This document shows, piece after piece, positions 1 through 64,000 of a stretch of DNA of 64,000 bases. This DNA comes from Pacificibacter marinus (lineage in GTDB: Bacteria; Pseudomonadota; Alphaproteobacteria; Rhodobacterales; Rhodobacteraceae). The notes beneath the pieces are model-generated. The model was not told where the DNA came from. It saw nothing but the letters and a program-made list of their open reading frames with translations, and made no database searches. The DNA lies in NCBI RefSeq assembly GCF_018860665.1, contig NZ_JAHKPK010000025.1, positions 162,279 through 226,278 of the forward strand, written 5' to 3'. The first letter of the stretch is position 1. Each line of letters begins with the position of its first letter. A program made the position numbers and the translations under genes.

Positions 1-672
1 GTAATCCACACGGCCCACGACATAGGCGATCACGCCCAAAGTGCCAGCAGCGATCATCACCGGCATAATGGCCAGACCGTCCAAACCATCGGTAAGGTTC
101 ACCGCATTGGCAGAGCCCACGATCACGATCACAGCGAAAGGCACAAAGGCAAAGGACATATTGATCAACACATCTTTAAACACAGGCAAAGCCAACTGGT
201 TGGTCAAGGCTTCGGGGTGCAACCAAGACGCCCAGATGCCAGCAATGACTGCGATCACAAGACCAAGGATCAGGCGAATTTTGGACGACACCCCTTTGGT
301 ATTGGCCTTAGAGACCTTGGCGAAATCATCTGCAAAGCCAATCGCGCCATAGGCAAAGGTCACGAACAGCACCAGCCAAACATAGCCGTTATCAAGTCGC
401 GCCCAAAGCAAGGTAGAGGTCAGCAAAGCGGTCAAAATCAACAGCCCGCCCATGGTCGGCGTCCCCGCTTTGGCGAAATGGCTTTCAGGGCCATCATCGC
501 GAATGGGCTGACCTTTGCCTTGGCGGCGACGCAGCATATCGATCAAAGGGCGGCCAAAGATGAAGCCGAAAATCAAAGCGGTGAAAAACGCCCCGCCTGC
601 CCGCATGGTGATATAGCGAAACAAGTTAAAGAAATCACCGCCATCTGACAGTTCGGCCAACCAATATAACAT
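1..672 (-). CDS. mraY: MraY, phospho-N-acetylmuramoyl-pentapeptide-transferase (3' end cut by window)
   Basis: This integral membrane enzyme moves phospho-MurNAc-pentapeptide from UDP to undecaprenyl phosphate, making lipid I on the cytoplasmic face. Translating the minus strand from the ATG at 672 gives 224 codons without a stop, beginning MLYWLAELSDGGDFF. Family signatures are visible: GTPTMGG, the Asp pair in FADDFAK, and NAVNLTDGLDGL near the cut end. Several hydrophobic helices alternate with polar loops. A Shine-Dalgarno-like AGGGA lies about ten bases before the start. It follows murE in the dcw cluster, but the expected murF between them is absent. The C-terminal third lies outside the window. 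Confidence 0.97.
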   Translation of the reverse strand, partial: MLYWLAELSDGGDFFNLFRYITMRAGGAFFTALIFGFIFGRPLIDMLRRRQGKGQPIRDDGPESHFAKAGTPTMGGLLILTALLTSTLLWARLDNGYVWLVLFVTFAYGAIGFADDFAKVSKANTKGVSSKIRLILGLVIAVIAGIWASWLHPEALTNQLALPVFKDVLINMSFAFVPFAVIVIVGSANAVNLTDGLDGLAIMPVMIAAGTLGVIAYVVGRVDY

Positions 673-701
673 CTACTTTTTATCCCTAAAGTTTGGCCTG
701 C

Positions 702-846
702 CTAGATCAGCTTGGCCGCGTAGTATTTGATGAGCGGATGCCCCAAGTTTCGGATGCCGTCAACCACTGGCTGACATTTGTTCTTTTTGACTCTTCGATC
801 AAATAATGTCCCCGAAAAAGCCCAAAACGAGGTCACAAAGCGCCAT
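702..846 (-). pseudogene. murF: possible murF remnant (deletion scar between murE and mraY)
   Basis: In alphaproteobacterial dcw clusters murF, about 1.4 kb, normally sits between murE and mraY. Here only about 160 bases separate them. One minus-strand frame ending at the TAG at 702-704 reads QPVVDGIRNLGHP, which resembles the usual MurF C-terminus (VVDAxRxLGHP-like). At the other end, an ATG at 846 overlapping the murE stop begins MAL and, after an apparent one-base shift, TS, recalling the MurF start M(T/A)LWTS. I infer that most of murF was lost in place. The C-terminal likeness is from memory of the family, and the N-terminal likeness is weak. Chance similarity or an assembly collapse remain possible. 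Confidence 0.35.
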
Positions 847-2305
847 CCAAAGCTGCCACGCTGATCGAGGCTTGCTCAACATCATCAAATGGATAGACAA
901 TATCGCCAACGATCTGCCCGCTTTCATGGCCTTTGCCACAAACGATCAAAGCATCACCTGATTGCAGAGCATCAACTCCGCGCAAAATCGCCTCTGAGCG
1001 GTCCGCCACCTCAAGCGCCTCAGGCGCGCCCTGCATCACAGCGGCGCGAATAACGGCTGGATCTTCGGAACGCGGATTGTCATCGGTGACGATCACCAAA
1101 TCAGCGTTTTCAGCCGCCGCCTGCCCCATCAACGGACGCTTGCCAGCATCACGATCCCCGCCAGCACCGATCACAGCAATCACCCGTCCCATCACATGGG
1201 GACGCAAGGCTTTGATCGCCGTGGAAACCGCATCAGGCGTATGCGCGTAATCAACAAATACCGTCCCGCCATTATCACGCGTCGCCGCGTGCTGCATGCG
1301 TCCGTGCACGCCGCTTAGTTCGGGCAGGCAAGAAAACACTTCCTCAGGATCGCCCCCACAGGCCATCACAAGCCCCGCGGCGGCCATTACATTTTCCGCT
1401 TGGAACCCACCGATCAGATCAAGCCGTACTTGGTAAATATTGCCAACAAAATCAACGCGCAAATCTTGACCTGTTGCATCGAAACGCTGGCCTAATATGC
1501 GCAAATCCGCCGCATCAGAACGCCCGATCCGCATGACATCGATCCCGCGCTCGGCACAAAGCGCCTCGACCTCCATGCCGCGTGCATCATCGATATTGAC
1601 CACAGCGACACCGTCTTCGGACAATACGCGCGTGAACAGCCCTGCTTTGGCAGCAAAATAGGCTTCGAATGTCTCATGGTAATCCAAATGGTCTTGGGTG
1701 AAATTGGTGAACCCAGCCGCCATAAGGCGCACGCCATCAAGGCGACGCTGTGACAATCCGTGGCTGGAAGCTTCCATCGCGCCATGAGTTATGCCCTCGA
1801 AAGCCGCATCATAAAGCATCTTGTGCAGGGTAATCGGTTCTGGCGTGGTGTTCGGGCTTGGGGTTTGCCAATCACCTTCGACACCCGTGGTGCCGATGTT
1901 GATTGCAGGGTGCCCCATCAACTGCCAAATCTGTCGGGTGAAATTCGTCACCGATGTTTTGCCATTCGTGCCCGTGACAGCTACCATCGCATTGGGTTGA
2001 CGCCCATACCAAAGCGCGGCCGTATAGGCCAAAGCCTGCCGCGGATCTTCAACGATCACCATGGCGGGGTCGTGTTCGGCAATGGTATCTGCCGCGATCC
2101 GCGCGCCCTCAGGGTCCGTCAAAATCGCGGTCGCCCCCATACGCAAAGCATAGGTGATAAACTCGGCCCCATGCACATTGACGCCAGGCAGCGCCGCAAA
2201 CAACATATCCGCACGCACCTCACGACTGTCGACGGCAAGGCCACTGATAGGGACATCGCGCGCCCCTTTCGCGGTGAGCCCCAATTCGGAAAGCATTTTT
2301 GCCAT
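833..2305 (-). CDS. murE: MurE, UDP-MurNAc-L-Ala-D-Glu:meso-diaminopimelate ligase
   Basis: This cytoplasmic ATP-dependent ligase adds meso-diaminopimelate to UDP-MurNAc-L-Ala-D-Glu during peptidoglycan precursor synthesis. The 490-residue protein is normal length. It shows the Mur-ligase P-loop TGTNGKT at residues 111-117 and the DNPR motif near residue 405 that marks diaminopimelate rather than lysine specificity. The ATG at 2305 is used; a second Met is three codons in. It lies downstream of ftsI on the same strand, with 57 bases between, and is part of the mraZ-led operon. Its end abuts the murF scar, so the last few residues could have been altered by that event. Confidence 0.97.
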   Translation of the reverse strand: MAKMLSELGLTAKGARDVPISGLAVDSREVRADMLFAALPGVNVHGAEFITYALRMGATAILTDPEGARIAADTIAEHDPAMVIVEDPRQALAYTAALWYGRQPNAMVAVTGTNGKTSVTNFTRQIWQLMGHPAINIGTTGVEGDWQTPSPNTTPEPITLHKMLYDAAFEGITHGAMEASSHGLSQRRLDGVRLMAAGFTNFTQDHLDYHETFEAYFAAKAGLFTRVLSEDGVAVVNIDDARGMEVEALCAERGIDVMRIGRSDAADLRILGQRFDATGQDLRVDFVGNIYQVRLDLIGGFQAENVMAAAGLVMACGGDPEEVFSCLPELSGVHGRMQHAATRDNGGTVFVDYAHTPDAVSTAIKALRPHVMGRVIAVIGAGGDRDAGKRPLMGQAAAENADLVIVTDDNPRSEDPAVIRAAVMQGAPEALEVADRSEAILRGVDALQSGDALIVCGKGHESGQIVGDIVYPFDDVEQASISVAALDGAL

Positions 2306-2362
2306 GCGCGCGCGTGCCTTTGATAAGTGTTATTCGTCTTAAGTGTGACGGTTCCAGCAGTA

Positions 2363-4138
2363 TTACTGTCCCAGCGCGAGGGTTTCAATATCAGGTCTGA
2401 TGCCCAAAATCGGCGCGACGCGGCGGATCACCTCGGCTGCGACTGGCACAGCGGTCCAACCGGCGGTGCGCCGTGGTTTGGGGCCAGAGGTTTCAACTGC
2501 TTCATCCATCGTTACGATCAAGACGTATTTCGGCTCGTCAACTGGGAAAACAGAGGCAAACGTGGTGATGACTTTATCGTCATAATACCCTTTTCCGTTT
2601 TCGCGCGGTTTGTCGGCGGTGCCCGTTTTACCCCCCACTTTATACCCGCGCACATCGCCGAATGAAGCCGTGCCTTCGCCTACGACAGCGCGCAGCATTG
2701 CGCGCGAGGCGGCAGACACTTCAGGACGCACAACACGCGGGCCAAGTCGAATGGGCCCCTGATGCTTGATCAAAGTCGGAGTGACACGGGTGCCCCCGTT
2801 CAAAAGCGACGAATAAGCCGTCGCCAAATGCAATGGCGAGGCAGACAATCCGTGACCAAAACCGATGGTGATTGTGGACAGCTCAGACCAATTGGGCGGT
2901 AACAAGGGCTTGGCGCCAGAGGCCTCAGTCAACTCAACAGGCGTTGCGTCGAGAAACCCCAACGAGTCAAGAAATGCCTTTTGACGTGCCACGCCGATTT
3001 GTTGGGCGACATGCGCTGTGGCCACGTTCGATGATTTCACGATCATGTCCGTCAAAGACAACATCGGGCCGTAGTTATGCCCTTCAAACTCACGAATACT
3101 ATGCTTGCCCCACTTGAACGGCGGCGTCGCAGGAATCAGGGTATCTGGCGTCATGAGCCCAAGTTCCATCGCTTGGGCGGCAGCGAAAATCTTAAACGTC
3201 GATCCAAGCTCGTACACACCTTGCACCGCACGGTTGAACCGCGGGTTATCGGCTGCATTTTGGCCAGCAAAGGTCGGACGCCCGTTGGGATCGAAATCAG
3301 GCAAAGACACCATCGAAACGATTTCGCCAGTGTGTACATCCATCAAAACAGCGGCAGCGCCTTTGGCATTCAGCAAATGCATTCCGCCGAACAAGACTTC
3401 ACGCATGGTCGATTGCACGGACAGATCAATCGACAATTGCAAGGGTTTGTCACCATTTGCCGGATCGCGCAAATATTCATCGCGGTAGCGTTCGATGCCA
3501 GATTGCCCAACGATTTCAGCACTCATCACACCTTCGCGGCCAAATTTGGTCCCGCCCAGAATGTGACTGGCCAGCTTGCCGTTCGGGTAGAGACGCGATT
3601 CACGTGGGCCAAATAGCAGCCCCGGATCGCCGATATCATGCACCGCTTGTTGTTGCTCAGGCGCGATTTGCCGCTTGATCCACAAGAATTTACGCGTGCC
3701 GGTAAAGTCTTTGATCAATTTATCTTCGTTCAAATCGGGAAAAATCTTGGCAAGTTCTTTGGCCGCATAAAGCGGATCGATCATTTCTTGCGGCTGGGCA
3801 TATAAGCTGTGCGTGGTGCGATTGGTCGCAAGAATACGACCATTGCGGTCCAAAATATCAGCACGCTGCGCCAAAATTGAGGTGCCTGTGGTGACGGCTT
3901 GAGGTTCTTCAGGATTGGACGCGGCCACCTGCCCCATGCGCAGGCCAACGACCACAAAGGCCGAGACAAAGCACAGGCCCAAAACCAGCAGTCGCCCTTC
4001 GGCGCGCAAACGGGTGGTGTCGCGCATTTCTTCATGTCGCAGCCGCAGGTTCTCGCGCTCGATTGTGTCAGGATTTTCGCCTGAGGATCGTGCTTTCAAG
4101 ATACGCGCCAAGGGGCGCAGCGGTGTACGCATGGTCAT
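2363..4138 (-). CDS. ftsI: FtsI (PBP3), septal peptidoglycan transpeptidase
   Basis: FtsI is the class B penicillin-binding protein that cross-links septal peptidoglycan with FtsW in the divisome. The 591-residue protein has a basic cytoplasmic N-terminus, one membrane helix at about 49-67, a dimerisation domain, then the transpeptidase. The active-site motifs are intact: STFK with Ser313, SSN at 369-371, and KTG at 504-506. Its ATG overlaps the end of ftsL by four bases, which suggests translational coupling. The divisome partner FtsW would be further downstream, beyond the window. Confidence 0.97.
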   Translation of the reverse strand: MTMRTPLRPLARILKARSSGENPDTIERENLRLRHEEMRDTTRLRAEGRLLVLGLCFVSAFVVVGLRMGQVAASNPEEPQAVTTGTSILAQRADILDRNGRILATNRTTHSLYAQPQEMIDPLYAAKELAKIFPDLNEDKLIKDFTGTRKFLWIKRQIAPEQQQAVHDIGDPGLLFGPRESRLYPNGKLASHILGGTKFGREGVMSAEIVGQSGIERYRDEYLRDPANGDKPLQLSIDLSVQSTMREVLFGGMHLLNAKGAAAVLMDVHTGEIVSMVSLPDFDPNGRPTFAGQNAADNPRFNRAVQGVYELGSTFKIFAAAQAMELGLMTPDTLIPATPPFKWGKHSIREFEGHNYGPMLSLTDMIVKSSNVATAHVAQQIGVARQKAFLDSLGFLDATPVELTEASGAKPLLPPNWSELSTITIGFGHGLSASPLHLATAYSSLLNGGTRVTPTLIKHQGPIRLGPRVVRPEVSAASRAMLRAVVGEGTASFGDVRGYKVGGKTGTADKPRENGKGYYDDKVITTFASVFPVDEPKYVLIVTMDEAVETSGPKPRRTAGWTAVPVAAEVIRRVAPILGIRPDIETLALGQ

Positions 4139-4491
4139 TGTACGATGGCCTCCAAGCTGCCAACAACTGAAACGGGGTTGTCCAACTCCATTAAGATGTC
4201 TTCCTCAACAGGAAAGGCCACGCTGGCGACTTCGCCAAATTGCTCTGGCAACAAGGGCAACAGACCCAATCGATCGAAATTAAGCTCGGCCAAATCGCGC
4301 AAACGACTGGGGCGGTTCAGATAAGCCCATTCCGCGCGCAGCACGGCCAGCTCTTCTTGCTGGTGACCGATATCGCGTTGAATTTGACTGACCTCGCGCA
4401 GCACCTCTTGGGTGGCGTAGTTTTCTTTATAGGCCCACACAGCAAGCCCCATGACGAACAAAGCGGATAAAACGATGTAAACAGAACGCAT
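4135..4491 (-). CDS. ftsL: FtsL, divisome protein
   Basis: FtsL forms a complex with FtsB and FtsQ that activates FtsW-FtsI. The protein is 118 residues with an N-terminal membrane helix at about 3-20, then a periplasmic segment rich in Glu, Gln and Arg (about 30-58) that looks like the expected coiled coil, and a short C-terminal tail. Sequence conservation in this family is low, so the call rests on size, topology and position between rsmH and ftsI. Its start shares one base with the rsmH stop codon, and its end overlaps ftsI by four bases. Confidence 0.88.
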   Translation of the reverse strand: MRSVYIVLSALFVMGLAVWAYKENYATQEVLREVSQIQRDIGHQQEELAVLRAEWAYLNRPSRLRDLAELNFDRLGLLPLLPEQFGEVASVAFPVEEDILMELDNPVSVVGSLEAIVQ

Positions 4492-5492
4492 TAACGACCT
4501 CCTCGCGACAAAACAGGTTTCGGCAACCCAAGCCCCGCACGCTCTACATGCGCGGCAGGTGCAGATGTTCTGGTGGCAACACGCAAACGCGCAGAGCGCG
4601 CGCGTGGATTGATCTCAAGCTCGTCCTCGTCAGGACCAATCGCTTTCGACAGTTTTTCAAATGCAGGCGTTTTTTCAGCCATCACAGGGGCATAACGCGA
4701 CCCCCCCCCGCCAATCGAGGACCGCTCTTGCAAGAACCGCTTGACCACGCGATCTTCCAAGGAATGGAATGTCACAACAGCCAGTTGACCACCGGGGGCA
4801 AGCGCACGTTCAGCGGCCTCAAGCCCTTCGATCAATTGCCCAAATTCGTCGTTGATTGCGATGCGGATCGCTTGGAAGGTACGGGTCGCAGGATGACTTT
4901 GACCCGGTTTTTTACGCGGCAAAATACGCTCAATCAGCCCTGCCAATTGCAAGGTCGTTGTGAACGGCTCTTTTTCGACACGGTCCATCACAATCGCTTT
5001 GGCAATTTTGCGCGATTGTTTTTCTTCACCGTAATGAAACAACACAGCGGCCAATTCGGCCTCATCCGCAGAATTCACAAAATCAGCAGCCGTTTGCCCG
5101 TCTTGCGACATACGCATATCAAGCGGGCCATCTTTCATGAACGAAAAGCCGCGTTCTGCCAAATCGAGCTGCATGGACGATACACCCAGATCCAAAACGA
5201 CGCCGTCCAAATCCTGCGCGTAGTCATCCATTTGGCCGAATGTGCCCAGAACCAATTCGATTTTGCCGCCGTAATCGCCAATCCACTTGGACGCCATGTC
5301 ATGCGCCAAAGGATCGCGATCCACACCGTAAACCAAATCAGCGCCCTCAGCGATCAAACCTTTGGTGTAACCGCCAGCCCCAAAGGTGCCATCCAACCAA
5401 CGCCCAGAAATCGGCGCACATTGACGCAGAAGCGGGCGCAGCAAAACGGGGACATGCGGGGCTTTCGGTGTATCGTTCTCGGGAGAGGTCAT
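4491..5492 (-). CDS. rsmH: RsmH (MraW), 16S rRNA (cytosine-1402-N4) methyltransferase
   Basis: This S-adenosylmethionine-dependent enzyme methylates N4 of C1402 in the decoding centre of 16S rRNA. The 333-residue protein begins with a polar stretch and [10 protein letters not shown]. The glycine-rich SAM-binding motif [13 protein letters not shown] follows, then [10 protein letters not shown] and later [11 protein letters not shown], all typical of the family. The start at 5492 sits just after mraZ, three bases past its stop, and the stop overlaps the ftsL start. It belongs to the dcw operon. Confidence 0.96.
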
Positions 5493-5495
5493 ACC

Positions 5496-5996
5496 TCAGC
5501 CCTCCAAATCATTGAGCAGGCTCAAGGGATCGAAATCATCGCCCTGCTCTTCCAGCCAAGTTTCGGTCACTGACGCCGTATTGGCCTCAAAGACTTCTGG
5601 CTTCCAAATTTCAAATGTCTCACCCATGCCGCCAAAATACGCTGTGCCCTCAAGGCCGATTTTGTCACGCAGCGCTTGCGGCAAAACCAAACGACCATCG
5701 CTGTCAACTTCGGTTGGGCGGGCTTTGTTCAGGATAAGGCTTTGCATGATTTTGCGTTGTTTTGAGCCGCGCGGCATTTGCGCGATTTCAGCCGCCAAAG
5801 CGCGGTAGTCATTATATGTATAAACTTGCAGCTGCTTTTGCGCGTCGTGACCGTAAACGATTACCATACGGGGGCGGCCTGACTGGCTGGCAAGGGGGTC
5901 GCCCTCTTCAAGTTCACGACGAAAATCGGCAGGGATCGACACGCGTCCCTTTCCGTCCACCTTAAAGGTGTGTTCGCCAATGAACATGCCGGCCAA
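5496..5996 (-). CDS. mraZ: MraZ, DNA-binding regulator of the dcw cluster (TTG start)
   Basis: MraZ is an AbrB-fold regulator that represses its own operon by binding repeated TGGG boxes. The 166-residue product has two MraZ repeats: GEHTFKVDGKGRVSIPADFR near the start and DSDGRLVLPQALRDKIG later. I chose the TTG at 5996 because a full AAGGAG lies seven bases upstream and the resulting N-terminus aligns with the family's Met-Ala-x-x-Phe-x-Gly start. The first ATG, at 5987, would put that site too far away. The gene heads the cluster and has an unusually long upstream region. Confidence 0.93.
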   Translation of the reverse strand: MAGMFIGEHTFKVDGKGRVSIPADFRRELEEGDPLASQSGRPRMVIVYGHDAQKQLQVYTYNDYRALAAEIAQMPRGSKQRKIMQSLILNKARPTEVDSDGRLVLPQALRDKIGLEGTAYFGGMGETFEIWKPEVFEANTASVTETWLEEQGDDFDPLSLLNDLEG

Positions 5997-6040
5997 TGCG
6001 GCGCTCCTTCATTCTCTTCGTCCCAACTTGGGACTTGTAC

Positions 6041-6250
6041 ATTCACCCTCGAACCCGAGGCCGCTTACGGAAAACGGCGAACCGAGCTGCTGCCACTGCT
6101 CAATTCGCCGCTCTCATCCCGTTTCCGGGCACCCGATTTTCGGGCCTGTCCAGCTGCGCGCGCCACCTGGGGGGATGTCTGCTCGCTCGCGCGCCGGATC
6201 TCTTTTGTATCGATGAATGCGGGCGCCTGTATGAAGCCTGACTTGTTTTT
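6041..6250 (-). ncRNA. structured mraZ 5' leader, UpsM-like small RNA candidate
   Basis: A GC-rich stretch sits in an otherwise AT-rich gap directly upstream of mraZ. On the minus strand it contains adjacent short hairpins (CCCGA/TCGGG around 6132-6144 and CCCG/CGGG around 6118-6129), a larger stem at 6076-6109, CCTCG/CGAGG at 6047-6060 and a perfect dyad GTCCCAA-C-TTGGGAC just beyond it at 6020-6034. In Rhodobacter sphaeroides the roughly 200-nt sRNA UpsM comes from the mraZ 5' UTR and is conserved in the family. Position, size and structure fit, but I cannot align it. A CATAAT at 6254-6259 could be its -10 element. Boundaries are approximate. Confidence 0.45.
6069..6109 (-). terminator. candidate attenuating terminator within mraZ leader
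   Basis: On the minus strand the outer stem GGCGAA/TTCGCC and the inner stem GAGC/GCTC enclose a ten-base loop and are followed by GTTTTCC. UpsM is reported to arise by partial termination and RNase E cleavage in this leader, so a leaky terminator here would make sense. The T-tract is short, so termination would be incomplete. Confidence 0.35.
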
Positions 6251-6696
6251 TTGATTATGTTCGCGGTTCTTGATGTGCCGCTCATTCCCGTTTCATCTGA
6301 TGCACTTAAGATGCCACGGGAATTCATGGTAATCAATGGTTTTCTTTGGGCCCAGAAATCAAAACAGTGAATCCTCTAGAGATGCGAGATTGAACAAAGA
6401 AAGAACATCACAAATCAATCACCATAAATTGATATTAGTGTAAAATCACTACTACATATAGACAGCAGATTCCCAAAAGAGTTTTAGGAAAAATATAGTC
6501 AGACCATCATATCCCAACAGGCTATGTTGCCATTTTCACAAAAAACAGATCATTTCCCACCAATTCCCACAAAAGTACCATGCCCCAGCATAAGCACCGG
6601 CATGCAGCGCAGACATTATGATTTGCACCCACAAAAATGGCGCGCAAAGCAAATGCCCCACGCGCCATAAAGGTTTCAATTCGTCGAAGTGTTGCT
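6251..6696. other. AT-rich spacer between mraZ leader and mrp
   Basis: No convincing gene is visible. The stretch is clearly richer in A and T than its surroundings. It carries four TCCCA words (TGGGA on the mraZ strand); two of them, at 6555-6569, are in phase. It probably holds the distal promoter region of the dcw operon, since mrp ends at 6697 on the same strand. Confidence 0.5.
6555..6569 (-). promoter_or_regulatory. MraZ-like operator, two TGGGA boxes ten bases apart
   Basis: Read on the mraZ strand, two TGGGA words follow each other at an exact ten-base period (plus-strand TCCCA at 6555-6559 and 6565-6569). MraZ is known to bind direct TGGG repeats spaced by about five bases near its own promoter. 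The distance to mraZ, about 560 bases, is long and implies either a distal promoter or a long leader. No third box in phase is present. Confidence 0.4.
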
Positions 6697-7791
6697 TTAA
6701 GCGATGCCGCCTTGCACCAAGCGATCCGCAAGACGCATATAGGGTTCCCCCAAGGCTTCATCAGTCACAACAATAGGAACACCGCTGTCGCCCGCCAAAC
6801 GGGTCGGCAAAGCCAAAGGCAAAGCCCCCAAGAACGGCGCGCCGATTTTTTCGGCTTCATCAGAGACGCCACCATGGCCAAAGATATGCGCCTCATGCCC
6901 GCACTCAGGGCAAACATATGTAGACATATTTTCTACAAGTCCCAGCACAGGCACACCAAGCTTTTCAAACATGGAAATCCCGCGCCGCGCATCAAGCAAA
7001 GCCACGTCTTGCGGCGTCGATACCACTATCGCGCCCGTGAGCTCGGTTTTTTGACACAGCGTCAATTGCACATCCCCAGTGCCGGGCGGCATGTCGATCA
7101 ACAAAACATCCAACTCGCCCCATTGCACTTGACCCAGCATCTGCTGCATCGCGCCCATCAACATCGGACCACGCCAGACAATCGCCTCGCCCTCCTCCAC
7201 CATCAACCCGATAGACATCATCGTGACGCCATGCGCATAGAGCGGCTCGATTGTTTCGCCATCAGGGCTGGCCGGTTTTTTGGACACGCCCATCATCCGC
7301 GGTTGTGATGGTCCATATATATCCGCATCCAGCAACCCGACCTTGCGGCCCAGCTTGGCCAAAGCCACAGCCAAATTGGACGATACCGTTGACTTACCAA
7401 CACCACCCTTGCCCGACGCAATCGCGATGATGCTTTTCACCCCCGGAACCGCCATCTTGCCTTTTTGCGGTGTTGGATGACGACCGATCTTGAGATTGGG
7501 TGCCGCCGCACCACTGGCGGGAGCCGACGGCGCAGAAGGCGTGCCGCTGTGCGCAGTCATGACGACAGAGACTGACTGCACGCCTGCAAGTGCCTTGAGC
7601 GCGACTTCTGCATCAGAACGCGCCGAATCCCAAGCCCGCGCGGCGGCGGCATCTGGCGCCTCAATCACAAAGCTCACCGCCCCATCCTTAACGGTGAGCG
7701 CCTTGACCACATCGCCTTGAGCTAGCGTCGTGCCGTTTGGCAAAGCAATTCCAGCCAGCACTGTCATAATTGTGTCACGACTTATCGACAT
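6697..7791 (-). CDS. mrp: Mrp/ApbC-type P-loop iron-sulfur carrier protein
   Basis: Proteins of the Mrp/ApbC/NBP35 family bind and transfer Fe-S clusters in the cytoplasm. The start was set at the ATG at 7791, preceded by AGAGGGGG, giving 364 residues; an upstream in-frame extension lacks such a site. Residues 1-80 form a DUF59-like domain, followed by an Ala/Pro/Ser linker. The ATPase domain has the deviant Walker A GKGGVGKS at 127-134. A CxxC pair in VCPECGH near residue 300 is the expected cluster-binding site at the dimer interface. It is transcribed toward mraZ, but a 700-base gap separates them. Confidence 0.94.
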
Positions 7792-8095
7792 ATAAATGCC
7801 CCCTCTGTCTAATTCCTCTTTGAAATAGGGCCAAATCCCCCCTGACACCACCTGTCAGCTCAGCTTTTTGACAAGAAGTTTTCATAGCGCCTCAAAAGTC
7901 CCCTAAAGCGCTTAAAAATAGGTCAGCACTTGCTATGCATTTTCTGCATGGCGGCAATGACCATTGGGTGGATTGTGCATCCGCAGCAATGCTCTAAATT
8001 CAGTATCAAGCAAGGCAGACAGCGACACAGCAATGAGCGCCAAACGCCAAGATACACACAAGGGCAAACGCCCACGCACTTAAGGTTTACAAACG
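7792..8095. other. divergent spacer between mrp and the DUF1127 gene
   Basis: About 300 bases without a supportable gene. It must contain the promoters for mrp (leftward) and for the DUF1127-CcsR unit (rightward). In R. sphaeroides the matching unit is driven by RpoH-type sigma factors. I could not pick out a convincing RpoH or housekeeping promoter by eye. Confidence 0.5.
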
Positions 8096-8311
8096 ATGGC
8101 ATACGCAAACGCATCACACACAGCTGACTTCGGTCTTGCAGGTCGTTTCAACGCAATCAAAAACTCTCTTGTTGAACGCGCAGCTCGTTACCGCGTTTAC
8201 CGCGAAACACAGGCAGAACTCGAAAATCTGTCCAATCGCGAACTCAGCGACCTAGGCCTCAGCCGCGCTGGCATCAAAGCCATCGCACTTGAAGCAGCCT
8301 ACGGCAACTAA
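8096..8311 (+). CDS. small DUF1127 protein (CcaF1-like)
   Basis: A 71-residue protein ending in a classic DUF1127 segment: YRETQAELENLSNRELSDLG followed by LSRAGI. In Rhodobacter sphaeroides the 71-residue DUF1127 protein CcaF1 is an RNA-binding protein encoded just upstream of, and co-transcribed with, the CcsR small RNAs. It influences their processing and stability. The same arrangement is present here: the stop at 8311 lies ten bases before the first CCTCCTCCC hairpin. A weak AAGG lies upstream of the ATG. The middle of the protein is Arg-rich, which fits nucleic-acid binding. The functional assignment is by synteny and family. Confidence 0.92.
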   Translation: MAYANASHTADFGLAGRFNAIKNSLVERAARYRVYRETQAELENLSNRELSDLGLSRAGIKAIALEAAYGN

Positions 8312-8321
8312 TTCTTATATC

Positions 8322-8346
8322 GGGCCCCTCCTCCTCCCTTGGGTCC
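8322..8346 (+). ncRNA. CcsR-type hairpin 1
   Basis: Stem GGGCCC/GGGTCC (one G-T pair) encloses a C-rich loop with CCTCCTCCC at 8330-8338. It starts directly after the DUF1127 stop codon. Confidence 0.7.
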
Positions 8347-8353
8347 TGATTAC

Positions 8354-8389
8354 GACGGCAGCGTCTTCCTCCTCCCTGACGCTGTCGAC
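8354..8389 (+). ncRNA. CcsR-type hairpin 2
   Basis: A twelve-base stem (GACGGCAGCGTC with GACGCTGTCGAC, one mismatch and one G-T) encloses the loop TTCCTCCTCCCT; the motif is at 8368-8376. Confidence 0.85.
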
Positions 8390-8404
8390 ATTTTTGGAAT
8401 TCAC

Positions 8405-8428
8405 GGCTTCCTCCTCCTCCCTGAAGCC
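8405..8428 (+). ncRNA. CcsR-type hairpin 3
   Basis: Stem GGCTTC/GAAGCC is perfect. The loop is CTCCTCCTCCCT with the motif at 8413-8421, an extended form with an extra CTC. Confidence 0.8.
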
Positions 8429-8439
8429 ATGAAGACCTC

Positions 8440-8471
8440 GCGGTGAAGTTTCCTCCTCCCTACTTCATCGC
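8440..8471 (+). ncRNA. CcsR-type hairpin 4
   Basis: Ten-base stem GCGGTGAAGT/ACTTCATCGC with one G-T pair. The loop TTCCTCCTCCCT carries the motif at 8452-8460. It is a near copy of hairpin 6, with a paired base change. Confidence 0.85.
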
Positions 8472-8475
8472 ACTT

Positions 8476-8496
8476 ATTCGGGCTTAACGCCCACAC
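8476..8496 (+). repeat. array spacer repeat, copy A
   Basis: ATTCGGGCTTAACGCCCACA followed by C, able to form GGGC/GCCC. It recurs at 8581-8601 with a single T-to-C change, showing that hairpins 4-5 and 6-7 arose by tandem duplication. Confidence 0.85.
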
Positions 8497-8502
8497 GGTC
8501 TT

Positions 8503-8532
8503 GGGTCCTTCCTCCTCCTCCCTGAGGGACTT
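8503..8532 (+). ncRNA. CcsR-type hairpin 5
   Basis: Stem GGGTCCTTC/GAGGGACTT includes three G-T wobbles. The loop is CTCCTCCTCCCT, with the motif at 8514-8522. Confidence 0.75.
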
Positions 8533-8540
8533 AAAGCAAG

Positions 8541-8574
8541 GCGGTGATGTCTTCCTCCTCCCTGACATCACCGC
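8541..8574 (+). ncRNA. CcsR-type hairpin 6
   Basis: A perfect eleven-base stem, GCGGTGATGTC/GACATCACCGC, encloses TTCCTCCTCCCT with the motif at 8554-8562. This is the most stable-looking member before the terminator. Confidence 0.88.
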
Positions 8575-8580
8575 ATAAAA

Positions 8581-8601
8581 ATTCGGGCTCAACGCCCACA
8601 C
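8581..8601 (+). repeat. array spacer repeat, copy B
   Basis: Second copy of the spacer found at 8476-8496, differing by one base in the loop of the GGGC/GCCC stem. Confidence 0.85.
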
Positions 8602-8608
8602 CTTCTTT

Positions 8609-8636
8609 GGTCTCTTTTCCTCCTCCCTAAGAGACC
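8609..8636 (+). ncRNA. CcsR-type hairpin 7
   Basis: A perfect eight-base stem, GGTCTCTT/AAGAGACC, with loop TTCCTCCTCCCT and the motif at 8619-8627. Confidence 0.83.
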
Positions 8637-8644
8637 TAAGGCAA

Positions 8645-8680
8645 GGTTGCTTCATCTTCCTCCTCCCTGATGGTGCAGCC
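8645..8680 (+). ncRNA. CcsR-type hairpin 8
   Basis: A twelve-base stem (GGTTGCTTCATC with GATGGTGCAGCC, one mismatch) encloses TTCCTCCTCCCT with the motif at 8659-8667. Confidence 0.83.
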
Positions 8681-8689
8681 TTAAGTCTA

Positions 8690-8714
8690 GAACCTGATCC
8701 TCCCATCATGGTTC
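8690..8714 (+). ncRNA. degenerate CcsR-type hairpin 9
   Basis: GAACC/GGTTC plus GAT/ATC pairing encloses a shortened CCTCCC. It looks like a decaying copy, with the loop motif reduced from nine to six bases. Confidence 0.5.
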
Positions 8715-8725
8715 GACAAAAAAAG

Positions 8726-8761
8726 ACACCCGCGCCCCTCCTCCCTGGCGCGGGTGTTTTT
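8726..8761 (+). terminator. Rho-independent terminator with CCTCCTCCC in its loop (hairpin 10)
   Basis: A perfect eleven-base stem, ACACCCGCGCC/GGCGCGGGTGT, is followed by a run of five T. The loop itself contains CCTCCTCCC at 8737-8745. It ends the DUF1127-CcsR transcription unit and may also serve as the last small RNA of the series. The bases 8762-8964 beyond it hold nothing I can identify. Confidence 0.9.
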
Positions 8762-8964
8762 CGTTTTATGGGACATATTTCATGTTGATGCTGCGAAAGA
8801 TCGCCAATTGCGATGCTCTACCGAAGCCAGGCTTCATCGCGCATTTATTTACAAAACATCTTGATGCTCGAGATCTTTCAAATCTTTAAGATAAGGGACG
8901 CCAAACGCGCCAGTGCAGTTTATTTGCCAACCGCATTTCGGCGCCCCTGAAAAGACGTTCAAAA

Positions 8965-9405
8965 TTACTTCGCGCCGACACAATCAACTTCGACGCTGGC
9001 ACCAACGGCAAGACCGTTCGCACCAAAAGCCGCCCGCGCAGGGAATCGGCCAGATTCGAAATAGCCAGCATAGATTTCGTTAAACGTGCCCCATTCAGAA
9101 ATATCCGCCAACATGACGGTACATTTCACCAGATTAGCCATCGTGTAGCCATGCGCCTCAAGTGAGGTCGCGATATTATCCATCACTTGCTTGCTTTGTC
9201 CCGCAATACCGCCCTCAGCGAGGGTCAGCGTGCCTGGCAAGTTGCCAATCTGACCTGAAAGATAAAGCGTATCACCAACAATGACCATTTCTGAGAAAGG
9301 CAATGTGGTCGGCACAACAGCGCCCGAATTCAAAAAGGTAACATCTTCAGCCTGCGCCAGAGTTGCACAGCAGCCAAGCGCCGCTGCCAAAAACAGAGAT
9401 TTCAT
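8965..9405 (-). CDS. secreted RidA/YjgF-family protein
   Basis: RidA-family proteins hydrolyse reactive enamine/imine intermediates or act as binding proteins. This 146-residue member has an N-terminal signal peptide of about 20 residues ending AQA, so it is probably periplasmic, unlike cytoplasmic RidA. The core shows LYLSGQIG, then FPARAAFG with the conserved arginine, and ends in EVDCVGAK. The ATG at 9405 is preferred over an in-frame GTG two codons earlier because AAGGATAA precedes it. It stands alone, with over 200 bases on either side. Confidence 0.88.
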   Translation of the reverse strand: MKSLFLAAALGCCATLAQAEDVTFLNSGAVVPTTLPFSEMVIVGDTLYLSGQIGNLPGTLTLAEGGIAGQSKQVMDNIATSLEAHGYTMANLVKCTVMLADISEWGTFNEIYAGYFESGRFPARAAFGANGLAVGASVEVDCVGAK

Positions 9406-9615
9406 CGTCACTTATCCTTGCGTGATTGTTCATCCATAAGGCAAGTGTCATTCGCTCATATGAATTTTGCAAAGACATTTTGAGACTACACGCAAAACTG
9501 CACAGCATTTAGCCACGCACGAATCGAAGGCGCAAACATCCAGCAGACCGTGAACCCAACACCCACAAAGGCTGGTACAGCTCAAAGCTTTGTAACACGC
9601 CCCCGACCTAGAGGG

Positions 9616-12135
9616 TTAAAATGGCGCATCATCCGCTTGGGCGGCAGGTTTCACATATTGCGCCTTTAGGGTCTTGGAACCTGCATGGTCAAATTCAACC
9701 GTCAGATTCGCCCCATCCGATTGCATCACTTCGCCGTAGCCAAATTTGACGTGGAACACGCGCTCGCCCACGGTAAACACAGGCGCGGCTTGCATATCAA
9801 GCGTGATCGGCTTGGCTGATGGCGCACGATTTTGACGGTTTTGCAACCGCTTCCAGCCCGGTGAATTATACACATCAGCGTCAGAGACTCGGTCATCAAA
9901 GGATGCAGCGCCTGCGCGAGAGGTGCCAAAGCCACTGCCCACGGCCTGCGGCGTCATCACATCGACATGTTCATGCGGCATCTCGTCAATAAACCGCGAA
10001 GGCAATTGCGATTGCCATTGCCCAAACACAGGACGATTGCTGGCAAAAGAGATCGTGCACAGCTCTTCGGCGCGGGTGATTCCCACATAGGCCAAGCGCC
10101 GCTCTTCTTCCAACCCGCTCAACCCGCTTTCATCCATCGACCGCTGTGACGGGAACAAGCCCTCTTCCCAACCGGGTAAGAACACCACGGGAAACTCAAG
10201 GCCCTTTGCGCCATGCAGGGTCATGATGGTGACTTTGGGGTCGAATTCGTTGGAATCATTATCAACGCTCAGCGCCACGTTTTCCAAGAATCCGTTCAGG
10301 TTGTCATGCTCATCCAAGCCTTTGACCAGCTCTTTGAGGTTTTCCAAACGCCCCGGTGCCTCGGGGGTTTTGTCGTTTTGCCACATCGCGGTGTAGCCGC
10401 TTTCGTCCAAAATACGCTCGGCCAGTTCGACATGGCTGATCTCGGCGGGGACATAATCGACAGATTCGACCACCGCTTCGTCATCCTCAATCCCAGGGTA
10501 ACGAATTTGCTGTTCGGCCAACGACGACCACGTGTCAAGCTGGGTGACCAATTCGGCGACAGCGCCCTTGGCTTTTCCCTTGAGCAGCCCCTCTTGAATG
10601 GCCAACCGCGCGCCTTCTTTGAGCGACACACCATTGGCACGCGCCATAGTTTGAATATCAAGCAAGGCTTTCGGGCCAACACCGCGCTTTGGGGTGTTGA
10701 TGATGCGCTCGAACGCCAAATCGTCTTCAGGTTGGATCACCACGCGGAAATAGGCGATGGCGTCGCGACATTCCAAACGCTCATAGAATTTCGGCCCACC
10801 AATCACGCGATAGGCCAAGCCAATCTTGAGAAACCGATCCTCAAAAGCGCGCATTTGATGCGAGGCGCGCACAAGAATCGCCATGTCTTCCAGTGAAAAC
10901 TGACGCAGTTTGGCGCGCGATCCAGAGGCCATGGCCTCGATCTCTTCACCGATCCAGCGCGCTTCATCCTCGTAATCCCAATGGCCAATGAGGCGCACCA
11001 ATTCGCCCTCAGGTTCTGCCGTCCACAGATCTTTGCCCAAACGATTTGTATTGCCTGCAATTACGCCAGACGCGGCGGCCAGAATATGCGGCGTTGAGCG
11101 GTAGTTTTGCTCCAGACGCACAACCTTGGCACCGGGAAAGTCTTTTTCAAAGCGCAGGATATTGCCCACTTCAGCCCCGCGCCAGCCATAGATCGACTGA
11201 TCATCATCGCCCACACAGCAGACATTTTTATGCGCCGCCCCAAGCAAACGCAGCCACAGATATTGCGCCACGTTGGTATCTTGGTACTCGTCCACCAGAA
11301 TGTATTTATACCAGCGCTGATATTGCTCCAGAAGATCGGGATGCTTTTGAAAAATCGTCACCATGTGCAACAACAAATCGCCAAAATCACAGGCGTTGAG
11401 CGCGCGCAGGCGGTCTTGGTATTGGCGATAGAGTTCTTTCAGCGTTACGATTCTTCGCCCAATCGCCCCACTTTCGGGATTGCGGCGCTTAAATTCATAG
11501 GCTTGATGCTCCGTCCCCATTTCATCCTGAGAATAAAGACGATCGGACCAAAGCTCATCTTCTTCGCGCCCAATTACCTTGGCTGGGCTTAGAGCTTGGT
11601 TTTTCCAAGCATCTATCCGCCCCATCAAAACACGCGGAGGATGCCGCTTGTCATCAATGCCTTCAGCTTTCATGATCTGTTTGAACAATCGAAGCACATC
11701 GTCAGTGTCGAGAATCGTAAAGTTGGATTTCAACCCCACAAGTTCCGCATGACGGCGCAATTGTTTGACACAGACAGAGTGAAAGGTGCCCAGCCACGGC
11801 ATGCCCGCCACGGAGGTGCCCATCAAAGATCCCACGCGCTCTTTCATCTCGCGCGCGGCTTTGTTGGTAAAGGTCACTGCCAAAATCTCATTGGGGCGCG
11901 CCCGTCCGGTGTTGAGCAAATGCGCAATCCGACAGGTCAGGGCCTTGGTTTTTCCTGTGCCAGCGCCCGCCAACATCAAAACGGGACCATCCAAGGTCTC
12001 AACCGCTTCGCGTTGCGCGGGGTTCAACCCATCCAAATAGGGCATTGGCCGCGCGGCCATGGCCCGTTGCGTCAAAGAGCCCCCAGCAGGGGCAACGGCG
12101 GCCTCGAAGGCGTCTTCTTCATCAAATCTGCTCAT
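9616..12135 (-). CDS. uvrD: UvrD/PcrA-type superfamily 1 DNA helicase
   Basis: An ATP-dependent 3'-5' DNA helicase of the UvrD/Rep/PcrA group, acting in excision and mismatch repair and in removing proteins from DNA. From the ATG at 12135 it has 839 residues. The helicase motifs appear in order: Walker A GAGTGKT at about 57-63, FTNKAAREM, LVDEYQDTN, GDDDQSIYGWRGA, EQNYRS, and TLHGAKGLEF with YVGITRA near the end. The C-terminal tail (HVKFGYGEVMQ, then EFDHAGSKTLKAQYVKP) matches the PcrA/UvrD Tudor-like RNA polymerase-binding domain. An upstream extension to 12165 lacks a ribosome site. Confidence 0.95.
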   Translation of the reverse strand: MSRFDEEDAFEAAVAPAGGSLTQRAMAARPMPYLDGLNPAQREAVETLDGPVLMLAGAGTGKTKALTCRIAHLLNTGRARPNEILAVTFTNKAAREMKERVGSLMGTSVAGMPWLGTFHSVCVKQLRRHAELVGLKSNFTILDTDDVLRLFKQIMKAEGIDDKRHPPRVLMGRIDAWKNQALSPAKVIGREEDELWSDRLYSQDEMGTEHQAYEFKRRNPESGAIGRRIVTLKELYRQYQDRLRALNACDFGDLLLHMVTIFQKHPDLLEQYQRWYKYILVDEYQDTNVAQYLWLRLLGAAHKNVCCVGDDDQSIYGWRGAEVGNILRFEKDFPGAKVVRLEQNYRSTPHILAAASGVIAGNTNRLGKDLWTAEPEGELVRLIGHWDYEDEARWIGEEIEAMASGSRAKLRQFSLEDMAILVRASHQMRAFEDRFLKIGLAYRVIGGPKFYERLECRDAIAYFRVVIQPEDDLAFERIINTPKRGVGPKALLDIQTMARANGVSLKEGARLAIQEGLLKGKAKGAVAELVTQLDTWSSLAEQQIRYPGIEDDEAVVESVDYVPAEISHVELAERILDESGYTAMWQNDKTPEAPGRLENLKELVKGLDEHDNLNGFLENVALSVDNDSNEFDPKVTIMTLHGAKGLEFPVVFLPGWEEGLFPSQRSMDESGLSGLEEERRLAYVGITRAEELCTISFASNRPVFGQWQSQLPSRFIDEMPHEHVDVMTPQAVGSGFGTSRAGAASFDDRVSDADVYNSPGWKRLQNRQNRAPSAKPITLDMQAAPVFTVGERVFHVKFGYGEVMQSDGANLTVEFDHAGSKTLKAQYVKPAAQADDAPF

Positions 12136-12257
12136 GAGCCAGACGTTAATGCAGACGCGCGCCAAGGAAAAGAGTGTTCTGCAATTGTTCGCAGATCAAT
12201 TCAACAAAAGGAGTCTTCGGCACAGCCATTATGGCGCGTTTTATCCCATCAAGCGCA

Positions 12258-12857
12258 CTAAGGCGCTTGCACCACGCGCTCGATGGACCTGACATAGCGT
12301 TGAAACAGGCTAGAAAAGGTCTCGATCTCAGCCTCGGTCCAGCCCTCAAAAGCCTGCACCATCAAAGACCATTTCGACCGCATGAATTCATTCAAAAAAC
12401 CGTAGCCTTTGGTCGTCACGATCAAAACGGCCTTACGCGCATCATCTTGCGCGACGCCGCGCTCGACATAACCGCGAGATACAATATCTGCAACAATGCG
12501 CGAGGCCCGCGACGGATCCACTTGCATCATCTCGGCCACCAAGCCCACTGTCGGCAACATCGGTTCAGGCCGCCCGATACCACCTTGGATGCGCGCCACA
12601 GAAATCAGCCCTTGCAACAAAGCGGGCTCTAACGTGTCACTCAAATCCTTTAGAACCTTGCCGCGAAATTCTTCGCGTTCCCACATCCTGCGCCATTGAA
12701 AGTTTGCGACATCAAACTGCAATAGTGCTTCTGTCACCTCTTCTGAGAACCCTTTCTCTTTGAGAAATTCGGGAATTCCATTTTGAATGCGGGGATCACT
12801 TTTGAACCCAGAGGCTTTGGACTGCGTCGATGCGTAAGGGGGCGTTTTTTGAGACAT
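12258..12857 (-). CDS. MarR-family transcriptional regulator
   Basis: A 199-residue winged-helix regulator. The central part (LPTVGLVAEMMQVDPSRASR, then IVADIVSRGYVERGVAQDD) is the MarR recognition helix and wing. The N-terminal 45 residues are an unusual polar extension. It is divergent from the MFS efflux gene that starts 133 bases away, and a long palindrome lies in between. By analogy with other MarR-efflux pairs it probably represses both genes and is released by a small ligand, perhaps a substrate of the pump. Confidence 0.9.
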   Translation of the reverse strand: MSQKTPPYASTQSKASGFKSDPRIQNGIPEFLKEKGFSEEVTEALLQFDVANFQWRRMWEREEFRGKVLKDLSDTLEPALLQGLISVARIQGGIGRPEPMLPTVGLVAEMMQVDPSRASRIVADIVSRGYVERGVAQDDARKAVLIVTTKGYGFLNEFMRSKWSLMVQAFEGWTEAEIETFSSLFQRYVRSIERVVQAP

Positions 12858-12893
12858 GTTTTGTGGGTGCCATAATTATATACGACCGTCAAG

Positions 12894-12929
12894 TGTGTGC
12901 GATTGTCATATATGTGACATTGACACACA
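12894..12929. promoter_or_regulatory. palindromic operator candidate between marR and MFS genes
   Basis: A 36-base inverted repeat with 14 of 18 positions matching between half-sites: outer arms TGTGTG/CACACA and inner arms TGTCA/TGACA around a TATA centre. Size and symmetry suit a MarR dimer or two dimers. It lies 37 bases from the MarR start and 62 from the MFS start, where it would overlap both promoters. Confidence 0.6.
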
Positions 12930-12990
12930 TATTTTCACCCCCTAAACCAACACCAAGGACAAAAGTCCAAGATACCGTCGAGGAACGCAC

Positions 12991-14505
12991 ATGCCACACG
13001 CCCAATCTCCCGCGCCGCACGCCCCAAGCACAGAATCTCAATCTGTCGGATTGGTGATCGCCTCTGTCGCTGTTTTATTGCTATTGGCTGCACTCGATCA
13101 AACCATCGTGTCCACCGCCCTGCCCACGATTGTCGCAGACCTTGGCGGGCTTGAGCATCTGTCTTGGGTGGTCACCTCTTATATCTTGGCCTCGACTGTG
13201 GTCGCACCACTCTACGGCAAATTCGGCGATCTATTCGGACGCCGCAATATGGTGTTCATTTCCGTCACCCTGTTCTTGATCGGGTCTATTCTGTGCGGTT
13301 TGGCCGGATCAATGATATTTCTGATCTTGGCGCGTGCCGTCCAAGGGCTTGGCGGTGGCGGCTTGTTCGTCTTGGCGTTGTCTATCATCGGTGACGTGCT
13401 GCCACCCAAAGATCGCGGCAAAATCCAAGGCGTATTCGCGGGCGTGTTTGGTATATCCTCAGTGGTCGGCCCGCTGTTGGGCGGTTGGTTTGTGGATGCG
13501 CTGAGCTGGCACTGGATTTTCTTTATTAACCTTCCCATTGGCGCGCTGGCTTTGGTCGGATTCATGATCGGTTTCAAACCGACAGGAAAACGCAAGTCAG
13601 CCTCCATCGACTTTTCTGGCGTCGTGACATTGACTATTGCCTTGTCCGCTTTGGTGCTGGTGACCGCTTTGGGCGGCAGAGATATCGCATGGGACAGCGC
13701 CGCCGCACTGGGTTTAATTGCCCTGTGCATCGCGTCGACGGCAGCATTCATCATGGCAGAAAAGCGCGCTGCCGAACCGATTTTGCCAATGGGCCTGTTT
13801 CGGATGAATGTTTTTGTGGTGTGTTCACTTTTGGCCCTGTTCACGGGCGCTATGATGCTTGGATCCATCACCTTTTTACCACTATTTTTGCAAATGGCCA
13901 AAGGCGTGAGCCCCACGACATCTGGTTTACAACTTATCCCGCTGACGATCGGGGTCTTATCTGGCTCCACAATCGCGGGTCGTTATATGGGCAGAACCGG
14001 ACGCTACCGTAGATTGCCTATCATCGGCACGTTTTTGGCAACATTTGGTGCGCTGGGACTGACGCAAATTTCGAGCGACATGAGCGGCCTGTTCTTTTCG
14101 GCCATGCTGATCCTTATGGGTGCGGGCCTTGGGATGAATTTTCCCGTGATCAGCACGGCTGTGCAAAACACTGTGCCACGCACCCATCTTGGTACGGCCA
14201 CAGCAGCGGGTGTTTTGTTTCGGCAAATCGGTGGATCAGTGGCCGTGGCATTGTTTGGCGCGATCTTTGCCTCAGGCGTTGCGAGATCATTAGGTGGTGT
14301 CGAAATCGAGGGCATGACATCGGTCGCGGAACTGGGCCCACAAATGCTGGCAGTCTTGCCAGCGGCCGTTCAAGATCAGATCGCGCAGTCCGTGACCAGC
14401 GCCATTCAGCCCGTATATTGGATCGTGGCAGGATTTTCTTTCACGGCATTCATTATTTCACTGTTCCTCAAAGAGGAGCAACTCCACGGGGCAGGAAATC
14501 GTTAA
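12991..14505 (+). CDS. MFS multidrug efflux transporter, DHA2 (14-helix) type
   Basis: A proton-driven drug exporter of the EmrB/QacA kind in the inner membrane. The 504-residue protein has about 14 hydrophobic segments. Diagnostic motifs are LDQTIVSTALPTI in helix 1 (motif D of 14-TMS drug exporters), GKFGDLFGRR in the 2-3 loop (motif A), and GPLLGGWFVD (motif C of antiporters). Start ATG 12991 is preceded by GAGG. It is divergent from the MarR regulator, so induction by a toxic compound is likely. No membrane-fusion partner is adjacent, so it may act alone. Confidence 0.92.
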   Translation: MPHAQSPAPHAPSTESQSVGLVIASVAVLLLLAALDQTIVSTALPTIVADLGGLEHLSWVVTSYILASTVVAPLYGKFGDLFGRRNMVFISVTLFLIGSILCGLAGSMIFLILARAVQGLGGGGLFVLALSIIGDVLPPKDRGKIQGVFAGVFGISSVVGPLLGGWFVDALSWHWIFFINLPIGALALVGFMIGFKPTGKRKSASIDFSGVVTLTIALSALVLVTALGGRDIAWDSAAALGLIALCIASTAAFIMAEKRAAEPILPMGLFRMNVFVVCSLLALFTGAMMLGSITFLPLFLQMAKGVSPTTSGLQLIPLTIGVLSGSTIAGRYMGRTGRYRRLPIIGTFLATFGALGLTQISSDMSGLFFSAMLILMGAGLGMNFPVISTAVQNTVPRTHLGTATAAGVLFRQIGGSVAVALFGAIFASGVARSLGGVEIEGMTSVAELGPQMLAVLPAAVQDQIAQSVTSAIQPVYWIVAGFSFTAFIISLFLKEEQLHGAGNR

Positions 14506-14691
14506 AACAAGGGTTTACTCACGTAATATCGATGTTTTAGGCTATTTTCCCAGGTCTCGAACTTCCTGACCTTTCGTTTTGTTTGCGCAACCATTACAAG
14601 ACTGCGACCAAAAAACGCAATTTGTGTTTGCTGCATCGCAGAAAAAAACATAGCGTACCGACGTCATCACTATCTTAGGGGAAAATAGACT

Positions 14692-17600
14692 ATGACCGAC
14701 TTCAAAAAAATTCTCATCGCGAACCGCGGCGAAATCGCGATCCGCGTGATGCGCGCTGCAAACGAGATGGGGAAACGAACGGTCGCTATTTATGCCGAAG
14801 AAGACAAACTGTCCCTACACCGTTTCAAAGCGGACGAAGCCTATAAAATTGGCGAAGGCATGGGACCAGTTGCGGCCTATCTGTCTATTGAGGAAATTAT
14901 CCGTGTCGCCAAATTGTCTGGCGCCGATGCGATCCACCCTGGCTATGGGCTTTTGTCCGAAAATCCTGAATTTGTAGATGCCTGCACCGAGGCTGGCATC
15001 ACCTTTATCGGCCCCAAAGCCAAAACAATGCGCCAATTGGGCGACAAAGCCTCTGCGCGCCGCGTCGCGGTTGAAGCAGGCGTGCCCGTTATTCCTGCCA
15101 CCGAAGTCTTGGGCGACGATTTCGACGCGATCCGCGCCGAGGCCAAAGAGGTCGGTTTTCCATTGATGCTCAAAGCGTCATGGGGCGGCGGCGGACGCGG
15201 CATGCGCCCTGTGTTCAACGAAGAAGAGCTTGAAGAAAAAGTCAAAGAGGGCCGCCGCGAGGCCGAAGCGGCCTTTGGCAACGGCGAGGGCTACCTCGAG
15301 AAAATGATCGTGCGCGCGCGTCACGTTGAGGTGCAAATCCTGGGCGACAGCCACGGCAATATCTATCACCTCTATGAACGCGATTGTTCGGTACAACGCC
15401 GCAACCAAAAAGTGGTTGAACGCGCCCCTGCCCCGTATCTGTCTGAAACCCAGCGCGAAGAAATCTGTGCTTTGGGTAAGAAAATCTGTGAACACGTCAA
15501 TTATGAATGCGCGGGCACCGTCGAATTCTTAATGGATATGGACAGCGGCAAGTTTTACTTCATCGAAGTGAATCCACGCGTGCAAGTTGAGCACACCATC
15601 ACCGAAGAAGTCACCGGCATCGACATCGTGCGCGCACAAATCTTGATCGCTGAAGGCAAATCCTTGACTGATGCGACAGGGGTTGCCAGCCAGTATGACG
15701 TCAAACTCGATGGTCACGCGATCCAATGCCGCGTCACCACCGAAGACCCGTCCAACAACTTTATCCCTGATTATGGCCGCATCACGTCCTACCGCACAGC
15801 CACAGGCATGGGCATCCGCCTTGATGGCGGCACGGCCTATTCTGGCGCAGTGATCACGCGCTATTACGACAGTTTGCTGACCAAAGTGACCGCATGGGCG
15901 CGCACCCCCGAGGCTGCGATTGCCCGTATGGACCGTGCTTTGCGTGAATTCCGTATTCGCGGCGTGTCCACCAACATCGCCTTTGTGGAAAACTTGCTCA
16001 AACACCCAACCTTTGTGTCAAACGAATATTCCACCAAATTCATCGACAACACGCCCGAGCTGTTTGATTTCAAGCCACGTCGCGACCGTGCGACGAAGAT
16101 CTTGACATACCTCGCGGATATTTCTGTCAACGGACACCCCGAAACATTGGGTCGCCCCAAACCTGCTGCGGATGCGCGCACGCCGGTCGCGCCCAAGCCG
16201 CGCACGCAAGAGATCCAAGCTGGCACCCGTCAACTGCTGGAAGACAAAGGCCCGCAAGCTGTGGCCGATTGGATGCTCGCGCAAAAGCAACTGCTGATCA
16301 CCGATACCACCATGCGCGACGGCCACCAGTCTTTGTTGGCCACACGGATGCGTTCGATCGATATGATCAATGCGGCCCCAGCTTATGCAGCCAACCTGCC
16401 GCAGCTGTTTTCGGTTGAATGTTGGGGCGGCGCGACCTTCGATGTGGCCTACCGTTTCTTGCAAGAATGCCCATGGCAACGCCTGCGTGACATTCGGGAA
16501 CGCATGCCAAACATCATGACCCAAATGTTGCTGCGCGCCTCTAACGGCGTGGGTTACACCAACTACCCTGACAACGTTGTGCAATCTTTCGTCAAACAGG
16601 CGGCAGACACAGGCGTTGATGTGTTCCGCGTATTTGACTCGCTGAACTGGGTTGAAAACATGCGCGTGGCCATGGACGCGGTGATTGACAGCGGCAAGGT
16701 CTGTGAAGGTACGATTTGCTACACAGGCGATCTGTTGGACCCGACACGCCCCAAATATGATCTCAAATACTACGTCCAAATGGGCAAGGATTTGAAAGCA
16801 GCAGGCGCGCATGTTCTGGGTCTCAAAGACATGGCGGGTCTGCTGAAACCAGCGCAAGCCACAATGTTGGTCAAAGCCTTGAAGGAAGAGGTCGGCCTGC
16901 CGATCCACTTCCACACCCATGACACATCCGGCATTGCGGCGGCGACCATCTTGGCCGCAGCGGATGCCGGCGTTGATGCGGTTGACGTGGCGATGGATGC
17001 CTTCTCCGGCGGCACATCGCAGCCATGTTTGGGTTCAATCGTTGAGGCCACGCGTTTCTCTGATCGCAACACTGGATTGGACATCAGTGCGATCCGCGAG
17101 ATGTCGATCTACTGGGAATCGGTGCGCCACCAATACGCAGCATTTGAAAGCGGCCTAGAAGCACCAGCCTCCGAAGTCTACTTGCACGAAATGCCCGGCG
17201 GCCAATTCACCAACCTCAAAGCCCAAGCCCGCTCGCTTGGACTTGAGGAACGCTGGCATGAGGTGGCGCAAGCCTATGCTGACGTGAACATGATGTTCGG
17301 CGATATCGTCAAAGTGACGCCCTCGTCCAAAGTGGTCGGCGATATGGCCTTGATGATGGTGTCTCAAGGCATCACCCGCACCCAAGTCGAAGACCCATCT
17401 GTCGAGGTTTCTTTCCCAGATTCTGTCATCGATATGATGCGCGGCAATTTGGGCCAGCCGCCGGCTGGTTTCCCCAAAACCATCCTCGCCAAAGTTCTGG
17501 GCGACGAGCAACCCAATTTGGAACGCCCCGGCAAGCACCTGAAACCTGTCGATATCGAAGCGACACGTGTAGAGGCCTCTGAAGCCCTGGGGGTTGAACT

Positions 17601-18132
17601 GGATGACGAGGATCTCAACGGCTACCTGATGTACCCGAAAGTGTTCTCAGACTACCGCGGACGTCACGAAACCTACGGCCCTGTGCGCACCTTACCGACG
17701 AAAAACTTCTTCTACGGTATGGTTCCAGGGGAACAGATTTCTGTATCCATCGACCCCGGTGTGACACTTGAAGTGCGCTGTTCTGCCTTGTCCGAAGCAG
17801 ATGATTCTGGCGAAGTAAAAGTGTTCTTTGAACTCAACGGTCAACCGCGCACTGTACGGGTCAAAGACCGTTCAGCGGCAGCCACAGTCATCGCACGTCC
17901 AAAAGCCGAACAGGGCAACCCCGCCCATGTCGGCGCACCGATGCCGGGCGTTGTGGCGACTGTCGCTGTGGTGGCAGAGCAAGCCGTGCTTAAAGGCGAT
18001 GTTCTGTTGACCATTGAGGCGATGAAAATGGAAACATCGATCACCGCAGACCAAGACGGCACAATCAAAGCGGTGCACATCACACCGGGCGCGCAGATTG
18101 ACGCCAAAGACTTGCTGGTTGAATTCGCGTAA
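14692..18132 (+). CDS. pyc: pyruvate carboxylase
   Basis: This biotin enzyme carboxylates pyruvate to oxaloacetate, an anaplerotic step important in Roseobacters growing on C3 compounds. The 1146-residue single chain is standard. Biotin carboxylase spans about 1-455 (IANRGEIAIRV, then ASWGGGGRGMRP). The carboxyltransferase begins around 530 (LLITDTTMRDGHQSLLATRM). The C-terminal biotinyl domain ends with EAMKMET, in which Lys1112 is the biotinylation site. It has its own upstream gap and a downstream terminator, so it is probably monocistronic. Confidence 0.98.
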   Translation: MTDFKKILIANRGEIAIRVMRAANEMGKRTVAIYAEEDKLSLHRFKADEAYKIGEGMGPVAAYLSIEEIIRVAKLSGADAIHPGYGLLSENPEFVDACTEAGITFIGPKAKTMRQLGDKASARRVAVEAGVPVIPATEVLGDDFDAIRAEAKEVGFPLMLKASWGGGGRGMRPVFNEEELEEKVKEGRREAEAAFGNGEGYLEKMIVRARHVEVQILGDSHGNIYHLYERDCSVQRRNQKVVERAPAPYLSETQREEICALGKKICEHVNYECAGTVEFLMDMDSGKFYFIEVNPRVQVEHTITEEVTGIDIVRAQILIAEGKSLTDATGVASQYDVKLDGHAIQCRVTTEDPSNNFIPDYGRITSYRTATGMGIRLDGGTAYSGAVITRYYDSLLTKVTAWARTPEAAIARMDRALREFRIRGVSTNIAFVENLLKHPTFVSNEYSTKFIDNTPELFDFKPRRDRATKILTYLADISVNGHPETLGRPKPAADARTPVAPKPRTQEIQAGTRQLLEDKGPQAVADWMLAQKQLLITDTTMRDGHQSLLATRMRSIDMINAAPAYAANLPQLFSVECWGGATFDVAYRFLQECPWQRLRDIRERMPNIMTQMLLRASNGVGYTNYPDNVVQSFVKQAADTGVDVFRVFDSLNWVENMRVAMDAVIDSGKVCEGTICYTGDLLDPTRPKYDLKYYVQMGKDLKAAGAHVLGLKDMAGLLKPAQATMLVKALKEEVGLPIHFHTHDTSGIAAATILAAADAGVDAVDVAMDAFSGGTSQPCLGSIVEATRFSDRNTGLDISAIREMSIYWESVRHQYAAFESGLEAPASEVYLHEMPGGQFTNLKAQARSLGLEERWHEVAQAYADVNMMFGDIVKVTPSSKVVGDMALMMVSQGITRTQVEDPSVEVSFPDSVIDMMRGNLGQPPAGFPKTILAKVLGDEQPNLERPGKHLKPVDIEATRVEASEALGVELDDEDLNGYLMYPKVFSDYRGRHETYGPVRTLPTKNFFYGMVPGEQISVSIDPGVTLEVRCSALSEADDSGEVKVFFELNGQPRTVRVKDRSAAATVIARPKAEQGNPAHVGAPMPGVVATVAVVAEQAVLKGDVLLTIEAMKMETSITADQDGTIKAVHITPGAQIDAKDLLVEFA

Positions 18133-18152
18133 GCCAATCGATCAACTTTAAT

Positions 18153-18190
18153 AAAAGGGCCATCGGTGCATCAGCGCTGGTGGCCTTTTT
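18153..18190 (+). terminator. Rho-independent terminator after pyc
   Basis: AAAAGG-CCA pairs with TGGCC-TTTT around a variable loop and ends in five T, 20 bases after the pyc stop. It could also act leftward because of the A-tract, but no leftward gene ends here. Confidence 0.75.
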
Positions 18191-18245
18191 CATATGAGCT
18201 TACGATCACATCGTGTCACCAAAGCCCCCCAGAAAGGCAAACCAC

Positions 18246-18638
18246 ATGGCCCTCACCCATCTTTCTTTGCTCGCAATATTAGTACCTGATTACGATGTAG
18301 GCATCGATTTCTTCACGCAAAAACTGGGGTTCAATTTGCTGGAAGACACCGACATGGGCGGCGACAAGCGATGGGTTCGGGTTGCACCTAAAGGCGCGCA
18401 GACAGAATTTTTGTTGGCCCGCGCTGTTGGCGATCAAACGCAGGCCATTGGTGCGCAGGGCGGCGGGCGTGTGTGGCTGTTTTTGCGCTCGGATGATTTT
18501 GAAGCGGACTATGCAGTGATGAAAGCCAAAGGTGTTCATTTTGAAGAATCCCCCCGCAACGAGCCCTACGGCATGGTGGCTGTTTTCCGCGATCCCTTTG
18601 GCAATCGATGGGATTTGTTGGGGCCTGCAAAAACTTAA
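18246..18638 (+). CDS. VOC-superfamily (glyoxalase-like) protein
   Basis: A 130-residue vicinal-oxygen-chelate fold protein. It shows the typical two half-modules: YDVGIDFFTQKLGFNLLEDT at the start and PYGMVAVFRDPFGNRWDLLG at the end. Such proteins bind a metal and include glyoxalases, dioxygenases and resistance proteins; the substrate cannot be told from sequence. The ATG at 18246 follows GAAAGG, while an in-frame start 33 bases earlier is less well placed. It is followed 62 bases later by the MAPEG gene on the same strand. Confidence 0.85.
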   Translation: MALTHLSLLAILVPDYDVGIDFFTQKLGFNLLEDTDMGGDKRWVRVAPKGAQTEFLLARAVGDQTQAIGAQGGGRVWLFLRSDDFEADYAVMKAKGVHFEESPRNEPYGMVAVFRDPFGNRWDLLGPAKT

Positions 18639-18700
18639 ACTGAGCCAATGCACGGCCTGCGTCGTATCCGATAGAATCAGACAAACAGAAAGGCCCACAC

Positions 18701-19093
18701 ATGCTGCCAATCACATCCATTTTCGCCTGCCTCGCCACAATGATGTATATCGTTTTGGCTTTTCGTATCATTGCGATCCGTAGAGCAAAGCGCATTTCAC
18801 TTGGCGATGGGGCAGATCCCCGCCTTGAGACCCGCATACGCCAACACGGGAATTTTAACGAATATGTGCCTCTGACGTTGATCTTGATGGGGTTGGCCGA
18901 GCTGCAAGGCGCGCCGACCTTGTTGATGATTGCGCTCGGCTTGGCCTTACTCGCCAGCCGTATCGCCCATGTGGTGGGTCTTGAGCGGATGGCCGTGCCC
19001 ATCGGATTGAAACTGCGCACTTTCGGCGTTCTGACATGTTTCGCCGTGCTGAGTGTCTTGGTGATCACCTTGCTCGCAATCGCCTTATTTTAA
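18701..19093 (+). CDS. MAPEG-family membrane protein
   Basis: A 130-residue protein with four hydrophobic segments and the loop ETRIRQHGNFNEYVPLTLIL. This loop is the hallmark of MAPEG proteins (membrane-associated proteins in eicosanoid and glutathione metabolism; YecN-like in bacteria). The role in bacteria is not settled, though glutathione binding is likely. AGAAAGG precedes the ATG. With the VOC gene upstream it may form a small detoxification pair, which is an inference from order only. Confidence 0.88.
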   Translation: MLPITSIFACLATMMYIVLAFRIIAIRRAKRISLGDGADPRLETRIRQHGNFNEYVPLTLILMGLAELQGAPTLLMIALGLALLASRIAHVVGLERMAVPIGLKLRTFGVLTCFAVLSVLVITLLAIALF

Positions 19094-19156
19094 AGGCTCA
19101 GGACCGCGACGACTGAGGCTGCGCAAAAAAAATTAAACCCTAGCGCAATTTTACCC

Positions 19157-19185
19157 TTGCAGCCCCAATGCCCACGTCCTATATC
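19157..19185 (+). promoter_or_regulatory. candidate promoter for the tRNA-Gly pair
   Basis: TTGCAG and TATATC are separated by exactly 17 bases and lie 17 bases before the first tRNA, a sound sigma-70 layout for a short tRNA leader. Confidence 0.5.
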
Positions 19186-19201
19186 CGCCCTCACCAACGA
19201 A

Positions 19202-19276
19202 GCGGGTGTAGCTCAGGGGTAGAGCATAACCTTGCCAAGGTTAGGGTCGAGCGTTCGAATCGCTTCACCCGCTCCA
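19202..19276 (+). tRNA. tRNA-Gly (GCC), copy 1
   Basis: The cloverleaf folds well: acceptor GCGGGTG/CACCCGC, D arm GCTC-AGGGGTA-GAGC, anticodon stem TAACC/GGTTA with loop TTGCCAA (anticodon GCC), and T loop TTCGAAT. CCA is encoded. GCC decodes the common GGC and GGT glycine codons. An identical copy follows at 19375. Confidence 0.97.
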
Positions 19277-19374
19277 ATGGTTCTCTCACACCCATGAGAG
19301 ATTTGGGTTACCCACCCAAACGCTGAGAGCAGCGAAAAGCACAAACGATAGGGCCATTGTTCCGGTCCAAGGAA

Positions 19375-19449
19375 GCGGGTGTAGCTCAGGGGTAGAGCAT
19401 AACCTTGCCAAGGTTAGGGTCGAGCGTTCGAATCGCTTCACCCGCTCCA
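19375..19449 (+). tRNA. tRNA-Gly (GCC), copy 2
   Basis: Identical in all 75 bases to the copy 173 bases upstream, with CCA encoded. The interval contains two small hairpins (CTCTCA/TGAGAG and TTTGGGT/ACCCAAA), probably part of the precursor. A terminator follows at 19469, so both copies are likely made from one transcript. Confidence 0.97.
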
Positions 19450-19468
19450 AACAAACGAACAAAAATAG

Positions 19469-19492
19469 GGTCGCCTTTGGGCGGCCTTTTTT
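19469..19492 (+). terminator. terminator of the tRNA-Gly unit
   Basis: GGTCGCC/GGCGGCC (one T-G pair) with a four-base loop, followed by six T. Confidence 0.88.
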
Positions 19493-19538
19493 GTTTTTGA
19501 GATCAACATCATATCTGAATACAGACCGACAAACAGTG

Positions 19539-20036
19539 TTAAACGTGAAGCCCACGGCCATTTTTAGGGGCATCAGGGTCGGAACGGGTGCGCCCGCGAT
19601 AGAGTGCTTCCAAAGCGGCCAAACGAGACTCGCCTTCCGATCTGTCCTGTTCAATGGCTTCAACCTGCTGTGGAGACACGCCTTTGGTGAGTTCTTCACA
19701 GATCGCGACCAAATCACTGACAGGGGTTTCTGTTCCCAAAACACAGCGTAGGCTGGCGAGACGCGCGAACATGTCCCCCTGTATCGTCGGCGCGCGCGCT
19801 GAAACCAAGACTGACACAATATGAGGCTGATGAAATTGCGCCAAAAGCGCCGTCGAAAGACAACTGTGCCCATCCACTAGGAAATCAAACAACAGCAGAT
19901 CGAAACGATCTTCACGCAATTGTTGTTCTGCACTGTCGATACTGCGCGCACGACGGACATGATGCCCCCGCGCCCCGAAAGCGACTTGCCAACGGGTCGT
20001 GGTTTCAATCTCACCATGCATAATGAGCAGTCTCAA
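19539..20036 (-). CDS. degenerate receiver-like single-domain protein (TTG start)
   Basis: About 165 residues with a response-regulator-like layout: beta-1 LRLLIMHGE, helix, then FDLLLFDFLVDG with a possible phospho-accepting Asp, and SVLVSAR in the place of the conserved Ser/Thr strand. The usual acidic pair after beta-1 is reduced to one Glu, and the conserved Lys near beta-5 is not seen, so phosphorylation may be lost. I set the start at the TTG at 20036 because GGAGAG lies six bases upstream and translation then begins at beta-1. The C-terminal 40 residues are polar. No kinase is adjacent and the function is unknown. Confidence 0.7.
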   Translation of the reverse strand: MRLLIMHGEIETTTRWQVAFGARGHHVRRARSIDSAEQQLREDRFDLLLFDFLVDGHSCLSTALLAQFHQPHIVSVLVSARAPTIQGDMFARLASLRCVLGTETPVSDLVAICEELTKGVSPQQVEAIEQDRSEGESRLAALEALYRGRTRSDPDAPKNGRGLHV

Positions 20037-20130
20037 GGGCGCTCTCCAGTTACAATCCTTCAATTATAGTTAACCAAAAGTTGCTTAACTTAGTCTTAAT
20101 ATCAGAGCGGTCCTACGAACTTAGGGCAAA

Positions 20131-20207
20131 CGCCTCGCGCGATGTCAGATGCAGCGGCTTCCCCACGGCCAATGGGGTCGAATGCCCCAGCCCCTCTCTT
20201 CGAGGCG
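20131..20207 (+). other. structured leader upstream of hisB
   Basis: CGCCTCG at 20131 pairs with CGAGGCG at 20201, the latter followed by CTTTTG. Inside lies a perfect hairpin, TGGGG/CCCCA, at 20173-20189. No run of histidine codons was found, so a classical his attenuator is unlikely. It may be a leader fold or a weak terminator. The remaining bases between the receiver-like gene and hisB show nothing else. Confidence 0.35.
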
Positions 20208-20314
20208 CTTTTGCTACCTTTGACGCAACGCGTGCAGCATAAGCCCAGCAACAGCGCTTGGCCTATCGCCATTTGCGGCCTATAAACGCCTCAAATCACA
20301 AAGTGAGACCCCCA

Positions 20315-20902
20315 ATGCGCACAGCGACCATTACCCGCGATACAGCCGAGACAAAAATCAGCGTCGAGATCAATCTCGATGGCACTGGCACCTATGACAA
20401 TCAAACCGGCGTTGGTTTTTTCGACCACATGCTGGATCAATTGTCGCGCCACTCTTTGATCGACATGACCATTCGCGCGGATGGCGACACCCATATCGAT
20501 GATCACCACACCGTCGAAGACGTGGGCATCGCGATTGGGCAGGCTTTGACAAAAGCTGTCGGCGATAAAAAGGGCATGAACCGTTACGGGCATTTTGCTT
20601 TGGCGATGGATGACACCCAAGTGGCCACAGCGCTGGATCTGTCTGCGCGGCCCTTTTTGGTGTGGAATGTTGACTTTCCGACCGCCAAAATCGGTACGTT
20701 TGACACGGAACTCGTGCGTGAGTTTTTCCAAGCCTTGTCCACCCACGGCGGCATTTCCCTGCACATCGACAAAGTGCACGGCATCAACAGCCACCACATT
20801 GCAGAAGCCGCGTTCAAATCTGTAGCAAAAGCTTTGCGCATGGCTGTGGAATTTGACCCGCGGATGGCGAATTCTTTGCCGTCAACAAAAGGCATGCTGT
20901 AA
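20315..20902 (+). CDS. hisB: HisB, imidazoleglycerol-phosphate dehydratase
   Basis: Catalyses the sixth step of histidine synthesis, dehydrating imidazole glycerol phosphate. The 195-residue monofunctional form (no phosphatase domain) begins [15 protein letters not shown]. The metal-binding histidine motifs are clear: [27 protein letters not shown] and [12 protein letters not shown]. The in-frame extension back to 20258 carries no family similarity. hisH follows after 73 bases. Confidence 0.96.
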
Positions 20903-20975
20903 CCCAGCGCCCTGAGTTCGCAAGAGCAGCCCCGCCTGCCCTTGCCCCTTTTCCCTATATTGACTTGAGACTTAC

Positions 20976-21614
20976 ATGCTCACAGCACTTGTAGACTACG
21001 ACAGCGGCAATCTTCATTCTGCGCAAAAAGCGTTCGAGCGCATGGCGCGCGAAACGGATGCAGGCGAGGTTGTCGTCACCTCTGATCCTGATGTGGTGGC
21101 ACGTGCTGATCGCATCGTTTTGCCAGGCGATGGGGCATTTCCAGCCTGCAAAGCGCATTTGTTTGATCACACAGGTCTATTCGAGGCAATAGAGCTGCAG
21201 GTCAACCAAAACGCGGTGCCGTTCATGGGCATTTGCATCGGCATGCAGATGATGGCCACCACAGGCCATGAATACAGCCAGACTTCAGGCTTTGATTGGG
21301 TCGGCGGCGATGTGGTGCATATCGACCCTGCGGATAAGGCGCTCAAAGTGCCGCACATGGGCTGGAATGATCTGATCATCGACAACCCTCACCCTGTTTT
21401 GGATGGTATCACCACAGGCGAACACGCCTATTTCGTCCATTCCTACCATGTGCGCGTGGCCAATCCTGCGCACCGCTTGGCGCATGTGGATTACGCAGGC
21501 GATATCACGGCCATCATCGGGCGCGACAATATGATCGGCTGTCAGTTTCACCCCGAGAAAAGCCAAGCCGCCGGCCTGCGCATCATCGCCAATTTTTTGG
21601 CATGGAAGCCGTAA
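20976..21614 (+). CDS. hisH: HisH, glutaminase subunit of imidazole glycerol phosphate synthase
   Basis: HisH releases ammonia from glutamine and feeds it to HisF, which is encoded 3.4 kb downstream. The 212-residue class I amidotransferase keeps the full triad: Cys87 in GICIGM, with His192 and Glu194 in QFHPEKS. The N-terminus [13 protein letters not shown] is typical. Its last 13 bases overlap the start of the glutaminase gene glsA. Confidence 0.96.
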
Positions 21615-22531
21615 ACCCTATGCAAGAGGTGCTGGATCACATCACCGCAACGATTGGGCAAAACCCAGATCGCGGCACAACAGCCCAATACATTCCCGAT
21701 TTGGCCAATGTAGACCCGAATCAATTTGGCATCGCCGTGTGTTTGGCAGATGGGCGTGAATTTCACGCGGGCGATGCCTTGACGCCCTTTTCAAGCCAAT
21801 CGGTTTCCAAAGTCTTTGCCGTGGCTTTAGCCTTGGGTAAGGTGGGCGACAGTCTTTGGTCTCGCGTGGGCCGCGAACCCTCTGGTTTGGCCTTTGATAG
21901 CATCATGTTGCTTGAACGCGAAAATGGCCGTCCACGCAATCCGTTCATCAATGCGGGCGCGATTGTCACCACCGACACCTATCTTCAAGGGTCCACCCCG
22001 AAAGAAGCCTTAGGCGGGTTGTTGCGCTTCGTGCGCGATGCAGCCGAAGACGGCGACATTCACATCAATGATGCGGTGGCACGCGGAGAAATGGAAACGG
22101 CAGATCGCAATTTCGCGCTGGCCCATTACATGAAATCTCATGGCAATCTCAGTCATGACCCGCAACTGACCATGGGCACCTATTGCCATCAATGCGCTAT
22201 CGATATGTCTTGCCTACAACTGGCCCGTGCAGGGCGTTTTTTGTTGGGGGGCGTTAACGGGCTTGGCCCGCGCCTTGTGTCCAAAACCCGTGCGCGGCGC
22301 ATTCTCGCGCTGATGATGACCTGCGGACACTATGACGGCTCTGGCGATTTTGCCTTTCGTGTGGGCCTGCCGGGTAAATCCGGCGTGGGCGGCGGTATTT
22401 TGGTCATAGCACCCGGCAAGGCCTCTATCGCGGTCTGGTCACCGGGTCTGAACAGCTATGGCAATTCAAAACTGGGCACAGAAGCGATGGAAGCCTTGGC
22501 CAAAGCGCAAGATTGGTCTGTATTCAACTAG
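21602..22531 (+). CDS. glsA: glutaminase A (serine-dependent beta-lactamase fold)
   Basis: Hydrolyses glutamine to glutamate and ammonia in the cytoplasm. The 309-residue protein has the GlsA signature QSVSKVF with Ser67 and Lys70 as the catalytic pair, followed by [18 protein letters not shown] and the [10 protein letters not shown] segment near the end. The first ATG lies inside hisH, giving a 13-base overlap; a second Met is at 21620. Tight coupling to HisH, itself a glutamine-splitting enzyme, is unusual. Confidence 0.93.
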
Positions 22532-22553
22532 CGCTAAACACAGCCCGCGCCGA

Positions 22554-22949
22554 TCATTTCACCCGCGCCCATGTTTGTTTTTTACAAATCGGCCCGACAC
22601 AGCCCGACACGTTGAGTCTATCCCCACTCAAAGCCATTTTGGATTTGAAGGTCTTGCCTGTCGAAGGCTGATAGATCTGCCCACCTTTATAGGCACCGCC
22701 ACTCGCCGCACTCATATCCCAGACCAATTTCAAGCCGATATTGGGCGATTTATATTCACCGGTATCGTTGAAGGTGCGTGCGATATGGCCGCAAATTTTA
22801 TCCCCACAAGGCGCCATTTTGACATAGGCAAAAGCCCCGTCATCCACCTGCGTTTGCCACAGCCCCTCCACAGGGTCAGCTGCCATCGCAGGGGCCGTCC
22901 ACGACCCAAGCCCCAACACCAAGGCCGCAATAAAACCAAAACTACGCAT
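22554..22949 (-). CDS. secreted DUF2147 protein
   Basis: A 131-residue protein with a signal peptide (MRSFGFIAALVLGLGSWTAP, cleaved after AMA) and a DUF2147 body: DPVEGLWQTQVDDG, CGDKICGHIARTF, GGQIYQPSTGKTFKSKM. Members are small periplasmic beta-rich proteins of unknown function. The ATG at 22949 has an excellent GGGAGG site; the long upstream open frame overlapping hisA is not coding. It runs against the his genes and splits the cluster between glsA and hisA. Confidence 0.88.
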   Translation of the reverse strand: MRSFGFIAALVLGLGSWTAPAMAADPVEGLWQTQVDDGAFAYVKMAPCGDKICGHIARTFNDTGEYKSPNIGLKLVWDMSAASGGAYKGGQIYQPSTGKTFKSKMALSGDRLNVSGCVGPICKKQTWARVK

Positions 22950-23102
22950 TTTCTCAATCCTCCCTTTGATCCCTACGATCCTGTGGCCCGTGCCCTTTTG
23001 AGGCAAGTCTGACGTTGGGGAAAATCGCAACACAGCACATCTTTGCAATTCTTGTGCATTCATGCCAAAGGACATCAACAGATTTATGAAAGGGCCTCTG
23101 CC

Positions 23103-23825
23103 ATGATCCTCTACCCCGCAATTGACCTCAAAGACGGCAATGCCGTGCGCCTGTACAAAGGTGAAATGGATCAAGCGACAGTGTTCAACGACAACCCAGC
23201 CGCCCAAGCGCTTGAGTTCGTCAATGCAGGCTGTGAATGGCTGCATTTGGTCGATCTCAATGGTGCCTTTGCGGGCGAGCCTGTGAACGCAGCCCCTGTC
23301 GAGGAAATTCTCAAACAGTGCAAAGTGCCCGCACAGCTTGGTGGCGGCATTCGCGATATGGCGACGATTGAACGGTGGTTGTCCAAAGGCTTGCAACGTG
23401 TGATTTTGGGAACTGTCGCTGTGGAAAACCCCGATCTTGTGCGCGAAGCCGCCCGCGCGTTTCCCGGACATGTGGCCGTGGGCATCGATGCACGCAATGG
23501 CATGGTCGCGACCAAAGGCTGGGCCAACGAGACAAATGTCAACGTCACCGATCTGGCAAAATCATTCGAAGACGCAGGCGTCGCGGCGATCATTTACACC
23601 GACATCAATCGCGATGGCGCGATGCAAGGCCCGAATGTTGAGGCCACTGCAGCACTTGGCAATGCGGTGTCCATTCCTGTGATTGCCTCTGGCGGCGTGT
23701 CGTCTTTGGACGATCTGCGCGCGCTGAAATCCTGTGGCGCGCCGCTCAACGGTGCCATTTCAGGTCGTGCACTTTATGACGGCGCAATTGATCTGGGCGA
23801 GGCCCTAAACGTGCTGCGCGGATAA
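23103..23825 (+). CDS. hisA: HisA, ProFAR isomerase
   Basis: Isomerises the ribosyl imidazole carboxamide intermediate (fourth step of histidine synthesis). It is a 240-residue TIM barrel starting [20 protein letters not shown] with the catalytic Asp in strand 1. [15 protein letters not shown] and the C-terminal phosphate site ISGRALYDG follow. The ATG at 23103 is preceded by GAAAGGG. It has its own upstream gap because a DUF2147 gene lies on the opposite strand. Confidence 0.96.
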
Positions 23826-23880
23826 CCTCCGCAAAGCACCTGTTTTATAGGGTTTTGTCGCGCCCCATGCGGCGGCTGTA

Positions 23881-24339
23881 TTATTTAACGGCCGCTGCAG
23901 TCAATTTACCCAAAGCGCCCTGCATCATCGCCACGTAAGGCGCATCCGCTGGAATGTTCAAATCAGCAAGCGTGTCTTTTGGGTCTTCATAGGTCAAGAA
24001 AACGTCACCTGCAGCGTTTTCATAGGCCAAGACTTTGAGCGGTAAGTACAAGCCCGCAAGCTGATCAGCCTGCATCGCCGGCGTGCCAAGGTTTGGATTG
24101 CCGAAAATCAACACTTGCGTGTCGCGCAGCTCTGCGTCGATGCTCGCAGCCCCCGCCGCGTGATCGATGCGCGCAAAGACAGTGGCACCTGCATTGCCCA
24201 AAACCACTTCCAAAGCGTCCAAAGTCTCGGATACTGTCTTGTGGCTTGGCACTGAAATCAAATCAGCAGCAGCGGCAGGCAGTGCAGCAGCAAGTGACAA
24301 GGCTGTAGCCACTGTGGCGGTCAAAATTCGCGTTTTCAT
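23881..24339 (-). CDS. secreted DUF302 protein
   Basis: 152 residues with a 25-residue signal peptide (MKTRILTATVATALSLAAAL, ending AAA). The DUF302 body contains HKTVSETLDALEVVL, GATVFARIDHAAGA, VLIFGNPNLGTPAMQ and LPLKVLAYENAAG. DUF302 proteins are small alpha/beta domains often linked to sulfur or stress genes; their activity is unknown. The ATG at 24339 follows AGGAG. It is convergent with hisA. Confidence 0.88.
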   Translation of the reverse strand: MKTRILTATVATALSLAAALPAAAADLISVPSHKTVSETLDALEVVLGNAGATVFARIDHAAGAASIDAELRDTQVLIFGNPNLGTPAMQADQLAGLYLPLKVLAYENAAGDVFLTYEDPKDTLADLNIPADAPYVAMMQGALGKLTAAAVK

Positions 24340-24531
24340 TTCGGTTCTCCTGAATACAATTAATATGGCCACTTCAATGGGATAGCTGATATCTTGACCA
24401 ATCACTTTTTAGTCATGGTGCGGATCTTTGCTGTCGCAAATGCTCTTGATCTCTTGCGTGGCAACACGCCTCATTGAACGCAGCGCACCTGTATGATTGT
24501 CTGCGCAACATCAGGACCGAAAGCATATCAG

Positions 24532-25005
24532 ATGACAAAGATCACCACACCGTCGCACCCCAAGCACGCTAAAATTTGGGACTCCTTTATGAACGGGGAC
24601 TTCATCGACAATTATTCTGTTGCCTCGCCTATGCCCCCTAAAGATGCCGCCGAGATCGGGCTATCAATGCCGAGATGGGCCATGGCTTTGATGGCGTTGC
24701 GCAATGCCATCGTAAGACCTTTGGGATTGAAATCCGATGATATTGATGAGGGACAAGACACGCTGTTTCCCATAACCTATGAAGACGCAGATCAACTGAT
24801 CCTTGGCGTTGACGACAGCCATCTTAACTTTCGCATCTCATTTGTCCGCCATGATGATCGCATCCACATGGCCACATGGGTGCATCGTAACAACACACTG
24901 GGGCGCGCCTATTTGGCGGTGATCATGCCCTTTCACGTGCTGATTGTGCGCGATTGTATGAAACGCATTGCGCGCCACAAAGGCACCGCGCCAATTGCAT
25001 CATAG
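24532..25005 (+). CDS. DUF2867-family protein
   Basis: A 157-residue soluble protein resembling DUF2867: DNYSVASPMPPKDAAEIGLS, an Arg-rich middle (ALRNAIVRPLGLK), and a C-terminal HRNNTLGRAYLAVIMPFH. The family is common in alphaproteobacteria and has no assigned function. I took the ATG at 24532; a possible start at 24493 adds 13 residues with no better ribosome site. It lies just ahead of hisF on the same strand, 51 bases away. Confidence 0.75.
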   Translation: MTKITTPSHPKHAKIWDSFMNGDFIDNYSVASPMPPKDAAEIGLSMPRWAMALMALRNAIVRPLGLKSDDIDEGQDTLFPITYEDADQLILGVDDSHLNFRISFVRHDDRIHMATWVHRNNTLGRAYLAVIMPFHVLIVRDCMKRIARHKGTAPIAS

Positions 25006-25056
25006 GCGCGAGCCAAGTAAAGACAGGGCAACACCGCTTACATTCGGATTTGCCCC

Positions 25057-25854
25057 ATGCTTAAAACCCGCATCATCCCCTGCCTTGACGTCGCCGAAGG
25101 CCGTACGGTCAAAGGCGTCAATTTCGTTGATTTGATCGATGCGGGCGATCCTGTGGAACAGGCCATCGCCTATAACGCTGCGGGCGCGGATGAGCTGTGT
25201 TTCCTCGATATCAAAGCCACCCATGAAAATCGCGGGACAATGTTTGATCTGGCGACCCGCACGGCGGAACAATGCTTTATGCCGCTCACAATAGGCGGCG
25301 GTGTGCGCAAGCCTGACGATGTACGCGATTTACTGCTGGCTGGGGCCGACAAAGTCTCTTTCAACTCTGCCGCTGTGGCCGACCCTGATGTGATTGCGCG
25401 CTCTGCTGATCGCTTTGGATCGCAGTGTATTGTCTGTGCGATTGATGCGAAAACCATTGGTACGGACGCGCATGGCGTGCCGAACAAATGGGGCATTTTC
25501 ACCCATGGCGGGCGCAAAGCCGCCCTTGATACAGACGGCAATCCCATTGATGCGGTTGAGTTCGCCAAATTGATCGCTGCCAAGGGTGCGGGCGAAATCC
25601 TGCTGACCTCTATGGATCGTGACGGCACGCGTGCGGGATTCAACCTGAAAATGACCCGCGCCATCGCCGATGCGGTGAATGTGCCGGTGATTGCCTCTGG
25701 CGGTGTTGGCAATTTAGATCACTTGGTCGAAGGGGTCGTTGAGGGCCATGCGTCGGCGGTTTTGGCGGCGAGCATTTTCCACTTTGGCGATCACACCATT
25801 CAGGAGGCCAAGGAATACATGGCCTCTAAAGGCATTCCGATGCGGCTTAACTAG
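25057..25854 (+). CDS. hisF: HisF, cyclase subunit of imidazole glycerol phosphate synthase
   Basis: Uses ammonia from HisH to form imidazole glycerol phosphate and AICAR. The 265-residue TIM barrel begins [20 protein letters not shown] with the catalytic Asp, and has the second catalytic Asp in [17 protein letters not shown] and ASGGVGN bind the phosphates. The gene is 11 bases ahead of hisE, so the two are clearly co-transcribed. Confidence 0.97.
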
Positions 25855-25865
25855 GGAATAATCTG

Positions 25866-26183
25866 ATGACACATGCCATTGAACGCCTTGCGGCCACCAT
25901 CGAAGACCGAAAATCTGCGGCTGCCGACAGCTCTTGGACGGCAAAATTGCTGGCCAAAGGCGCTGACAAATGCGCCGAGAAGTTTGGCGAGGAAAGTATT
26001 GAGGCGATCATCGCCTGCGCCAAGAATGACCGCGAGAATTTGACATATGAGGCCGCAGACGTGATTTATCACCTCGGTGTCATGCTGGCCGCGCGCGACA
26101 TCACCTTGGGCGAGGTCATGGACGAACTGGATCGCCGCGCTGGCGTGTCTGGCATCGCGGAAAAAGCCGCCCGCAACCTCTAA
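25866..26183 (+). CDS. hisE: HisE, phosphoribosyl-ATP pyrophosphatase
   Basis: Splits phosphoribosyl-ATP to phosphoribosyl-AMP in histidine synthesis. At 105 residues it is the stand-alone form, so HisI must be encoded elsewhere. The metal-binding core KFGEESIEAIIA and YEAADVIYHLGVML is characteristic of the all-alpha NTP pyrophosphatase fold. It directly follows hisF. Confidence 0.95.
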   Translation: MTHAIERLAATIEDRKSAAADSSWTAKLLAKGADKCAEKFGEESIEAIIACAKNDRENLTYEAADVIYHLGVMLAARDITLGEVMDELDRRAGVSGIAEKAARNL

Positions 26184-26206
26184 TCCCACGGAATGAGATC
26201 AGCCAC

Positions 26207-26734
26207 ATGCCCTTAAACTTTGTCGCCAAACCTAACGATTTCGACATGTACAAAGGCGGCAAAGAGATCATGCGAGCGCGCAGCTCTTGGCTCTATCGTT
26301 TGCGATACATATGGTTTCCGCTCTTCGCCCTTGGCCCGCCCGCTGTGTTATATATTTGGCCAAACAGCTTGCCGATGTGGATGATCAGAATCTCACCTAT
26401 TTTGGCGATGATGAGCCTGATGTTGTTCATGTGGGTGCTGTTGCAAAAGCGGATTCAACTCAATCAGTCCATTCAAAACGCCAAGACCTTTGTGACGCCC
26501 ACGGCCTATACGCTTGATGAAAAAGGCTTTACCCAAGAAAGCGCTGTTGAGCTGCACCGTGTGCGCTGGGACGCCTTTATGGATGCGCAGAACACATCAC
26601 AGGGCATTGCGCTTTTGATTGCGGAGGCACATTTTGTGACCATCCCGAAGACCGCTTTCACGTCCAAAGAGGCGCAATTGGATACGTTGCAGACCATTCA
26701 AGGCTGGATCAAAGCGGCCAAAGCATCAGCTTGA
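26207..26734 (+). CDS. YcxB-like membrane protein
   Basis: 175 residues with two membrane helices (about 33-50 and 58-79), followed by a cytoplasmic domain with DEKGFTQESAVELHRVRWDA and FVTIPKTAFTS. This is the pattern of YcxB-like proteins. Function is unknown. It starts 23 bases after hisE and may be the last gene of that transcript. Its final nine bases overlap the end of the convergent CoA-binding gene. Confidence 0.72.
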   Translation: MPLNFVAKPNDFDMYKGGKEIMRARSSWLYRLRYIWFPLFALGPPAVLYIWPNSLPMWMIRISPILAMMSLMLFMWVLLQKRIQLNQSIQNAKTFVTPTAYTLDEKGFTQESAVELHRVRWDAFMDAQNTSQGIALLIAEAHFVTIPKTAFTSKEAQLDTLQTIQGWIKAAKASA

Positions 26735-27172
26735 GAGCGGCAAAAGGCCAAGACGAGGGATTTCAATCTTAGGACAGCGATCCATCACCACCTCAGCCCC
26801 TTGGGCACGTCCAAGCGCGGCGGCTTTGTCATTGACGATATCAAGCTGCATCCAGATCGTTTTTAAGCCCCGCAAATGTTCCAAAGCCTCTTCGACCACA
26901 GGCAAGACATGTTCAGAGCGCCTAAAGATATCAACCATATCAACAGGCTCGGAAATATCGCGCAGCGAGGCCACGCATGTCTGGCCAAAGAGTTCCTTGC
27001 CCGCCTGCCCCGGATTGACAGGAATCACCTTATACCCATGCGCCGCGAGAAAATTACCCACACGATTGGACGCGCGCTCAGGGCGCGGCGAGGCGCCGAC
27101 CATCGCGATCACACGTGTTGACGTTAAAATACGTGCGATGTCGGGGTCACTCAGACGGTCTACATGGCTCAT
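26726..27172 (-). CDS. CoA-binding domain protein (YccU-like)
   Basis: A 148-residue single CoA-binding Rossmann domain. Key segments are VIAMVGASPRPERASNRVG, GYKVIPVNPGQ and IWMQLDIVNDKAAALGRAQG, followed by MDRCPKIE. Stand-alone forms such as YccU bind CoA or nucleotides, but their role is not defined. The ATG at 27172 gives the usual length; the longer frame to 27274 runs through a terminator hairpin and is not coding. Confidence 0.88.
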   Translation of the reverse strand: MSHVDRLSDPDIARILTSTRVIAMVGASPRPERASNRVGNFLAAHGYKVIPVNPGQAGKELFGQTCVASLRDISEPVDMVDIFRRSEHVLPVVEEALEHLRGLKTIWMQLDIVNDKAAALGRAQGAEVVMDRCPKIEIPRLGLLPLSS

Positions 27173-27220
27173 GATATAAAGATAGTGTGGGCTTTGAGAA
27201 AAAACACCCGCGATCCATAT

Positions 27221-27253
27221 AAAAAAGCCCGAGCCAGGGGAAACGGCTCGGGC
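27221..27253 (-). terminator. strong minus-strand terminator
   Basis: On the minus strand a perfect nine-base stem, GCCCGAGCC/GGCTCGGGC, is followed by six T. It lies 157 bases beyond the stop of the YHS-domain gene, far for a simple gene end. That leaves room for a small RNA in between. Confidence 0.88.
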
Positions 27254-27409
27254 AGAGTGTGGAACGAGGGACATAGAAGCGACACGCGGGTTCCAGTGCG
27301 TGTCTGTGGATATACTTAGGTCTTATCGGGTCTTGTTAAAGAGCATGTAATACATTCGTGAACACAGTGTTAACGCCCGTGATCAACAGACTGTTTCTAA
27401 ACATGTCCC

Positions 27410-27880
27410 TTATTGCTTGCTCAATTCAGGCCAATTGGTTTCGGCCAATGCGATGTTGGCATCCGTGTCTTCCAGCCAAATGGAACGCACTGTTTTGTTA
27501 AAGTTCAGATATAGCTTGCCGTTGTGAATGGTCCAAGCCTCAGGGTCGCCGTCAGCCAGACCACCTTTGGCCGCAGCATAAGCACAATAGCCGCCAAATT
27601 CAGGCGCATAGGCTGTTGGGTCGGCAACGAATTTGTCTTTGTTTTCAGCAGATGAGAAATGCCAGACCTCGCCAGCCCATTCAGCGGCATGGGCTGCATC
27701 ACCTTGCACATAAGCGTTTTCAGTAAAATAGGCCACGGGATCAGCCCCTCGAATGGCCACGCCGTTTTTGGTGTAGATTTTCATCGAGGCAGTATCAGCA
27801 GCAAAACTGGCAAGGGGCACCAAGACGGCACCCGCAACGGGGACAATGGCAAGAGCGAGCAACGAGCGACGTGTGATCAT
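27410..27880 (-). CDS. YHS-domain protein with export signal
   Basis: 156 residues. The N-terminus MITRRSLLALAIVPVAGA is a Tat- or Sec-type signal with an Arg pair, ending near SFA-ADT. The rest is a YHS domain (GADPVAYFTENAYVQGD, then EFGGYCAYAAAKGG), associated with metal, often copper or heme, binding in exported proteins. The ATG at 27880 follows AAAGGA. It probably works in the periplasm; partners are not evident. Confidence 0.86.
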   Translation of the reverse strand: MITRRSLLALAIVPVAGAVLVPLASFAADTASMKIYTKNGVAIRGADPVAYFTENAYVQGDAAHAAEWAGEVWHFSSAENKDKFVADPTAYAPEFGGYCAYAAAKGGLADGDPEAWTIHNGKLYLNFNKTVRSIWLEDTDANIALAETNWPELSKQ

Positions 27881-27993
27881 AGCGATTTCCTTTTGTGTAC
27901 GTGACAAAAGGATGAGGCTTGAGGGGACCAATGAGAAGCCCCCCCAACGCAAGCGTGACTGCGCGTTATCCGTTGTTATAACGCGCGGCTCTT

Positions 27994-28773
27994 TTAACGT
28001 TTGGACGCAGAATACAGCGCAACAGCGGCCGCATTTGATACATTGAGCGAGCCAAAGTCGCGTTTGTAGGGAATTTTCACCAATAGATCACAGGTCTCTT
28101 TGGTTTTTTGACGAAGCCCCGGCCCTTCGGCCCCCATCACAAGCGCGACAGGGCGACCAGACAAGTCCGCCAAAGCATCATCCAACTCGACCTCAGCCGT
28201 GCCATCCAAGCCCAAACAAACGAAACCCATATTTTGCAATTCGGTCATCGTGTCGGCCAGATTGCGCACCCGCAAATACGGCTGGCGTTCTAGCGCACCG
28301 GATGCGGTTTTCGCCAAAGCACCTGTTTCTGGCGTGGCGTGACGCGCGGTGGCAATCACGGCTTCGGCGCCGAACACTTCGGCAGAGCGCAAAATCGCGC
28401 CCACATTGTGTGGATCGGTCACTTGATCAAGCAAAACAACCGTCGGCACGCCCTCGCCTGCCCCCAGACAAATTTCGGAGACAGAGCCCCAAGCCAAAGG
28501 CTTGACTTCCAAAGCCGCCCCTTGGTGCACGGATTGCGCATCGATGGGCACGTCAAATTTGCGCGGCTCAACGATTTCTGGATCCATGCCCGATTTGTCG
28601 ATGTCTTCGGCCAATCTGTCATAAGCATTTTTGGTCACGACCAGCTTAAGCTTTTCGCGATCAGGGTTGCGCAACGCATCGCGCACCGCGTGCAATCCAA
28701 AGAGCCAAACCGTGGCTGCGGCAGCTTTGCGTTTGTGTTGCTCTTTTTCGACGACCCATTGGGGTTTTTTCAT
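27994..28773 (-). CDS. rlmB: RlmB/TrmH-family rRNA 2'-O-methyltransferase
   Basis: A SPOUT-class methyltransferase, most likely modifying G2251 of 23S rRNA. The 259-residue protein has a substrate-binding N-domain (VWLFGLHAVRDALRNPDREK) and the knotted SAM domain with VTDPHNVGAILRSAEVFGAE, LVMGAEGPGLRQKT and SLNVSNAAAVALY. These three motifs define the TrmH group. The start is the ATG at 28773; an upstream extension enters the tRNA-Tyr promoter area. It is divergent from that tRNA. Confidence 0.93.
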   Translation of the reverse strand: MKKPQWVVEKEQHKRKAAAATVWLFGLHAVRDALRNPDREKLKLVVTKNAYDRLAEDIDKSGMDPEIVEPRKFDVPIDAQSVHQGAALEVKPLAWGSVSEICLGAGEGVPTVVLLDQVTDPHNVGAILRSAEVFGAEAVIATARHATPETGALAKTASGALERQPYLRVRNLADTMTELQNMGFVCLGLDGTAEVELDDALADLSGRPVALVMGAEGPGLRQKTKETCDLLVKIPYKRDFGSLNVSNAAAVALYSASKR

Positions 28774-28845
28774 GACCAGATATCCCGTTTTTGCCTGCGT
28801 CCCTTCCTTGCCTTGCGGTTTGTTGAGATACAAGCAATTTTCCTG

Positions 28846-28874
28846 TTGACGCCCCCCCACTGCACTTGTATCCA
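28846..28874 (+). promoter_or_regulatory. candidate promoter for tRNA-Tyr
   Basis: TTGACG and TATCCA are separated by 17 bases and end 32 bases before the tRNA. The spacer contains a run of seven C. Confidence 0.45.
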
Positions 28875-28906
28875 CCCCGCACACAACGATGCTAACGCAT
28901 CCGAGT

Positions 28907-28990
28907 GGGCGACGGGCTGCAAGGTGCGGCAGCGGATTGTAACTCCGCCGGGGAGACCCACGCCTGGTTCGATTCCAGGGTCGCCCACCA
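28907..28990 (+). tRNA. tRNA-Tyr (GTA) with unusual core bases
   Basis: Acceptor GGGCGAC/GTCGCCC, anticodon stem GCGGA/TCCGC with loop TTGTAAC (anticodon GTA), a long variable arm with GGG-GAGA-CCC as expected for class II tRNA-Tyr, T arm CCTGG/CCAGG with TTCGATT, discriminator A and encoded CCA. The D arm folds as GCTG/CGGC with loop CAAGGTG. Position 8 is G rather than T, 14 is C rather than A, and 21 is G rather than A, all departures from the consensus. Confidence 0.9.
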
Positions 28991-29088
28991 TTTATCCCCC
29001 TCTAAACATATAAGATCGTTTCGGGATACTGGTGGCCTGTTTGTTAGGCATAGCAAATTGTGCAGCGCCGCAAATTCAATGGCCGAAA

Positions 29089-29502
29089 TCAGTCGATCTG
29101 AACAGCCGCACGCGTATATGTTGCCTCTTCGACGGTTTCATCCGCAAAGGTTACCCGCACATCGATGGCCTCAATCGTCTGCGGCGGGAATGACACCAAG
29201 ATCGCGTCCAACCCTTCGACCTTCAACGCATTGGGTTGCGCCTGATCTAAATAGCAAGGCTCGGCTACAAATTTGACCATATCGCCGCCGTTAACCGCAT
29301 ATTCAATCTTGGCGACGCCACAGCGCCACGCCAAAAGGTTGGTGAAATACAAAAGATCACGCCCTTCATACAATCGGACCGCAATCCAATTGGCTTTGGT
29401 CGCTTGCAATATAGGTTTCACTTCAGCTGCAGTGGTGAAATTCGCCCCAAAAGCGGGCGAAATTATCCCAAGCGCCAATACGATAGGCATAAAACGTCTC
29501 AT
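29089..29502 (-). CDS. exported hypothetical protein
   Basis: 137 residues with a clear signal peptide (MRRFMPIVLALGIISPAFGA). The mature part is mainly beta-strand-like and contains VKPILQATKANWIAVR, YEGRDLLYFTNLLAWRCG and two cysteines that could form a disulfide. I recognise it only as a type seen in Rhodobacterales and cannot name a family. A periplasmic location is likely. It is isolated between the tRNA-Tyr gene and the divergent glycosyltransferase-like gene. Confidence 0.78.
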   Translation of the reverse strand: MRRFMPIVLALGIISPAFGANFTTAAEVKPILQATKANWIAVRLYEGRDLLYFTNLLAWRCGVAKIEYAVNGGDMVKFVAEPCYLDQAQPNALKVEGLDAILVSFPPQTIEAIDVRVTFADETVEEATYTRAAVQID

Positions 29503-29609
29503 GGAAAAATCCTTTTACATAAGGTGGCATTTGTCGCCTTTCGAATGGGGACAAATCAGCCTATACTAAAAGCAAATGTGGCCCTGATCCGAGAGATGAT
29601 ACACACGTT

Positions 29610-30614
29610 ATGACAGGTACCTCCCAAAAGCCAAATTCATTCAACATTGTTGTGATCGGTCAAAATGGGCGCCTCATGTATGAAGCTCTTTTGTTTGCCG
29701 CCTCATTGCGCCAAAACGATCCTGATTTCAAAGGACGACTGTTTATCGCAGAACCGCAGCCTGGGCCCAATTGGAACGGCGATCCGCGGATTCGCCAGAC
29801 AGATCTACTCTCTGCTCTCGCGCGTCTTGGTGCTGAAATTTTACCATTTGAGACTGTGCATTTTGGCCAGTCATACCCTTACGGCAATAAAATTGAAGCG
29901 CTCAAAGCCCTGCCCGAAGGTGAACCCTTTGTGTTTTTTGACACAGACACGTTGATCACAGGCCCTGTGTCCAGCGTACCGTTTGATTTTGATCGCCCCT
30001 GTGCCTCACTCAAAGCCGAAGGCACATGGCCAGAGATCGAACTTTACGGTCCAGGATATGGCGAAATTTGGAAATCTCTCTACGACAAATTCGGATTGGA
30101 ATTTGAATCGACTCTCGATCTGACCCAGCCAGACGAGTATTGGAAACGCTACATGTATTTCAACGCGGGCTTTTTCTTTTACAAATGCCCGAAACTCTTT
30201 GGCGAACGCTTTACCCAATATGCAACGGAAATCTTAGCCGATCCGCCCGCTGAGGCCATGCTGCAAAGCTTTGACCCTTGGCTTGACCAAGTCGCCTTGC
30301 CGCTGGTGATCCATTCTTTTGGCGGCGCACGCAGCACCTTGCCCGAGAACACACTTGATGGTGCGATATCTTGTCATTACCGCACCTTCCCGCTGCTCTT
30401 CGCGCGCGAAAGTGACGACGTGGTCACCAAACTGCGTCATGCCTGTGAGCCCAATTGGATCAAGAAAGTGCTCAAAGAATACGAGCCCATCAAGCGCATC
30501 GTTTTTCAAAACAAAGGGGACAGAATCCGCGATATGTTTGACCGCGATAATCTTCCCCGCCGTGAAAAGATGATCCGCAATCGTATCAAAAAAGCAAATA
30601 TGTGGATGCGTTAG
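29610..30614 (+). CDS. glycosyltransferase-like protein with DxD motif
   Basis: 334 residues, cytosolic and without membrane segments. The first half looks like a GT-A nucleotide-sugar fold: FNIVVIGQNGRLMYEALLFA at the start, and EPFVFFDTDTLITGP containing an Asp-Thr-Asp triplet that would bind metal and the sugar nucleotide, as in GT8-like enzymes. YMYFNAGFFFYKCP and DQVALPLVIHSFGG follow. The C-terminus is basic (RREKMIRNRIKKANMWMR). No polysaccharide genes are adjacent, so acceptor and product are unknown. Confidence 0.65.
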   Translation: MTGTSQKPNSFNIVVIGQNGRLMYEALLFAASLRQNDPDFKGRLFIAEPQPGPNWNGDPRIRQTDLLSALARLGAEILPFETVHFGQSYPYGNKIEALKALPEGEPFVFFDTDTLITGPVSSVPFDFDRPCASLKAEGTWPEIELYGPGYGEIWKSLYDKFGLEFESTLDLTQPDEYWKRYMYFNAGFFFYKCPKLFGERFTQYATEILADPPAEAMLQSFDPWLDQVALPLVIHSFGGARSTLPENTLDGAISCHYRTFPLLFARESDDVVTKLRHACEPNWIKKVLKEYEPIKRIVFQNKGDRIRDMFDRDNLPRREKMIRNRIKKANMWMR

Positions 30615-30773
30615 GTTAAATTGGCCTGCGGCGTTTGTGGTGCCGCATATCCGCGACAAACCGCCAAGTGAAAAAGATCGGTTTTTCTTTGCATGCGCGC
30701 GGCCTTAGGGTAGCGTTGTCAAGCACAGTCACGGGCCGCAATCTACGCGGCATAATCAGGTTACGCCAAGAGT

Positions 30774-33700
30774 ATGAAGCCAAATTTTGCTTTAAATTTT
30801 ACCCATACAGGCATTTCTCTGCTGCACCGCGCCTCTAGCGGCTGGCATGTTATGGGCGATGTATCGTTGGAAGATCCAGACATGGACGCCGCTTTGTCGC
30901 GCCTGCGCAGCACAGCAACCGCCATGGCGTCATCAGGTCTGTCGACCAAATTGGTGATCCCCAACAGCCAGATTTTGTATCGCACCATTCCTGATCCTGG
31001 CCGCAATGAATCCAAGCGCAAGAAATCCATCGAAGACGCGCTAACAGGTGCCACACCCTATGCGTTGCACGAACTGGTTTATGATTGGAACGTCACCAAG
31101 GACGGTTTGCAAATCGCCGTGGTCGCACGCGAAACACTTGAGGAAGCCGAAAGTTTTGCCCGCCAACATCGCTTTAACCCTTTGTGCTTTGTCGCTATCC
31201 CCGAAGACGGCACGTTTGACGCAGAACCTTTCTTTGGTCGCGCTGCGGCGGCTGACGCGCTGATCGGAACAAACACCAAGATAGATCGTGACCCATCGGC
31301 CATACATATTTTAGCGCTCTACGGAGCGACGCAAACGGCAGTCCTTCCTGAACCGGACCCCACGCCAGTTGAGACCGTGTCTGCAACTGTAGATACTGAC
31401 ATCGGATCAGAACCCGAGGCACCGAATGCCCCACAAGCCGAGACCGAGACGGCTTCGAACGGGCACGCCAATACATCACAGGGTAAAAATAACGCCGAAG
31501 GCACCGCGCCAGCCAAAGACGATCCTGTCTCAGATGTTCAACACATCCCCCCTCAAGAGACAGTTCCCATTGATACGGTCGATCAAACGCCTGATGAGAA
31601 CGAGACGGATCAGACCACGCCTGAAAAGATCGCTTCGGCAAATGACGTGACGGCTCCGCCTGTTCAAGACGCAAACGCTCACAACGTCTTGCCTAATGAC
31701 ATGGCAGATCAAGCGCCAGCCTCCGCCGATGACATCATTGAGGCTACGGATGTAGATAAGACTGATGCCCAACAAACAAACGACAGTGACGTCAACGCGC
31801 CCGTTGAGACAGTCATACCCCCCATCACAGCAAACGCCGATGATGCAGATGAAACAAACAGTACCGCAGAATCTGCGACTGACAGTATTTCCTCTGAAAA
31901 CGATGCGCCAAGCCCTGACACAGCCCCCACAACAGGGTTTCAATCCATGCGCGCGTCTTTCGCCGCAACGCGCTCAAGCACGGCACCAGAGCCTGCGCTC
32001 ATGCGTTTATCAGCAGCCCCGTCACGCGTTTTATCGGCTGTAATCCCACCGCAAGAGGTCAGTTCTCCACCCCTACGCGTGACGGACAAAAGCATCCCAA
32101 ATGACGACGGCGCACCGATGGCTGAGGTGGTCGATGAGTCTCTGCCTCAACCGCGCGACAGCCGCACGAGTGGTATTTTGCGGGCGCAAAAAAGCGACGA
32201 TATCAAATCGAATAAATCTGCACCGCTCCCCGAACCGCCCGCGATGCCAGCGCCCCCCTCCGCGCAGCGCCGCGTCGACACCTTGCCGCCTGCATCCACC
32301 GAACAAAAGTTGCAAATTGGAGCGATCAAAACACCAAAGCCAGGTCCCAAAACCGCACTTTCGGCCAAGGCCCAAGCACCCGAGGCAACAACCTCAACCA
32401 TTGCAACATTGACGCCAAAAGCCACTGCTGTACGGGCCAAACTGGCCCAAGGCGGCGCACTTGCTCTTGCGACACTAAAGGCTCGCAACGCGAAAAAAGC
32501 GGCTCAAGCACAGGCTGCGACCGAGGCCAAAATGGCGTTGGACAGCACACCTGCCCCGATTGAGGATCTCAGCGATGAAATCGACACAGGCCCCAAGCCG
32601 ATGTCGGACAAAGCTGCGGGTCTTATGGCTCCCAAAGATGCAAGTGAGACCAAATTCAACGTTTTTGGTGCACGCAAAACCACGCCAAAGCCAAAACGCA
32701 TTTCCCTTGGGATTGCACTAACGCTTGGGCTTTTGTTGTTTATGGCGCTCGTGGCAATGTGGGCATCATGGAGCACGCCAGACACGGCTGCCCCGATCAC
32801 CGAAACGACTCAGAGCGAGAACACCTCTCAGATTGCACCGGATGTTATCCCAAACATGGATGAGACCGATCTCGCATTGGAGTCTGAGGCTGCGATAGAA
32901 ATCGACACAACCGATGACGACACAGTGGATTTGGCCTTTGAACCGCCGTTGCCTTCCGCAGATGACCCGGTCGATATCGCAGAAGTCACACGACAATATG
33001 TGGCCACTGGCATCTGGCCTTTGCCCCCCGAAGCTGGTGCAAGCGTCTTTGAGGACACCACTTCGGATCTATACGTAGCCTCTATTGACCCGAATATTCT
33101 CTCGCAAGATGCGGTGGCCTTACCCAATGCACAGCCCCACCAAATCGACGCGCAACCCCTTGCAGCTGCGGGGCCAGCCCCAGCGGGCACCACCTATGAC
33201 TTTGATCCACGCGGGTTGGTGCGCGCCACGCCTGAGGGCGCGATCACCCCGTCGGGCGTTATGGTCTACGCGGGCACGCCACCAATCGCGCCAGCCGCCC
33301 GTCCAGGGGACAGCGACGTCGCAGCTCTTGAGGCCGCCAACACCGAAGGCAACACTGCGCGGGCGGCTTTGGCAGGGTTTTCACCGCGTCTACGCCCTGA
33401 AGGCTTGGTCGAGCGCAGCGAACAGGCCAATTTAGGCGGGTTGACCCGCACCCAACTGGGGGCTTTTCGTCCCAAAGCGCGCCCACAATCGGCGCAACAA
33501 ACAGCGCAATCAGACGCCGAGGCCGAAGGGGACCCCGCCCCTGCACCCACTGCTCCTGTAGTCACAGCATCGCTCTTGCCCGAACCGCGTCCACAAAATA
33601 TCGCCAAACTTGCCGCCGCTGCGCGTGCGGCAGAGGCCGCTGCCCAGGCCGCAACTGCGGCTGCGTCTGGGTCTGCATCCACCACGGACAATGTATCAGC

Positions 33701-33992
33701 CACACGCGTGACCGCCGCGGTTCCAGCGCCTAAAATTCCGTCAGGCCCCACAGCAACCACAGTGGCGCGTGCGGCCACGGTCAAAAACGCGATCAACCTG
33801 CGCAAAGTCAATCTGATGGGCGTCTACGGGTCCAGCTCTGATCGTCGCGCCTTGGTCCGTTTGCCATCGGGGCGTCTGGCCAAAGTCAAAATAGGTGATC
33901 GCGTTGATGGGGGCCGCGTTCAATCCATTTCAGACAGCGCATTGGTTTACGTCAAAGGCAACAGATCGATCACCCTCAAAATCGGCGCGTAA
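30774..33992 (+). CDS. large single-pass protein, possible GspL/PilM-like plus GspC/PilP-like fusion
   Basis: 1072 residues in four parts. Residues 1-170 are globular, with FALNFTHTGISLLHR and SRLRSTATAMASSGLSTKLV, then ILYRTIPDPG and TGATPYALHELVYDW, resembling the actin-like cytoplasmic domain of GspL/PilM. Residues 180-640 are a low-complexity Ala/Pro/Thr/Asp linker. A single membrane helix lies at about 643-667. A second Ala/Pro-rich stretch leads to a folded C-terminus (about 1005-1072) with AINLRKVNLMGVYGSSSDRR, ALVRLPSGRLAKVKIGD and ALVYVKGNRSI, like the periplasmic GspC/PilP homology region. Relatives are often loosely annotated in Rhodobacterales. The role is inferred. Confidence 0.7.
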   Translation: MKPNFALNFTHTGISLLHRASSGWHVMGDVSLEDPDMDAALSRLRSTATAMASSGLSTKLVIPNSQILYRTIPDPGRNESKRKKSIEDALTGATPYALHELVYDWNVTKDGLQIAVVARETLEEAESFARQHRFNPLCFVAIPEDGTFDAEPFFGRAAAADALIGTNTKIDRDPSAIHILALYGATQTAVLPEPDPTPVETVSATVDTDIGSEPEAPNAPQAETETASNGHANTSQGKNNAEGTAPAKDDPVSDVQHIPPQETVPIDTVDQTPDENETDQTTPEKIASANDVTAPPVQDANAHNVLPNDMADQAPASADDIIEATDVDKTDAQQTNDSDVNAPVETVIPPITANADDADETNSTAESATDSISSENDAPSPDTAPTTGFQSMRASFAATRSSTAPEPALMRLSAAPSRVLSAVIPPQEVSSPPLRVTDKSIPNDDGAPMAEVVDESLPQPRDSRTSGILRAQKSDDIKSNKSAPLPEPPAMPAPPSAQRRVDTLPPASTEQKLQIGAIKTPKPGPKTALSAKAQAPEATTSTIATLTPKATAVRAKLAQGGALALATLKARNAKKAAQAQAATEAKMALDSTPAPIEDLSDEIDTGPKPMSDKAAGLMAPKDASETKFNVFGARKTTPKPKRISLGIALTLGLLLFMALVAMWASWSTPDTAAPITETTQSENTSQIAPDVIPNMDETDLALESEAAIEIDTTDDDTVDLAFEPPLPSADDPVDIAEVTRQYVATGIWPLPPEAGASVFEDTTSDLYVASIDPNILSQDAVALPNAQPHQIDAQPLAAAGPAPAGTTYDFDPRGLVRATPEGAITPSGVMVYAGTPPIAPAARPGDSDVAALEAANTEGNTARAALAGFSPRLRPEGLVERSEQANLGGLTRTQLGAFRPKARPQSAQQTAQSDAEAEGDPAPAPTAPVVTASLLPEPRPQNIAKLAAAARAAEAAAQAATAAASGSASTTDNVSATRVTAAVPAPKIPSGPTATTVARAATVKNAINLRKVNLMGVYGSSSDRRALVRLPSGRLAKVKIGDRVDGGRVQSISDSALVYVKGNRSITLKIGA

Positions 33993-34182
33993 ATCCCGCT
34001 GAGACTTACACGCCGTCTATTAAGGCTTTGTGATTTTTGCCTTCCTTACTTTGGCCCTTAATGCAGAACGGCCTTGCTGCATATCCATGAATCATTAGGA
34101 TAAATGAAATCCGTGCCGCGTTAAGCTGAGCCTGATCTGGCCCCAATCAACCAGCCTATATTCATAAAGGATCTTTTCTAAG

Positions 34183-36069
34183 ATGCTCAGCATCCTGACA
34201 CCATTTTTCATCTACCTCAGCGCCATTGTGATTGCAGTGCCTTTGGCACGCCGTTTGGGATTGGGATCCGTCCTAGGATACTTGTTGGCAGGGATTGTGA
34301 TTGGACCGATTTTGGGCTTGATCCAGCACAAAGAGAGCGAAGATCTGATGCATTTCGCCGAATTTGGCGTGGTAATGATGCTGTTTCTCATTGGATTGGA
34401 ACTGGACCCCCGCGCGCTTTGGGATATGCGCCATAAATTGCTTGGGCTTGGTGGTTTGCAAATCACGCTAACTCTTGGGGCTGTGGCAGGTGCTGCGATA
34501 CTTATGGGATTGACGTGGCAAACAGCCGTGGCCGTAGGCATGATCCTGTCTTTGTCATCTACAGCTGTGGTGTTGCAGACTTTATCGGAAAAGAAATTGA
34601 TGCAAACCGGCGGCGGGCGTGCGTCGTTTTCTGTGCTGCTGACCCAAGATATAGCGGTCATCCCGATGATCGCTATTTTGCCGCTTTTGGCTGTCGGCAA
34701 TCTATTATCTATCAATCCTGACGGGTCTATTTCGCGCGGCGCGCAAACTGTCGCACATGAGGATTTGACTTGGGTTCAAACTTTGCCCGCTTGGGGCGTG
34801 ACCTTGGCCACTTTGGGGGCTGTCGCCTTGATCATTTTTGCCGGCGTCTATCTGACACGGCCCTTTTTCAGATTTATACACGCGGCGAATCTGCGTGAAC
34901 TTTATACAGCTGTATCATTGTTTATCGTGGTGGGCATCGCCCTGCTGATGAGCTCCGTCGGTCTATCGCCTGCACTTGGCACGTTTTTGGCGGGTGTGGT
35001 TTTGGCCAATACCGAGTTTCGTCACGAGTTGGAAAGCTCGATCGAACCCTTCAAAGGTCTGTTGCTGGGGTTGTTTTTCATTGCAGTGGGGGCAGGCATT
35101 AATTTTAGCATCCTGTTTCGAGATCCCTTTGAAATCATTGCGCTAACACTGGGGCTTATGCTGCTTAAAGGCGTGATTTTGCTGATGATCGGGCGCCTGT
35201 TTTCGCTGCGCACACGCGGGCAATGGCTGCTAGCACTGTCCTTGGCGCAAGCGGGTGAATTTGGTATGGTTTTGACCACCTTTTCGTTGCAACAAGGTGT
35301 TTTGGAACTGTGGCTGGGCGAGCGTTTGTTGTTAATCATTGCCCTGTCATTGCTGTTTACGCCGTTGTTTTTCATGTTCCAAGATTATCTGCGCGCGCGT
35401 TTGTCAGACAAAATGGAAGACAGACAGCCAGATGACGAAATTGACGGCAAACAAAAAATCATCATCGCAGGCATTGGTCGATTTGGCCAAACGGTCAACC
35501 GTTTGGTGCGGGCCTCTGGGTTTGAAACCACGGTGATCGACCATGATCTCAAGGTCATCCAAGTGATGCGTAAATTTGGCATCAAAGGCTTTTTTGGCGA
35601 TCCAACGCGCCCAGATTTGCTACATGCAGCGGGACTTGAGAGTGCGAAAATTTTGGTGATTGCACTGGACGACAAGGCTGCTGCGCTCAAGCTGGTGGCA
35701 TTCGCCCGCAAGGCCAATCCCGATATTATGATCATCGCCCGCGCCCGTGATCGTATCCACGTGTATGAGTTGTATAAGGCCGGAGCCGACAAAATCGTGC
35801 GTGAAATGTTTGACTCATCGCTGCGCGCAGGCCGCTATGTTTTGGAAGAAATGGGTCTGTCAGACTATGACGCCTCACAGAGTGAACAGGCCTATTACCA
35901 ACATGATCGCCGCGCTTTGCGCGAATTGGCGGAACTATGGCAACCGGGGAAACCTGTGTCAGAAAATGCCGCTTATGTGGAACGCTCAAAGGCCTTGGAT
36001 ATCGATTTGGAAGCCGCCCTTGTGGCACAACTGCAGCAAGGGCGCGACACAGATACCAAAGTGTCCTAG
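34183..36069 (+). CDS. CPA2-family monovalent cation:proton antiporter (KefB/YbaL type)
   Basis: An inner-membrane potassium or sodium/proton antiporter. The 628-residue protein has about twelve membrane helices over residues 1-395, with GSVLGYLLAGIVIGP early on, LIGLELDP, and LSPALGTFLAGVVLANTEF. The cytoplasmic C-terminus holds a TrkA-N Rossmann domain beginning IIIAGIGRFGQTVNRLV, which would bind NAD(H) and gate transport. KefF-like partners are absent. It stands alone, convergent with cobT. Confidence 0.92.
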   Translation: MLSILTPFFIYLSAIVIAVPLARRLGLGSVLGYLLAGIVIGPILGLIQHKESEDLMHFAEFGVVMMLFLIGLELDPRALWDMRHKLLGLGGLQITLTLGAVAGAAILMGLTWQTAVAVGMILSLSSTAVVLQTLSEKKLMQTGGGRASFSVLLTQDIAVIPMIAILPLLAVGNLLSINPDGSISRGAQTVAHEDLTWVQTLPAWGVTLATLGAVALIIFAGVYLTRPFFRFIHAANLRELYTAVSLFIVVGIALLMSSVGLSPALGTFLAGVVLANTEFRHELESSIEPFKGLLLGLFFIAVGAGINFSILFRDPFEIIALTLGLMLLKGVILLMIGRLFSLRTRGQWLLALSLAQAGEFGMVLTTFSLQQGVLELWLGERLLLIIALSLLFTPLFFMFQDYLRARLSDKMEDRQPDDEIDGKQKIIIAGIGRFGQTVNRLVRASGFETTVIDHDLKVIQVMRKFGIKGFFGDPTRPDLLHAAGLESAKILVIALDDKAAALKLVAFARKANPDIMIIARARDRIHVYELYKAGADKIVREMFDSSLRAGRYVLEEMGLSDYDASQSEQAYYQHDRRALRELAELWQPGKPVSENAAYVERSKALDIDLEAALVAQLQQGRDTDTKVS

Positions 36070-36109
36070 CCCGTCCCACGCAATGCGCGCGCACTCCGAC
36101 ACTGACATG

Positions 36110-37114
36110 CTATTCTTCGGACACGCCGGCTTCCGCAAAAGTCGCCATGCCAGAATGACAGGCCACTGCCGCCTTGACCAAAGGCAATGCCAGTGCTGCC
36201 CCCGAGCCTTCACCAAGGCGCAGGCCAAAGTCGATAAGAGCGTCTTTGCCCAAAGCAGCCAATAATTGTTCATGTCCAGCTTCTGCTGATGTATGCCCCG
36301 CAATGCAGTGATCCAGCGCGCCGACCTGCGCTTGTTCCAAGGTCGCAGCGGCAGCACAACAGATGAACCCATCCAAGATCACCGGAATACGCAAAGCCCG
36401 TGCGCGCGCAATGGCGCCAGCCATCGCAGCCAGTTCACGCCCGCCCAAAGCGGCCAAGACCTGTAGTGCATCCAAATTACCAAACTTGGCCACACCCTTG
36501 GCGACCACATCTTGTTTGATCTTAAAGCCCGCATCATCCACGCCCGTGCCGCGCCCCGTCCAATCGGACGCTTCGCCACCAAACAACGCGTTGCAAATCG
36601 CAGCGGCAGGGGTGGTGTTGCCAATGCCCATTTCCCCCACAACCAACAGGTCGGCGGTCTCGGACACGGCATCCCAACCGACCGTCAAAGCCGCGACACA
36701 ATCGGCCTCGGACATCGCGGGCTGCTCAGTGAAATCATGGGTCGGACGATCCAGATCGATTGCGTGAACAGACATCGACGCACCTGCGTTTTTCGACAAT
36801 TGATTGATCGCAGCGCCGCCATGTTCAAAGTTTATCACCATCTGTGCGGTGACTTCTGCGGGAAAGGCAGAGACACCCTGTGCTGTGACACCGTGGTTGC
36901 CCGCGAATACAATCACCTGAGGCGCTTCGATTGTCGGCCGCGCAGTCCCGCGCCAAGACGCATACCAAATCGCGATGTCTTCCAAGCGCCCCAAAGAGCC
37001 AGCGGGTTTGGTCAAACTGCCATTGCGCGCCTCGGCCCCTGCTTTGCTTTGTGCATCAGCATGCGGGGCGGCAGCCAAGATGGCCTGGAAAGCATCAAGT
37101 GTGGTGAATGGCAT
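36110..37114 (-). CDS. cobT: CobT, nicotinate-nucleotide:DMB phosphoribosyltransferase
   Basis: Makes alpha-ribazole phosphate from dimethylbenzimidazole and nicotinate mononucleotide for the lower ligand of cobalamin. The 334-residue protein has [38 protein letters not shown] and, near the end, [13 protein letters not shown], in which Glu302 is the likely catalytic base. It is divergent from cobS, whose enzyme uses its product after dephosphorylation. This pair forms the nucleotide-loop assembly branch; other cob genes are not in the window. Confidence 0.96.
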
Positions 37115-37209
37115 GGGACGGCTCCGTCATTGTCTTTAAGCTGGGGTTTGTCTATCTGCTTGGACGATGCGATTATAGAACAAACTTGCCGCAGGGAGCA
37201 TATTTGCCC

Positions 37210-37962
37210 ATGACGTCCACCGTTTTTCGACCCCAAATCAGCGACATTAAAACCGCTTTTGCCTTGTTGACCCGCCTGCCTGTTCAAGCCAGTTTCACGC
37301 GCACGGCTGAAGCCACTTGGGCCTTCCCGCTCATTGGGGCTTGTGTCGGGGTCTTCATGGTGATGATAGCTTTGCTGTCGGATTGGCTTGGTTTAAGCCT
37401 TGGAGTCTCTGCGGGTCTCGCCATTGCAAGCGCTGTGTTCCTCACCGGCGCCATGCATGAAGACGGCATCGCCGACAGTGCAGACGGACTGTGGGGCGGT
37501 TGGACCCCTGCCCGCCGTTTGGAAATTATGCGAGACAGCCATATCGGTACTTACGGCGTATTGGCCTTGATTTTGGTAATGCTGCTGCGGTTCTCGACCA
37601 TCACAATGTTGGTGAACAACTTGCAGCTTGGTGCTTTCGTTGCCGCCGCTGTGCTGTCGCGCGCGGCGATGCCTTTTGTCATGGCCCTATTGCCCCATGC
37701 GCGTGATGATGGACTGTCAGTACAAACTGGACGTCCCAGTGGCACCACCGCTGCTATCGGCGCTGTGATCGCGCTTGCTTTGGCTTGGGTGAGTATCGGC
37801 TTTGTTCCAATGGTTTTGGCCGCCAGTGCCTGTGGTTTGGTGATTTTGGGGGTGATGAAAATTGCCAAAGCAAAAATCGGTGGTCAAACGGGTGATATTT
37901 TGGGGGCGACGCAGGTTTTGTGCGAACTTTGCGTTCTGGCCATTGGCACGACACTTTACTGA
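37210..37962 (+). CDS. cobS: CobS, adenosylcobinamide-GDP ribazoletransferase
   Basis: The membrane-bound cobalamin synthase that joins adenosylcobinamide-GDP and alpha-ribazole. The 250-residue protein has IKTAFALLTRLPV at the start and the signature GAMHEDGIADSADGLWGG followed by MRDSHIGTYGVLAL. Six or so hydrophobic helices follow. The ATG at 37210 is preceded by GGGAG. The 95-base gap to the divergent cobT must hold both promoters; no cobalamin riboswitch is visible there. Confidence 0.95.
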   Translation: MTSTVFRPQISDIKTAFALLTRLPVQASFTRTAEATWAFPLIGACVGVFMVMIALLSDWLGLSLGVSAGLAIASAVFLTGAMHEDGIADSADGLWGGWTPARRLEIMRDSHIGTYGVLALILVMLLRFSTITMLVNNLQLGAFVAAAVLSRAAMPFVMALLPHARDDGLSVQTGRPSGTTAAIGAVIALALAWVSIGFVPMVLAASACGLVILGVMKIAKAKIGGQTGDILGATQVLCELCVLAIGTTLY

Positions 37963-37996
37963 TCGCCGCGTTTTAATGATCTTCTGTGCTCGCGCA

Positions 37997-38033
37997 AAAG
38001 AAAACCGCCGCAAGATCATGTCCGCGGCGGTTC
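37997..38033 (-). terminator. terminator after carD
   Basis: On the minus strand, AACCGCCGC/GCGGCGGTT forms a nine-base stem followed by TTCTTTT. It lies 22 bases past the carD stop and 40 bases past the convergent cobS end. Confidence 0.82.
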
Positions 38034-38054
38034 TGAATTGTAAGCTTGGGACTG

Positions 38055-38573
38055 TTAAGCCGCAGCAGGTGCGCGCGACGTCAAAACATCCGTAATTGTT
38101 TTGCCCGCTTCAACTTCATCCGAGCCAGCCACAGCCGCCACTTCGCGTGTCAAACGCTCTAAGGCTGCTTCGTACAACTGACGCTCAGAGTAAGACTGTT
38201 CGCGCTGATCGTCTGTGCGGTGCAAATCGCGCACCACTTCGGCGATGGCAATCAGATCACCTGAGTTGATCTTTTGCTCATATTCTTGCGCGCGGCGCGA
38301 CCACATAGCCCGTTTGACTTTGGCTTTGCCTTTGAGCGTTTTCATCGCATGTGCAATGACATCAGGCGACGACAAGGACCGCATGCCCACTTCGTCAGCT
38401 TTATGCGTAGGAACGCGCAATGTCATTTTGTCTTTTTCAAACGCGATGACGAAAAGTTCGAGAGAAATCCCAGCGATTTCTTGCTCTTCGATAGAGACGA
38501 CTTTGCCCACGCCATGCGACGGGTAAACGACGAAATCATTGGGGCTGTAATCTGGTCTATTGGTCTTGCTCAT
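38055..38573 (-). CDS. carD: CarD-family RNA polymerase-binding regulator
   Basis: A 172-residue CarD/CdnL protein that binds the RNA polymerase beta subunit and stabilises open complexes, notably at rRNA promoters. The N-terminal Tudor-like domain (DFVVYPSHGVGKVVSIEEQE) binds polymerase. The helical C-terminal domain carries WSRRAQEYEQKINSGD and EVVRDLHRTDDQREQSYSER, with the Trp known to contact promoter DNA. The ATG at 38573 has GAGG upstream; a TTG two codons earlier is less likely. Confidence 0.95.
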   Translation of the reverse strand: MSKTNRPDYSPNDFVVYPSHGVGKVVSIEEQEIAGISLELFVIAFEKDKMTLRVPTHKADEVGMRSLSSPDVIAHAMKTLKGKAKVKRAMWSRRAQEYEQKINSGDLIAIAEVVRDLHRTDDQREQSYSERQLYEAALERLTREVAAVAGSDEVEAGKTITDVLTSRAPAAA

Positions 38574-38680
38574 AGTCAATCTGGTTCCTCAAAGAACAGG
38601 TATTAAAGACCTTCGACTTCACGCTGTTTTGCCGCAACTGCGGGCAAGACGGTGCGACCCAAGGGTCAATTTTGGCGCGA

Positions 38681-38721
38681 AAAACTCAAGCCCCAGTCAA
38701 ACTATGCTGTTGGGGTTTGAG
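38681..38721 (-). terminator. second minus-strand terminator between carD and fdxA
   Basis: An eleven-base stem CTCAAACCCCA/TGGGGCTTGAG (one wobble) with a 15-base loop is followed on the minus strand by five T. It lies 150 bases beyond the fdxA terminator and upstream of carD, so it should serve something transcribed in between, possibly a small RNA. The rest of 38580-38860 shows no gene. Confidence 0.65.
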
Positions 38722-38861
38722 GTCGATATGTCCTGATGTTGTTGGGGTACCATACCAAAAAAACGCACCATTTAAAAGGTGGGCAAGAGCATGGCAGCAA
38801 GTTTTGGCCTGTTTTCAAGGCGATAAAGCGAAAAAATACGGCTGATTATGAAGATTTAGTA

Positions 38862-38898
38862 AAATCAAAGCCCTCGCATGTCACACATGACGAGGGCT
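38862..38898 (-). terminator. terminator after fdxA
   Basis: AGCCCTCG/CGAGGGCT with an inner ATGT/ACAT pairing forms a long stem. On the minus strand it is followed by TTTGATTTTA. It lies 70 bases after the fdxA stop. Confidence 0.78.
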
Positions 38899-38967
38899 CT
38901 CGATGGAATATGATTCGGGTATTTGGCAAAAAATCCTACCGAAACACGCCACGCATAAATGGCGTGA

Positions 38968-39306
38968 TCAGCCGCCTTCGCCGGGGGCTTCCGAGAAATC
39001 GGTTTCAAGCTTGTTCTCTTGGCCGTCTTTTTCTTCATAGCCGGGCATTGGGTCTTTTTTGGACAGGATCACCGGCCAAGCTTCGGAATACTTGCGGTTG
39101 AATTCAACCCATTTTTCCATTGCTGGCTCTGTGTCTGGGCGGATCGCGTCAGCGGGGCATTCAGGTTCGCAAACACCACAGTCGATGCATTCATCGGGGT
39201 GAATGACCAACATGTTTTCACCTTCGTAGAAACAGTCCACAGGACAGACTTCTACACAGTCAGTGTACTTACAAGAAATGCAGTTTTCGATCACGACATA
39301 GGTCAT
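38968..39306 (-). CDS. fdxA: FdxA, seven-iron ferredoxin
   Basis: A 112-residue ferredoxin carrying one 3Fe-4S and one 4Fe-4S cluster. The N-terminal half has nine cysteines: 9, 12, 17, 21 and 25 in [19 protein letters not shown], and 40, 43, 46 and 50 in [14 protein letters not shown]. The C-terminal extension ([14 protein letters not shown]) is typical of the FdxA type in alphaproteobacteria. It is a general electron carrier. It sits 56 bases from the S4-domain gene on the same strand, with its own terminator downstream. Confidence 0.96.
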
Positions 39307-39362
39307 TGCGGCTCATCCAGAAATTCAAGGTCGGCCTTAGCTAACGCTCATTGCCAAATCAT

Positions 39363-39749
39363 TCAAGCATCTCGAAACATATCTTTGGGGGAAAGAAGAC
39401 CAGTGCGACGATCTTTCTTAGTTGGGCGACCTTTTCCCTCAAATTTAGGCGATTGTGGAACGAATTCCTTTGCCTCTGAAACAGGTGTCAGATCCTCATA
39501 GAGCATTTGCGCCTCAGGCGCGGGGCCACGTCGCGTGCCACAAGCAATCACGCGCACGGTTTTGACCTCTTTGGCTTGGGTAAAGACCAACAGGTCCCCT
39601 GCCCCGACCGCCACAGACGGCTTTGCCACTTTGTTAGAATTCAATCGCACGTTCCCGCCGCTGACGACCTTGGTCGCAAGCGAGCGGGTTTTGAAAAAGC
39701 GGGCATACCATAGCCACTTATCGAGGCGTATCGTGTCCCGCTTTTCCAA
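39363..39749 (-). CDS. S4-domain RNA-binding protein (HslR-like, TTG start)
   Basis: 128 residues with an S4 RNA-binding fold: IRLDKWLWYARFFKTRSLAT, then GNVRLNSNKVAKPSVAVGAGD. It resembles HslR (Hsp15), which rescues stalled 50S subunits. The tail is basic. No ATG fits; the TTG at 39749 begins one base after the stop of the upstream helicase gene, so translation is probably coupled to it. Confidence 0.88.
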   Translation of the reverse strand: MEKRDTIRLDKWLWYARFFKTRSLATKVVSGGNVRLNSNKVAKPSVAVGAGDLLVFTQAKEVKTVRVIACGTRRGPAPEAQMLYEDLTPVSEAKEFVPQSPKFEGKGRPTKKDRRTGLLSPKDMFRDA

Positions 39750-39750
39750 C

Positions 39751-42609
39751 TTATTTAGAGTCTTTCAATCCCATCAACGCTGCTGCGAAGGGGTTGTCTG
39801 GATCGATGGCTTTTTCTTTACGTGTAGGACGCGCAGAGAATGACTGTGGTTTATTGCCACCTTTGCCGCCATCGCGTTTGCCACCGTCACGCCGAGGTTT
39901 GCCTTTGCCTTGTGGGCGAGTTTTGCCTTTAGCTTCACCATCTTGACGGTTGCCTTGACGCCCTTCTTGACGGCGCGGCCCACGGTTTGCACCGCGATTG
40001 CCACCCCATTTGAAGGTGTAGAACACTTCCATGTCCACAGGAGCCGCATCCGCAACAGGCGCAGGTTCTGCCTCAGCAACTGGCGCTTCGGCTTCAACCG
40101 CAGGTGCCTCAGCCGCTACAGCCTCCGTCGTAGGCGCATCCTCTGTTGCCGCTTCCTCTGTTGGCGCAACTTCAGCAGAGGCTTCGACAGCCGCATCGCT
40201 CGGCTTTTCAGGGGCTGCTTTGACTTTGACCCGCTCGCCTTTTTCAGCCGCGTAACCAAGCCCCACCATCAGATCAGCGAACTGCTCTAGCGTCATGCCT
40301 GTGATCGACAACATGTCAGGGTTGGCTTCAAACCCAGCGCGGCTGTCTTTAGTGCGCAGCAAATCTGCCAAGCGTTCCAACATGTCGATGCGAATCGCGC
40401 GCGCGCCAGCCAAACGGTAGCCAGACATCGCGTAATAGCCCTCAGGAGCGTGTGCCGCTGCTGGGATTGTCACCAAGCCAGGGGGGGGGCTATCGGGAGC
40501 CACATCGTGTTTCGCCGACAAAGACCACAAAAGCAAACGCAAACGCGTTGGCGCTGGCTTCAAAATCGCAGGCATAAAGATGGTGAACTGACCAAACCGA
40601 ATACCGTGTTTGCGCAAAGCTCCACGAGCGTCTTGATCCAGCTCTTTCACCTCAGCGGCCACAGCGCCGCGTTCGATCACGCCGAGGTTTTCTTCCAAAC
40701 GGAAAGCAAACCCGCGGGCCAAACCTGTCAACGCTTCGTCTTTGGACATCGCAAGCAATGGCTCAAACAGTGTCGCAACTTTGCGGTCGATGAAATGCTG
40801 CAAACGGCGCGTAACCTTGTCGATCACGTCTTGGCCAGCAACCTCGTCAACGAAAGCAACCACCCGTGGGCGCAAGGCGCTATCGCCAGCTATGAGTTTC
40901 CCCACAGCGTGCTCACCCCACATGAGGCCACCCTGTTCGGTGAAATCCATTTCAGTGTCCGGTGCATTGTAGAACCGGTCAGCACGCAAATGGAATTCAG
41001 GCGCCAGCACAGCCACAGCCGCTTGGGCCAATGTCTTTGCTTCGTCCGGTGTCGCAGTCGTATCTTGACTGAAACGGAATCCCTCTAGACGGCCGATGAG
41101 TTCACCCTCAACCATCACTTCACCTTTATCGTTCACGTCGGCCACTAGGCCCTCCTTCTGCTTCAACCGCCGGAGGAGTACACTCGTCCGCCGGTCAACA
41201 AATCTTTGCGTCAGCGCATTGTGTAGCGCATCTGACAATCGGTCTTCTACTGCGCGGGTCTCGGCACGCCAATGCTTTTCATCGTCGACCCAACCCGTGC
41301 GCTGCGCAACATACGTCCAAGTGCGCACATAGGCGAGTCTTTTAGACAATGTATCGATATTGCCCTCAATCCGGTCAATGCGTTTGATCTGTGCGGCCAG
41401 CCAATCGTCGGGAATCCGCCCAACCCCATGAAGAAAATCAAAGATTCGCTCCAAAAGGCTGGTGTGTTCGCCGTGCGAAATGCCGCGAAAATCAGGAATG
41501 CGGCACACATCCCACAAAAGTTTCACGTCTTTACTGCCCCGAATACGCGGCCGCACCGTCTGCAAAGATCCCAACGTTTTGAGTGACGCTAAGTCATCTG
41601 CTTCGCGCGCTTTGATCAGGCTTGGATCGTTTGGCGGCTGCTCAAGCGAGCCGATTAATGTGTCCACTGTGCCAAATTCAAGCCGTGGATTGCGCCAAAC
41701 AAGTTTCTTGATTGGCTCGAACCGATGGCTTTCAATCGCCTCGATCACCGCCTCGTCCAAGGGCGAAGCCTCACCCGTCACCCCAAATGTGCCATCCGTT
41801 TGATAGCGCCCAGCGCGGCCTGCGATCTGCGCCATTTCATTGGGCAGCAATGGCCGCATCCGCCGTCCGTCAAATTTTGTCGTAGCCGAAAACGCCACAT
41901 GGGTCACATCAAGATTTAGCCCCATGCCGATGGCATCTGTTGCCACGAGATAATTGACCTCACCATTTTGGTACATCTCGACTTGCGCATTACGCGTGCG
42001 CGGACTCAACGCCCCCATCACCACAGCCGCGCCGCCTTTTTGACGGCGCAGAAGTTCTGCGATGGCATAGACATTTTCAACAGAAAACCCAACAATCGCC
42101 GCTCGTTCAGGCATCCGACTTAGCTTTTTCGAACCTGCGTAGGTCAGTTTGGAAAAGCGTTCGCGTTTCATGAATTGCGCTTTGGGCACAAGGTCCGCGA
42201 TGACGGATTTCATCGTCTCAGAGCCCAAAAACAGCGTCTCATGCGTGCCGCGCGCATGCAGCAAACGATCTGTGAACACATGTCCACGATCAGGATCGGC
42301 ACAAAGCTGCACTTCGTCAATGGCTAGAAAATCAGGGCCGATGTCTGTGGGCATGGCCTCAACCGTGCAGACCCAATATTGCGTGCGTGGCGGCACGATG
42401 CGTTCTTCGCCAGTGACCAGCGCCACCACAGAGGGCCCGCGAATGGCGACGATACGGTCATAGACTTCACGCGCCAAAAGCCGCAGCGGCAAGCCGATCA
42501 CGCCAGAGCGATAACTCAACATCCGCTCAATCGCGTAATGTGTTTTGCCCGTGTTGGTTGCCCCCAACATGGCGGTGATACGGGCGGCCTGCCCCATTGC
42601 GCTGCTCAT
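39751..42609 (-). CDS. SUV3-like RNA/DNA helicase with repetitive tail
   Basis: 952 residues. The N-terminal half is a superfamily 2 helicase: GATNTGKT at about 16-23, LAIDEVQLC as the DExx box, and QIAGRAGRYQTDG as motif VI. The closest known type is SUV3, the helicase of the mitochondrial RNA degradosome, which is common in alphaproteobacteria. Residues 780-860 are an Ala/Glu/Pro repeat, and the last 90 residues are basic and Gly/Arg/Gln-rich, a likely RNA-binding tail. A role in RNA turnover is inferred. It is coupled to the S4-domain gene. Confidence 0.9.
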   Translation of the reverse strand: MSSAMGQAARITAMLGATNTGKTHYAIERMLSYRSGVIGLPLRLLAREVYDRIVAIRGPSVVALVTGEERIVPPRTQYWVCTVEAMPTDIGPDFLAIDEVQLCADPDRGHVFTDRLLHARGTHETLFLGSETMKSVIADLVPKAQFMKRERFSKLTYAGSKKLSRMPERAAIVGFSVENVYAIAELLRRQKGGAAVVMGALSPRTRNAQVEMYQNGEVNYLVATDAIGMGLNLDVTHVAFSATTKFDGRRMRPLLPNEMAQIAGRAGRYQTDGTFGVTGEASPLDEAVIEAIESHRFEPIKKLVWRNPRLEFGTVDTLIGSLEQPPNDPSLIKAREADDLASLKTLGSLQTVRPRIRGSKDVKLLWDVCRIPDFRGISHGEHTSLLERIFDFLHGVGRIPDDWLAAQIKRIDRIEGNIDTLSKRLAYVRTWTYVAQRTGWVDDEKHWRAETRAVEDRLSDALHNALTQRFVDRRTSVLLRRLKQKEGLVADVNDKGEVMVEGELIGRLEGFRFSQDTTATPDEAKTLAQAAVAVLAPEFHLRADRFYNAPDTEMDFTEQGGLMWGEHAVGKLIAGDSALRPRVVAFVDEVAGQDVIDKVTRRLQHFIDRKVATLFEPLLAMSKDEALTGLARGFAFRLEENLGVIERGAVAAEVKELDQDARGALRKHGIRFGQFTIFMPAILKPAPTRLRLLLWSLSAKHDVAPDSPPPGLVTIPAAAHAPEGYYAMSGYRLAGARAIRIDMLERLADLLRTKDSRAGFEANPDMLSITGMTLEQFADLMVGLGYAAEKGERVKVKAAPEKPSDAAVEASAEVAPTEEAATEDAPTTEAVAAEAPAVEAEAPVAEAEPAPVADAAPVDMEVFYTFKWGGNRGANRGPRRQEGRQGNRQDGEAKGKTRPQGKGKPRRDGGKRDGGKGGNKPQSFSARPTRKEKAIDPDNPFAAALMGLKDSK

Positions 42610-42640
42610 GGCATCTGCCTTTTTAGTCTTTGGATGTCAT

Positions 42641-43198
42641 TTAAAGCGCGGCACCGCTAAGTGCCAGTTCAAGAAACTCGATTCGTTGATCAAGCCCGCC
42701 CATATGCGGATGGATATCCCGTATGGCATATAGAACCTTCAACGCGTTATCGGTCTGTTCCAACTCGTCCAGAATCTGCGCCATGCCAGACATCGCCCCA
42801 AAATGACGTGGTTCTAATGTCAATGTGGTGCCAATATCGGCCATCGCCGCGCCGTAAAGCCCCGCGTGATAATAGGCGGTTGCGCGCGCATTATACCCTT
42901 CGGCAAAGTCAGGCGCATGATCGATCAAGGCAGTAAGATGATCGATCGCCAAAAGCGAATCGCCCATTTCCATTGCCTCCATCCCCCGTTCGAGCAAATA
43001 ATCCATCGCATCAGAGCCGGAGCGCGCCAATTCGGCATAAAGATCATGTTCAATCGCTCCAGCCTGTGTTTCATCTGCCATGGCCAGCTGGTCAAACAGC
43101 CCATTCAATTTATCCGCATCCACGGCCAGCGCACTTTGGGTCCAACACAGACACAAAGACGTAACGATACATTTGAGAAACAGTTGCATTCGGTCCAT
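42641..43198 (-). CDS. exported TPR-repeat protein
   Basis: 185 residues with a signal peptide of about 25 residues (ending SALA) and TPR-like helices: SLLAIDHLTALIDHAPDFAE, GYNARATAYYHAGLYGAAMA and DIGTTLTLEPRHFGAMSGMA. TPR proteins mediate protein contacts; the partner is unknown, and a periplasmic location is likely. It lies 31 bases upstream of the helicase gene on the same strand and may share its transcript. A Met at codon 4 is an alternative start. Confidence 0.85.
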   Translation of the reverse strand: MDRMQLFLKCIVTSLCLCWTQSALAVDADKLNGLFDQLAMADETQAGAIEHDLYAELARSGSDAMDYLLERGMEAMEMGDSLLAIDHLTALIDHAPDFAEGYNARATAYYHAGLYGAAMADIGTTLTLEPRHFGAMSGMAQILDELEQTDNALKVLYAIRDIHPHMGGLDQRIEFLELALSGAAL

Positions 43199-43285
43199 AA
43201 TGTTTATGAGTGTAGCTTCTTGGCTCTTGTGGGCAATGCCCCATATGTAAAAGAAGCCAAAAACAACCGAACCAAAGGAAAACTT

Positions 43286-43576
43286 ATGAGCGATATCCTA
43301 ACAGCAGCCGTCGCAGCCTTGAATGAAAAGATCGATGGCGGCTTTGCTGCGGGCACCGCGAAATTCGTCATCGCGGACGAAGGCTCTATTATTGTCGATG
43401 CGGATGGCGCACGTGCCTCTGATGACGACGCAGACGTCACGCTGACAGCAGATGTCGAGACCTTCCAAGGCATGATCGAAGGCGAAGTGAACCCCACCGC
43501 CGCCTTCATGCAAGGTAAGCTGACCGTTGATGGCGACATGGGTATGGCCATGCAGCTTGGGTCTGCTTTGGCCTAA
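43286..43576 (+). CDS. SCP2 sterol/lipid-binding domain protein
   Basis: A 96-residue stand-alone SCP2 domain, with FVIADEGSIIVDADGARASD, ADVTLTADVETFQGMIEGEV and ptaafmqGKLTVDGDMGMAM-type C-terminal motif. Such small proteins bind acyl-CoA or other lipids in the cytoplasm. AAAGGA precedes the ATG at 43286. It is followed by a terminator and then by a lipase-like hydrolase gene on the same strand, so a lipid link between the two is plausible. Confidence 0.9.
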   Translation: MSDILTAAVAALNEKIDGGFAAGTAKFVIADEGSIIVDADGARASDDDADVTLTADVETFQGMIEGEVNPTAAFMQGKLTVDGDMGMAMQLGSALA

Positions 43577-43593
43577 ATTACAGAGTTTTTAAG

Positions 43594-43623
43594 CCTTGCC
43601 GCGTCACAGTGGCAGGGTCTTTT
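43594..43623 (+). terminator. terminator after the SCP2 gene
   Basis: CCTTGCC/GGCAGGG (one wobble) with a ten-base loop, followed by TCTTTT. Confidence 0.6.
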
Positions 43624-43678
43624 GCTTTGCGGAATGTCTCCGCTTTCATATTTTTCTAGCATCTTCGCGAGGCCCCAC

Positions 43679-44635
43679 ATGCAACCAGCCCCCTTTTTCG
43701 AACAGGTTTGTGATGGCCCCAAAGGCGGCCACGCTTATTGGTTGACCACCAGTGATGGGCTACGCATTCGCGCGGGCGTTTGGCCGCATGCTGGCGATAC
43801 CCAAGGTGCAGATAAAACCAAAGGCACTGTGTTCATCTTGCCGGGGCGGACCGAATGTGTGGAAAAGTATGGGCGCGCGGCGACAGATTTGGCCGCAAGA
43901 GGCTATGCCTCTTTGGCGATTGATTGGCGCGGGCAAGGCATAGCGGATCGCATGTTGCCTGATCGCAGCATCGGTCATGTGAACCATTTTGATGATTACC
44001 AATTGGATATGGCCGCCGTGCTCAATATGGCGCGCGACCTCGATTTGCCCAAACCTTGGTTCATGATCGGACATTCCATGGGCGGGGCCATTGGTCTGCA
44101 TGCGCTGTTTGAAGGCGCGCCCTTTGAAGCTGCCAGTTTTTCGGCCCCAATGTGGGGCATTGGGCTGACGACCGTGCAAAAGGCAATGTTGCGGTTCTTG
44201 GCCCCCATTTTGACCTTGCTCAACATGGATTGCAAACGCGCGCCGGGCACCAAAAGCGACACCTATATGATGGTACAAGATTTCAAAGGGAACGTGCTCA
44301 CCCGTGACGCTGATATGTATGCCTATATGCGCGCACAAGTCGCAGCAGAACCTGATTTGGGACTTGGCGGCCCCTCCACACGCTGGGTCTGCGAATCCAT
44401 TGCTGAGAACAGGCATATCGACATGCTTACATCCCCCGATGTGCCAGCTCTATGCTTTCTGGGTCTAGACGAATCCATCGTCAACACAGATGCGGTGCGG
44501 TCCCGCATGGCACGCTGGCCGCGCGGCGAACTGGTTGAAGTGCCAAAAGGCCAGCACGAGATCCCTATGGAAGTGCCTGAAACCCGCAAAATATTCTTTG
44601 ATCGGTCTTGCGCGCTGTTCGACGCCAATCTGTAA
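43679..44635 (+). CDS. alpha/beta hydrolase, lysophospholipase/monoacylglycerol-lipase type
   Basis: 318 residues from the ATG at 43679. The fold is clear: GTVFILPGRTECVEKYGRAA near the oxyanion region, SLAIDWRGQGIADR, the nucleophile elbow GHSMGG with Ser133, an acid in FLGLDESIVNTDA and the catalytic His in PKGQHEIPME. The RTECVEKY segment is typical of PldB-like lysophospholipases. It probably cleaves an acyl ester of a glycerolipid on the cytoplasmic side. Upstream Met codons would add 19 residues without similarity. Confidence 0.88.
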   Translation: MQPAPFFEQVCDGPKGGHAYWLTTSDGLRIRAGVWPHAGDTQGADKTKGTVFILPGRTECVEKYGRAATDLAARGYASLAIDWRGQGIADRMLPDRSIGHVNHFDDYQLDMAAVLNMARDLDLPKPWFMIGHSMGGAIGLHALFEGAPFEAASFSAPMWGIGLTTVQKAMLRFLAPILTLLNMDCKRAPGTKSDTYMMVQDFKGNVLTRDADMYAYMRAQVAAEPDLGLGGPSTRWVCESIAENRHIDMLTSPDVPALCFLGLDESIVNTDAVRSRMARWPRGELVEVPKGQHEIPMEVPETRKIFFDRSCALFDANL

Positions 44636-44790
44636 TCCCCCGCCCCTGAGACAGTAGCCCTGCCCTATGCGGCGCATCAAGGCGGCAAGCCTGACAAAAT
44701 TTGTGATGGTCTTCAATCTCTTGACCTCAACGGGTTGCAAACCGGTGCGCTGCATCCCTAAGTGTTGAGCATAGGAACAGGAGAATTTTC

Positions 44791-46662
44791 ATGCGTTTCA
44801 GCAATACATCCGCCCTTCGTGCTCACGGCCCCCAAGCCCTCGACGCCCGCGCCTATGACAGCCGCGTGTTTGACGCGAACACAGGGGCGGCAACAGGCGA
44901 TTTTGGCGATCTGCCCGATTGGGACCTCAGCGACCTTTACCCTGCCGTAGATGCGCCGGAAGTGAAACGCGATCTGGATTGGCTGGAAGAGGCCTGCGTG
45001 TCTTTCGCTAAAGACTATGAGGGCAAACTGGCCGAACTTGACGGCGCTGGCATGTATGACTGCATATTACGTAATGAGCGCATCAGCCAAGTGGCGGGGC
45101 GTCTTGGGTCTTATGCGGGGCTTTTGTATTACCAAAACACTGTTGACGGCGAGCGCGCGAAATTCTTTTCCGATATCCAAGACAAGATCACCAATTTCAC
45201 AGCGCCATTGGTGTTTTTCTCACTCGAAGTAAATCGCATCCCAGATGAAACCGTCGAGGCGATGTTGCAGCACGCTGATCTAGCGCGCTACCGTCCTATT
45301 TTTGAGCGCATGCGCAAAATGCGGCCCTATCAGCTGTCTGACGAACTTGAACGCTATGAACACGACATGTCCATTGTCGGTGCCTCTGCGTGGAACAAAC
45401 TGTTTGATGAAACGGTTGCCGATCTGAAATTCACCGTGAATGGTCAAGAGCTTGGTCTTGAGGCCGCAGCCACCTTGATGTCAGACCAAAACCGCGACAC
45501 CCGCGAAGCCTCTGCCCGTGAAGTGGCCAATGTCTTGGGGCAAAACCTTAAGACATTTACCCGTGTGCACAACACGCTGGCGAAAATGGGCGATATTGAA
45601 GACAAATGGCGCGGCATGCCGACCCCGCAAACGGGCCGTCACCTGTCCAACGATGTCGAAGCCGAGGTGGTCGAGGCCCTGCGCGATGCCGTGGTCGCCG
45701 CCTACCCCAAGCTGTCGCACCGTTACTATGAATTAAAACGCAAATGGCTCGGCCTTGATAAGCTGCAAGTCTGGGACCGCAACGCGCCACTGCCCCTTGA
45801 AGACGACAAAGCCATCCAATGGGATGATGCCCGCGATATGGTGATGCAGGCCTATGCTGGGTTTCACCCGAAAATGGCCGAACTCGCCGAGCCTTTCTTT
45901 ACCAAAGGCTGGATCGATGCCGGCGTGAAAGAGGGCAAAGCCCCAGGCGCTTTCGCCCACCCGACCGTTACCGACGCGCATCCTTATGTGATGCTCAACT
46001 ACTTGGGCAAACAGCGCGATGTGATGACGCTGGCGCATGAGCTTGGCCACGGTGTGCACCAAGTGCTGGCGGCCGATCAGGGCGAATTGCTGTCATCTAC
46101 ACCATTGACCTTGGCCGAAACCGCCTCTGTCTTTGGTGAAATGCTGACCTTTCAACAACTTCTGAAAGGCGCGAAAACCCAAAACGAGCGCAAAGTCTTG
46201 CTGGCGGGCAAAGTCGAAGATTCGATCAACACTCTTGTGCGCCAAATCGCGTTTTACGATTTTGAATGCAAACTGCACGAGGCACGCAAAGGCGGCGAGC
46301 TCACATCTGACGCCATCAACGCATTGTGGATGTCTGTGCAAGGCGAAAGCCTTGGGCCTGCGTTTGAATTCATGGACGGTTATGAGACCTTCTGGTCCTA
46401 TATTCCCCACTTTGTCCATTCGCCGTTTTACGTTTACGCCTATGCCTTCGGCGATGGCCTCGTGAACGCACTTTACGCAGCTTACGTGGAAAACCCAGAC
46501 GGGTTTGAGGACAAATACTTCGACATGCTCAAAGCCGGCGGATCAAAACACCATACCGACCTTTTGGCCCCCTTCGGTCTTGACGCCTCTGACCCCAAAT
46601 TCTGGGACAAAGGTCTGTCGATGATTTCAGCGATGATCGATGAATTGGAAGCGATGGACTAA
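44791..46662 (+). CDS. pepF: M3-family oligoendopeptidase F
   Basis: A cytoplasmic zinc metallopeptidase that degrades short peptides. The 623-residue protein contains the HExxH zinc motif in LAHELGHGVHQ, with the first His at residue 416, and the downstream ETASVFGEML that supplies the third ligand. FAHPTVTDAHPYVMLNYLGK and SPFYVYAYAFGDGLVNALY are typical of the PepF clade. The ATG at 44791 follows AGGAGA. A shared bidirectional terminator lies after it. Confidence 0.96.
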   Translation: MRFSNTSALRAHGPQALDARAYDSRVFDANTGAATGDFGDLPDWDLSDLYPAVDAPEVKRDLDWLEEACVSFAKDYEGKLAELDGAGMYDCILRNERISQVAGRLGSYAGLLYYQNTVDGERAKFFSDIQDKITNFTAPLVFFSLEVNRIPDETVEAMLQHADLARYRPIFERMRKMRPYQLSDELERYEHDMSIVGASAWNKLFDETVADLKFTVNGQELGLEAAATLMSDQNRDTREASAREVANVLGQNLKTFTRVHNTLAKMGDIEDKWRGMPTPQTGRHLSNDVEAEVVEALRDAVVAAYPKLSHRYYELKRKWLGLDKLQVWDRNAPLPLEDDKAIQWDDARDMVMQAYAGFHPKMAELAEPFFTKGWIDAGVKEGKAPGAFAHPTVTDAHPYVMLNYLGKQRDVMTLAHELGHGVHQVLAADQGELLSSTPLTLAETASVFGEMLTFQQLLKGAKTQNERKVLLAGKVEDSINTLVRQIAFYDFECKLHEARKGGELTSDAINALWMSVQGESLGPAFEFMDGYETFWSYIPHFVHSPFYVYAYAFGDGLVNALYAAYVENPDGFEDKYFDMLKAGGSKHHTDLLAPFGLDASDPKFWDKGLSMISAMIDELEAMD

Positions 46663-46690
46663 ACCCACGCGGAAAGTGTTAACATCAGAA

Positions 46691-46722
46691 AAAAAGCCCC
46701 GCCAAATTTGGTGGGGCTTTTT
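46691..46722. terminator. bidirectional terminator between pepF and GFA gene
   Basis: A stem of AAAAAGCCCCGCCAAA against TTTGGTGGGGCTTTTT, with T-runs on both strands, lies between two convergent genes and overlaps the last base of the GFA gene. Confidence 0.92.
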
Positions 46723-47168
46723 CAGTTTGAGATGTCGTCGATCTGGAAGGCCTCAAAACGCAACACACCTGCAAGGCGCGGTCCCGCTTTGGTATCGCTG
46801 GTATGATGTTTCACCCCATCGAGTACTTCGATTTCTTTGAAATCAAAGGGGCTCACCCCGTCCAGGCAGGCGACATTGACCCCAAATTCATTGGGGTTCG
46901 AGCGCCTTTGGTGGTGGGTGTAAATCCCACATTTTGAACAAAAGTAATGCTTCGCGGCTTTCGTGTTGAATTGGTACAGCGTCAGGGCGTCTTGGCCTTG
47001 CAAGAAATTGATCCCGTCCAAATTGGCTGACACGGCCACCGCACCGCGCATGGCACAAATCGAACAGGTGCACCGTCGCGCCGACGCAAACCCTTCGGGC
47101 AAAGTCACGTCGAACTGAACCGTTCCGCAATGGCAAGATGCGTGAAAGGTCTCGGGCTTACCCGCCAT
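46722..47168 (-). CDS. GFA-family zinc protein
   Basis: 148 residues of the GFA (glutathione-dependent formaldehyde-activating) family. Zinc ligands appear as CHCG near residue 12, CTCSIC in the middle and CSKCG later, matching the family's pattern. True S-(hydroxymethyl)glutathione synthase activity is doubtful for most members, so the function is open. It starts next to the stop of the DUF4389 gene upstream, suggesting co-transcription. Confidence 0.9.
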   Translation of the reverse strand: MAGKPETFHASCHCGTVQFDVTLPEGFASARRCTCSICAMRGAVAVSANLDGINFLQGQDALTLYQFNTKAAKHYFCSKCGIYTHHQRRSNPNEFGVNVACLDGVSPFDFKEIEVLDGVKHHTSDTKAGPRLAGVLRFEAFQIDDISN

Positions 47169-47486
47169 TTAATCCAGCTCCGTCCAAGGCCAAGGTTTGA
47201 CCTCGCTGGCTGCCGTTTGATAGCGGATGGCTTTGGCCATCCAAATGCCCAAATCGGTGCCCAGTTCTGCGATTCGGGGGTTGGGGCTGCCTTTTCCAAG
47301 CACCACAAACACCAGTTGCAACAATGTCAGCAGGACCAAAAGTGTCTTGGACAGACTGATCATGATCGCGATGAGGATCATGAAAAAAATCCGATGAAAG
47401 ATGTTTTCTTCAAGATGTTCAGGCATTTTGGGCGTCATGTTTTCAAGGTCGGGCATCACGTCGTCAAATTCATGTGGGTCGGCCAT
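47169..47486 (-). CDS. DUF4389 membrane protein
   Basis: 105 residues. An acidic N-terminus (MPDLENMTPKMPEHLEENIF) leads to one long or two short membrane helices at about 33-62, then the DUF4389 pattern LGTDLGIWMAKAIRYQTAAS with PWPW near the end. Function is unknown. It sits between a Gfo/Idh/MocA oxidoreductase gene two bases upstream and the GFA gene, so the three form one short operon. Confidence 0.8.
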   Translation of the reverse strand: MADPHEFDDVMPDLENMTPKMPEHLEENIFHRIFFMILIAIMISLSKTLLVLLTLLQLVFVVLGKGSPNPRIAELGTDLGIWMAKAIRYQTAASEVKPWPWTELD

Positions 47487-47488
47487 GT

Positions 47489-48490
47489 TTAATCCTTTAA
47501 GCTTCGCGCGGCTTTATCCGCTTTGAAAACAGCGTCTATCATCGCTTGTGTGCCACGCGCGTCTTCCAAGGTCCAAGGATAATCGGCATGGGCGGATGTC
47601 CCTGCACGCACAGTTGCACAGAAATTTTCAACTTGGGTTATATAGTGGTTCTGCCCAGTGAAATGTTCAACCATTTCATTGTTCGATGTATCCGTCAGAT
47701 GCAGTCGCGTTGGGCCGAATAGATTGGCGTTGAATGGCGTCTCCATCGTCAACACGCCTGTGTCGCCATGAAAGCGCACCTCTTGTGCGGGACACATCCG
47801 CATCGAGGTCAGCGCATGATAGGAAAACGTGTCAAATTGCGCGTTTACTTCGGCGACAACATCCACATCATTTTCATAGCGAATATTGGTATGCGTGATC
47901 GTGCGCGGCTCTTGCTCTGTCGCCCAACGCGCAGCTCCGTAAGTGTAGACGCCAATATCGCGTATAGACCCGCCACCCGTTTCAGGGCGATTGCGAATGT
48001 TATCCATGTCACTGTTGTTATACGAAAAAACAGCTTCGACATGCATCACGGTGCCAATAGCGCCCTCGGCCAAAAGCTGTTTGGCTCGACTCCATTGCGG
48101 ATGATGCACGATCATATAGGCCTCGGCACACATGAGCCCTGTCTTGTCGCGCAGGGCAATCAGATCATCGATCTGTTCCGCCGTCATCGCGATGGGTTTT
48201 TCCGTCAATACATGTTTGCCAGAACGCATCGCTTTGAGCGTCCAATCCACATGAATGTGATTGGGCAACGGCACATAGACCGCATCGATATCATCGCGCG
48301 CAAGTAAGGCATCATAGTCGGTCTCGACCTCAAGCTGAGGGCAAAAGCTTTGAAACCCCTCAGCTTTGGCAGGGTCTGAGGTGGCCAATGCCACAAGCTG
48401 CGCACCCTCTGCACTATGTATCGCCCGTGCCATATGTTTTTTGGCAAAATTCGCGGCACCCAAGATGCCCCACCGGATCGGTTTGCTCAT
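47489..48490 (-). CDS. Gfo/Idh/MocA-family oxidoreductase
   Basis: 333 residues: an N-terminal NAD(P)-binding Rossmann domain (IRWGILGAANFAKKHMARAI) and EKPIAMTAEQ containing the conserved Lys, followed by the alpha/beta substrate domain with GGGSIRDIGVYTYGAARWA. Such enzymes oxidise sugars, inositols or related alcohols; the substrate cannot be read from the sequence. It is the first gene of the three-gene unit ending with the GFA protein. Confidence 0.92.
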   Translation of the reverse strand: MSKPIRWGILGAANFAKKHMARAIHSAEGAQLVALATSDPAKAEGFQSFCPQLEVETDYDALLARDDIDAVYVPLPNHIHVDWTLKAMRSGKHVLTEKPIAMTAEQIDDLIALRDKTGLMCAEAYMIVHHPQWSRAKQLLAEGAIGTVMHVEAVFSYNNSDMDNIRNRPETGGGSIRDIGVYTYGAARWATEQEPRTITHTNIRYENDVDVVAEVNAQFDTFSYHALTSMRMCPAQEVRFHGDTGVLTMETPFNANLFGPTRLHLTDTSNNEMVEHFTGQNHYITQVENFCATVRAGTSAHADYPWTLEDARGTQAMIDAVFKADKAARSLKD

Positions 48491-48540
48491 GATCGTTCTC
48501 CTATAGGCTTTGAACAGACCATTGCAGAGCGCGTCTCAAA

Positions 48541-48568
48541 GGAAAAGGGGCGGCATTCACCACCCCTT
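48541..48568 (-). terminator. terminator after rpoH
   Basis: On the minus strand AAGGGGTGG/CCGCCCCTT with a six-base loop is followed by TTCC. It lies 36 bases after the rpoH stop. The T-tract is short. Confidence 0.65.
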
Positions 48569-48604
48569 TGCAAAATATGACCACAGGTCAAAAATACCAC
48601 GCGG

Positions 48605-49501
48605 TTACGCGTCTTCGAACACGCCACTTTCAACAGCGAGCTCTTTCATACGCGCCTGAAGTTTCTCGAACGCGCGCACTTCGATCTGGCGGATGCGTTC
48701 GCGTGACACTGAGTATTGTTCTGACAAGGCCTCAAGCGTCACGGGTTTGTCTTCCAAACGGCGCTGGGTGAGAATGTCTTTTTCACGATCATTCAGCGCA
48801 TCCATCGCCTGCATCAGCAAGACATGACGGCTTTCCATTTCATCCTTGGCCTCGTAATCGCCAGCTTGATCCATGCTCTCGTCTTCAAGCCAGTCTTGCC
48901 ATTGTGCAGTGCTGCCGTCTTCTGAACCCACTGTGGCATTCAAAGACGCATCCCCACCCGACAGGCGACGGTTCATCGAAATCACTTCGTCCTCTGTCAC
49001 ACTTAAATCTGTCGCGATACGTTTGACGTGATCAGGATGCAGATCGCCATCTTCCAAAGCCCCAATACGGTTTTTGGCTTTGCGCAGATTGAAGAACAAT
49101 TTCTTTTGCGCAGATGTGGTGCCCAATTTCACAAGGCTCCATGAGCGCAGCACATATTCTTGGATAGAAGCGCGAATCCACCACATCGCGTAGGTGGAGA
49201 GGCGAAAGCCTTTTTCAGGGTCAAAGCGTTTCACCGCCTGCATCAAGCCCACATTGGCCTCAGACACAACTTCGGCCTGTGGCAAACCGTATCCACGGTA
49301 GCCCATAGCGATTTTAGCCGCCAAGCGCAGGTGAGAGGTCACAAGACGGTGCGCGGCACCGCTGTCTTCGTGATCGACCCAGCGCTTGGCCAGCATGTAT
49401 TCTTCTTCCGGTTCCAGCATGGGGAACTTGCGGATTTCTTGCATGTAGCGGTTGAGGCCCTGTTCGGGACTCGGGGCAGGCAGATTGGTATAGTTACTCA
49501 T
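48605..49501 (-). CDS. rpoH: RpoH, heat-shock sigma factor (sigma-32)
   Basis: 298 residues from the ATG at 49501. Region 2 is clear (LVTSHLRLAAKIAMGYRGYG and FRLSTYAMWWIRASIQEYVL), as is the RpoH-specific box QRKLFFNLR-like stretch TSAQKKLFFNLRKAKNRIG. Region 4 ends YSVSRERIRQIEVRAFEKLQ. In Rhodobacterales there are often two RpoH paralogs with roles in heat and oxidative stress, including transcription of the DUF1127-CcsR unit. Which paralog this is cannot be told here. A possible self-regulated promoter lies upstream. Confidence 0.95.
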   Translation of the reverse strand: MSNYTNLPAPSPEQGLNRYMQEIRKFPMLEPEEEYMLAKRWVDHEDSGAAHRLVTSHLRLAAKIAMGYRGYGLPQAEVVSEANVGLMQAVKRFDPEKGFRLSTYAMWWIRASIQEYVLRSWSLVKLGTTSAQKKLFFNLRKAKNRIGALEDGDLHPDHVKRIATDLSVTEDEVISMNRRLSGGDASLNATVGSEDGSTAQWQDWLEDESMDQAGDYEAKDEMESRHVLLMQAMDALNDREKDILTQRRLEDKPVTLEALSEQYSVSRERIRQIEVRAFEKLQARMKELAVESGVFEDA

Positions 49502-49551
49502 TGTTCGGGTCACTCCCATGTCGAATGCCTAATGTTACAGGCGTTAACATG

Positions 49552-49581
49552 CAAATAGGTCTACGGTTATAGCGGTTCAAG
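49552..49581 (-). promoter_or_regulatory. candidate RpoH-type promoter of rpoH
   Basis: On the minus strand CTTGAA is followed, 16 bases later, by CCTATTTG, resembling the CTTGAA and CCCATnT-like elements of RpoH promoters in alphaproteobacteria. It lies about 50 bases ahead of the rpoH start. The match is partial. Confidence 0.3.
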
Positions 49582-49737
49582 GGTTCGCGAGGCAAAAAGT
49601 TGTTTTTTGTTCGCTACCATCAATCTTTATACGAAAGATGAACCCATTTCTGTCGGTGGTCTAGCGATAGAATGCCAGATCACACCAATGTGCACAATTG
49701 CTACAACCCTGCCCCAAACGCGCAGACAGCGTGCATA

Positions 49738-50775
49738 TTAGCGCAAGCCCTCAATCAGATCATGCATATCGCTGGGCAAAGGGGCCTCGAAACGAATGTT
49801 TTCTTCGGTCACAGGATGTACAAACCCCAAAACAGCCGCGTGCAAAGCCTGACGCGGAAAGGCCGCGATGGCCTCTAGTGACGCCTCAGAAATCCCAGCC
49901 TTATGCGACAGTTTGCGCTTGCCGCCATAGGTTTGATCCCCGATCAAGCCGTGCCCTGCGTGGGTCATATGCACACGAATTTGGTGCGTGCGCCCTGTTT
50001 CCAGCCAACATTCCACCAAGGTCAGCTGATGCGGCAGGCCGTATTGTTCCAACACGCGCGCACGGGTGATGGCGTGACGGCCTTCAGAAAAGGACACAGC
50101 TTGTTTTTGCCGATCCGTCTTGTGACGCCCCAGCATGGTGGTGATGCGCATGATGTTCGAGCCTTCGAAGCTCACGCCTTTGACACCGCGCAGGCGCGGA
50201 TCCATCACATCGGGCATACCGTAAACCAGCGCTGTGTATTTGCGCTCTACTGTGTGTTTCTCAAATTGTTTCGCCAAGCCTTGGTGGGCCATATCGCTTT
50301 TGGCCACCACAAGCAAACCCGAGGTGTCTTTATCGATACGGTGCACAATACCGGGGCGTTTTTCGCCACCAATACCTGATAGGCTGTCACCGCAATGATG
50401 CATCAGCGCATTGACCAAAGTGCCAGAGGGTGAACCGGGGGCAGGATGCACCACCATGCCCACAGGTTTGTTGATCACCACCAAATGCTCATCTTCAAAA
50501 ATGATATCCAGCGGAATATCTTCGGCCACCAAGTGACTGTCCACGGGTTGCTCGACAGTGATCACCACCGATGCCCCCTCGGCAATCTTGGCCTTTTGAT
50601 CCAGCGCAGGCTTGCCATTGACCACAACAGACCCGTCCGCGATCAATTTCGCCAAACGCGACCGCGATAGGTTCGCATCCGCTGGCACATCACGCGCAAT
50701 CGCCTTATCAAGACGGTTAGGCGGGTTTTCCGCGATGGTAAATTCAACGGTGATAAGTGGAGCGCTAAGAGACAT
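49738..50775 (-). CDS. rluD: RluD-type 23S rRNA pseudouridine synthase
   Basis: 345 residues from the ATG at 50775. An S4-like N-domain (RLDKAIARDVPADANLSRSR) precedes the catalytic RluA-family domain with GIVHRIDKDTSGLLVVAKS, in which Asp is the nucleophile, and GRTHQIRVHMTHAGHGLIGD later. RluD makes pseudouridines in helix 69 of 23S rRNA. Its start codon overlaps the start of the divergent DUF6476 gene. An in-frame extension to 51051 runs through that gene and is rejected. Confidence 0.94.
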   Translation of the reverse strand: MSLSAPLITVEFTIAENPPNRLDKAIARDVPADANLSRSRLAKLIADGSVVVNGKPALDQKAKIAEGASVVITVEQPVDSHLVAEDIPLDIIFEDEHLVVINKPVGMVVHPAPGSPSGTLVNALMHHCGDSLSGIGGEKRPGIVHRIDKDTSGLLVVAKSDMAHQGLAKQFEKHTVERKYTALVYGMPDVMDPRLRGVKGVSFEGSNIMRITTMLGRHKTDRQKQAVSFSEGRHAITRARVLEQYGLPHQLTLVECWLETGRTHQIRVHMTHAGHGLIGDQTYGGKRKLSHKAGISEASLEAIAAFPRQALHAAVLGFVHPVTEENIRFEAPLPSDMHDLIEGLR

Positions 50776-51112
50776 GATTGATCCGGTACAGGGCGACCTA
50801 AAGAGCGTGGACGCGAGAATTGACCCAAAAGCGATGGCAGGGCTCACGCTGATGCGCAGGCTTGTCACATCGCTCTTGGTGGTGATGATTTTGGGGTTCC
50901 TACTCCTGATCGGCCTGCTTGTCACCCGTTTCCCCACGATGGACGCCTCTGTCAGCTTTGATTTGCCTGAAAACATCGCCCTGCCCGCCGGTGCCACCGC
51001 ACAGAACTTTACCCGCGGTGCCGATTGGGTGGCGATTGTCACAACAGACAATCAGATTTTGATCTTTGATGCGACCTCAGGTGCGTTGCGCCAGACTGTT
51101 GAGATTGAGTAG
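50774..51112 (+). CDS. DUF6476-type single-pass membrane protein
   Basis: 112 residues with one membrane helix at about 30-50 (LVTSLLVVMILGFLLLIGLL). The C-terminal half is likely periplasmic, with FPTMDASVSFDLPENIALP and QILIFDATSGALRQTVEIE. This resembles DUF6476, a family I know from Rhodobacterales beside rluD. If the first ATG is right, its start overlaps that of rluD on the other strand; a Met at 50834 would leave a normal gap. Function is unknown. Confidence 0.75.
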   Translation: MIDPVQGDLKSVDARIDPKAMAGLTLMRRLVTSLLVVMILGFLLLIGLLVTRFPTMDASVSFDLPENIALPAGATAQNFTRGADWVAIVTTDNQILIFDATSGALRQTVEIE

Positions 51113-51259
51113 CACGCGAGCGGCATGACGCCTCTGGCCATAAGAATGCACTGGGCCGCGTTGCGGTTCGCAATTTGCGATGACTTGGCAATTCCAGCTC
51201 AAAACGGACCTGAATGCGGCGCAGAGCCAACTGAAGGTTTGATTTTTCCGCGAAGATAG

Positions 51260-51409
51260 GGTTTATGTGATCCCAATAGCGTAAGGACCCGGTGAGAGCC
51301 CGGGTGGCTCTTCCGGCCGCTGATCCGCCGGACAACCCTGATAACTCCCAATATATACCGCAGACCGTCTCGTGAAAGACGTTCGTGCGCAGGGTAATGG
51401 ACTGACTAT
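51260..51409 (+). ncRNA. structured 5' leader of the SulP transporter gene (riboswitch-like)
   Basis: Three hairpins lie in a row: ACCCGG/CCGGGT (51287-51305), CCGGC/GCCGG (51313-51331), and an outer stem ACCCTG (51335-51340) with CAGGGT (51390-51395) that encloses CGTCT/AGACG (51366-51381). The outer stem's AGGG is 15 bases before the ATG, so folding could affect ribosome access. It does not match the riboswitch consensus sequences I can recall. Alphaproteobacterial motifs upstream of sulP genes, such as sul1 and nhaA-II, are candidates to test. Confidence 0.5.
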
Positions 51410-52906
51410 ATGATCTCAATTTCTGACTACCGACAGCAATGGTTCGGCAATATTCGTGGCGATGTGCTTGCGGGTACCGTCGTGGCGCTGGCGCTTATCC
51501 CCGAAGCCATCGCATTCTCTATTATCGCAGGCGTGGACCCCAAGGTGGGTTTATATGCCTCCTTTTCCATTGCCGTGTTGATCGCCTTTACGGGCGGACG
51601 GCCAGGCATGATTTCGGCGGCGACGGCGGCCACTGCCGTCTTGATGGTCACGCTTGTAAAGGATTACGGGCTTGAATATCTCTTGGCGGCAACCGTTCTT
51701 GCGGGCCTCTTGCAAATCGGGGCGGGGCTTTTGAAGCTCGGGCGCTTTATGCGTTACGTGTCGAAATCGGTGATGACCGGCTTTGTGAATGCCTTGGCGA
51801 TTCTCATTTTCATGGCGCAGCTGCCAGAATTGAATCCAAGCACCCCCGGCGTGACTTGGCTGACATATGTCCTTGTGGCGGCAGGCCTTGCCATCATCTA
51901 TCTCTTTCCTCGGATCACCACGACCATTCCCTCGCCTCTGGTTACCATCATCGTGCTGACCGTGGTGGTTCTGACGATGGGCTGGGATGTCAGAACGGTG
52001 GGCGATATGGGCGCACTTCCCGATACCCTGCCCTTTTTCCTGATCCCCGATATCCCATTGACCATAGAGACGCTGTTGATCATCTTTCCCTATTCCGCTG
52101 CCGTTGCTGTGGTGGGGCTGCTGGAGAGCCTGATGACCCAGAATATTGTTGACGATCTGACGGACACCAAATCCAACCGAAACCAAGAATGTATAGGTCA
52201 GGGCATCGCCAATACCTGTACGGGGTTTATTGGCGGCATGGCGGGATGTGCCATGATCGGCCAGTCGATCATCAACGTAAAGTCTGGCGGTCGCGGACGT
52301 CTATCGGCCTTTATCGCTGGCGTTGTTTTATTGATTCTGGTCGTCGGCCTCGGTGGCCTTGTGGCGCGTATCCCGATGCCCGCATTGGTCGCGATCATGA
52401 TCATGGTGTCTATCGGCACCTTCTCGTGGTCATCTATCAAGGCGCTCAAAGTACACCCGCGCTCCTCCTCTATCGTGATGATCGCAACTGTCGTCACAGT
52501 GGTCTACACACATAACCTCGCCATTGGTGTTTTGGTGGGTGTATTGTTGTCCGGCATCTTCTTTGCTGGCAAGATCGCGCAACTTTTCCGCATCACATCG
52601 ACCTTGTCGGACGATGGCCGCCACCGCAGCTATGTGCTCGAAGGTCAGCTATTCTATGGCTCAGCCGAGGATTTTGCCGATGCCTTTGATCTCCGCGAGG
52701 CACTGGACCGTGTCACCATCGACGTAAGTCGCGCCCATATTTGGGATATCAGCTCGGTTCAGGCGCTGGACATGGCCATTTTGAAGTTCCGCCGAGAAGG
52801 CGCAGAGGTCGAGGTTGTGGGCATGAACGCTGCAACGGAAACGCTCGTCGATAAGCTTGCCATACATGACAAGCCCGGCGCGATGGACAAGTTGATGGGA
52901 CACTGA
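51410..52906 (+). CDS. SulP-family anion transporter with STAS domain
   Basis: 498 residues: a membrane domain of about 10-14 helices ([20 protein letters not shown] at the start, then [20 protein letters not shown] in a central loop) and a C-terminal STAS domain with [20 protein letters not shown]. SulP members carry sulfate, bicarbonate or other anions. The short type with the conserved [13 protein letters not shown] loop resembles BicA-like bicarbonate transporters. The substrate is uncertain. A universal stress protein gene follows 12 bases later. Confidence 0.9.
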
Positions 52907-52918
52907 GGGAGGATCATT

Positions 52919-53770
52919 ATGGATAAGATACTGACACTACTGGACGGCTCGGCCTATTCCAAAAGCGTCTGCCATCATACCGCGTGGATCGCGCAGAAAC
53001 TCAACGCCAGCGTTGAGGCCATGCATGTATTAGGTCGCAATGAGGGTGCCGCTTCGACGGATCTGTCGGGGGCGCTGAGCCTCGGTGCGAGAACCGCGCT
53101 TTTGGAACAGCTTTCCGCGCTGGATGCGCAACGCGCCAAGCTCGCGCAGGCGAAGGGCCACGCCATTTTAGAGGATGCACAAGCGATCCTTGCCCAAGAC
53201 GGCATTCCAAATGTGAACCTGCGACTGCGGAAAGGGGATCTTTTGGAAGAGATGCGCGCACTTGAAGGCGAGATTCGCGCAATCACCATCGGCAAACGCG
53301 GCGAAGGAGCTGATTTTGCCTCTGGTCATTTGGGGTCGAATTTGGAGCGAATCGTGCGCAGCGCGAAGGTGCCAGTCTTTGTGGCCTCACGGGAGTTTCG
53401 CCCCATTTCAAAGGTTCTTGTGGCCTATGATGGCAGTGCGAGTGCCAAGGTCGCCATTGACCGCATGTCGAGCAGCCCCGTTTTCGCGGATCTCGATGTC
53501 TGCATCCTAAGCGTGGCGCAGAACCAGACACAGGCCCAAACAGTTGCCGATGAAGCTGTGTCCAAGCTCCAAATCGCCAAGATAGCAGCGACCTCGCGCG
53601 TCGCGACAGGAGAGCCCGAAGACGCCTTGCACAATTTGGTGTCCCAAGAGGGATTCGATCTATTGGTGATGGGGGCCTATGGGCATAGTCGGATCAGGAC
53701 CCTGATTATCGGGTCCACGACCACTACAATGATCCAATCGGTGAAAATTCCGGTTCTGCTGTACAGATAA
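52919..53770 (+). CDS. tandem universal stress protein (UspA)
   Basis: 283 residues made of two Usp domains. The second ends with the ATP-binding motif GAYGHSRIRTLIIGSTTTTM (G-x2-G-x9-GS/T) and keeps VLVAYDGSASAKVAIDRM at its start. The first has LTLLDGSAYSKSVCHHTA but a less clear nucleotide motif. Pairing with SulP transporters is common and suggests nucleotide-dependent control of transport. Its ribosome site, AGGGAGGA, is unusually long. Confidence 0.93.
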   Translation: MDKILTLLDGSAYSKSVCHHTAWIAQKLNASVEAMHVLGRNEGAASTDLSGALSLGARTALLEQLSALDAQRAKLAQAKGHAILEDAQAILAQDGIPNVNLRLRKGDLLEEMRALEGEIRAITIGKRGEGADFASGHLGSNLERIVRSAKVPVFVASREFRPISKVLVAYDGSASAKVAIDRMSSSPVFADLDVCILSVAQNQTQAQTVADEAVSKLQIAKIAATSRVATGEPEDALHNLVSQEGFDLLVMGAYGHSRIRTLIIGSTTTTMIQSVKIPVLLYR

Positions 53771-53776
53771 GGTTCA

Positions 53777-53802
53777 GGCGCGGTCTTTATTCAGACCGCG
53801 CC
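53777..53802 (+). terminator. strong hairpin after the usp gene
   Basis: A perfect ten-base stem, GGCGCGGTCT/AGACCGCGCC, with a six-base loop lies seven bases after the stop. There is no T-tract, so it may protect or end the mRNA in a different way. Confidence 0.55.
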
Positions 53803-53870
53803 GCAGACACCACTAGGTCACAGCAACTCTTGGATCAGGAGGCAACGCGTGTCCGCCGATCGTATTCTTC

Positions 53871-54638
53871 TTAACTATCCCGCGAAAACACCAGTGTCGC
53901 CCCGTCAGATTTTTCCGCATCATAGGCATAGCCGCCAGTGTCAAAATCGCGCAGATGTTTGACCTCTCGGATACGGTTCTCAAGAACAAAGCGCGCCATG
54001 GCGCCTCGTGCTTTTTTGGCGAAAAAGCTGATGGTTTTCTCGGTGCCGTCACGGCGTTCTAAGAACACGGGCGTGATCACTTTTGGGCTCAGCACTTCTG
54101 TTTTCACCACAGAGAAATATTCAGTTGAAGCGCAGTTGACCAAAAACTCGGACTGGCTCGCTTTGGCGGCGTCATTCAGGCTCAGTGCGATTTTATCGCC
54201 CCAGAATGCGTACAGATTTTTGCCCTTGGGCGAGGCCAATCGGCTGCCCATTTCCAAACGGTACGCTTGGATCGCATCAAGGGGGCGCAAGAGGCCATAA
54301 AGCCCTGATAAGATACGCAGATGATCCTGCGCATATGGGATGGTGTCCGCCTCAAGACTGACCGCATCCAGCCCCGTATAAGTATCGCCATCAAACATAT
54401 ACATCGCCTGTTTGACCGCATCCACGTCAGGGGTGTCAGAGAAATTCGCAAAGCGCTCCACGTTCAATTCCGCCAGTTTTTCGCTGATACCCATCAGTTT
54501 GCGCAGGGCCGCCGCGTCTAACCTCCGCGCGATCTCGATCAGCTCTTTGGTCTCGGCTTTAAAACTTGGATGCGTGCGCTCCAGCCCCACAACAGGATCC
54601 ATGTTCAATTTCTTGGCGGGGGAAATAACTGCTAACAT
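53871..54638 (-). CDS. yaaA: YaaA, peroxide stress protein
   Basis: 255 residues of the YaaA/DUF328 family, with MLAVISPAKKLNMDPVVGLE, YTGLDAVSLEADTIPYAQDH, LRILSGLYGLLRPLDAIQAY, and SFFAKKARGAMARFVLENRI. In E. coli YaaA lowers free iron during hydrogen peroxide stress and binds DNA. The ATG at 54638 is preceded by GAGAGGA. It is convergent with the usp gene. Confidence 0.93.
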   Translation of the reverse strand: MLAVISPAKKLNMDPVVGLERTHPSFKAETKELIEIARRLDAAALRKLMGISEKLAELNVERFANFSDTPDVDAVKQAMYMFDGDTYTGLDAVSLEADTIPYAQDHLRILSGLYGLLRPLDAIQAYRLEMGSRLASPKGKNLYAFWGDKIALSLNDAAKASQSEFLVNCASTEYFSVVKTEVLSPKVITPVFLERRDGTEKTISFFAKKARGAMARFVLENRIREVKHLRDFDTGGYAYDAEKSDGATLVFSRDS

Positions 54639-55016
54639 TCTGAATCCTCTCATCGCCCCAAACGAAAAACCTCTCAAACGGGAATCGTTCCAGACGCGGC
54701 GTGGTTGTGTTTGGCACTGGTTTTGTCACGAATTGAGGAGAGAAACCACGGGACAAATGGTGCTGATCGCACTTTTGCGGCTCACATTCGTGTGCACGCA
54801 AACACCTTAAACCCAACCGCCCCCAATTCGCCATTGATCCAAGGACAATGGTCGCGCGCGATGCGACGAGACATCAACTCAAGAAATGGTGACGTCCTTT
54901 GGGTATACGTCGCGCAAGTGGGTATACGTCGCGCAAGCTCATATAAGCGCCACTTATGAAGTGCTCTTTATGTGCGACTTCGGCGTCATATTCTTAAAGC
55001 ACGCTCGTGCTGGCAT
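54639..55016. other. gene-free stretch with a tandem repeat
   Basis: No supportable gene; the small open frames here lack ribosome sites and family features. The only visible structure is a 19-base tandem duplication at 54900-54937. Confidence 0.5.
54900..54937. repeat. perfect 19-base tandem repeat
   Basis: The unit TGGGTATACGTCGCGCAAG occurs twice without a gap. GTATAC inside the unit is itself a palindrome, so it could be a paired binding site. It lies about 80 bases from the end of the YciI-like gene and upstream of yaaA. Confidence 0.8.
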
Positions 55017-55403
55017 TTAAGTCAGGTTAGCGGCCTTGGTTGAGAGGCCGACTGTCAGGGTCAGTGACCCTTCGTTTATCATCCACCGCCGCAACGTGAA
55101 AACACGCGCGCCGCTTTGGTGCATTGGATCTGCCTCGGCCAGTTGGCGGGCGGCATCCAAGCTCTCAGCGCGGTAGATAATCAGACCCATGCCCTGCATG
55201 TTGTCCCCGCTCTCATCAGACATAGGCCCTGCGAAGGCAAGTTGGCCCGCAGTTTCCAATTGTGCCTGATAGGCAAGGTGATCATGAAGCGACGCTTTTA
55301 CCGCATCTGGCCCCAATGCCGGTGTGCTTTGCGCAACGTAAAGTTCGAGTGCCAAAGCGCCTCGTGACTTTGCTTCTGCTTTGTAATCCGTCCACTTCAC
55401 CAT
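55017..55403 (-). CDS. YciI-like (dimeric alpha-beta barrel) protein
   Basis: 128 residues from the ATG at 55403, preceded by AAGGA. YCII-type features include HDHLAYQAQLETAGQLAFAG and GMGLIIYRAESLDAARQLAE followed by ADPMHQSGARVFTLRRW. Such proteins have a ferredoxin-like fold with a His-Asp pair and some act in aromatic or lactone catabolism. It is divergent from the FAA hydrolase gene and probably belongs functionally to that pathway. Confidence 0.82.
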   Translation of the reverse strand: MVKWTDYKAEAKSRGALALELYVAQSTPALGPDAVKASLHDHLAYQAQLETAGQLAFAGPMSDESGDNMQGMGLIIYRAESLDAARQLAEADPMHQSGARVFTLRRWMINEGSLTLTVGLSTKAANLT

Positions 55404-55419
55404 TTTTTGCAATCCTTAA

Positions 55420-55431
55420 AATATCGATATT
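55420..55431. promoter_or_regulatory. small palindrome in the divergent catabolic promoter region
   Basis: AATATCGATATT is a perfect twelve-base palindrome in the 83-base gap between the YciI-like and FAA hydrolase genes. TTGACA starts at 55434. A regulator-binding role is a guess; no regulator gene is nearby. Confidence 0.35.
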
Positions 55432-55486
55432 AATTGACAGCCACAAATATAGTAGGCAGAAATGGTGTGAACTTACAAGGATTGAG

Positions 55487-56353
55487 ATGATGAAATATTT
55501 GGTTGGGCAAACACCTTCGGGCGCTGCAGTTTTTGCTGTACAGGGCGAAAATGCTGTTGATCTTACGGCTTTGAACCCTGCGATCGGGGCAGATTTGATG
55601 GCGTTGATCCAGTCTCCTGAATTGATCGAATCGGTGGCAGATCAAATCGCGGGCGCACCGCAAGTGGCGGTCTCCTCCATCACGCCGGCACTGCCTGTTG
55701 CCAAGCCCGGCACGATCATTTGTCTTGGTTTGAACTATACAGATCACATCAAAGAGGGCGGCTACGAGATCCCCGACTACCCCGCGCTTTTCATGCGCTC
55801 CAAGAATTCCATCATGGCCGCCGGCGCGCCGCTCGTGCGTCCGACCTGTTCAGACAAGCTTGATTACGAAGCAGAATTGATGATCATCGTCGGCAAAGGC
55901 GGGCGTCATATTTCTGAAGCCGACGCGCTGGATCACGTCTTTGGCTACACTGTGTTTAACGACGGGTCTGTGCGTGATTATCAGCGCAAAACACATCAAT
56001 GGACGCCGGGGAAAAACTTTGACAACACCGGCGCGATTGGTCCTATTGTCGTGACCCCTGACGAAGTGCCAGCAGGGGCTAGCGGTCTGAAAATCGAAAG
56101 CCGTGTTGGCAGTGAGATTTTACAATCGTCCAACACAGGCAACATGATTTGGTCGGTTGCGCAAACGATTGCGACGATTTCCGAATACACGACGCTTGAG
56201 GCCGGCGATCTGATTGCCATGGGCACGCCCCCCGGCGTGGGCCACGCCAAAAAGCCAAACCCGCGTTGGCTGAAGCCCGGTGAAATTGTGGACATCGAAA
56301 TCGAAGGCATCGGCATTTGTTCGAACCCAATCGTAGATGAGGTGAACGCGTGA
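55487..56353 (+). CDS. fumarylacetoacetate hydrolase family protein
   Basis: 288 residues. The FAH fold is marked by IICLGLNYTDHIKEGGYEIP, and by the metal ligands Glu128 and Glu130 in DYEAEL and Asp159 in VFNDGSVRDYQ. MGTPPGVGHAKKP near the end is typical. FAH-family enzymes cleave C-C bonds of acylpyruvates or hydrate and decarboxylate dienoates in aromatic breakdown. It is the first gene of the operon leading to the TRAP transporter and dioxygenase. The start at 55487 follows AAGGA. Confidence 0.92.
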   Translation: MMKYLVGQTPSGAAVFAVQGENAVDLTALNPAIGADLMALIQSPELIESVADQIAGAPQVAVSSITPALPVAKPGTIICLGLNYTDHIKEGGYEIPDYPALFMRSKNSIMAAGAPLVRPTCSDKLDYEAELMIIVGKGGRHISEADALDHVFGYTVFNDGSVRDYQRKTHQWTPGKNFDNTGAIGPIVVTPDEVPAGASGLKIESRVGSEILQSSNTGNMIWSVAQTIATISEYTTLEAGDLIAMGTPPGVGHAKKPNPRWLKPGEIVDIEIEGIGICSNPIVDEVNA

Positions 56354-57018
56354 TGGCTGCTCCAACTGGTAAAGAACTTGAAGCCCTGCGCGCGAAAGCC
56401 CAAGCCGATCATCGTGCTTTGCGTGGGCGGATCGATAAACTGTCCCCTGATGCAATTGATTTGATCTTGCGCGATGCGCGGTCGCATTATGCGTGGACGG
56501 ACAAACCGATTGATGACGCATTATTGCACGAACTCTACGACATCACGATCAATGGGCCGACCAGCATGAACACGCTGCCTGCGCGCTTTGTTTTTGTGAA
56601 AACACCTGAAGGCAAAGAACGGCTGGCAAAGTCACTCAAGCCGCAAAACGTTGGCAAGATGATGGGCGCGCCGGTCACAGCCATCATCGCGCATGATATG
56701 GATTTCTGGAAGGAATTGCCGTTCTTGTTCCCACATGAGGACCGCCGCCACCTTTTTGAGGACAATCCCGAGTATTGCGCAGACACAGCCTACCGCAACG
56801 GCACCATGCAGGGGGCTTACTTTATGATTGCCGCCCGCGCGCTTGGTCTTGATGTTGGGGCCATGTCTGGATTTTCGAACGCGGTCGTTGATGAAGAATT
56901 TTTCGCAGGCACAACTTTGAAATCAAATTTTCTGTGCAATATCGGCTATGCTGATGAGACAGCTTTGTTCCAAAAGCTGCCCCGCTTTGCCTTCGATCAA
57001 GTGTGCAGCTTTGCGTAA
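56353..57018 (+). CDS. nitroreductase-family protein, RutE/HadB-like
   Basis: 221 residues. The family pattern is seen in HYAWTDKPIDDALLHELYDI, NGPTSMNTLPARFVFV and GAYFMIAARALGLDVGAMSG. RutE-type members reduce malonic semialdehyde; others act on aromatic nitro compounds or enones, all with FMN. Its ATG overlaps the stop of the FAA hydrolase (TGATG). Within this operon it might reduce a semialdehyde or unsaturated ring-cleavage product, which is an inference. Confidence 0.9.
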   Translation: MAAPTGKELEALRAKAQADHRALRGRIDKLSPDAIDLILRDARSHYAWTDKPIDDALLHELYDITINGPTSMNTLPARFVFVKTPEGKERLAKSLKPQNVGKMMGAPVTAIIAHDMDFWKELPFLFPHEDRRHLFEDNPEYCADTAYRNGTMQGAYFMIAARALGLDVGAMSGFSNAVVDEEFFAGTTLKSNFLCNIGYADETALFQKLPRFAFDQVCSFA

Positions 57019-57030
57019 AGGATAGACAAG

Positions 57031-57489
57031 ATGGCAATTAAAATGAAATCTGTCGTCACCTACCGCGCAACGGCGTCATGCCCCACACATGCACGCACAG
57101 AAATTCCTGTGCGTGATCTCGAGGTCGTCATCGATGAGCCATTAGAGCGGGGAGGCACCAATCTTGGCCCGACTCCGACAGAGGCAGCGATGACGGCCCT
57201 GATCGCCTGTACAAATGTGATCGGACATAAGAATGCGCACCGCCTTGGTGTTGATCTGGGAGAGATCACCATCGATGCGGCGTGCCAATTTGATCGGCGC
57301 GGCGTCCTCATGCAAGAGGAAATAGACGTACCGTTCCCCGCAATCACATTAACTGTGAATTGCACCACATCCGCCAGTCAGGAGGAGCTGACATTGGTGG
57401 GTGTTGAAACGGCGAAATACTGTGCCATTGCCAAACTTTTTGAGGCAGCCGGCACAGATCTAACCGTGAATTGGAAGAAAAAGACATAA
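57031..57489 (+). CDS. OsmC-family protein
   Basis: 152 residues. Both redox cysteines of OsmC/Ohr proteins are present, in LIACTNVIGHKNA and VETAKYCAIAKLFEAAG. LERGGTNLGPTPTEAAMTAL is the usual N-terminal motif. The group reduces organic hydroperoxides, though some members bind other electrophiles. It starts 12 bases after the nitroreductase. In this setting it may handle reactive intermediates of ring cleavage. Confidence 0.9.
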   Translation: MAIKMKSVVTYRATASCPTHARTEIPVRDLEVVIDEPLERGGTNLGPTPTEAAMTALIACTNVIGHKNAHRLGVDLGEITIDAACQFDRRGVLMQEEIDVPFPAITLTVNCTTSASQEELTLVGVETAKYCAIAKLFEAAGTDLTVNWKKKT

Positions 57490-57518
57490 TCAATCTTGCG
57501 GGCAACGCCTGCTTTTCT

Positions 57519-57526
57519 GGGAGGAG
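57519..57526 (+). promoter_or_regulatory. extended Shine-Dalgarno site of dctP
   Basis: GGGAGGAG lies six bases before the dctP ATG. It is fully complementary to CTCCTCCC in the CcsR-type hairpin loops at 8322-8745. Confidence 0.85.
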
Positions 57527-57532
57527 AAAAAG

Positions 57533-58606
57533 ATGAAGAATTGGACAGTTTGCGGCCTTATGGGCGCAGCCCTTGTGACGATGACAGCATTACCGGTCGT
57601 CGCGCAGGAAAAAATTTCTGCAGTTGTAATCGATGGTTATCCAGACCGTGCCTTATGGGTTCGCGAGTTTACGGATTTCTTTATTCCTGAGGTGAACCGC
57701 CGCCTTGCCGAGACTGGCAACTACGTCATGGACTGGCAAGAAAACTACGGCGGCTCTATCGTGAAGCCACGTGGCGTTTTGGAAGGCGTTCAGCTTGGTC
57801 TAGGCGATATCGGTATCGTCACCACGATTTTCCACTCGTCGAAACTGCCCAGTCAGGGCATCGCAGCGGTAACACCATTTGTGTCATCTGACGCACGTGC
57901 TGTCGCGAAAGCGGTAGATGAAATCGCCCGCGAATTCCCCGCCATGCAAAACGAATTTGCAGCACAGAACCAAGTGTATTTGGCCACAGGCGTGGTGCTT
58001 GATACCTACCAAGTGTTTACCTCAAAAGAGATTGCGACACCCAGCGATCTAGAAGGTTTTAAAGTCGCAGGCGCGGGTATGAACCTGCGGTATCTTGAAG
58101 GCATCAAAGACGCTGCTGGCGTGCGTGGCGGTCTGACCGACTTCTACAACATGTTGCAAACGGGTTTGGTGGATGCAGCGATGCTTTGGCCCGAAGCGGC
58201 TGCAACCTTTAAAATCTCAGAAGTCGGCCCATACATGCTGCGCGCTGATCTTGGTGCTGTGAACTCTAAAACGGTCACCGTGAACGCAGATTACTGGGCG
58301 AAATTGCCTGATGAAGTCAAAGGCGTCCTGCAAGCAGTATCCATCGATTACCGTGATCATCTTGCAGATATCGCAATGGAAATCGCCGCTGAATCAGAAG
58401 CGACCTATGTCGCCTCTGGTGGTACGATCATCGAGGTCTCTGACGAGGATCGTGCCGCATGGGCCGCTGCCATTCCGAACATTGCACAGGAATGGGCGTC
58501 ATCCTTGAATGATGCAGGTGAACCCGGTTCTGAGATGTTGGCAGCCTATTTGGCAAAGCTTGAGGCCGAAGGCTTCACAGGTGTCCGCGACTGGTCACAA
58601 CCTTAA
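57533..58606 (+). CDS. TRAP transporter substrate-binding protein (DctP type)
   Basis: 357 residues with a signal peptide ending VVAQE. The periplasmic DctP fold shows GVLEGVQLGLGDIGIVTTIF, then TSKEIATPSDLEGFKVAGAG and GLTDFYNMLQTGLVDAAMLW. TRAP binding proteins usually hold an organic acid through an Arg; the ligand here is not evident, but an aromatic or dicarboxylic acid suits the operon. It begins the transporter part and is strongly translated judging by its ribosome site. Confidence 0.93.
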   Translation: MKNWTVCGLMGAALVTMTALPVVAQEKISAVVIDGYPDRALWVREFTDFFIPEVNRRLAETGNYVMDWQENYGGSIVKPRGVLEGVQLGLGDIGIVTTIFHSSKLPSQGIAAVTPFVSSDARAVAKAVDEIAREFPAMQNEFAAQNQVYLATGVVLDTYQVFTSKEIATPSDLEGFKVAGAGMNLRYLEGIKDAAGVRGGLTDFYNMLQTGLVDAAMLWPEAAATFKISEVGPYMLRADLGAVNSKTVTVNADYWAKLPDEVKGVLQAVSIDYRDHLADIAMEIAAESEATYVASGGTIIEVSDEDRAAWAAAIPNIAQEWASSLNDAGEPGSEMLAAYLAKLEAEGFTGVRDWSQP

Positions 58607-58634
58607 TCAGCGCCCCCAGAAAGAGGACATATCC

Positions 58635-59186
58635 ATGTTTAAAACTGCACTTAGCGGCCTTTCTGGGGTTGCTCACAAGCTCGCGATTGCCGCCAACGTG
58701 GCCGGAACCTTAACGGTTCTGGCCCTGGTGGTGATCCTAAATGTCGACGTGATTGCACGCGGCATTTTTAACGCCCCCATCAAAGGCACCTATGAAATCG
58801 TCCAGCTTTCGGTGGTTTTTATCGTGTTTTTGCAATTGGCCGATGTGGCCCGTGTTGACAGGCTGACCCGCTCCGACGGGTTTCTAAACTTGCTTCACGA
58901 TCGCCGCCCAAGGCTGACCGCAAATCTGCGACGGATCATCAATGCCGTGTCCGCGATTTTCATGTTTTTGATTTCATACATCATGTTTCCTGAATTTGTG
59001 CACATGTGGAACACGCAAGACTTTTTCGGCATCCCCGGCCTGTTCACAGTGCCTTGGTGGCCGATCAAATTGGTCATCGCGTCGGGCTGTGCCTTGTCCA
59101 GTCTGATCTTTGTTCTCAAGGTAATAACCGCGCAGGATCGCCCCGCCCTGATCCGCGCCCCAGAGCATAACGAGACCTCTAAATGA
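58635..59186 (+). CDS. TRAP transporter small membrane subunit (DctQ type)
   Basis: 183 residues with four membrane helices: LTVLALVVILNVDVIARGIF (including the family's NVxxRxxF motif), YEIVQLSVVFIVFLQLADVA, and two more ending at WWPIKLVIASGCALSSLIFV. The ATG at 58635 follows GAGGA. Its stop overlaps the start of the large subunit by four bases. Confidence 0.93.
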   Translation: MFKTALSGLSGVAHKLAIAANVAGTLTVLALVVILNVDVIARGIFNAPIKGTYEIVQLSVVFIVFLQLADVARVDRLTRSDGFLNLLHDRRPRLTANLRRIINAVSAIFMFLISYIMFPEFVHMWNTQDFFGIPGLFTVPWWPIKLVIASGCALSSLIFVLKVITAQDRPALIRAPEHNETSK

Positions 59187-60490
59187 GCCCTATTGAAATT
59201 GGCCTAATCTCGGTCGTCGCAATCGTTTTTCTGATCTACGCAGGGCTTTATATCCCAATCGCGCTTGGCACTGTGTCGCTGGTCTCTATCTGGTTGATGC
59301 GTGATAACTTTACCTTGTCGTTGAATCTGCTCAAAGTGGCCGTTGGCGACAGCGCTATGGAGTATTCATTTGCCACCATTCCCCTGTTCACCTTTATGGG
59401 GCTTATCGTCTCGAAGGCAGGTTTGGGCAGTGATATTTACGAAGTACTGACCCAGCGCTTTCGCAAGGTGAAAGGCGGGATTGGCATGGCCACCGTCGGC
59501 GCCAACGCTATCTTTGCGGCCGTCACAGGGTCGTCCATCGCCTCGGCGTCTGTGTTCACAAAGGTCTCTGTGCCCGAGATGATCGCGCAAGACTACAATC
59601 CGCGCTTTGCTGTGGGTGTGGTTGCTGGCTCATCCGTACTTGGCATGATCATTCCACCCTCTGCGATGCTGATCATTTACTCTTTTGTCTCTGAGCAATC
59701 TGTCGGCGACATGTTCCTTGCTGGCGTTATTCCCGGCGTCATGCTTGCCGTATTTTACGTGGGTGCGATTTGGTTCATGGCGCGTTTCACCCCCAATTTT
59801 GTTGGCGGTCGTGTCGTTCAAGAAACCGAATGGATGTCCACACGTGAGATTGCATCCAAAACTCTACCGACCTTGTTTTTGATCACTGTCGTGCTTGGCG
59901 GTATCTATTCAGGATGGCTTACAGCTGTGGAAGCCGGGGCAGCAGGCGGGCTTGTGGCGCTTGTCATCGCCATTGTTCGCAGATCAATATCGCTCAAAGG
60001 TTTTTGGGACGCGTTGTTGGAAACAGGGCACATCACAGCGGCTATTTTGTTCTTGATCACCGCTGCGTCTATTTACAGCCGAATGCTTGGGATGGCAGGT
60101 CTGCCAAACCAATTGCAAGACATACTTGCAGGCAGTGAGGCGTCGTTCTGGATGATCATGATCCTATATGTTTTGCTGATGCTTTTCCTTGGGACGCTTC
60201 TTGACACAGCCTCTATCATTTTGATCGTCGTGCCGCTGTTTCTGCCACTTGTCGAAGCGATGGATTTGTCGCTCGTTTGGTTCGGGATCATCACGGTTGT
60301 GGGTGCAGAAATCGGCCTGTTGACCCCACCGCTTGGCATATCGTGTTTCGTGATCAAATCGACACTGAACGATGACCGCATCTCGCTGATGGACGTCTTT
60401 ATGGGCGCCCTGCCCTTTGCCTTTGTCATGCTGATCGCGCTGGTCATTTTGATCGAGTTCCCAATTCTAAGCCTTATCCTTTTGAACTAG
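59183..60490 (+). CDS. TRAP transporter large membrane subunit (DctM type)
   Basis: 435 residues with about 12 hydrophobic segments. DctM features include FATIPLFTFMGLIVSKAGLG, VGANAIFAAVTGSSIASASV, GSSVLGMIIPPSAMLIIYSF and GAEIGLLTPPLGISCFVIKS. Together with DctP and DctQ it forms a sodium-driven uptake system. The next gene is the dioxygenase, so the imported compound is probably its substrate or a precursor. Confidence 0.95.
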   Translation: MSPIEIGLISVVAIVFLIYAGLYIPIALGTVSLVSIWLMRDNFTLSLNLLKVAVGDSAMEYSFATIPLFTFMGLIVSKAGLGSDIYEVLTQRFRKVKGGIGMATVGANAIFAAVTGSSIASASVFTKVSVPEMIAQDYNPRFAVGVVAGSSVLGMIIPPSAMLIIYSFVSEQSVGDMFLAGVIPGVMLAVFYVGAIWFMARFTPNFVGGRVVQETEWMSTREIASKTLPTLFLITVVLGGIYSGWLTAVEAGAAGGLVALVIAIVRRSISLKGFWDALLETGHITAAILFLITAASIYSRMLGMAGLPNQLQDILAGSEASFWMIMILYVLLMLFLGTLLDTASIILIVVPLFLPLVEAMDLSLVWFGIITVVGAEIGLLTPPLGISCFVIKSTLNDDRISLMDVFMGALPFAFVMLIALVILIEFPILSLILLN

Positions 60491-60502
60491 GAGACCTGCA
60501 CG

Positions 60503-61375
60503 ATGCGCAACGTCACAAAAGACAACATCACCGATGTTTTTAAAAGCTACATGTCCGCTGATATGGACCCACGGACCCGCGAAATCATGGGGTCACTGGT
60601 ACAGCACCTGCATGACTTCGCACGCGAGACCAAACTGACGCACGATGAATGGCGTCAAGGCATCGCGTTTCTTGAGGGCTGCGCGGCGATTGAAACCGAA
60701 GACCGTCACGAGTTCGTGTTGGCCTCAGACGTGCTGGGGCTGTCCTCTCTTGTAGACATGCTACACTCGCGCGACGATGCAACCTCATCTTCGGTGCTTG
60801 GGCCATTTCACGTTTCAGGTGCGCCACCCTTGGCTGTTGGTGGCGATATGAAGCGGCACTTTGGCGGGCCTGTTTTGTTGGCGGAAGGTGTCATCCGCGA
60901 CACCGAGGGAAACCCGATCCCGAATGCAGTGATCGATATTTGGCAAACCGCACCGAACGGGCTTTATGCCAGCCAAGACGAAGACCAAGACACTTTTTCA
61001 TTCCATGGCTTGATGACCGTGGGCGCGGATGGTCGTTATGCCTTCACCACTGTAAAGCCCGTTGAATACACGGTTCCATCTGATGGACCTGTGGGGGCTA
61101 TTCTGAATGCCTGTGGCAGGCACCCTTGGCGTCCATCGCATTTGCATTACATCGTGACGGCGCCTGGCTACCGCTCGCTTGTGACCGAAGTCTTCCCAGA
61201 TGATGATCAATACCTTGACCAAGATACCGTCTTTGGCGTGCGCGAAGATTTGGTAATGTCCTACGAGACAAAACCCGCCAGCGCGTTTCCTGCTGGCTTG
61301 GAACTGTCTGGAAAGGTTGTAGACCCATTCCTTTACGTGAGTTTCGATGTGACGTTGGCACCAGACGACACGTGA
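60503..61375 (+). CDS. intradiol ring-cleavage dioxygenase (hydroxyquinol/catechol 1,2-type)
   Basis: 290 residues. The N-terminal helical Dioxygenase_N domain (about 1-100) is seen in catechol and hydroxyquinol 1,2-dioxygenases but not in protocatechuate 3,4-dioxygenase. The Fe(III) ligands appear as Tyr155 (APNGLY), Tyr189 (KPVEYTVP), His213 and His215 (RPSHLHYI). It would open a dihydroxy- or trihydroxybenzene between the hydroxyls to a muconate or maleylacetate. The start follows AGGAGA. Last gene of the operon. Confidence 0.92.
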   Translation: MRNVTKDNITDVFKSYMSADMDPRTREIMGSLVQHLHDFARETKLTHDEWRQGIAFLEGCAAIETEDRHEFVLASDVLGLSSLVDMLHSRDDATSSSVLGPFHVSGAPPLAVGGDMKRHFGGPVLLAEGVIRDTEGNPIPNAVIDIWQTAPNGLYASQDEDQDTFSFHGLMTVGADGRYAFTTVKPVEYTVPSDGPVGAILNACGRHPWRPSHLHYIVTAPGYRSLVTEVFPDDDQYLDQDTVFGVREDLVMSYETKPASAFPAGLELSGKVVDPFLYVSFDVTLAPDDT

Positions 61376-61757
61376 CCCTAGAATGATCTATCGAAAACAA
61401 TTTGTTAAGCCAGATTCCGACCACGAATTTGCGCAGCCGATACAACTCCGGTCAATTGATTTTATAAAGCAATGACTATGTAGGGGGCTATTTTTAACAT
61501 CGACGTGAGCTCTAACCCCAAGTGGGTTAGAGTCCAACTGCAACAAACAGTTATCTCTTAGAGTAGAGGCACTCGCGCTTCGTCTAAATCGCTACTTTTT
61601 TAGCGTGATTTGGAAGCGTCAAAGATGTGGATATTCTCGTTCAAGGTAGAAATTCCGAGACTGCATCAGCTCTAAATTATAGTTGACAAAAAAACTATGA
61701 TATAGCATCAGCCTTCTTGTCGCAGACAGCGACACCATATCATTTAAGGAGAGACCC
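61376..61757. other. gene-free stretch before the iron ABC genes
   Basis: No supportable gene. It holds a nine-base hairpin CTCTAACCC/GGGTTAGAG at 61510-61532 without a T-tract. Near 61680-61700 an ATAGTT/AACTAT inverted repeat overlaps TTGACA and may be the control site of the ABC operon. Confidence 0.5.
61678..61698. promoter_or_regulatory. inverted repeat with TTGACA upstream of iron-type ABC genes
   Basis: ATAGTT and AACTAT flank TTGACAAAAA. The site lies about 60 bases before the binding-protein gene. It resembles neither a clear Irr box nor a clear Fur box that I can recall, so the regulator is open. Confidence 0.35.
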
Positions 61758-62915
61758 ATGCAGTTTTCAAAACTGGTCCCGGGCCTCTGCCTCGCCTCCG
61801 CAGCCATCGCGATAAATTTCGCGTCCGCCACGCCTGCCACAGCAGAGATCATCACCGTTACAGACATTGCCGGCCGTACCGTTAAGGTGGACAAAGACCC
61901 CGATCACATCGTTTTGGGCGAAGGGCGTATGATCTATTCAATCGCTCTGTTGGATAATAAAAACCCCTTCGAGCGGGTTGTCGGCTGGAAAGACGACATG
62001 ATCAATTATGATCCTGACGCCTGGAACAAATATAAGACGGCTTTTCCCCAAGCGACAGAAATCGCAACTCTGGGCAGCCCATATTCCGACGAATGGAACC
62101 TTGAATCCGTCATTACGTTGGAAACGGATGTGGTCTTTATGAATCTCGGCAATTTGCTTGCAGCACAAGAAAGTGGGATCATTGAAAAACTTGATGAGGC
62201 TGGTATCGCAACTGTCTTCATTGATTTCCGGCAAGACCCGACAGCAAATACCGTGCCAAGCCTACAATTGATGGGCCGCATTCTGGATCGACGCGACGAA
62301 GCCGACGAATTCACCGATTTCTATACAGCACAGATGGCTCGCGTTAATGAGGTCGTTAATCAGATCCCGCTTGAGGATCGCCCAGCTGTCTTTATCGAGC
62401 AAGCCGCGGGAAACAACCCGAACAAATGTTGCAACACGTTTGGCTCGGCAAATCTTGGGCGCCTTGTTGACCTTGCAGGCGGTCGCAATTGGGGATCACA
62501 GCTATTTCCCGGTTTTGGCGGCACGGTCAGCCTTGAGGCCCTTTTCGCAGAAGACCCTGAGGTGATCATTGGTACAGGTGCGAACTGGACAGACTCCATT
62601 CCCGGAACGCAGGCGGTCCTCTTTGGGTATGAGGCCACACCCGAAGCGGTTCAAGAACGTCTCGCGGGCCTTGCTGCACGCCCTGGCTGGCCAGAACTGT
62701 CGGCGGTGAAAAATGGCCAGTTCCATTCTGTTTATCACCAGTTTTACAACAGTCCTTACCATTTCATAGCCATGCAAGCCTTTGCAAAGTGGATGCATCC
62801 CGATCAGTTCGCAGATCTTGACCCAGAAGCAAACATGATCGAATTGCACGACCGGTTCTTGCCGATCGACTATTCGGGTGTGTTCTGGGGAACGCTGGAC
62901 GCCTCCGCCAACTAA
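61758..62915 (+). CDS. ABC transporter substrate-binding protein, iron-siderophore type
   Basis: 385 residues with a signal peptide of about 30 residues (to ATPATAE). The class III binding-protein fold is recognised by ITVTDIAGRTVKVDKDPDHI, TDVVFMNLGNLL, PGFGGTVSLEALFAEDPEVI, and YHQFYNSPYHFIAMQAFAKW. These proteins bind ferric siderophores, heme or cobalamin. NNPNKCCNTFG, with its paired cysteines, is notable. GGAGAG precedes the ATG. The permease gene follows after a hairpin. Confidence 0.9.
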   Translation: MQFSKLVPGLCLASAAIAINFASATPATAEIITVTDIAGRTVKVDKDPDHIVLGEGRMIYSIALLDNKNPFERVVGWKDDMINYDPDAWNKYKTAFPQATEIATLGSPYSDEWNLESVITLETDVVFMNLGNLLAAQESGIIEKLDEAGIATVFIDFRQDPTANTVPSLQLMGRILDRRDEADEFTDFYTAQMARVNEVVNQIPLEDRPAVFIEQAAGNNPNKCCNTFGSANLGRLVDLAGGRNWGSQLFPGFGGTVSLEALFAEDPEVIIGTGANWTDSIPGTQAVLFGYEATPEAVQERLAGLAARPGWPELSAVKNGQFHSVYHQFYNSPYHFIAMQAFAKWMHPDQFADLDPEANMIELHDRFLPIDYSGVFWGTLDASAN

Positions 62916-62937
62916 GGCCTGACTCAAGACCTTTATT

Positions 62938-62960
62938 CTCCGCGCTCAAATCGCGCGGAG
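62938..62960 (+). other. intercistronic hairpin between binding protein and permease
   Basis: A perfect eight-base stem, CTCCGCGC/GCGCGGAG, with a seven-base loop and no T-tract lies 22 bases after the binding-protein stop. Such hairpins often stabilise the upstream message so that more binding protein than permease is made. Confidence 0.6.
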
Positions 62961-62985
62961 AGCACCATTCTTAAAGGAATCCCCG

Positions 62986-64000
62986 ATGGCGATGATGTCC
63001 GATACTTCCGAAATGCGCACAAGCTATACCGCCCAAACCACGCGGCGTTACTTTGTGCTTGCTGTTACTGCGGGGTTGTTACTGTTCAGCTTTATTGTGG
63101 ATGTTTCGACCGGGCCTGGAAAATACCCGCTAAGCACCGTGGTTGAAACCTTGCTGAATCCGATGGCGCATGGTGTGCAGATCAAAGTTATTATCTGGGA
63201 TTACCGCCTGCCTATTGCCGTGACTGCGGTCATCGTCGGCGCGATTCTAGCCGTGGCCGGAGCCCAGATGCAGACGATCCTGAACAACCCACTGGCGGAA
63301 CCCTTCACATTGGGCGTGTCTTCTGCCGCGAGCTTTGGCGCTTCGTTGGCGATTGTATTGGGCTGGAGCGTGCTGCCTATGGTCGGCTCGCTTGTTGTGA
63401 CATTAAACGCATTTATGTTTGCGCTGCTCACTTGCGGTTTTATTCTGTTTGCCACCCGCCTCAAGGGAGTCGGATCGGAAACGATGATCCTGTTTGGAAT
63501 CGCCATTTTCTTTACCTTTTCGGCGCTTCTGGCGCTGATGCAATATATGGCCTCTGAAGACCAGATTGCGCGGATCGTCTTTTGGATGATGGGATCACTT
63601 GGGCGGGCAAGCTGGGAAAAGATTGCGATTGGGGCCGCTCTGTTGACCTTAGCCATTCCGTTTGGCCTGATGCGCAGCTGGCAGATGACGGCGTTGCGTA
63701 TGGGCGAGGCGACGGCTCAAAGTATGGGTGTTGATGTGGCCCGTCTGCGGATTGAGATGCTGATCGTGGTGTCTATTCTTGCGGCAACTGCGGTGGCTTT
63801 TGTTGGCACTGTTGGGTTTATCGGGCTGGTGGGGCCGCATATTGCGCGCATGATTGTTGGTGAAGATCAGCGGTTCTTTTTGCCCTTATCAGCAATGATT
63901 GGCGCGCTCGTGCTTTCATTGACCTCGATCATTTCAAAGTCAATCTCGCCGGGGGTGATCTATCCTATCGGGATCATCACAGCGCTTATCGGCGTGCCAG
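62986..64000 (+). CDS. FecCD-family ABC transporter permease (3' end cut by window)
   Basis: The frame from the ATG at 62986 stays open to the window edge, giving 338 codons. It begins MAMMSDTSEMRTSYTAQTTR followed by a hydrophobic helix. The FecCD hallmark DYRLPIAVTAVIVGAILAVA and GAQMQTILNNPLAEPFTLGV is present, as are GFIGLVGPHIARMIVG and a final helix. It would form the membrane channel for ferric siderophore uptake with the binding protein upstream. The ATPase gene is expected just beyond the window. Confidence 0.93.
   Translation, partial: MAMMSDTSEMRTSYTAQTTRRYFVLAVTAGLLLFSFIVDVSTGPGKYPLSTVVETLLNPMAHGVQIKVIIWDYRLPIAVTAVIVGAILAVAGAQMQTILNNPLAEPFTLGVSSAASFGASLAIVLGWSVLPMVGSLVVTLNAFMFALLTCGFILFATRLKGVGSETMILFGIAIFFTFSALLALMQYMASEDQIARIVFWMMGSLGRASWEKIAIGAALLTLAIPFGLMRSWQMTALRMGEATAQSMGVDVARLRIEMLIVVSILAATAVAFVGTVGFIGLVGPHIARMIVGEDQRFFLPLSAMIGALVLSLTSIISKSISPGVIYPIGIITALIGVP

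Follow-up and report, generated by a model that had tools for sequence, protein, structure and literature searches.

Does the row of hairpins behind a small DUF1127 gene of a Pacificibacter-like member of the Rhodobacteraceae represent an exceptional expansion of a regulatory RNA, or is it an ordinary member of an operon family that is already known? An earlier note on the DNA analysed here, a stretch of 64 kb that we call the window, had favored the former, describing nine hairpins with a full motif and one decayed copy. The features of the locus are the following:

7934-7959, + strand: first half of a conserved upstream block, TATGCA-N5-TGCAT overlapping CTGCATGGCGGCAATG (7944-7959)
7973-8000, + strand: second half of the block, TTGTGCANNNGCAGC (7973-7988) with a probable -35 TTG, and a -10-like TAAATT (7995-8000)
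8096-8311, + strand: ccaF1-like gene for a DUF1127 protein of 71 aa (PF06568, E 4.7e-11)
8319-8350, + strand: hairpin 1 (unit 1), by folding; CcsR1 model match at 8312-8393 (38.1 bits, E 1.5e-7)
8356-8387, + strand: hairpin 2 (unit 1), by folding and inverted repeat; double changes at 5 of 9 pair positions in six genomes
8400-8433, + strand: hairpin 3 (unit 2), by folding and inverted repeat; CcsR1 model match at 8398-8476 (28.7 bits)
8440-8471, + strand: hairpin 4 (unit 2), by folding and inverted repeat
8480-8492, + strand: small spacer hairpin GGGC-TTAAC-GCCC without anti-Shine-Dalgarno (aSD) loop, by linker folding; a similar one follows hairpin 6
8501-8534, + strand: hairpin 5 (unit 3), by folding; CcsR1 model match at 8498-8579 (36.7 bits)
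8541-8574, + strand: hairpin 6 (unit 3), by folding and inverted repeat
8605-8640, + strand: hairpin 7 (unit 4), by folding and inverted repeat; CcsR1 model match at 8601-8684 (26.5 bits)
8643-8682, + strand: hairpin 8 (unit 4), by folding
8690-8714, + strand: hairpin 9 (unit 5) with the short loop CCTCCC, by folding and from its counterparts in relatives
8722-8761, + strand: hairpin 10 (unit 5), combining an aSD loop with an intrinsic terminator, by folding, inverted repeat and TTTT statistics

Anatomy and family of the array

A motif search of the window located nine exact copies of CCTCCTCCC in the array, all on the + strand (8330, 8368, 8413, 8452, 8514, 8554, 8619, 8659 and 8737), where 0.23 per 64 kb are expected by chance and none of 100 dinucleotide shuffles reached nine. 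Folded individually, all nine sites and a tenth at 8690-8714 form hairpins that present the motif in the loop (-10.7 to -26.2 kcal/mol), and with the DUF1127 domain in front of them the basic layout described in the earlier note is confirmed. The DUF1127 protein has a 96% identical counterpart in Pacificibacter marinus. An inverted-repeat search found the arms of hairpins 2, 3, 4, 6, 7 and 10 among the 25 longest of 34 pairs, while a simple terminator scan, which covers loops of up to 8 bases, did not list hairpin 10. The assertion that nearly all hairpins present the same 12-base loop holds for half of them: TTCCTCCTCCCT is identical in five of the ten, CTCCTCCTCCCT forms the loop of three more (in hairpin 1 the fold is shifted by one base), and the remaining two loops have 10 and 6 bases. 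The 11-mer TCCTCCTCCCT is present at eight of the ten sites. Hairpin 9, with the 6-base loop, is not simply decayed. Its stem consists of nine pairs with one bulge, the same short loop occupies this position in Pacificibacter marinus L011, and a TCCTCCC loop is found there in the same-genus genome G157. The counterpart in G212 and G246, assigned by eye from position and stem, is a full-loop hairpin on a similar stem. A script counted short-loop (TCCTCCC) hairpins within or next to 8 of 55 arrays, an undercount because its rule missed the 6-base loop of the window itself.

These 55 loci were hand-picked from Rhodobacterales loci with at least two motifs, and high-copy genomes were chosen deliberately. 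Where a genome was already represented, its second locus was left out (L139-L145, L147, L148), as were L114 and L135, which resemble L113 and L133. Also excluded were motif groups in which the first pattern used detected no DUF1127 gene (L095, L098, L105-L110, L112, L118, L126), and L091, although a DUF1127-like frame precedes its two motifs. Six loci were kept despite the lack of a first-pattern call (L017, L040, L111, L116, L117, L131), including the similar-looking L116 and L117. One sequence pattern detects a DUF1127-like frame upstream of 49 of the 55 arrays, and a looser one does so for the other six.

Start-to-start spacing alternates between smaller and larger in 319 of 356 cases in these arrays, compared with the two thirds expected for a random series, and stem arms share on average 10.7 and 11.4 of 22 positions at lags 2 and 4, whereas the values for lags 1 and 3 are 7.2 and 8.3. 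The repeating unit therefore consists of two hairpins, with stems related within each position class, and the notion of stems of unrelated sequence has to be given up. In the window, the two most similar units are 3 and 4 (71%). Folds more stable than those of base shuffles were obtained for 88 long linkers (spacing 58-80 nt; mean -10.0 vs -5.35), and in the examples printed out this folding was mostly due to a small extra hairpin; some linkers contain a short-loop aSD hairpin. TTTT follows the last hairpin with an exact motif in 44 of 55 loci but other hairpins in only 9 of 465, so that the last hairpin apparently doubles as terminator.

An Rfam 15 scan at gathering thresholds listed nothing at the array. 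With relaxed thresholds, the CcsR1 model (RF02791, 83 nt, two hairpins) gave four consecutive full-length matches (model positions 1-83) with E values of 1.5e-7 to 3.9e-4 and 26.5-38.1 bits, below the gathering score of 65.3, and the ar14 model (RF02344) matched three times, the best match (8639-8762) reaching 57.7 bits and thus not the gathering score of 58.8, so that we did not assign the array to ar14. On this basis, the array can be read as four CcsR units followed by a fifth hairpin pair, and CCUCCUCCC is present in the loops of all eight hairpins of units 1-4. Elsewhere in the window, a sul1 RNA (Rfam RF03058) was detected at 51282-51337 with 75.1 bits (gathering score 36.2), and two nearby tRNA genes with equal scores lie at 19202-19273 and 19375-19446.

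In Rhodobacter sphaeroides, ccaF1 (RSP_6037) is co-transcribed with CcsR1-4 from an RpoHI/RpoHII promoter, with a terminator at the operon end, and CcsR maturation involves RNase E and CcaF1 (PMC10253847, in excerpt). The window array resembles this operon in having the DUF1127 gene first on the same strand, two-hairpin units with CCUCCUCCC loops in the 3' UTR and a terminator-like hairpin at the end; it differs by one more terminal pair and by scores under the gathering cut-off. In the window array, the terminator hairpin itself carries an aSD loop. The association of DUF1127 with CcsR has been labelled CIN1 and the family named cuckoo RNA (PMC10253847, PMC4504443, both in excerpt). Its traits, several hairpins, a conserved loop, free stems without conserved sequence and an adjacent DUF1127 gene, are all present here, using the definition of Reinkensmeier and Giegerich (2015) as relayed by excerpts of secondary sources (PMC4504443, PMC10253847). 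However, cuckoo RNAs were described there with 2-4 hairpins, whereas the window has ten in a row and a relative up to 23 exact motifs. The ar14/NfeR1 RNA of Sinorhizobium shares three hairpins with the same CCUCCUCCC loop, but is a three-hairpin sRNA with a sigma-70 signature (PMC10746234, in excerpt), while the window hairpins are part of a DUF1127 operon. The DUF1127 domain and the CcsR1 matches, although the latter stay below threshold, speak for the family assignment that the earlier note had made, and we consider it very probable that the array belongs to a ccaF1-CcsR (CIN1, "cuckoo RNA") operon of a Pacificibacter-like member of the Rhodobacteraceae. Anatomy, unit structure, stem covariation, a family match below threshold, the make-up of the terminator and the range of copy numbers are what our data show directly.

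Copy number among relatives

The excerpted description of RS0680a (CcsR) from R. sphaeroides includes two aSD stem-loops (PMC3927594), and because each CcsR RNA carries two, CcsR1-4 amount to about eight hairpins. The comparison of ten with four, from which an unusually high copy number had been deduced, mixed RNAs with hairpins. As a measure of copy number, we used a pattern of two motifs 15-45 bases apart, taking the larger count of the two strands, in an even sample of 292 genomes of the order, chosen from a larger group. At least one close pair was present in 262 of the 292. With 5 pairs, the genome of the window is above the median of 3, but the maximum is 19; 85 genomes, including that of the window, have 5 or more and 66 have more than 5. 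A backwards control pattern produced up to 6 matches in some genomes and none in G152, G015 and G114, which have the three largest counts. Four same-genus genomes contain 4, 5, 6 and 6 pairs.

Nineteen named loci with arrays, which we take to be Rhodobacterales from record names, contain 2 to 16 exact motifs with a median of 9, the number of the window. The same number is thus the norm among relatives, which is the outcome that the earlier note itself had named as refuting its claim. The loci were fetched by similarity to the window DUF1127 protein, and R. sphaeroides is not among them. L018, whose two motifs precede the gene, and the array-free L025, L028, L029 and L080 are not counted; L012 may be truncated by a contig end. 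Across the 55-locus set, array length spans 2 to 23 exact motifs, and very long arrays were read in L136 of G152 (23), L133 of G114 (20), L137 of G222 (17), and L125 of G236, L134 of G019 and L078 (16 each). Counts differ even under one species name, with 8, 14 and 10 in Salipiger bermudensis and 14 and 12 in Pseudooceanicola marinus. An exceptional expansion, selected for extra dose in the lineage of the window, would fit the 5 close pairs against the order median of 3, but is hardly credible given 66 genomes with more pairs, the 23 motifs of L136, the 4-6 pairs within the genus and the median of the named loci. The array is on the larger side, but not unusual.

Thirty genomes without close pairs were inspected at their best DUF1127 locus, which may be another DUF1127 paralogue, and no array with a changed loop was found there; one of these loci (L170) has a single TCCTCCC-loop hairpin. 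The usual order is reversed in L105, L107 and L109 (G008, G272 and G142), where groups of CCTCCTCCC lie upstream of a DUF1127-like gene. The gene before these groups is presumably a tungstate-type ABC transporter binding protein gene.

Selection, transcription and possible function of the loops

With the motif constrained to stay unpaired, all 520 sites of the 55 arrays fold at or below -8 kcal/mol (mean -20.1). When each right arm was swapped for that of another hairpin, chosen at random within the array, 289 of the 520 sites remained at or below -8 (mean -9.6), and the native arm outperformed the swapped one in 494. Among six genomes of the genus, of which the window and L011 are nearly identical, double changes that keep pairing were observed at 27 of 54 pair positions of hairpins 1-6, a count that is flattered since the arm offsets were optimised for pairing and are not the same in all genomes, above all in hairpins 1 and 3; hairpins 2, 4, 5 and 6 alone have such changes at 14 of 36 positions. 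These compensatory changes support selection on the RNA, and the proposal that a constant loop on variable but paired stems points to selection was substantiated in this respect.

Upstream of the gene, TTGTGCANNNGCAGC is exact in 50 of 55 array loci, and in 47 of 55 a CTGCATRGCRG-like element precedes it, at a distance of 29 bp in 31 loci, 28 in 13 and 20 in 3. RpoHI/II promoters have a -35 TTG and a -12 TAT (PMC10673084, figure legend), and judged by its sequence the second half of the block may contain the -35 TTG of a promoter of the RpoH type; a scan for sigma-70-type promoters found nothing at 7973-8000. The 16-mer pattern of the first half has one exact place in the genome, its own in the window, and 180 places with up to two mismatches, compared with 46 for a control. 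The first half resembles the PhaR site, given as CTGCNNNGCAG for R. sphaeroides (PMC12542648, in excerpt): on a matrix built from 61 phaP sites, its score is reached at only 8 of 127,962 window positions, while the poor score of the second half is reached at 332. CTGCNNNGCAG itself occurs in the first half of 18 of the 50 loci that have the second half, but the window reads CTGCATGGCGG. We did not assign PhaR as regulator of the array promoter, since the centre is of the wrong base class: in the array loci it is usually AT-purine, whereas a third-place purine occurs in none of the 61 phaP sites. A 16-codon ORF at 8034-8084 was considered as an attenuator like the one described for a DUF1127 gene of Sinorhizobium meliloti (PMC12218461, in excerpt), and discarded because its start codon is absent from four of six aligned genomes, being present in the window and L011.

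Expression, processing, targets and dose effect are the parts of the operon reading that we infer. One transcript would comprise the message for the DUF1127 RNA-binding protein and a 3' UTR with four two-hairpin CcsR units and a fifth pair, the last hairpin of which would end transcription. By analogy with R. sphaeroides, the transcript would be driven by a stress promoter and cut into small RNAs by RNase E with the help of the DUF1127 protein. The loops, copying the ribosomal anti-Shine-Dalgarno sequence, would then pair with G-rich ribosome-binding sites and block translation. Array length would mainly set the number of loops per transcript and may drift by gain or loss of whole units. Searches for targets singled out no gene: GGGAGGA-N3-10-ATG occurs at 81 places in the genome (control pattern 9), and exact 9-mer complements precede a few ORFs. 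For R. sphaeroides, flhR has been named as a target (PMC8307010).

Two other functions of the hairpins have to be weighed against antisense pairing. The loops might mainly form a protein-binding or decoy platform that soaks up the DUF1127 protein of the same operon or another RNA-binding factor, with antisense pairing as a secondary role. The DUF1127-like frame upstream of all 55 arrays and the reported RNA binding of CcaF1 and its part in the maturation of CcsR (PMC10253847, in excerpt) would be compatible with such a platform, but we regard it as unlikely, as the loop is exactly anti-SD and the same core recurs in single hairpins behind phaP. Far less probable still is that the hairpins are only 3'-end protectors or terminators and that the loop repeats spread by duplication at the DNA level without RNA function. 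Terminator-like last hairpins and counts that shift between close genomes agree with this explanation, but it leaves unexplained why the loop stays exact while stems change with compensation and why a U tract is rare after all but the last hairpin. We therefore retain pairing of the aSD loops with ribosome-binding sites as the preferred reading.

A related hairpin behind the phasin gene

The genome of the window contains 15 copies of CCTCCTCCC outside the array. Ten of these were folded, and in one case a hairpin loop held the entire motif, at a place immediately after the phasin gene phaP and before its terminator (L005:1026-1560, C12 of this genome). Such hairpins were also noted in L194-L199 and L209-L237. 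We compared 35 phaP loci, namely those of the six genus genomes and 29 of 30 further loci from a search that matched 118 of 121 genomes; L202-L208, which repeat loci already included, and the other phasin matches L200 and L201 were omitted. Within 120 nt after the phaP stop, TCCTCCC was present in 28 and CCTCCC in 32 of the 35 loci, against 0.89 (maximum 4) and 3.64 (maximum 9) in base shuffles of this stretch. Controls taken 200 nt further on and on the opposite strand contained neither sequence; for bare CCTCC, the control further on gave 3. The full CCTCCTCCC is present behind phaP in 8 of 35 loci. In all 31 testable cases, a hairpin with six or more spanning pairs forms around the motif (mean -17.0 vs -8.7 with swapped arms), on stems that vary among loci. 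An Rfam search of eight phaP loci gave no match at E 0.1 or better. In the library searched, we found no report of an sRNA linked to phaP or phasin; one S. meliloti paper, in excerpt, treats the induction of phaP1, and PMC8625941 names neither phaP nor phasin.

Upstream of phaP, two or more CTGCNNNGCAG sites are present in 26 of 35 loci, and in each of the 29 loci that have both genes (L199 and 28 others), phaR, the gene of the PHB-sensing repressor, comes next on the same strand. Among these 29, GGGAG, which is complementary to the loop of the phaP hairpin, precedes phaR in 27 and CCTCCC follows phaP in 26, both being present in 25 and neither in G157. As a baseline, GGGAG is found at -20 to -4 of 3 in 35 long ORFs of the window, a contrast that is indicative only, since the stretch before phaR is longer and the genomes are related. 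It is conceivable, though we rate it as rather doubtful, that the Rhodobacterales use the anti-SD hairpin as a portable cassette in 3' UTRs, beyond its role in CcsR: PHB would lift PhaR off phaP, the hairpin released from the phaP transcript, with its usual TCCTCCC loop, would silence translation of phaR through the matching GGGAG-type Shine-Dalgarno sequence, and a positive loop for granule coating would result, using a loop code shared with the stress array. The phaP-phaR circuit is a candidate reading based on sequence, not a demonstrated one.

The operon at this locus is of a kind already known, well conserved and of unremarkable size; what is new is one more member of the family and a corrected anatomy. 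Because array length varies widely, also within one species name, dose effects are testable in a natural series. If confirmed, the hairpin behind phaP would carry the loop code beyond stress RNAs into the control of carbon storage.
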